A stretch of DNA of 22,534 nt, taken from positions 1 to 22,534 of the IMG/VR virus record IMGVR_UViG_3300042893_002574. One strand, 5' to 3'. Both the position numbers and the translations under genes were made by a program. Of this stretch, positions 1-22,534 are shown piece after piece. Under the pieces are notes generated by a model. The model did not search any database and was not told the origin of the DNA. It saw nothing but the letters and a program-made list of their open reading frames with translations. Every line of letters starts with the position of its first letter. Position 1 is the first letter of the stretch. This stretch comes from a virus.

Positions 1-116
1 GCCACTTAATTACCTCCGTTTACGGATTTGTAGAGTACGATTGAACCTATCGTATTAGTAACTTATATCTGCAACAACTTTAGTTTTGGGCGAAATCATT
101 TTATATAGGTCCCAAT
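1..116 (-). other. Short gap before the next operon gene
   Basis: This stretch separates the small membrane protein gene from the next gene, which starts at the left edge. It is AT-rich and holds no convincing promoter. The only clear elements are the ribosome-binding site and GTG at 17-3. A 14-codon reading frame (99-55) lacks a good Shine-Dalgarno sequence and is not counted as a gene. Confidence 0.5.
3..17 (-). promoter_or_regulatory. Ribosome-binding site and GTG start of a gene running off the left edge
   Basis: On the minus strand a perfect GGAGGT (17-12) is followed by a six-base AATTAA spacer and GTG at 5-3, which fits the start of the next operon gene. Only its first codon is inside the window. 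A small inverted repeat (TCCG-TAAA-CGGA on the minus strand, 26-15) overlaps the first bases of the Shine-Dalgarno sequence and could partly mask it. Confidence 0.55.
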
Positions 117-353
117 TTAAAGGAACCACCATAGCAAACCGGCTGTCCAAACGGGAATTTGAGGTATAAAATTTAACATAATAGGACCATCTTTTGTTTT
201 AATGCCAACATAAACCCATAGAGATGCGCCTACCAAATGGAACATTGGACCAATAGGGTAAAGGTCGAAGGCATGACACCAGATTGCGACAAAAACTAAA
301 GATGGAGCTAACCATCTAATAATATTGAATGATCTACTACGACTACTGTTCAT
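117..353 (-). CDS. Small membrane protein, unknown function
   Basis: A 78-residue protein with a short polar N terminus (Asn, Ser, Arg-rich) followed by three hydrophobic stretches, about residues 13-30, 38-50 and 60-78. It ends in a Trp-rich segment (GLLWWFL). It very likely sits in the inner membrane with two or three passes. The chosen start is the ATG at 353, preceded by GGAGG and a five-base spacer; a TTG four codons upstream is less likely. It overlaps the end of the oxygenase gene by 11 bases, so the two are probably translationally coupled. Small membrane proteins of this shape occur in aquatic phage genomes, but I cannot name a family with certainty. A holin role is possible but has no support beyond size and hydrophobicity. 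Confidence 0.7.
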   Translation of the reverse strand: MNSSRSRSFNIIRWLAPSLVFVAIWCHAFDLYPIGPMFHLVGASLWVYVGIKTKDGPIMLNFIPQIPVWTAGLLWWFL

Positions 354-1026
354 AACTACCTCCAAAAAAGAATACGGATACTATCCACTTGTCAGACGAC
401 AATGGCATAAGGCCACTATGAGGGTAGAGCCAATGAGAAGGAAAAAGTGCCACCCTCCCTGCAACGGCATCGATAGTTAAATCTTGGAGCGGAAATTGTG
501 TCCCACCACCATGCGAAACCGTGTTTAGGTATAATACCCCCCCCAACACCCTAGAGCCCGCTATCCAAGGTGCCCCATCAATATGTTGTTGGTAAAAACC
601 GGTATTTTCTTTATATTGTTGAATTTGGAAACTGGTGTCGCCAATTACAAAATTATCGGAATGCGGAGGAAATTGTAAGTGATAAAAGCTGTGTTGGTAT
701 ACTCGCATCATCCTCAGGATTTCATTTCTTAAGCGAAAATCAAATTCATCCCTTAGGGGATTAATGTCGCCATAATCCTGATCTAATCGCCAGTCACAAG
801 AGACCTTGACATGAGGCATTACACCAGACATAGTTCTCCCACTAAATGACTCTGAAGGGTTGCTTTTACAAAAATCTATCAGATTGGAGCAAAACTCTTC
901 GGAGAAAACATTGTCGGCATATGCTATGCCGGAAGATTTGCCTGCAGGCCATTTTATCTCGTTAAAAAGATAATAGCTATTAGACAAATCTATTTCAAGA
1001 TAATCTTCTTGTTTTTCTATATTCAC
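343..1026 (-). CDS. 2OG-Fe(II) oxygenase, prolyl 4-hydroxylase-like
   Basis: A 227-residue non-haem iron dioxygenase of the double-stranded beta-helix fold. These enzymes couple 2-oxoglutarate decarboxylation to hydroxylation of a protein or small molecule. Visible ligands are the HxD pair His148/Asp150 (in QHIDG), the distal His203 (in YPHSG) and Lys213, ten residues after the distal histidine. That His-to-Lys spacing is the 2-oxoglutarate-binding arrangement of collagen prolyl 4-hydroxylase; many other family members use Arg. The stretches LGGVLYLN and FPSHWLYPHSG are typical core strands. The N-terminal third (to about residue 110) is helical and less conserved. The start is taken as GTG at 1026, overlapping the upstream gene by 32 bases; the Shine-Dalgarno sequence there is weak and TTG at codon 14 is an alternative. 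It is the third member of the halogenase cluster. The substrate is unknown; fibre proline hydroxylation is only a hypothesis. Confidence 0.88.
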   Translation of the reverse strand: MNIEKQEDYLEIDLSNSYYLFNEIKWPAGKSSGIAYADNVFSEEFCSNLIDFCKSNPSESFSGRTMSGVMPHVKVSCDWRLDQDYGDINPLRDEFDFRLRNEILRMMRVYQHSFYHLQFPPHSDNFVIGDTSFQIQQYKENTGFYQQHIDGAPWIAGSRVLGGVLYLNTVSHGGGTQFPLQDLTIDAVAGRVALFPSHWLYPHSGLMPLSSDKWIVSVFFFGGSYEQ

Positions 1027-1747
1027 GTGCTATCCAGCCTGATTCAGTTGGTCCCAAAACATCAACATCACTATGTACACCATACACGTACTTAAAGTCG
1101 CTTTCGTCCATCATCTTAATATTACCAAAGTCCTCGGCCCTCTTAAATGGGACTAGGTGAACTAAGGGCTCATTATGGGGAATTATAAATTCTTTATCTG
1201 TTTTTATATTTAATACCACATTAATTTGGTGATAAAAATCTGTATGAACTATACCAGCAACAATATCATAGTTTGGGTTAGGTTCATGCATAATGCCCAG
1301 CTCAATTGTTGACCAACCGGGCGCTGTTATAAATGCATAAGGTGTTACCAGCTTTGGGTAAGGACTGTTTTCGATAGACCTAACCCCGGTCATTGGGCAC
1401 TCCCCAGTCATTTCGTAAGGGAAGAAATCCGCACCAAAGATAGTATTAGAAACGGAAAACTGCGCGGCCTGAACGTCCCAACGCCCAGTTAATTCATCCG
1501 GTACAAACCTGAAGGTTGTCCATGCTGGTATTGTAATTCCTATGTCGACAAAATCTTTAATACCAGAACATCTTCTGATCCCGCTTTTTGGCGAAAGCCT
1601 AAACCAAGCTGGACGTTTTTTGGGGCTATTTACGTAGGGTTCTTCACCCATTTCAATCAAGCGATTATCCGAAGGGACAACGCATATCTCACCAGATTTG
1701 ACTGATTTACGCAGTTTATTATAAGTTTTATTCTTTTTCGATATCAT
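995..1747 (-). CDS. Protein of unknown function between halogenase and oxygenase
   Basis: A 250-residue soluble protein with no signal peptide or membrane segment. After a basic N terminus (Lys/Arg-rich to about residue 18) it has a Trp/Pro-rich core, with RPAWFRL near residue 45, a Cys-containing stretch IRRCSGIKDF near 57-66, then IGITIPAWTTFRF. The second half contains many alternating beta-strand patterns and the segment PHNEPLVHLVPF. The short motif order (aromatic-rich PAW, then Cys, then IPAW) is shared in my recollection with uncharacterised phage proteins, but I assign no function. ATG at 1747 overlaps the halogenase end by 20 bases, and its own end overlaps the oxygenase start by 32 bases. 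Expression is therefore tied to both neighbours, and a shared pathway is likely. A cupin-like or small-molecule-binding fold would fit the beta-rich pattern, but that is a guess. Confidence 0.75.
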   Translation of the reverse strand: MISKKNKTYNKLRKSVKSGEICVVPSDNRLIEMGEEPYVNSPKKRPAWFRLSPKSGIRRCSGIKDFVDIGITIPAWTTFRFVPDELTGRWDVQAAQFSVSNTIFGADFFPYEMTGECPMTGVRSIENSPYPKLVTPYAFITAPGWSTIELGIMHEPNPNYDIVAGIVHTDFYHQINVVLNIKTDKEFIIPHNEPLVHLVPFKRAEDFGNIKMMDESDFKYVYGVHSDVDVLGPTESGWIAREYRKTRRLS

Positions 1748-3200
1748 TTAAAGCTTCGGCGTGATCAACTAACTCAACGCCCATCCTCTGACTTTCTATA
1801 TCTCTACTCAAGTAGTGCGTCTCATCATATACCGAAAGATTACCCAATGTCCAATCCAAATTAGAAACCTTCACAAGACCCTGACCTTGGGCGACGTGCA
1901 AGAAGTGTGCCACCTGAAACATCTCTCCATTGTTTGCTGCTATATAATCCCTAGGAAGAGTAGTCTCCCTAAGTAAATTTAGTAAATCTTGAAGAGTATC
2001 GTTTACTGGCATATTTGATGCCGCAGTCCAAAAATCGGTGTCATCTCTATCGGTCATATAGTGCATCCTTATCATTGTAAGGATGTTATCTAGCATGATA
2101 TTAAACGACTTATTATAAGCTTTCTGCATGGCCGTATTGCCCGGCTCATAGGAAGCGACATATGGCACCAACTGGTCGATCTGCTGTATAGTCGAAGCTA
2201 TTGAGGTTGCTTCTAAGGGTTCAACAAAAGATGACGAGAGTCCTACCGCGCAACAATTCTTTACCCACGGCTCCCGCAAATGGCCGGGGTCAAAAGTAAA
2301 TGACCTAGTGGCTCCGATGCTTTGATCACGTTTTTCACTAATTTCCTTCACGGCTGAATCATGGTCTATAAAGCTTGAAGAATATACGTAACCATTGCCC
2401 CTTCTAAACTGGGTTGGTATTTCCCATGACCAGCCGGAAGATAATGCTTCAGCGATGGTATATGGCTTAATTTTCCCATTTTCTTCGCCCTCTGTCGGGA
2501 ATGCAAGGGCAGAATCGACTAAGAGGTATTTTGAAAAACTATTCCATTTTGGGTTGTCTACTTTTGATATTAGCACCTTGTTAAATCCAGTGGCATCAAT
2601 CCAAAAATCCGCTTTAAAACCATTAGCCTCTTTTAGATCAATCGACTCTATATTTCCGCTTTCGGCATTCAGGTTAACGTCCTCCACGAATGCGTCGATC
2701 AACTTGATATTTCGCATAATGCATAATTTTGTTAAATATTTATTTAAAGAAAACGTATCGAAATGAAATTGATTAACATTTTTGTGTAAGCCATTTTTTT
2801 GAATCTTATCCTGACGAAGACCAACAGATCCCGTATAATCCGTCAGCAATTTTCCTTTATGAATAAGGTAGGAATATAGCGGAAATAATCTCCAAGCAAA
2901 TATTTCTTCATCGCCAGAAACACTGTGGAAATAGTCTGGATTTTCTTTTGACCAATTTATAAAATTAATGCCATATTTATGTGTAGCATTTGTCTCTACA
3001 ATCATATCCAAAAGTGGTATATCGCAGTAATTCAAAAACTTCTTCCAGTGCTCAGTACTACCTTCTCCGACGCCAATTATACCAACTTCACTAGAGGCAA
3101 CAAGCGTAATTTCGGAAAAAGGAAAAGCTGAACGCAACATTAAGGCGGATATCAGCCCCGCTGTTCCTCCGCCAACAATTCCAAAAGAAATGGGTTTCAT
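1728..3200 (-). CDS. Flavin-dependent halogenase (tryptophan-halogenase family)
   Basis: A 490-residue flavoenzyme that should use FADH2, O2 and halide to make hypohalous acid for halogenating an electron-rich substrate. The FAD-binding GGGTAG lies at residues 10-15, right at the N terminus. The GVGEGS segment is at 43-48. Lys75 (in THKYGINF) is in the place of the catalytic lysine of PrnA-type enzymes. The family signature WxWxIP is present as Trp257/Trp259/Pro262. The later segment NCCAVGLSSSFVEPLEATSI (315-334) corresponds to the conserved region carrying the active-site glutamate. Length and motif order match the family, so it looks intact. ATG at 3200 has AGGAGA four bases upstream; an in-frame upstream extension to 3257 is just overlap with the previous gene. 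A related cyanophage enzyme, VirX1, has been shown to iodinate diverse substrates; whether this one acts on free or protein-bound aromatics is unknown. No flavin reductase is visible here, so the host must supply reduced flavin. Confidence 0.93.
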   Translation of the reverse strand: MKPISFGIVGGGTAGLISALMLRSAFPFSEITLVASSEVGIIGVGEGSTEHWKKFLNYCDIPLLDMIVETNATHKYGINFINWSKENPDYFHSVSGDEEIFAWRLFPLYSYLIHKGKLLTDYTGSVGLRQDKIQKNGLHKNVNQFHFDTFSLNKYLTKLCIMRNIKLIDAFVEDVNLNAESGNIESIDLKEANGFKADFWIDATGFNKVLISKVDNPKWNSFSKYLLVDSALAFPTEGEENGKIKPYTIAEALSSGWSWEIPTQFRRGNGYVYSSSFIDHDSAVKEISEKRDQSIGATRSFTFDPGHLREPWVKNCCAVGLSSSFVEPLEATSIASTIQQIDQLVPYVASYEPGNTAMQKAYNKSFNIMLDNILTMIRMHYMTDRDDTDFWTAASNMPVNDTLQDLLNLLRETTLPRDYIAANNGEMFQVAHFLHVAQGQGLVKVSNLDWTLGNLSVYDETHYLSRDIESQRMGVELVDHAEALNDIEKE

Positions 3201-3201
3201 A

Positions 3202-3888
3202 CTATCTCCTAATAAAGCACGTATATGAAATGTAACCTTGAAGATGATAGCTGTCAAATTGATCTAACGAATGGATATAGTTGTGAACCTCTTCGGCAAA
3301 CGTATTCTCCGAATGGTAATACTCGCTACCATTAGAGGCGTTTGATAACATAAACATTCCACCCGGGTTAACAGAGCCCAAAATACCGCTTAAGACGTTT
3401 TGGTCTATTAAAGATGTTATATGGGCTGTTGCGAAATCGACTTTCGGCATTTCATACCTTATTGTATCCCAAGATAACGTCTCGACGTTATCGATGGAAT
3501 CTGTCGCAATAACTTCGTTCGCTATCCCCAGCAAAGTAGTGTTAGCTGTATACACTGTGCTTACAGATTCAGATAAATATATAAGCGAAGCTGGACTATC
3601 CATTATAAAAGCCGTTTGTGCCGAAGTTATTCTTGCAAAGAACGTAAATATTTTTGAAGCTGCATGAATCATTGGGGCTAAAATTTCGCCACCCGGAGCC
3701 CCTGCAACACCAAAAGTGTGAAAATCAATACTTGTGCTAGCTGTATTAATATCCATATTTTGTTCAGTATAATCATACATATCACGGGAAAGTTTTATAT
3801 AAGAATCAAGATCAGGAAGTGTTTGACTCTTGGTGACCCTAGCATTCTCTTCCGACCTCTTTGCGATGCCCAAATAAAGATCCGGCAT
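3202..3888 (-). CDS. Rossmann / methyltransferase-like protein of uncertain activity
   Basis: A 228-residue protein whose second half looks like the back half of a class I SAM-dependent methyltransferase. It has a strand plus acidic residue (IATDSIDN, about 127-134), a following strand (KVDFATAHI, 149-157), a helix, then NPGGMFMLSNAS (174-185) with the PGG turn usual after the fifth strand. The front half has the right strand-helix rhythm but no glycine-rich SAM-binding motif I that I can see. It may be a degenerate enzyme or a different Rossmann protein. ATG at 3888 has GAGGAG with a four-base spacer; the TTG four codons upstream is rejected. It begins one base after the preceding stop and ends one base before the halogenase ATG, so it belongs to the same translational unit. 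Function is inferred at low confidence. Confidence 0.7.
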   Translation of the reverse strand: MPDLYLGIAKRSEENARVTKSQTLPDLDSYIKLSRDMYDYTEQNMDINTASTSIDFHTFGVAGAPGGEILAPMIHAASKIFTFFARITSAQTAFIMDSPASLIYLSESVSTVYTANTTLLGIANEVIATDSIDNVETLSWDTIRYEMPKVDFATAHITSLIDQNVLSGILGSVNPGGMFMLSNASNGSEYYHSENTFAEEVHNYIHSLDQFDSYHLQGYISYTCFIRR

Positions 3889-3889
3889 T

Positions 3890-4111
3890 TTACTCCTCAA
3901 ACCCTAGTGTTCCTGCAAACATTGCGATATTAGATGCTTCGTGCTTAGCCTTGACTAAAGATGAACCCGTCAATGTTAAAGTTAAACCAATTTTAATGTT
4001 TCTTAAATTTTCTGGCGTTATAAGAACCGGCTCTAAACCAGCCAATACGCAAATATAGGCTGATCTTTCTGCGTAGTACGCACTTTGATCTGACCTGTCA
4101 TACGTTATCAT
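3890..4111 (-). CDS. Small protein, unknown function
   Basis: A 73-residue protein with no recognisable family. It has a Tyr/Ala-rich start (QSAYYAERSAYICVLAGL), a beta-like middle (IKIGLTLTLTG) and a helical Lys/Ala-rich end. No signal peptide or definite membrane helix is present. ATG at 4111 is preceded by GGAG at six bases; an upstream TTG is less likely. The gene overlaps the end of the previous small gene by 14 bases and is followed one base later by the methyltransferase-like gene. The tight packing and good ribosome-binding site argue that it is real. A role in fibre assembly or in the adjacent modification cluster is possible but unproven. Confidence 0.6.
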   Translation of the reverse strand: MITYDRSDQSAYYAERSAYICVLAGLEPVLITPENLRNIKIGLTLTLTGSSLVKAKHEASNIAMFAGTLGFEE

Positions 4112-4271
4112 CAAGTTCTCCAATACTGAAAATAAAAGGGTTATCTACCAGCGGGCATCCTGATTCATCTGTTTCTTGGGTTGACAGCCAGTCTTGGAGG
4201 TACGAAAAACTCTCGTCACCCAAAAATGAACCATACCCTCTCTCAAAAGAATCTATCCATTGAGTGGACAC
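4098..4271 (-). CDS. Very small acidic protein, unknown function
   Basis: A 57-residue acidic protein, Trp- and Ser-rich at the start (STQWIDSFERGYGSF) and ending in an Asp/Glu-rich tail. The frame is open upstream to a GTG at 4319, but that would overlap the previous gene by 47 bases. GTG at 4271 leaves a one-base gap after the preceding TGA and has GGAG about ten bases upstream, so I prefer it. No family is recognised. Support rests on its position in an otherwise gapless operon and on coupling with the next gene. Confidence 0.5.
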   Translation of the reverse strand: MSTQWIDSFERGYGSFLGDESFSYLQDWLSTQETDESGCPLVDNPFIFSIGELDDNV

Positions 4272-4272
4272 T

Positions 4273-4512
4273 TCAATCAAGCTCCGCCAGCTTCGCGTCG
4301 ATAATCGCAAGACCACCACTAATTTGGCCTATCCTCATAACAGCGTCTGCTATAGACTGAAAATTATCCGGATCGAAGTTTGCGTAATCAAATGTGTCAG
4401 GATCTACGCCAGACCTAATAAGTATTTGCGCCAACTCTAGAGTCAAAGACTCTTGGGCTTGGAACAGGAAATCTTTTTTACTTTGATCATTTAAGTTGTC
4501 AAAAAATGACAT
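4273..4512 (-). CDS. Small acidic helical protein, unknown function
   Basis: A 79-residue acidic protein, mostly helical. Residues 1-33 form an amphipathic region (QESLTLELAQILIRSG) and residues 52-79 a second helix (IADAVMRIGQISGG and on). A short Asp/Phe/Asn-rich linker (PDTFDYANFDPDNF) joins them. ATG at 4512 has a strong AGGAGG with a short spacer. It follows the last glycine-rich fibre gene by eight bases. The two-helix shape could suit a small chaperone or assembly factor for the fibres, but nothing in the sequence proves this. Confidence 0.65.
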   Translation of the reverse strand: MSFFDNLNDQSKKDFLFQAQESLTLELAQILIRSGVDPDTFDYANFDPDNFQSIADAVMRIGQISGGLAIIDAKLAELD

Positions 4513-4520
4513 TTGTCCTC

Positions 4521-5669
4521 CTAATTGTTTAAAATAATATAACCTACACCCGAAGTTGCTGTACCTGTGCCAGAAGAACCAGAAGAAACTGTGTAAGTTT
4601 GACCAGAAGGCGTAGAGTCCGAGACTATTATTATAGCACCTCCGCCACCTTTATATCCGGTTTCCCCAGTGCCCCCGGTTTTTGTTGGTGAACCAGCACC
4701 TCCGGTACCTCCAGCCCCGCCATGATAATTGCGGTAGGCGTGAAAAGCTGCGTGATTGCAATTGCCTTTACAATCTGTATTAAAACATCCATGACTAAAA
4801 TGCACACTATTAGCGGTATATCCAGTATTACCATTAGCCCCAGAACTTCCTGCCGCACCTGTCGACCCGGCAGATCCGGCAACCCCAGATTTACCTTTAG
4901 CAAATATGGTTCCAGTCCCAGCAATTGTCTTGGCAAATATTAGAACCAATCCGCCACCGACACCACCTGCACCACCCGCGCCACCAGCGCCAGCGCCACC
5001 GCTATTAGGCGCAGTTCCCGGACTACCGGCATTTCCCGCATTAATCACCGCACCGTTTGAATGATTGGTGGTGTCATTTGAATGATGGTGGGAACCGTTG
5101 CCGAAACTACTGTAAATCAATCCAGCAGATCCCGCATTTCCGCTTTTACCAGTCCAGTTATCATTATTGGTGTATGCAGGGTCCGTGTGACCTTGAACAC
5201 CAGTTATCCCAGCGGTTCCACCATACAGTAGGCCGGCAGATTGCCCGGCGCTAGGTGTAAAAAGCCTTGTTGCTAACTCTCCCTCAAGTAGCCTTTCAAT
5301 ATTTTGCACCAACCACACAGGTGCTGAGTTTGTGGTGCTACCGCCACCAGCCCCACCTAAACTGTAAGTTATGCCCGTTAGTGTTGTTGGTCCTATAAGA
5401 GTGTTTGAAAATGATGTCGAAGGCTCACCACCGCCAGCTGTACCTACCCCTATGAAACCATTATTTGTCAATGTACCCTTAACGAAAACCCTATAGCCAT
5501 CAGTCAACAAAGTAATACCATTATTAACAGTCAAGTTGTTATAATACTTATCAGATGTCAAAGTAGTATTAGTTGAAATCACAACATCGCCATCAGTTCC
5601 TTGACCGTAAACTGAATCATTCCCAAGTCTTTGAATTGTTTTTGTATTAATTCTTTCAATTGATCCCAT
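4521..5669 (-). CDS. Glycine-rich tail fibre / adhesin protein with Cys/His cluster
   Basis: A 382-residue virion protein, probably a fibre tip or adhesin. The N-terminal part (about 1-75) holds the repeat-like module seen in its upstream neighbour: a VYGQGTDGDVVI segment, then strands YYNNLTVNNG and YRVFVKGTL. The rest is dominated by glycine-rich runs (GGAGAGGAGGAGGVGGG near 225-242, GGAGGTGGAG after 317). Two unusual patches stand out. One is His-rich (HHH at 194-196 followed by another His). The other (about 289-318) contains C-x4-C-x3-C flanked by six histidines. Together they could bind a metal ion. The start is ATG at 5669, one base after the previous stop; the longer frame to 5741 merely overlaps the upstream gene. 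Host-receptor recognition is inferred from composition and position. Confidence 0.78.
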   Translation of the reverse strand: MGSIERINTKTIQRLGNDSVYGQGTDGDVVISTNTTLTSDKYYNNLTVNNGITLLTDGYRVFVKGTLTNNGFIGVGTAGGGEPSTSFSNTLIGPTTLTGITYSLGGAGGGSTTNSAPVWLVQNIERLLEGELATRLFTPSAGQSAGLLYGGTAGITGVQGHTDPAYTNNDNWTGKSGNAGSAGLIYSSFGNGSHHHSNDTTNHSNGAVINAGNAGSPGTAPNSGGAGAGGAGGAGGVGGGLVLIFAKTIAGTGTIFAKGKSGVAGSAGSTGAAGSSGANGNTGYTANSVHFSHGCFNTDCKGNCNHAAFHAYRNYHGGAGGTGGAGSPTKTGGTGETGYKGGGGAIIIVSDSTPSGQTYTVSSGSSGTGTATSGVGYIILNN

Positions 5670-5670
5670 A

Positions 5671-6402
5671 TTACACCAACTGCATAAAATTATAAGTTCC
5701 CGATGCGGCTCCCGAATTTCCAGTGACATCAGTTGAAACATTAGATGGAAGAGCTGTGAGCGATGAAACTAGCAAAATCACTCCGCCACCTCCGCCAGTA
5801 GCGCCACCCGGAGCGGCAAATTTTGCGTTCGTTGTAGTAGCAGTGCAAGCGATATATCTTGCTGTACAAATAATAATACCGCCACCTATTCCGGTTGATC
5901 CTCCTGCACCGCCCCGCAGATACGTTGGGTTTGTAGAACCGCCAGTAAGAGAATAGCCCTTGATTGCCTGCAGGGGTTGTTGATAGTACGTTGAACCGCC
6001 AGTTGCAGGAACTGGAGCAGTAGCAGTTCCGGCTCCAGCTCCAGTTCCTGATCCGCCGAGAGAATGAGTTACACTTGCTGTAGCAGCAGCGCCCTGCTTG
6101 ATACTTCCATCGGTAGAGTATCCGCCAGTGTAACCTATAGTTGAAGCGTTTCCAAGGGTAAGCAAGTTTTTTACAAAAATTCTGTATCCATTTGGCGCCA
6201 ACCTAACGCTGTCGTTAAGGGTTAAATTATAACAATAAATGTCTCTAGTCATTGAGTAAACGCTAGATGAAGGAACCATGCTTAAGATTGTTGTTGTGCC
6301 GTCAAATACTACAGAACCATCGACAGCATTCCCATAAACTATATCTGGGGCGTCCAGAAACTGTGCTAAGGAATTACTCCCGTATTTGACTAGGCCCCCC
6401 AT
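5671..6402 (-). CDS. Glycine-rich tail fibre protein (paralogue of its downstream neighbour)
   Basis: A 243-residue structural protein. Its N-terminal region carries IVYGNAVDGSVVFDGTTTIL followed by strands around CYNLTLNDSV and YRIFVKNLLTLG. This module is common in phage fibre or adhesin proteins and is shared with the next gene. From about residue 90 the sequence is rich in Gly, Ala, Ser and Thr (GGSGTGAGAGTA, GGAGGSTGIGGG, PGGATGGGGG), ending in a beta-rich tail. ATG at 6402 overlaps the preceding stop by one base (TAATG), with GGAGGAG just upstream. It is shorter than its downstream neighbour and lacks that neighbour's Cys/His patch. A role in host attachment is inferred. Confidence 0.75.
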   Translation of the reverse strand: MGGLVKYGSNSLAQFLDAPDIVYGNAVDGSVVFDGTTTILSMVPSSSVYSMTRDIYCYNLTLNDSVRLAPNGYRIFVKNLLTLGNASTIGYTGGYSTDGSIKQGAAATASVTHSLGGSGTGAGAGTATAPVPATGGSTYYQQPLQAIKGYSLTGGSTNPTYLRGGAGGSTGIGGGIIICTARYIACTATTTNAKFAAPGGATGGGGGVILLVSSLTALPSNVSTDVTGNSGAASGTYNFMQLV

Positions 6403-6746
6403 TAAGCTCCTCCGACCACGTCTTCTTCAATGCCAAATATAGCAATATTCACAGATGTTGCGGATGAACATAAAGCTTTTATTGTTTCCGTAGATTGCAT
6501 TACCATAGAGCAGTTAAATGCAATAGTTTCATTTGCGGCAATAGATACAGCACTTAAAATGTCGAAAGTATTATTTTCTGTTCCAGATGTATATAATCTA
6601 ACTGTTATAGTTTTAGCTGAAGCAGTAGTATTAGCTAATATTATCTGCTTAACAATAGTCCTAATGTTACTTGGGACAGTATAGTATATTGCACTTGATG
6701 CCGTGAGCTGTGTTGGTCCACCCAACCTTTTTTGCGTAATTGCCAT
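6402..6746 (-). CDS. Small beta-rich virion protein next to the fibres
   Basis: A 114-residue protein with a strongly alternating beta-sandwich pattern: AIYYTVPSNIRTIVKQIILANTT, then TITVRLYTSG, VSIAANETIAFNC and a C-terminal strand VNIAIFGIEEDV. The strand order (dimerising segment, TIVKQIILAN, TITVRLY, ANETIAF) is familiar from small phage proteins encoded beside tail fibres, presumed fibre-associated or decoration proteins. ATG at 6746 has GGAGA upstream with a seven-base spacer. It follows the collagen-like gene after 41 bases and is coupled to the next gene by TAATG. The exact role is unknown. Confidence 0.7.
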   Translation of the reverse strand: MAITQKRLGGPTQLTASSAIYYTVPSNIRTIVKQIILANTTASAKTITVRLYTSGTENNTFDILSAVSIAANETIAFNCSMVMQSTETIKALCSSATSVNIAIFGIEEDVVGGA

Positions 6747-6787
6747 TACATAATCTCCATTATCGTAATCTCATCCTAATAGTAATA

Positions 6788-11590
<4,803 letters not shown>

Positions 11591-11601
11591 TTGATCCTAC
11601 C

Positions 11602-11919
11602 TTAGGTTACAATGATGGCAAATTCGTCGTAGTTATTTGGTTTATCTTCAAGAGATATAACCAAACCGCTCTCGGTAATTAGTACCCACTCATCCGGAGT
11701 ATCACCGAGATCATCTATAAGGTTTACGATAAAGTTCTGATCATAAAAATCTGAACAAGGTTTCGGCACATATTCAACTAGTGCGCTAAAGTCATCAAAT
11801 ATATTTATATTATAAGTGACTGAAGTTATATTATTGCACGAGTTAACTGGTGGAGCCATAAGTGCACTAAAATCGTCAACTAGACTAGCTTTGATAGGAG
11901 TCGGAGAACACGCACTCAT
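11602..11919 (-). CDS. Small protein of unknown function between tail and fibre genes
   Basis: A 105-residue acidic protein with no known family. It contains an internal near-repeat: VDDFSALMAPPVNSC (about 14-28) and FDDFSALVEYVPKPC (about 42-56), each followed by a beta-like stretch (SVTYNINI; NFIVNLIDD). A third partial match, EWVLITESG, follows. Such repeated short beta modules suggest a structural rather than enzymatic role. ATG at 11919 overlaps the upstream stop as ATGA, so it is probably translationally coupled; a TTG two codons earlier is less likely. It ends 11 bases before the collagen-like fibre start. An adaptor between tail and fibre is possible but unproven. Confidence 0.65.
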   Translation of the reverse strand: MSACSPTPIKASLVDDFSALMAPPVNSCNNITSVTYNINIFDDFSALVEYVPKPCSDFYDQNFIVNLIDDLGDTPDEWVLITESGLVISLEDKPNNYDEFAIIVT

Positions 11920-12602
11920 GGGCAAACACCATCGACCGTATTAGTCGAAAGGAATTGCCTCACATTCAATATGATTTCTTCAATCTTTGCTACCTCTGTA
12001 GTTTGGATCTTTTCCGTTACAACTAAATAGGCAACCGATCTTTTATCTATATCATCTGAAAATCTTGATTGCTCATCATCTGGAGTTCTTCTACTATAAA
12101 GTATTTCTGATATACCAAGTCGCTTGAATACTGGAGTATGCTCAAACATAAAATCCTCAAAAGACTCTATTACAGCCTCAGCGAGTTCGGGGCCACCTTT
12201 ACTTATTGCGGAGAATATAATTATATTTTCAAAACGCTGACCTTGAACTATATAGTTCACATCACCATCGGTTATTATCTGTTCCCTTAATCTCATTTTT
12301 GGTTCATTAGCGTTGGGTCTGCGCAACTCAAGCGAATAAACCATCATGCAGTCTACGTCCACATCTTTTATATTTGTATCGGACTCAACTAAAGCTGGAT
12401 CAAAAGATGGATTTCCAGCCCTGAATGCGTAAGTTTGACTTTGTACTGGCTTAAACGGAACTAAAGGGTTGCCATCTTCCCAAAGTTTTTTAACTAGAGC
12501 TATGAATTCTAGATAGCTAAGATTGTCTTCTGCACGCAGCGGCTCATTTCGCATACGCTCTGGAGCTCTTGGGTTCATTGGCGCATTAAATTCAAGTGCC
12601 AT
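11916..12602 (-). CDS. Tail-terminator / tail-completion-like protein
   Basis: A 228-residue protein following the sheath gene. It has an N-terminal linker rich in Pro and Asn (to about residue 30) and a helix (YLEFIALVKKLWED). A beta-rich body contains VDVDCMMVYSLELRRP, then QGQRFENIIIFSAISKGGPELAEAVIESFEDFM and a closing VAYLVVTEKIQ strand. The strand, ENxxxF, long-helix, strand order resembles tail-terminator proteins, which cap the tail and join it to the head; the match is by pattern, not by a diagnostic motif. ATG at 12602 has AGGTGA upstream and lies one base after the sheath stop; GTG at 12611 is the alternative. The C-terminal codons overlap the next gene by four bases. Confidence 0.6.
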   Translation of the reverse strand: MALEFNAPMNPRAPERMRNEPLRAEDNLSYLEFIALVKKLWEDGNPLVPFKPVQSQTYAFRAGNPSFDPALVESDTNIKDVDVDCMMVYSLELRRPNANEPKMRLREQIITDGDVNYIVQGQRFENIIIFSAISKGGPELAEAVIESFEDFMFEHTPVFKRLGISEILYSRRTPDDEQSRFSDDIDKRSVAYLVVTEKIQTTEVAKIEEIILNVRQFLSTNTVDGVCP

Positions 12603-12603
12603 A

Positions 12604-14271
12604 TTACTCACCTGTCCCTGGTCCGACCTTAACGGTAAAGTGTATTTCTCTTACAGTAAAATAAGGATGCAGTATAAGGTCAACAAAAACTGTTCTATGT
12701 TCGTCATTTCCCCTGTATATATTCACCGAGAAATCGCGTATCATACCAACACTAGTTATTGTTCTTAGGTAATTTAAGACATCAGATTTAAAACTGGCAT
12801 AATCTATCGTGCCCAACTTTCTTTTACCTAAAGAAACTATTTGTTGAGAAACCTTACCAACAACCCTAACTATAGATGCTGACCAAAAAGAGGAATAATC
12901 TTTTGGATTGTCATCTGGCCAACCGTTAGCTAATGTGTTATCAGAAGCAACAAATGTTTCATATAACACACCCCTTCTTCCTAGGGGGCTAAATGTTGCT
13001 ACATTTAATCTTTTATTTGCTAATCTTTTAATTTCATCTTTAGTAAATTTATACCCAACAAGACTAGAGATAAGGGGAAGCTTTGTGTAGGAAATGCTTT
13101 CATTAATTCTTGCTGTTGACATTACAGCTGCTGCTGTTACTGCCAAAGAACTAGTGAAAGGCAAATCTACTTGAAGCACATTTAAGACACCCTCACCAAT
13201 AACGACCATCCCAAATTTTCCTAAGTCTTTATCGTTAAGAATATTATCCTCACTAGAGTCGGTAAATAAATCTATTCCATAATAATATTTCATAATTTGA
13301 TATATAACTTTAGTAGAATAAATTAAACTACCATTTGAATTTCTAGATATTCGCCTATCAGACTCTAGCTTATCCGCTAAACCCTCAACACCGCTAGCGA
13401 TTCTAGTCCCTATAATACCTAATGATACATTTCCCGTATTTTGATACCTAAGTAAACAGCTCTTTAACAAAGGAGTTAGAAAGTCCACGTCGCCAGAGTC
13501 ATAAAATGGAGCTTCCAGTGGGACTATTATTTCAGGGAAATCCTCTAGCTCCAAAACGCTATATGCTTCCTCTAGTCTTTGTGCATACCTTTGGTAAAAT
13601 GTTAGGTTATTAAATTCTACCCTTTCGGTCTTCCTGGCTTCAGCGCTATTGTAATCGAATGGTAGATACTCTGACATCGGGGCAACTGCCATTAGCCAAA
13701 TATCTCTAGCTCCAGCATTGTAGGCTTCTAGAAGCCCTCTGATTAATGAGCTATCAGGATCGGCTCCAAGCATATTAATGGTTTCCTTAAGGTTAATAAC
13801 CCTATGTGGAACATTTAATTCTAAACCATTACCATGACCGAGTAAAAGTAACCTATCTGTCTTACCTACACTTAGGTCGGTATACATTGGAATTTCTTTT
13901 ATCATTCCACTTAAAGATGGAGGATCTATGATTGTGCCAAGTGGAACTTCAGGTTCAGTTACCGTAAAACTTTCGTAATATACCTGATTAACTCCATCAA
14001 TTTCAAATTCCCATTTTGCAGCATACGTTCCAGGCGTAACATAATCATCCAGATATTGCGTAAATATATAAGAACCCGTGCCTGATCTTTCGAAGTTCTC
14101 GCTAGAGATTACTGGAGTAGCGCCATTGACATAAGAATAAGGGCCATACAAAATTGCAGTTACATTTTTAACTACAGAAAATAATACCTCAGGTGGATCT
14201 ACCGGCTCGTTATCGGAGTTAGTAAAATTTTTATAGAATGTAATTTCATTATCATAAACTATACTTTGCAC
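12604..14271 (-). CDS. Contractile tail sheath protein with N-terminal Ig-like domain
   Basis: A 555-residue sheath subunit, the clearest sign of a contractile tail. Residues from about 125 on carry sheath features: RLLLLGHGNG, then LLEAYNAGARDIWLMAVAP (about 185-203), a long variable middle, PFTSSLAVTAAAVMSTARINESISY, and a C-terminal domain beginning near residue 465. That domain, with DVLNYLRTITSVGMIRDFSV and the final HFTVKVG strands, normally interlocks neighbouring subunits. Residues about 15-110 form a separate beta-sandwich with DPPEVLFSV, GTGSYIF and PGTYAAKWEFEI segments. It resembles Ig-like add-on domains of phage structural proteins and is not part of the core sheath fold. The start is GTG at 14271, overlapping the previous TAG by one base. 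Confidence 0.9.
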   Translation of the reverse strand: MQSIVYDNEITFYKNFTNSDNEPVDPPEVLFSVVKNVTAILYGPYSYVNGATPVISSENFERSGTGSYIFTQYLDDYVTPGTYAAKWEFEIDGVNQVYYESFTVTEPEVPLGTIIDPPSLSGMIKEIPMYTDLSVGKTDRLLLLGHGNGLELNVPHRVINLKETINMLGADPDSSLIRGLLEAYNAGARDIWLMAVAPMSEYLPFDYNSAEARKTERVEFNNLTFYQRYAQRLEEAYSVLELEDFPEIIVPLEAPFYDSGDVDFLTPLLKSCLLRYQNTGNVSLGIIGTRIASGVEGLADKLESDRRISRNSNGSLIYSTKVIYQIMKYYYGIDLFTDSSEDNILNDKDLGKFGMVVIGEGVLNVLQVDLPFTSSLAVTAAAVMSTARINESISYTKLPLISSLVGYKFTKDEIKRLANKRLNVATFSPLGRRGVLYETFVASDNTLANGWPDDNPKDYSSFWSASIVRVVGKVSQQIVSLGKRKLGTIDYASFKSDVLNYLRTITSVGMIRDFSVNIYRGNDEHRTVFVDLILHPYFTVREIHFTVKVGPGTGE

Positions 14272-14660
14272 TATGCTGGACTTTCTTTAGTCGCGCCAAC
14301 AGCCCAATAAGATATTACTCCACCCTCACCACGCATTGGGACCGATGCTTCAATTATGTATGTAACTGTATTATTCGGGTAATTTTCTATATTTTCATAT
14401 ATCCTATCACCAGGCATTGGTGATACATCTGGCCTCATGTAATAAACCATAGAAGAATTAAAAACTATACCTTCAACATTGACTTGCCTAGCGTTAGATA
14501 AGCCTGAGCTAGCAGAGTCGACATGCCTTACAGTATGCCTTTCAAAAGTATTACTATAAATAAATTTCTCACCGCTAAAACGATCCTCTACTCGCTGAAG
14601 TAGTATGTTATGTCCCCATTTACGTAGGATTGCATCTAATTCGGCGCTTATGTTGCTCAT
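14271..14660 (-). CDS. Head-closure / neck-like protein
   Basis: A 129-residue protein, mostly beta-rich. It has an N-terminal helix (SAELDAILRKWGHNILLQRV), then strands KFIYSNTFERHTV and GIVFNSSMVYYM, and PMPGDRIYE followed by a final strand TYIIEASVPMRG. The early GHNILLQR segment and the PGDRIYE turn resemble small phage head-closure proteins, which sit between connector and tail. Its place between the connector-like gene and the sheath agrees. ATG at 14660 overlaps the upstream stop as ATGA. The identification is by pattern and position; another small neck protein is possible. Confidence 0.55.
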   Translation of the reverse strand: MSNISAELDAILRKWGHNILLQRVEDRFSGEKFIYSNTFERHTVRHVDSASSGLSNARQVNVEGIVFNSSMVYYMRPDVSPMPGDRIYENIENYPNNTVTYIIEASVPMRGEGGVISYWAVGATKESPA

Positions 14661-16009
14661 AGTAAAATGTCCAAACCACCCTGCAACGATGAGCTACTAT
14701 AGGTTACTGTATCTAGTGCGTCAAAGTCCCTAATCTTCCTAACTGGAATAGGATTAGTATGCTTACTTCCCTTAACTACACTCCTAAATCCTCCGCGAGA
14801 ACTTGACGACAGAAGTTCGCTACGCAGAACGGAAGCTAATTCGCACCAAGAATTTACAGTGCCTCGATTTAAGGTTCCAGTTGCTTTTGGTTTATTTATA
14901 GTTAAGTCGCCAAGGGTAAATGACGTACTGAAACCAGAACTTAATGAATAGACCTTATCAAGCGTGCAGGCGACAGCGGCTTTTATGTATTCCATAGCAA
15001 CAAATGGAATCTCAGTAACATCATCTTCAAGTTTAAGTAGATTCTTTACCTCAAGTGAGTAATAGTGAATTTGTTCAGCTATCTCAACATTAGTAGCATC
15101 AGGATATATTTGATTTAAATCATCTATATCTATATACATTGGGTCCAAAACTCCACAGAATAATAATTCCCTATCAGCAACCATCTTATAGGAAACTGGA
15201 GTTGCATCATCACTTAAACTAGATAGATTTTTAGATAATAAAATTCTGTATTTATAATTTTTTTCAAAATATGTATATCCAGATACATTGTACACAGACG
15301 AAGTAGAGGGAGTAGCAGCTGGTGGGTAATGATCCACACTTGGTAAATCTACATACACAATAGGATCGGTATTATCTAAAGAAAAATTAGCATCAACATC
15401 TATCCACCTAGTTGGAGCTTTTTTGATTTCTCTTTTTTGAACTTTAATATATGGCGCGATCAGGTTATCTTCATCTGGATGTAAATTGAATGTAAGGGAA
15501 ATTCTTCCATTATTTTCGTTTTCATATAAATAATACGAACCATCTGAAGGGTCAGCGGAAACCAAAGAAAGTATGGTAGTACTAGTAGAATTATTGACCG
15601 GGACAGAAAATACATGATCAGAAATCGCATAATCAATGATTACTGGGTCAGGGTAAACTGCATCTATAGTTGTAGCTAAGTCTACGTTTAATATTCCCGT
15701 TTCAAAAGAAATACTATCATTAGCAAAAACTGCATCAAGAACATTTGTTAAGTTAGTTACAGTTAAGGTATAGGGAGAATTATCTTCTAGTATTTCGTCA
15801 GTAAAATATAATTTTAATATTTTTGAGACTGAATTATAATCCCTAACTATATCTATAGTCTTAAAAGGGTTAGCTACAGTAGATGGTGTGGCATCTGTTT
15901 TATTCAGTAAAAAATTAGAATTAGCTATGCTAGCAACTTTGACGGTTACGCCAAACTTAATCTGCACATAAACATCAGTAACTGAAAAGGCTTCAATTAA
16001 ACTAGCCAC
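14657..16009 (-). CDS. Head-tail connector-like protein with N-terminal Ig-like domains
   Basis: A 450-residue virion protein. Residues about 10-105 read as an Ig-like beta-sandwich of the SbsA type, with YVQIKFGVTV near the start, ILKLYFTD, then NSPYTLTVTNLTNVLDAVF and ISFETG. A second beta-rich region covers about 110-265. From about 280 the sequence becomes helical (IDIDDLNQIYPDATNVEIAEQI; IPFVAMEYIKAAVACTLDKV) with FTLGDLTI near residue 368. This resembles head-tail adaptor proteins that bind below the portal. The start is GTG at 16009 with AAAGGAGA upstream. It is the first gene after the likely terminator behind the capsid gene and is coupled to the next gene by ATGA. The connector role is inferred from the C-terminal part and the position. 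Confidence 0.6.
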   Translation of the reverse strand: MASLIEAFSVTDVYVQIKFGVTVKVASIANSNFLLNKTDATPSTVANPFKTIDIVRDYNSVSKILKLYFTDEILEDNSPYTLTVTNLTNVLDAVFANDSISFETGILNVDLATTIDAVYPDPVIIDYAISDHVFSVPVNNSTSTTILSLVSADPSDGSYYLYENENNGRISLTFNLHPDEDNLIAPYIKVQKREIKKAPTRWIDVDANFSLDNTDPIVYVDLPSVDHYPPAATPSTSSVYNVSGYTYFEKNYKYRILLSKNLSSLSDDATPVSYKMVADRELLFCGVLDPMYIDIDDLNQIYPDATNVEIAEQIHYYSLEVKNLLKLEDDVTEIPFVAMEYIKAAVACTLDKVYSLSSGFSTSFTLGDLTINKPKATGTLNRGTVNSWCELASVLRSELLSSSSRGGFRSVVKGSKHTNPIPVRKIRDFDALDTVTYSSSSLQGGLDILL

Positions 16010-16044
16010 TACGTCTCCTTTTAAGCGCTTACGTCTATATAGTA

Positions 16045-16076
16045 AACAAGGGATGAGCTAAAGCCCATCCCTTGTT
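16045..16076 (-). terminator. Hairpin, likely terminator behind the major capsid gene
   Basis: Two perfect 11-base arms (16045-16055 and 16066-16076) enclose a ten-base loop that can itself extend the stem across one mismatch. On the minus strand the 3' arm runs into UUGUUUACUAUAU, a U-rich but imperfect tail. It lies 25 bases after the capsid stop and 35 bases before the next start. A partial terminator would let the capsid gene be transcribed more than the genes behind it. Alternatively it protects the capsid mRNA 3' end. Confidence 0.65.
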
Positions 16077-16101
16077 CATAAAGCGTTTTGTAAAGTTAGA
16101 C

Positions 16102-17154
16102 TCAGGAAACAGTCTTCATGAGCTCAACTTCATAAGCTCTGGTGAGCGAAACGTTCTTGGCGGCGGTAATACCTTCGCCATCACCCATCATAACAATATC
16201 GTAACGCTCTTTCATCTTAAGCGCTTGGATATCACGGGCGGGATCATTCCAACCGTCTGTGGTCATATCATCCTTAACAAGGAGGACACCAACCTCATTA
16301 CGATCAATGAGGAAAACGTCCGACTTAGCGGGAGTTGAACCACTCTTAGCCGTAAAGCTAACGAATGGGGAAACAAGGACGTTAAGACCAAGGGGGGCGG
16401 AAGCGTTAGCTGCCTGATCCCTTGAAGTAACGCTCATGTCCCATCTTGGCCAACTAGTGCCGTTCATACCACGGAATTCGGGGTTACGAGCGAAAAGGCT
16501 CCACATAAGTGGGTGAATGATGAAATCAGTTGGTACATGGTTTTCTGCCATTAGTACAGCAGCCATCTCAATGACATCGTCCCAGATGAGAGTACCGTTA
16601 GCGGTACCTGCTGCACCAAGACCAGTGGTATTAGCAATACCAGCATCGTCATTATCGAAAACTACAGTAGCTGCGCCAGCGAATCTCGAAAGAGCAATTT
16701 GCTCCTTAAGACGAGCCATTGCACGCCCAGCTGCGCGAACGTGAAGGCCAACAATGTCCCAAAGGCTATCTGCGATAACTTCTTCGGTAAAGGCGACTTT
16801 AACGCCCTTCTTGCTGACTTTACCTTCGATTTGCTTTGCGAATGCAAGAGCTTGCTCTGGGTATTCTTGTCCTTCGGGAATTTCATCGGCCTGAATCGCG
16901 TTAACTGCGGGGAACTCAAGTGAGCGACCCTTCCCAAGACGCACAACCGAAAGAAGAGGGGTAACCAGTAATTGTGGTTCTGCCGCTTCCTTTAGAGTGC
17001 GAGAAATAACTTTGGGGAAAAGGATTGGAGCGTCGGGAGAAGCAAAAGCTTCCTTTACCGTTACTCTGCGGTCATCATCGATGAAACCATCCTCAGTTAA
17101 TACAGATTCCCAGGCGTCATAATTCGCGAGGAGTTCTTCAATTGGTTTTGCCAT
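16102..17154 (-). CDS. Major capsid protein (HK97-fold type)
   Basis: A 350-residue capsid subunit. The N terminus is helical and acidic (about 1-55). It is followed by LFPKVISRTLKEAAEPQLLVT and a segment LEFPAVNAIQADEIPEGQEYP (about 97-117) typical of the capsid extended loop. Then come the spine helix LWDIVGLHVRAAGRAMARLKEQI, the peripheral loop with GTLIWDDVIEMAAVLMAENH, and the late strands (NVLVSPFVSF, DVFLIDRNEVGVLLVKDD, YDIVMMGDGEGI). ATG at 17154 is preceded by AGGAGG, and the region between could fold a small hairpin. Flanking genes (protease/scaffold and decoration-like upstream, connector-like downstream) confirm the assignment. It uses noticeably more C- and G-ending codons than the AT-rich tail genes, as expected for a very highly expressed protein. 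Confidence 0.88.
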   Translation of the reverse strand: MAKPIEELLANYDAWESVLTEDGFIDDDRRVTVKEAFASPDAPILFPKVISRTLKEAAEPQLLVTPLLSVVRLGKGRSLEFPAVNAIQADEIPEGQEYPEQALAFAKQIEGKVSKKGVKVAFTEEVIADSLWDIVGLHVRAAGRAMARLKEQIALSRFAGAATVVFDNDDAGIANTTGLGAAGTANGTLIWDDVIEMAAVLMAENHVPTDFIIHPLMWSLFARNPEFRGMNGTSWPRWDMSVTSRDQAANASAPLGLNVLVSPFVSFTAKSGSTPAKSDVFLIDRNEVGVLLVKDDMTTDGWNDPARDIQALKMKERYDIVMMGDGEGITAAKNVSLTRAYEVELMKTVS

Positions 17155-17182
17155 CTTAGGACTTTCCTCCTGTGTGCTTTCT

Positions 17183-17932
17183 TTATAGAGTTAGGCTTAC
17201 GCGAATTGCACCGACAACATTAGCTGTGTCGAGGTTTGAACGGATACCAAGCTTGCCCTGATAAGGACCAGATTGGGTCAATTCAAAAACTTCCTTAAGA
17301 GCACCGGGATCCGAAGGAAGTAGCATGTAGGACAGAAGACCATCATCAAAATTGGTTGCGAACTTCTCAACCTCAATGACAGTACCTACAGCAAGGTAAT
17401 GCGCATCCGTTCCCTTAGTGAACTTAACGGGACGACCAAGTGCATCGGCCCTGATAATATCACCAGCAACAAGATTTGCATTAACACCATTTACAAGTGG
17501 ATATTCAACATAACCACGAGTGATCCAACCAGCACCCTGTGAGGTACCCTTGTCGAATGGACGATAAAGATCGTACTGCGCGCAACCAATCGGAACAGTT
17601 CCGGCAGCTACACTTACGGTCTCATCATCACCGGCGACGTTGGTTGGAGTTGCGCCAGTCTCAAGGTCGATGGTATCAGCATCTCCCCAAGTCTGACTAG
17701 AACCCGAGCCATTGGCTGGGACAATACGGGAATCACCATTGCTGTCAGTTACGACAGAAAGGATGGTGCCTTTAGGAATTACGATTTCGAAGCGATCATC
17801 TTCGTTATCTGTATACCAGGTTGGAAGAGCTGAGTGAGGAAGAAGGTAGGTTGCGGGAGCGATGCCCTCGGAAACTACGAAACGACCTGAACCAGTTTTA
17901 CTGCCAACCTTACGAAATTTTGCTAAACTCAT
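17183..17932 (-). CDS. Head decoration-like protein
   Basis: A 249-residue beta-rich protein between the protease/scaffold and the major capsid gene, where phages usually encode a decoration or capsid-stabilising protein. Visible segments are PKGTILSVVTDSNGD (about 53-67), a Gly/Thr-rich loop (GATPTNVAGDDETV), then VPIGCAQYDLYRPF and WITRGYVEYPLVNG, and a hydrophobic C-terminal strand. There is no enzymatic motif, signal peptide or membrane segment. ATG at 17932 has AGGGG upstream, and the gene is followed 28 bases later by the capsid ATG. The role is inferred from position and composition; a minor capsid protein is the main alternative. Confidence 0.6.
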   Translation of the reverse strand: MSLAKFRKVGSKTGSGRFVVSEGIAPATYLLPHSALPTWYTDNEDDRFEIVIPKGTILSVVTDSNGDSRIVPANGSGSSQTWGDADTIDLETGATPTNVAGDDETVSVAAGTVPIGCAQYDLYRPFDKGTSQGAGWITRGYVEYPLVNGVNANLVAGDIIRADALGRPVKFTKGTDAHYLAVGTVIEVEKFATNFDDGLLSYMLLPSDPGALKEVFELTQSGPYQGKLGIRSNLDTANVVGAIRVSLTL

Positions 17933-17955
17933 TAAAATACCCCTTTTTAGGTTTC

Positions 17956-19080
17956 TTAAGCTTTTCTTTTGCCCATAAGGATGTCGACAAAGAGATCTTC
18001 TGCTCGTTCTTCAACTGAAGTCTCAGAATTTTGCTCCTCAATGTCGGATGTTACTACATTTGATTCGCCCTCAACTGCTTCTACGCTTTCTTCCATTGTT
18101 AAGGAAGTCGTCGCATTAGCCGTGGGACGAGGAAGTTGAGCCAAGTCACGAAGAGAATCGGCAAGTGATGCACCGGTTCTATCTGCATGCTCTTCAATTG
18201 AATCTGCACGCTCTTCGGCTTCAACTATACCAAGATAAATTTTAGTATCCACAACTCGCTCAACAAGTGTGCGATGAAGTGCATTTTTTAGCTTGGCGTT
18301 CTTTTCTTCAAGCTCTCTAACCTTTGCTTCGAGGTTTTTAACGTGTAGCTCCTCTGGTGCATTTTCACCAGTGAGTTCACTCTCTTCGGCTGGTTCTTCG
18401 TCTTGAATAACCTCTTCTTCTTCAGATGCCTCTTCTTCAGCTACCTCTTCGGTGGCTTCTTCTTCGTCATCTTCTGATTCGCGGTTTATTGGAGCACCTT
18501 TCGATGTTTCAGGATCAACGTCTTTATTGCCCGATTTTTCTTGACCTTCGGGACGTTCACCTTCTTCTACGTCTGTCTCCTCATCAGCGACAACTTCTTC
18601 TTCGGCTGGCTCTTCGCTAACCTCAGGAGATGTTTCTTCGCTAACTTCTTCAGTCTCTTCTTCCACTACCTCTACTTCAGAGGGGGCAGAGAGATCAGTA
18701 TTTAAATTTTCGATAACCTCAAGGATATCGTCTTTGTAATCTTCCATATCAGATTCTGCGCTCTCTTTCAAAATATCCGGTACCGGTCGATCAGACCCAT
18801 TGACTTTTTTCCAAGATGCTCTGATTTTAGCTTTAACTCCAGCTAAATCAGCCCTTGGTATTTGAACTTTATTTCCCCTGAAACCCGTTGACTTAAGAGC
18901 AGAAACAGCACGTGATACTTGAGCAATTGTTTCCTTTTGATCAAGACTATCCCAAAGGCGAAGCTTCCAGGTAGAAGGCGTTTCAGGGTCTGGAACATAA
19001 GCAAAAGCTGCTGCGGGGAAATTCTCACCGCCTTCTTTTTTGGTCGCTACCTCTTCAAAGGTAGCATCTTGCTCTGCCAT
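17956..19080 (-). CDS. Candidate nested scaffold protein (internal in-frame start)
   Basis: Inside the protease/scaffold gene a perfect GAGGAG (19092-19087) with a six-base spacer precedes an in-frame ATG at 19080. It would give a separate 374-residue protein starting MAEQDATFEEV. It would contain the last accessory domain, a Glu/Asp-rich stretch, a coiled coil (KNLEAKVRELEEKNAKLKNA) and the C-terminal tail, but no protease. This is the arrangement of lambda C and Nu3, where the scaffold is made from an internal start of the protease gene. It is inferred from sequence; the Glu-Glu codons could produce the Shine-Dalgarno match by chance. Confidence 0.5.
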   Translation of the reverse strand: MAEQDATFEEVATKKEGGENFPAAAFAYVPDPETPSTWKLRLWDSLDQKETIAQVSRAVSALKSTGFRGNKVQIPRADLAGVKAKIRASWKKVNGSDRPVPDILKESAESDMEDYKDDILEVIENLNTDLSAPSEVEVVEEETEEVSEETSPEVSEEPAEEEVVADEETDVEEGERPEGQEKSGNKDVDPETSKGAPINRESEDDEEEATEEVAEEEASEEEEVIQDEEPAEESELTGENAPEELHVKNLEAKVRELEEKNAKLKNALHRTLVERVVDTKIYLGIVEAEERADSIEEHADRTGASLADSLRDLAQLPRPTANATTSLTMEESVEAVEGESNVVTSDIEEQNSETSVEERAEDLFVDILMGKRKA

Positions 19081-20547
19081 TAAATTCTCCTCGGAGCTGA
19101 TTTCAACGCCATCTGGTAAATTAGTATCGTTTATATCACGTTTTACAACTTCTTCTGAAATTTTATTTATGATCTGCGCCTCTATGAAGGCACCTTTCAT
19201 TTTCATGTGTAACGAAGTTGCTTCTTTCTTTTTCATTTCAGAAAGTATGTCAACATCTTCAGATTCTAAACATTTTACTATACTTTCATTATTTAAATCA
19301 AGGATGAATAGTCCAATAACAGACTCGAAAGGATCGGGCATCCCGTAAGAGGCCTTAACTAAAGCGTCTATCCTTCTAACTGTAGACATCTTATGGCCAA
19401 CCTTAATGTCGGTTGGCCCCCATGAGTCGCCAGACTTTCTCCAAAGATTTATTAATAATGCTGGATCATCTGGTGTTCCCGTAATCCTAAATGAAGAATC
19501 AGGAACCTTTATTGTTCCATTAGAAATAATTCTAGAAATCTTACCCCTAGCAGTACCGCCTGAAGAGTTCCAGGAAACAAAATCTCCAACCTTTAACCCT
19601 TCAGCTTCTGCGTATTCAAATTCGTTCATAGATGAAGTTGCTATCTTAGTAGACCAAGACATTCCAGCATCTCCGCCCCAAAGCGCCCAAGCTATCCGAC
19701 CATTACTGGGGAAACCTTCTTCGCCTTGGCGAAAACCTGTAGCCTTTTTATCAACTTCGTGACGAGCAAAAAAGGAATACATTCTTTTAACGGTATCTAA
19801 CGGCAAGTTTTTTCCATTAACTATATCGCGACCCCTAGCTATACCTATAGCGGTTCCGCCTCTACCATACTCATCTCTCCATGCTAAACCTTTTTTAGCT
19901 TCCGCAACCATACCAGAAGTAGGCTTATAGGAATCAGCTTCGGACACGCTAGAATCATTAACTCCGCTGACAACCCTAATCGTAGAGTTAGAATCTGCTG
20001 GTACGTTGACAAAAGAATATTCTTTAAATCCTATATTACGCATCTCAAGTACAGCAACTTGATCCTTGTAGCTTTCACCTCTAATGTGAGCGCAAGGAGC
20101 ACCCGACTTACGAGAGGGGAGCGCCCAATCAACTCCGCAAATAGAACAAACAGCCTCTTCCGCTTTACCGCCCACAGAACCGGTTAGGTAACGCTTATCC
20201 ATTACGCGCTGAACAGCGACAGGGTCTGTAACAGCGGCCTGCAGCCTTACAAAGGCGCTACCGTTTTCTTCATAATCCATTTTAGCCCCTATAACACGAC
20301 CAATAGGATCGCTATTTATATCGTGATTTATAATTATAGGCTTAGGATATGGGGTGAGCCATGAGTTAAGTGATTTCTGTAGCTCTGATTCGCCATAGAA
20401 ATTATAATTAGCTGTTACGCCGGCATGTATTGCAGCGACTTCAACGACTAAACCATGACTTTCGCTAAATGCACTTTCCTGAAATCTGTGAATTGGTTCA
20501 TTCTCAGGCAAAAATAAAGTAACGTTTTCTTGAAAGTTAAGTGCCAC
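17956..20547 (-). CDS. Prohead protease fused to accessory domains and a scaffold-like tail
   Basis: An 863-residue polyprotein, far longer than a usual prohead protease (about 200 residues). Residues 1-195 match the serine protease of HK97/XkdF type: His75 (IIINHD) and Ser124 (TGSVGG) are candidate catalytic residues, followed by KEYSFVNVPAD. A Cys/His set (C134, C137, C152, H154) may bind zinc. Next come a conserved phage accessory domain (about 212-300, GRGGTAIGIARGRDI and ARHEVDKK), a small SH3/Tudor-like domain (about 317-393, GDFVSWNSSGGTARG), and another accessory domain (about 500-590, FPAAAFAYVPDP to KVQIPRADLAGVKAKIRASW). The remainder is very acidic and then coiled-coil, as in scaffolds. 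GTG at 20547 has GGAGAAA upstream; TTG four codons earlier is rejected. Confidence 0.85.
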   Translation of the reverse strand: MALNFQENVTLFLPENEPIHRFQESAFSESHGLVVEVAAIHAGVTANYNFYGESELQKSLNSWLTPYPKPIIINHDINSDPIGRVIGAKMDYEENGSAFVRLQAAVTDPVAVQRVMDKRYLTGSVGGKAEEAVCSICGVDWALPSRKSGAPCAHIRGESYKDQVAVLEMRNIGFKEYSFVNVPADSNSTIRVVSGVNDSSVSEADSYKPTSGMVAEAKKGLAWRDEYGRGGTAIGIARGRDIVNGKNLPLDTVKRMYSFFARHEVDKKATGFRQGEEGFPSNGRIAWALWGGDAGMSWSTKIATSSMNEFEYAEAEGLKVGDFVSWNSSGGTARGKISRIISNGTIKVPDSSFRITGTPDDPALLINLWRKSGDSWGPTDIKVGHKMSTVRRIDALVKASYGMPDPFESVIGLFILDLNNESIVKCLESEDVDILSEMKKKEATSLHMKMKGAFIEAQIINKISEEVVKRDINDTNLPDGVEISSEENLMAEQDATFEEVATKKEGGENFPAAAFAYVPDPETPSTWKLRLWDSLDQKETIAQVSRAVSALKSTGFRGNKVQIPRADLAGVKAKIRASWKKVNGSDRPVPDILKESAESDMEDYKDDILEVIENLNTDLSAPSEVEVVEEETEEVSEETSPEVSEEPAEEEVVADEETDVEEGERPEGQEKSGNKDVDPETSKGAPINRESEDDEEEATEEVAEEEASEEEEVIQDEEPAEESELTGENAPEELHVKNLEAKVRELEEKNAKLKNALHRTLVERVVDTKIYLGIVEAEERADSIEEHADRTGASLADSLRDLAQLPRPTANATTSLTMEESVEAVEGESNVVTSDIEEQNSETSVEERAEDLFVDILMGKRKA

Positions 20548-20610
20548 TATTTTCTCCAAATTGTTAAGAGCTATGTATCCTATAGTAAAAGTTATATACC
20601 TATATTAAAC

Positions 20611-21381
20611 TTATTCTAAAACCGAATGATTTCTTGGGTCTCCGCCACTTAAATGCTGATCCAACATCCACTTATGCATGATGTGTGATGCATACAGATC
20701 TGAAGCGCAATAAAGATTGTAACCAGCGCGCCCGCACTCCGCCGACCACCCCAGGTCCTCTCCCTGAGGATGCCATATATATCTAGCATTACTGTAAACT
20801 TCTGGATTCATCATAACTGCCGCCATAATAATATCTGATTTAAAAATTTTTCCCATAGGATAAGAATCTAATTGCCTAGAAGCTTTACCCCCAACATGAT
20901 TAGACCACGTCATAACCGAAGGGAAGTCGCATCCCTTAGGGTACATGTAAGATAGTGGAGATATTGCATCTATACCATCTCGCTCTAAATTAAAATATAA
21001 CTTCTCTAGCGTATGGGGATTATCTATCAAAATATCTGAATCTAAAGAAAAGTACTTATCTGGCTTCACCCTAAGGGCAGTATCAAGTAGGCTATTTCTT
21101 AAATCAACCATTTTATAATATGAATTTTTAGTCCACGTTCTATGGCCATCTTCGTGGGTGTAATGATTTAGGTCTTCCCTTATGACTGCGTCAAAAAAGG
21201 CGACTTCCCGATGAGAGTTGGCCCAATCGTACAAGATTGAATGAGTTTCATCATCATTTGGCCCCAACTCAAATACGAATCCAATATCAGACAACGGTAT
21301 TGTTTGATTCTCTATTGCCTCAAACCAATATGGTAATATCCAAGACCTTTGGTAGGCTGGGCATCCTATAAGTATTTTCAT
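20611..21381 (-). CDS. Glycosyltransferase, GT-A fold
   Basis: A 256-residue nucleotide-sugar-dependent glycosyltransferase. It opens with MKILIGCPAYQRSWILPYWF, a typical first strand and helix. LRNSLLDTAL precedes the metal-binding DxD motif, here Asp114-Ser-Asp116 (KYFSLDSDILID). Near the C terminus HPQGEDLGWSAECGRAGYNLYC has the acidic residues expected for the acceptor or catalytic base. The pattern resembles the Anp1-like GT-A group. There is no membrane segment, so it acts in the cytoplasm, on DNA, a virion protein or a host polymer. It lies between the portal-proximal genes and the protease gene, an unusual place. ATG at 21381 lacks a recognisable Shine-Dalgarno sequence, so expression may be low. 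The acceptor is unknown. Confidence 0.82.
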   Translation of the reverse strand: MKILIGCPAYQRSWILPYWFEAIENQTIPLSDIGFVFELGPNDDETHSILYDWANSHREVAFFDAVIREDLNHYTHEDGHRTWTKNSYYKMVDLRNSLLDTALRVKPDKYFSLDSDILIDNPHTLEKLYFNLERDGIDAISPLSYMYPKGCDFPSVMTWSNHVGGKASRQLDSYPMGKIFKSDIIMAAVMMNPEVYSNARYIWHPQGEDLGWSAECGRAGYNLYCASDLYASHIMHKWMLDQHLSGGDPRNHSVLE

Positions 21382-21397
21382 AATAGTAAAAGAAAAT

Positions 21398-21694
21398 TCA
21401 GGCGCTAGTTTCGTCTAACTTAGGTGATTCATTCTCTACTTTTTTAGTAGCCCTAGCCTTAGGCGTGGATTTAACTTCATCTACCTGCACAGGGACATTA
21501 TCCGAACTATTAGAAGACTCTAATTCATTGACCCGTTCAGAAAGCTCGTTAATAATAACCTGAGCATACTCTAAAGCTAATCTAGTTTGACCATTTTTTA
21601 CTGCGTTAGAAAATCCAAGAGTTTTATTTTCTATCAACATATAATTCCTTTTACTGTTTTCAACTGATCCTCTATCAACCAATTCCATACTCAT
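21398..21694 (-). CDS. Small acidic coiled-coil protein, unknown function
   Basis: A 98-residue protein with a helical middle (GQTRLALEYAQVIINELSERVNELES, about 35-60) likely to form a coiled coil. A charged, low-complexity Lys/Glu/Ser-rich tail (about 61-98) follows. No family is recognised. ATG at 21694 lies three bases after the portal stop, so it is coupled to the portal gene. Position and shape would suit a small head-assembly or portal-associated factor, but there is no direct evidence. Confidence 0.6.
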   Translation of the reverse strand: MSMELVDRGSVENSKRNYMLIENKTLGFSNAVKNGQTRLALEYAQVIINELSERVNELESSNSSDNVPVQVDEVKSTPKARATKKVENESPKLDETSA

Positions 21695-21697
21695 GAC

Positions 21698-22534
21698 TTA
21701 ATATTCGTCCTCTGTAATTATATCATCTACTAGGCTAACTATTTCATTAACTAAATCATAATCATAAGATCTTCTAATATTCGGAGAAGTTCTAGTTCCA
21801 TATTGATTGCTTGGCCTAATCATATTGTCAGAACCTTTTCTATTATTTTTCGGTTCTTTAGTTGTTTGATTTTGCGTTGCGTTATTAGATGGTGCGGCAT
21901 CACCGCTCATTTCCGGCTTCATACCCAACTCTAGTCGTGCTTCTTGTATAGACTCGATACCAGCTTGGACTTTCTGTATTATGTAAGCGCCCTTTTTGAC
22001 TTCGGTATCGGAATCTATTTCATTAAACTGGAAATGGCACCTATCTGACATACCGTCAAGCTCCGGATTAGCGTACGGGTCAAATCCGCCTTCGACTAAA
22101 ATTTCATTAAAAATGAATAGCCTCATAGCATCTTCAAACTTACGTTGGTATTCTTTAATCTTATCGTAAAGTGCTATATCTAATCTGTCCGTCATAGCTT
22201 GAGAAGCATTAGATGTCATACCAAGGTGGTGAGGGTAAACGCCAAGACCTATAGCAACTCTTTCCTTAAAGTGCTCAAGATACTTAGAAGCATCTAGCGC
22301 ATTACCGTTAGCGCCCAATATCTCAACATCATGCCTATTAGACATAATTAAGGCACCTTCAGATCTCAGGCCTTCTATTTCGTTAGAAGCTTTATCTAAC
22401 TCCTCGTCCGTAGCAGGCTGCTCATCTGTTCCAACCTTAAACTTATAAAGAGGAAATAATTCCCTATGCACCAGGTTCTGTATGTCTTCTTCTATTTGCC
22501 TAAGTGAAACTATATCATCTATGGTAGAAGCTAT
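21698..22534 (-). CDS. Portal protein, C-terminal part (cut by window edge)
   Basis: The reading frame is open to the right edge, so the gene is partial at its 5' end; 278 residues are present. Its first visible residues (SLRQIEEDIQNL) continue directly into HRELFPLYKFKVG, so the GTG inside is not a start. Portal features are the helix YLEHFKERVAIGLGVYPHHLGM, the following TDRLDIALYDKIKEYQRKFEDAM, and HFQFNEIDSDTEVKKGAYIIQKVQAG leading to QEARLELGMKPEM. These match the wing, stem and crown region of phage portal subunits, which form the dodecameric DNA gate of the head. The C-terminal 70 residues are polar and low in complexity. It stands at the start of the head gene block, as expected. Confidence 0.85.
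   Translation of the reverse strand: MASTIDDIVSLRQIEEDIQNLVHRELFPLYKFKVGTDEQPATDEELDKASNEIEGLRSEGALIMSNRHDVEILGANGNALDASKYLEHFKERVAIGLGVYPHHLGMTSNASQAMTDRLDIALYDKIKEYQRKFEDAMRLFIFNEILVEGGFDPYANPELDGMSDRCHFQFNEIDSDTEVKKGAYIIQKVQAGIESIQEARLELGMKPEMSGDAAPSNNATQNQTTKEPKNNRKGSDNMIRPSNQYGTRTSPNIRRSYDYDLVNEIVSLVDDIITEDEY

Follow-up and report, generated by a model that had tools for sequence, protein, structure and literature searches.

A halogenase cassette that recurs beside phage fibre genes: possible chemical modification of receptor-binding fibres by the viruses that carry them

Results

Gene content of the locus

What does a phage modify when it encodes a halogenase and an oxygenase next to its fibre genes? 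The question is raised by the window analysed here, the whole stretch of 22,534 nucleotides of virus record IMGVR_UViG_3300042893_002574. Five linked ORFs were confirmed at 3202-3888, 1728-3200, 995-1747, 343-1026 and 117-353, all on the minus strand like every feature described below, and the spacings of +1, -20, -32 and -11 in the initial annotation were exact by the ORF coordinates. Fixed stoichiometry had been proposed from these overlaps. However, 10 of the 22 junctions overlap across our 23-gene list of the window (for which some start codons were assumed), structural genes among them. Overlaps being so common, overlap alone carries little information, and the proposal is unsupported.

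The product of 1728..3200 (490 amino acids from the conserved ATG) was identified by profile and motifs as a flavin-dependent halogenase of the tryptophan type. It matched PF04820 (E = 5.9e-97, 325.8 bits for a cut-off of 21) over residues 26-462 of 509, the run having been performed on the longer ORF 1728-3257. It contains GxGxxG, a catalytic lysine (K79 type), WxWxIP and an active-site glutamate. Among 99 distinct relatives, the lysine and the glutamate were present in all 99 and a WxWxIP-like motif in 97 (83 in its strict form). PrnA/RebH-type halogenases, which act on free tryptophan in bacteria, have the profile match and the catalytic motifs in common with the window enzyme but not its context of viral fibre genes. 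The profile search also found PDB 5uao, of the same superfamily, which we take to be MibH, a halogenase acting on Trp in a ribosomal peptide. MibH is thus a precedent for a peptide substrate, from a bacterial RiPP cluster in which we know of no dUTPase-fold partner.

The ORF downstream (995..1747, 250 amino acids), hereafter the partner, received no name from Pfam or NCBIfam profiles, nor did the Rossmann protein described below; the partner was identified from alignments, folds and PHROGs. It matched phrog_7084 (E = 2.6e-20), and its predicted structure (pLDDT 90.8) resembled dUTPases (best Foldseek E = 5.2e-5; VIA, Z up to 10.5 over 126 residues, the 50 matches listed all being dUTPases). 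The partner is thus predicted to have a dUTPase fold, in common with dUTPases and with phage phi11 dUTPase-type regulators; such folds can act as protein-binding modules. It differs from the listed dUTPase chains in length (about 115-170 residues for the latter) and in that the motif-III Asp is mostly replaced, the position being occupied by His in 37, Asn in 12 and Asp in 2 of 51 partners. In the window protein, the HMM alignment did not place the catalytic motif-III Asp of dUTPases, H168 occupying its position. The nearby D170 is invariant, and the dUTPase site may have shifted to it. We call the partner DUF6065-like, a loose assignment: the window protein had no gathering-level match to DUF6065 (PF19541), and 8 of 52 members matched, with a best E of only 0.0024.

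The next ORF (343..1026) encodes a 2OG-Fe(II) oxygenase, matching PF13640 (E = 1.4e-8, 36 bits for a cut-off of 27) and phrog_61. Its HxD...H...K residues H148, D150, H203 and K213, corresponding to the iron triad and the 2OG lysine, were invariant in a five-row alignment. It also matched phrog_2297, named DNA endonuclease (E = 8.9e-14).

The two outer ORFs appear accessory. The Rossmann protein (3202..3888; AlphaFold pLDDT 88; best Foldseek E = 1.7e-8, to TrmR) is predicted to have a class I SAM methyltransferase fold of the O-methyltransferase type; visual inspection of the alignment revealed no obvious glycine-rich SAM motif I, and Pfam matches were weak only. The small membrane protein (117..353) is DUF6552-like, scoring 26.7 bits against a cut-off of 27 when run as 117-365. 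Both had been counted as members of the cassette, a view that does not hold for its core, since they were found in only 22 (Rossmann) and 3 (membrane) of 104 distinct halogenase relatives, lower bounds given the limited flanks.

Upstream of the enzymes lie s2 (3890..4123; 42% identity over 64 residues in locus L003), a 73-residue ORF with few relatives (4098..4319; from the ORF list, with profile matches in 4 loci) and the small conserved protein s1 (4273..4512; 38% identity in L003), which separates enzymes and fibre and is present in 82 of the 104 relatives. They are followed by fibB (4521..5669), a glycine-rich fibre protein and candidate substrate recognised by alignment of its N-terminal domain, by its glycine-rich paralogue fibA (5671..6402), which has the N-terminal domain pattern in common, and by a small protein of phrog_1276, function unknown (6402..6746). 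Beyond it, 6788..11590 encodes a collagen-like G-X-Y fibre of 1600 amino acids. As a collagen-type substrate for a P4H-like 2OG oxygenase, this neighbouring fibre was set aside: it contains 103 GPX versus 3 GXP triplets, proline being nearly absent from the Y position.

Conservation of the core in uncultured phages

The initial annotation had also predicted that the unknown protein and the halogenase would co-occur, in the same order, in viral metagenomes. We counted 104 distinct halogenase relatives in uncultured phages, leaving out the copy in the window and loci from the phage collection. Of these, 102 were accompanied by the partner, which was adjacent in 95, and 93 by a 2OG oxygenase. Both halogenase and partner were found in 79 of 80 loci anchored on the partner and in 77 of 80 anchored on the halogenase. 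Divergence was correlated with that of the halogenase for the partner (r = 0.87, 69 pairs), the upstream 2OG protein (0.85, 59) and s1 (0.78, 50), the weakest of the correlations measured being that of the fibre N-domain (0.57, 31 loci). Thus, conservation does not extend to the five-gene unit but is limited to a core of halogenase, partner and 2OG oxygenase. The genes p5, p1, s1 and those for 2OG proteins varied in presence and position between loci. Of 48 records examined for the window's major capsid protein, many of them fragments and one of them that of locus L204, 10 had a match, including the window itself.

When the search was anchored on the fibre, 64 loci extended for at least 2.9 kb downstream, and halogenase and partner were recovered in 63 of them; many of these contigs are shared with the other search sets. 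The layout differed in L189 (cassette upstream) and L209-L212 (opposite strand). The sole locus without halogenase and partner was L204, whose fibre is His-poor. As the loci are related, Fisher tests on them overstate their independence. A scan of bacterial genomes found the partner in 2 of 22 confirmed halogenase loci (L249, L250), where a 2OG gene and glycine-rich ORFs adjoin it.

Histidine-rich inserts in the adjoining fibres

A His-rich, glycine-rich ORF was found upstream of the cassette in 80 of 86 relatives with enough flanking sequence. By comparison, none of the 45 controls among the matches listed, which are glycine-rich fibres matched at loci lacking a halogenase, was His-rich. The score is asymmetric: for cassette loci it was taken from the best glycine-rich ORF in the 5 kb upstream, and for controls from the matched ORF. 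With a looser score, taking any glycine-rich ORF in the stretch, 2 of the 45 listed controls (L298, L305) reached 0.22. A search with the L204 fibre returned, among the matches listed, mostly general glycine-rich proteins together with its own contig (L271); the 45 loci therefore control for general glycine-rich fibres rather than close fibre relatives, the only close negative being L204. Against phage records, the L204 fibre gave no match. The inserts are rich in HxH, and their Trp/Tyr content varies. The window's fibB is itself His-poor, with 10 His in 382 residues and at most 8% in 60.

The same layout in cultured cyanophages

A window-like layout was found in 6 of 24 phage halogenase loci of the annotated collection: in Syn10, syn9, S-RIM44, Sf-FR1, P-TIM40 and S-CREM1, glycine-rich adhesin genes are followed by halogenase(s), a partner homologue and 2OG genes. 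The partner was absent from the other 18, so that the predicted co-occurrence stands for close relatives and fails for most of the more distant phage halogenases of this collection. After the faecal contig L334 had been dropped, the partner was present in 6 of 12 loci with a glycine-rich ORF and in 0 of 11 without one in the stretch (mostly 7 kb each side; 10 kb for four early loci and L334), a contrast that is optimistic since Syn10 nearly duplicates syn9, and S-SSM6a apparently S-SSM7. In S-H38 and HTVC008M, the glycine-rich ORF lies 5-9 kb from the halogenase. No partner was detected by profile at the fibre-side loci of P-RSM6, S-SZBM1, S-WAM1 and S-SRM01, and S-RIM4 has a weak partner homologue with no annotated halogenase within 8 kb. 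The Syn10 adhesin matched seven phages (12 records), all 7 with a halogenase just downstream; the five second records also have one near the match.

In Syn10, as in the window, glycine-rich fibre genes lie upstream and a phrog_7084 homologue (E = 1.8e-71) overlaps downstream, followed by 2OG genes; among ten downstream proteins scanned, four had 2OG/JmjC matches above cut-off and four had weaker ones. Unlike the window, Syn10 has two tandem halogenases, to whose region the window enzyme is about 29% identical, forming a separate clade within the superfamily that also includes the Syn10 iodinase VirX1 (PDB 6qgm). CPUG_00131 is probably VirX1, judging from its length of 530 versus 531 amino acids. 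In the VirX1 clade, the lysine, first Trp, Pro and glutamate were present in 12 of 12 enzymes by alignment, which we used because fixed patterns written for the window clade undercount cyanophage halogenases. The partner-linked halogenases form two clades in the tree with unlinked ones between, which forces at least four changes.

The system had been called undescribed, which holds only in part: passages of PMC7824862 already note a halogenase/2OG/cupin cluster in S-SSM6a, with phage halogenase and 2OG oxygenases in one gene run as in the window, and read it as secondary-metabolite or capsule biosynthesis. In S-SSM6a and S-SSM7, unlike in the window, the halogenase is accompanied by carbamoyltransferase and sugar genes; profiles detected no partner there, and the stretch lacks a glycine-rich ORF.

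Discussion

The gene content and order, the linkage to fibres, the co-divergence and the intact halogenase and 2OG residues were all computed, and we give roughly an even chance (about 0.5) to the core cassette tailoring the phage's own glycine-rich fibre or adhesin. The halogenase, which probably obtains its reduced flavin from reductases of the host, would make hypohalous acid, to be captured by the conserved lysine. The recipients of the halogen would be electron-rich aromatic side chains in the product of the gene immediately upstream, a glycine-rich adhesin that is His-rich in most cases, and the 2OG oxygenase(s) would hydroxylate the same adhesin. The partner, with its catalytic Asp mostly replaced, could be a substrate or assembly adaptor, and the benefit would be altered or protected receptor binding. 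We know of no case of histidine as the substrate of such halogenases. Several observations run against fibre tailoring, among them the scarcity of His in the window's own fibre, the varying Trp/Tyr content of the inserts and a looser co-divergence of the fibre N-domain with the halogenase than of the enzymes with one another. dUTPases form trimers, as do fibres. As VirX1 is also a trimer, according to passages of PMC8407142, matched three-fold symmetry may let the enzymes dock on the fibre. We hold more tentatively, at somewhat below even odds, that in many phages this dedicated, co-inherited cassette with its dead dUTPase-fold adaptor post-translationally adds halogen and hydroxyl groups to the phage's receptor-binding adhesin, VirX1 being one such halogenase with a tail-fibre adhesin as native substrate.

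The initial annotation had named a fibre protein or a host metabolite as targets, and the fibre half is now better supported, as the core adjoins genes for glycine-rich fibres in cultured phages as well as in uncultured ones. That the enzymes instead make or modify a small molecule in the infected cell (a halogenated amino acid, an antibiotic-like metabolite or a surface sugar), fibre proximity being incidental, seems to us unlikely. It is how cyanophage halogenases are read, in part speculatively by the authors' own account, in passages of PMC7824862, PMC2984593, PMC9964418 and PMC10452541; it also agrees with the in vitro halogenation of many small aromatics by VirX1 (passages of PMC8407142) and with the metabolic clusters of S-SSM6a and S-SSM7. 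It is opposed by the confinement of the partner to loci with a glycine-rich ORF in the annotated collection and by the His-rich insert that goes with the cassette in the examined sets. The same inserts, and the fact that two separate halogenase clades have this partner and these 2OG genes next to adhesins of different types, speak against a mere insertion hotspot, in which the end of the fibre module gathers accessory genes and the cassette is inherited as a block with no functional tie to the fibre. We consider this improbable, even if the ends of fibre modules often carry accessory genes, p5, p1, s1 and the 2OG genes are neither always present nor always in one position, and the fibre N-domain shows the weakest co-divergence.

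Two further readings are much less probable. HxH motifs bind iron in T4-type fibre tips, and the HxH-rich inserts could mark an adhesin that binds either metal or a surface ligand in a pH-dependent way, the oxidative enzymes aiding folding or metal loading with no stable modification; this very unlikely scheme leaves the retention of a halogenase with intact catalytic residues unexplained. The least credible reading is a nucleotide or DNA modification system, marked by the dUTPase fold of the partner, in which nucleotides are the substrate of both the halogenase and the 2OG enzyme. Some 2OG enzymes do modify nucleic acids, the window 2OG protein matches phrog_2297, and several genes after cyanophage halogenases are annotated 'DNA endonuclease V'. 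However, the motif-III position is non-Asp in 49 of 51 partners, and two Syn10 counterparts of the syn9 'DNA endonuclease V' genes match 2OG profiles, below cut-off, so that the label looks doubtful.

Halogenases are common to many cyanophages and VirX1 is a studied biocatalyst, their role being speculative or assigned to metabolites in the passages of the literature cited above. Conserved linkage with a dUTPase-fold partner and with fibre adhesins suggests a specific substrate that can be tested in phages available as cultures. If fibre tailoring is true, halogenation would join the ways in which viruses diversify or protect their receptor-binding proteins, and the cassettes would be a source of enzymes acting on proteins. 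Given how many phages carry it, the cassette may serve the chemical modification of the virus's own receptor-binding fibres.

Gene layout

The window, a 22.5 kb contig of an uncultured virus, carries portal, capsid and sheath genes and also encodes a collagen-like fibre of 1600 residues together with a pair of glycine-rich proteins. The fibre (6788-11590, minus strand) is GPT-rich, contains a repeated non-collagen module and has Pro almost exclusively at the X position. Two further minus-strand ORFs were assessed by eye: that at 20611-21381 (256 residues, near the portal gene) resembles family-2 glycosyltransferases and had no PHROG match at E 0.01, and that at 17956-20559 (867 residues, C-terminal half very acidic) is possibly a prohead protease-scaffold fusion. 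After the structural and fibre genes come, on the minus strand, the five genes of the initial annotation: a Rossmann gene (3202-3888), a halogenase (1728-3200), a partner then listed as unknown (995-1747), a 2OG oxygenase (343-1026) and a membrane gene (117-353). The ORF positions reproduced these genes and their spacings (+1, -20, -32 and -11 bases). The fixed stoichiometry read from the overlaps does not follow: since 10 of the 22 junctions in the window's gene list overlap, overlap is ordinary there and by itself no sign of such coupling.

Protein identities

The halogenase clearly belongs to PF04820; its catalytic motifs are present and kept in relatives. The oxygenase carries the HxD...H...K set that marks P4H-like 2OG enzymes. 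The Rossmann protein has an O-methyltransferase-type fold in its predicted structure; the usual SAM motif was not apparent in the alignment. The last gene encodes a small, DUF6552-like membrane protein. The partner was assigned to phrog_7084 by PHROG profile. When its family was compared with Pfam member by member, 15 of 52 matched dUTPase (best 1.1e-6) and 8 matched DUF6065 (best 0.0024). dUTPases were the top matches of its predicted structure (pLDDT 90.8; Foldseek E 5.2e-5), and structure comparison gave Z 10.5, all 50 rows listed being dUTPases. At the catalytic-Asp position, 37 of 51 sequences have His, 12 Asn and 2 Asp. Because this residue is mostly replaced, the partner is probably not a working dUTPase, although an Asp close by is invariant. 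One uncultured locus (L160) has an extra, very divergent partner copy (2261-2986; 17% identical to the window's), its other copy adjoining the halogenase.

Conservation of the gene set

IMG/VR was scanned with the partner (best 80 of 85 confirmed loci taken) and with the halogenase (best 80 of at least 555), so that both sets are weighted to close relatives. Halogenase and partner were both present in 79/80 and 77/80 loci, respectively, and were same-strand neighbours in 75 and 71. Merging identical halogenases left 104 distinct relatives. Co-occurrence of the partner with the halogenase in viral metagenomes was borne out in this sample, which favours close relatives: the partner was present in 102 and adjacent in 95. 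The 2OG gene was found in 93, s1 (a small protein, 4273-4512) in 82, the Rossmann gene in 22 and the membrane gene in 3, all presence counts being lower bounds because flanks were limited. These counts place fibre, s1, 2OG oxygenase, halogenase and partner in the conserved core; the proposed five-gene unit thus stands in its three central genes, and its first and last genes are accessories. Divergence of the halogenase was correlated with that of the partner (r 0.87, 69 pairs), 2OG oxygenase (r 0.85, 59), s1 (r 0.78, 50) and fibre N-terminal domain (r 0.57, 31), part of which is common descent of the locus.

Association with a His-rich fibre

The gene upstream of the enzyme genes (4521-5669 in the window) encodes a glycine-rich protein whose N-terminal domain aligns among relatives and which, in most of them, carries a very His-rich insert. 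The His share within a 60-residue stretch of the glycine-rich ORF was scored at loci with at least 4.5 kb upstream; it reached at least 15% in 80/86 and at least 25% in 65/86. None of 45 matched glycine-rich fibres without a halogenase in the stretch read (40 once those alike in length and His value are merged) reached 15%. Few of these controls are close relatives, and the contrast is inflated by shared descent. When every glycine-rich ORF in the stretch was allowed to count, a looser criterion, two of the control loci reached 0.22. Six of the 86 loci had no such insert upstream; in five of these the partner, too, is absent or out of its usual place. The window's own fibre also runs against the trend, with just 10 His. 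His is the most distinctive residue of the inserts, which also contain Trp, Tyr, Pro and Asn.

With the fibre N-terminal domain as anchor, 79 loci were found, of which 64 extend 2.9 kb or more downstream. Halogenase and partner were in the stretch in 63 of these (upstream in L189, on the other strand in L209-L212); the fibre of the sole exception, L204, is His-poor.

The VirX1 locus and the halogenase tree

The window's partner gave only a weak match in the annotated collection, in S-RIM4, where the annotation shows no halogenase within 8 kb. PHROG and profile searches found a homologue in the locus of VirX1, the iodinase of cyanophage Syn10. There, glycine-rich adhesin genes are followed by two halogenases, a phrog_7084 homologue overlapping the second, and oxygenase-type genes; a scan of ten downstream proteins, one of them the homologue, gave 2OG/JmjC matches above the cut-off for four and weaker ones for four more. 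By profile, homologues occur in 6 of 24 halogenase loci (Syn10, syn9, S-RIM44, Sf-FR1, P-TIM40 and S-CREM1), all adjoining glycine-rich ORFs: 6 of 12 loci with such an ORF in the stretch, counting S-H38 and HTVC008M where it lies 5-9 kb away, versus 0 of 11 without, a faecal contig being left out. In S-CREM1 the homologue bears the annotation triphosphate nucleotidohydrolase, which fits the dUTPase fold. The Syn10 adhesin was matched by seven phages (12 records), and in all seven a halogenase lies just downstream in the region read; each of the other five is a further record of one of these phages, and its match position is consistent with a halogenase nearby.

In Synechococcus phage S-SRM01 (L332, 4965-9573) the halogenase has a tail fibre gene immediately on one side and a gene annotated as gp37-gp38 adhesin tip immediately on the other, with no partner by profile. 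In Synechococcus phage S-SCSM2R (L006, 183-4069) an annotated radical SAM maturase, glycosyltransferases and an inosamine amidinotransferase lie about 6-10 kb from the halogenase.

A tree built by a quick method, with some long branches, sets the window and VirX1 clades apart: bacterial and phage enzymes that lack the linkage lie between the two, and a minimum of four linkage changes is forced. The association therefore had more than one origin, or it survived in two lines and was lost in others. Tandem halogenase pairs occur in the fibre locus of several cyanophages (L316, L319, L325, L329); those of Syn10, S-RIM44 and P-TIM40 are each split across different sub-clades, which may reflect two target residues or positions.

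Proposed role

Halogenases that act on peptide Trp exist, MibH being an example. In passages of PMC2984593, PMC10452541, PMC9964418 and PMC7824862, cyanophage halogenases are treated as metabolic or speculative in role. The titles and abstract openings surveyed, drawn largely from non-subscription papers, describe no fibre-tailoring role for halogenases, and no paper was listed for DUF6065. The active site of VirX1 is described, in passages of PMC8407142, as large and accessible and as accepting bulky substrates, features that would allow for a protein substrate. The cassette core is real, widespread in close relatives and tied to fibre genes, in a layout common to the VirX1 locus. We infer that the adhesin would be acted on by the halogenase and oxygenase(s) during assembly, and that the partner may serve as adaptor.

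Follow-up and report, generated by a model that had tools for sequence, protein, structure and literature searches.

Ever since prnA genes came to light in cyanophages, it has been asked what halogenases do for a virus. The window, i.e., the whole 22,534-base stretch of DNA that was analysed (virus record IMGVR_UViG_3300042893_002574), carries a gene for a flavin-dependent halogenase (FDH) close to genes for tail fibres. Halogenases of its clade are linked almost strictly to one fibre family, which provides a named candidate substrate and sharpens a "purpose unknown" into a testable hypothesis of fibre modification. In our reading, to which we assign a probability of about 0.45, the halogenase is part of a cassette for tail-adhesin maturation, by which residues of the fibre are modified.

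Genomic context and presumed expression of the halogenase gene

The features of the window discussed in the following are:

343..1026, minus strand: 2OG-Fe(II) oxygenase of a family nearest to prolyl 4-hydroxylases, with HxD...H as H148, D150 and H203
995..1747, minus strand: DUF6065-like protein of 250 aa (phrog_7084), with a remote match to the dUTPase-core (beta-clip) fold
1728..3200, minus strand: FDH of 490 aa (P0001; PF04820), with GGGTAG at 10-15, K75, WSWEIP at 257-262 and E330
3202..3900, minus strand: MTL, a 232-aa partner with faint methyltransferase signals, present in 10 of 78 loci
4273..4512, minus strand: C6, a small conserved gene of the block
4521..5669, minus strand: FIB2, a glycine-rich fibre/adhesin with variable His-containing segments, the candidate substrate
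5671..6402, minus strand: FIB1, a glycine-rich fibre protein whose N-terminal region resembles that of FIB2
6402..6746, minus strand: ITQK, a gene encoding 114 aa that often precedes FIB1
6788..11590, minus strand: collagen-like tail fibre of 1600 aa with G-x-T / G-P-T repeats, near the prolyl-hydroxylase-like gene and a possible oxygenase substrate
12604..14271, minus strand: tail sheath
16102..17154, minus strand: major head protein
21698..22471, minus strand: portal

The start of FIB2 was set at the methionine of MGSIERIN by comparison with homologues. Chance is excluded as the source of the halogenase reading frame, and coding on the plus strand of the same interval was rejected because of stops throughout. 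A first-pass annotation of this DNA had placed the gene in structural-gene surroundings, as is borne out by the portal, major head, tail sheath and fibre genes around it. The same annotation had described overlaps with both neighbours. At the stop end, the halogenase does overlap the downstream DUF6065-like gene by 20 nt, but the upstream gene MTL ends one base ahead of the halogenase ATG, and an overlap on this side would only result from use of a TTG at 3257.

The close gene packing supports co-expression of the halogenase with virion genes, and the enzyme would presumably be made late, together with virion proteins. A late-promoter-like TATAAATA was not found within 8 kb upstream of the halogenase. 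In the entire window this motif occurs six times compared to 1.8 expected, a number reached by 0 of 100 shuffles, and all six sites (11802, 14555, 14893, 15249, 15525, and 20313) lie in the head/tail region. Sigma-70-like sites in the window were not above chance (15 vs. 17 expected).

Identity of the halogenase

The Pfam profile Trp_halogenase (PF04820) matches the window halogenase with 326 bits (E 5e-97, cut-off 21) and PHROG 2928, "tryptophan halogenase", with 351 bits. The motifs listed in the first-pass annotation were all found at the residues named, including GGGTAG, whose FAD-binding GxGxxG glycines are G10, G12, and G15, the WxWxIP motif (W257-S-W259-E-I261-P262), and E327PLEATSI334. 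In an alignment of 47 sequences, K75, W257, E330 and the glycines of GxGxxG do not vary, and the catalytic K75/E330 correspond to Lys79/Glu346 of PrnA. The stretch FVEPLE fits FX[DE]PX[EFL], and the overlapping Fx.Px.Sx.G is present only in variant form (A331, S333). The catalytic Glu is followed by A-T-S compared to S-T-G in PyrH-type Trp halogenases, a variant which is common in the viral family.

An AlphaFold model of the enzyme (pLDDT 92, pTM 0.92) has PrnA, RebH, and PyrH as its best structural matches. With these enzymes as well as BrvH (6frl) and Xcc4156 (6y1w), the window halogenase shares the common fold (TM about 0.82-0.91), GxGxxG, the catalytic Lys and Glu, and WxWxIP. It differs from the PrnA/RebH type by a sequence identity of only 24-28%, by A-T-S instead of S-T-G, and by being phage-encoded and fibre-linked. 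In profile scores, enzymes of the Trp-halogenase type exceed 280 bits, and those of the CmlS/PltA type stay below 60 bits. Single-sequence alignments to RebH/PyrH stop before the C-terminal Trp-anchoring strap, where the profile alignment is weak as well. Structure prediction had been proposed as a check that could overturn the assignment; the predicted fold is complete and PrnA/RebH-like. By family, motifs, and predicted fold, the gene is thus an intact flavin-dependent halogenase of the active type, in agreement with the first-pass annotation.

Relatives of the halogenase and of the phage

All 67 matching records of annotated phages have less than 60% identity to the window halogenase, and the nearest enzymes of isolated phages are those of S-SCSM2R, S-H38, and P-SSM2 (36-39%); the isolated phage HTVC008M carries a related gene as well. 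Relatives in IMG/VR reach 94% (L002), 61% (L013), and 59% (L014), with many at 41-56%, and one viral scan confirmed 585 related stretches. Within the GTDB genomes, the two nearest matches (L093 and L094) share the gene block of the window, and the remaining ones are bacterial enzymes with at most 36% identity.

A tree of 90 rows, calculated with a quick method, places the window enzyme among halogenases, in a clade of 22 rows which has full support, consists of uncultured-phage enzymes, and does not include Syn10. P-SSM2 is found in the sister viral clade, and the two halogenases of Syn10 (the VirX1 lineage) are located on a distant branch near PyrH and some bacterial rows. VirX1, which had been suggested for comparison, turned out to be a poor model, being also among the weaker Trp-halogenase matches in the PDB, and was rejected as the nearest model. 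VirX1 and the Syn10 enzymes are viral FDHs of the same superfamily, but Syn10 features a tandem halogenase pair on its other branch, and no FIB1/FIB2-DUF6065 block was seen there. In P-SSM2, a 2OG oxygenase is encoded two genes downstream of the halogenase and tail-fibre-assembly genes are located upstream; unlike in the window, a FIB1/FIB2-DUF6065 arrangement was not seen in P-SSM2, S-H38, or S-SCSM2R. The major head protein of the window is nearest to that of Bacillus phage KLEB27-3 (43%), followed by Moorella phage MTATph1 (40%), so that a cyanophage origin of the window phage is not supported.

A conserved gene block around the halogenase

For a survey of the gene neighbourhood, ORFs were called in 78 non-redundant viral loci, and the neighbouring genes were clustered and labelled by profiles. 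Clade A, defined by the score to P0001, comprises 41 loci, one of which (L050) groups with clade B in the tree. Every clade A locus contains a single halogenase copy, directly adjoined by a DUF6065-like gene in 39 loci. Likewise, a 2OG-Fe(II) oxygenase is encoded at most four genes away in 39 of the 41, against a background of only 2-3% of the genes at ranks 6-10 from the halogenase, and the glycine-rich fibre genes FIB1/FIB2 are located nearby in 37. The usual order is ITQK-FIB1-FIB2-C6-C5-2OG-(MTL)-FDH-DUF6065-(2OG), and where it is shuffled (L038, L041, L042, L044, and L072), the members still stay together. No gene family outside the block is common to more than 14 of the 41 loci, so that the block stays constant in surroundings that vary. 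A block common to related phages could reflect descent, the wider genome kinship being only partly measurable from fragments.

Reciprocal searches, in which FIB2 and FIB1 served as queries and the halogenase was not used, yielded 157 loci. A halogenase is present in 132 of them; of the 25 without one, 24 break off no farther than about 1.6 kb from the fibre. After removal of near-copies and restriction to loci that reach 4 kb or more past the fibre, 54 loci were retained, with an FDH in 53, a DUF6065-like gene in 53, and a 2OG oxygenase in 50. The linkage of 53/54 spans halogenase identities down to about 41%. The sole exception (L228; IMGVR_UViG_3300027839_000036) features the fibre pair, with a His-poor fibre, but no FDH. 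The fibre in isolated phages gave no match in our search, in which low-complexity filtering may mask matches. Among the titles and abstracts listed from the open-licence PubMed Central literature, there was no account of a halogenase-fibre cassette, and no paper on DUF6065 was found in this literature.

In the exceptional contig L228, the fibre pair is followed by a lipoprotein-like gene of 1633 aa and then by a ferredoxin-like gene. Judged by these bacterial-looking neighbours, the contig is possibly bacterial or a different element. In a search for further FDH-free fibres, the L228 fibre matched only its own contig.

The 37 loci of clade B show a different picture. Here, 2OG genes are likewise found near the halogenase (31/37), and 3-5 halogenase copies occur in 18 loci, but FIB1/FIB2 are present in just one, so the fibre link is specific to one clade and not universal among viral FDHs. 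A parallel to the phage block was found in the bacterial relative L107 (886-9015), featuring the order TonB receptor - SapC - Cupin_8 - halogenase - halogenase, which, going by gene sizes, recurs in several Gammaproteobacteria. As in the phages, an FDH is located beside an outer-surface protein and an oxygenase-type partner, the Cupin_8 protein, which we take to be of the 2OG-oxygenase type. However, Cupin_8 stands in place of the P4H-like oxygenase, and SapC in place of DUF6065.

The candidate substrate and the partner genes

FIB2 combines a conserved domain at its N-terminus with glycine blocks flanking variable segments, and recalls, by layout only, polyglycine-type tail adhesins, e.g., gp38. 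In the non-glycine segments of 67 non-redundant copies, His accounts for 12.2% of the residues compared to 2.0% in the remaining proteins encoded at these loci (6.2-fold), with a slight increase for Tyr (1.17-fold) and no enrichment of Trp (0.69-fold). Examples of His-rich copies are those of L014 and L250. The FIB2 of L228 contains 0.7% His and every other copy of this set at least 2.6%, the contrast to a fibre without FDH thus being drawn from one contig. With 10 His in 382 aa (2.6%), the FIB2 of the window is among the least His-rich copies accompanied by an FDH, which weakens the case for His as the principal target in this phage. FDHs do not classically target His, and the enrichment of this residue in FIB2 may be for metal binding alone. 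At clade B and cyanophage loci, it is mostly 2OG enzymes that rank as the most His-rich proteins.

For the profile of the 2OG oxygenase family, the nearest PDB entries are prolyl 4-hydroxylases (E 1.9e-21), a group that modifies proteins. The iron triad HxD...H is intact in the window oxygenase, which appears prolyl-4-hydroxylase-like by profile resemblance only. The predicted model of the DUF6065-like protein (pLDDT 88) shows a remote resemblance to the core fold of dUTPases (Foldseek E 3e-5, TM (target) about 0.4-0.76, 6-16% identity), and just one C-terminal stretch aligns with dUTPase by sequence; a function as active dUTPase was therefore not adopted. A firm assignment of MTL as methyltransferase was rejected, as its matches are weak.

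Proposed role and alternative explanations

The conserved block suggests that some phages may chemically modify the protein with which they grip the host. In the scheme that we infer, including the halogenating activity, the halide, the protein substrate, the modified residues, and the benefit, FIB2 (with FIB1) would be made late in infection along with the halogenase, the 2OG-Fe(II) oxygenase, and the DUF6065-like beta-clip protein. A host reductase would supply FADH2 to the halogenase for the formation of HOX, which would pass through the K75/E330 tunnel and halogenate those side chains of the variable fibre loops that are electron-rich (His, Tyr, Trp). The 2OG oxygenase would hydroxylate other residues of FIB2 or of the collagen-like fibre, and the DUF6065-like protein might help to present or recognise the substrate. 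Receptor binding, metal binding or stability would then be tuned by the modified loops. In a more general form, which we consider tentative and somewhat doubtful, many uncultured phages would possess a dedicated adhesin system, in which an FDH and prolyl-hydroxylase-like oxygenases halogenate and hydroxylate a receptor-binding fibre with loops rich in His or other modifiable residues. Precedent exists in FDHs whose substrates are ribosomal peptides and, in some cases, proteins, such as the peptide-modifying SrpI, MppI, ChlH, and MibH (PMC12615548, PMC12518702). Unlike the proposed fibre, the targets of the latter are small RiPP precursors, and these enzymes are set beside the window enzyme by description only; a review of peptide FDHs does not mention phages.

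Alternatively, the halogenase could act on a small host metabolite (e.g., indole, phenol, free Trp or a pigment-derived aromatic) as the product of an auxiliary metabolic gene placed beside the fibre by chance. This would be in line with the small-molecule substrates of most characterised PF04820 enzymes, with the broad small-molecule range described for VirX1 (PMC8407142), and with the usual classification of cyanophage prnA as an auxiliary metabolic gene (PMC10452541). However, biosynthetic, transport or reductase genes were not recognised near the halogenase, and a small-molecule gene cluster was consequently rejected; together with the almost invariable linkage to one fibre family and one prolyl-hydroxylase-like family, this renders a metabolite substrate unlikely. 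A modification of a host surface protein or envelope molecule by halogenase and oxygenase, e.g., blocking superinfection, appears very improbable in view of the linkage to a phage fibre, although bacterial relatives adjoin TonB receptors and SapC.

The linkage might also result from hitch-hiking, with the fibre region as a cargo hot spot and the block being co-inherited without a shared function. Tail-fibre regions are recombination hot spots, and the clade B halogenases occur without FIB fibres, but a reciprocal linkage that holds over such divergent halogenases and the cohesion of the members in rearranged orders make this explanation improbable. An FDH-fold oxygenase which hydroxylates or oxidises a fibre residue alongside the 2OG oxygenase, and does not halogenate, is decidedly improbable, since the Lys, Glu, and WxWxIP that define halogenation are all kept. 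The A-T-S after the catalytic Glu would be compatible with such an activity, and QhpG, whose fold is FDH-like, adds two hydroxyl groups to a protein Trp (PMC7876137), but is closer to CmlS than to Trp halogenases.

If the halogenase indeed contributes to the maturation of a tail adhesin, halogenation would join the chemistry of virus particles, and host recognition would be altered beyond the genetic code. This would suggest that phages adjust their host binding chemically as well as by sequence, and the large family of related enzymes would become a source of candidate protein halogenases.

Additional observations

Between the structural genes of the window, a 256-aa protein with a weak match to Anp1 glycosyltransferases is encoded at 20611-21381. 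Within the viral halogenase family, the catalytic Glu is absent in just two of 116 members (L052 and L055). Both are tandem halogenase paralogues (L052:5518-6990 and L055:5512-6990) in which Gly replaces this residue (FLEPLGSPGH), and, as far as the sequence indicates, they are perhaps inactive or altered in function. In clade B, halogenase paralogues form islands with many 2OG oxygenases, DUF6445, and DUF6065-like genes, e.g., in L061, L065, L066, L073, L082, L091, and others.
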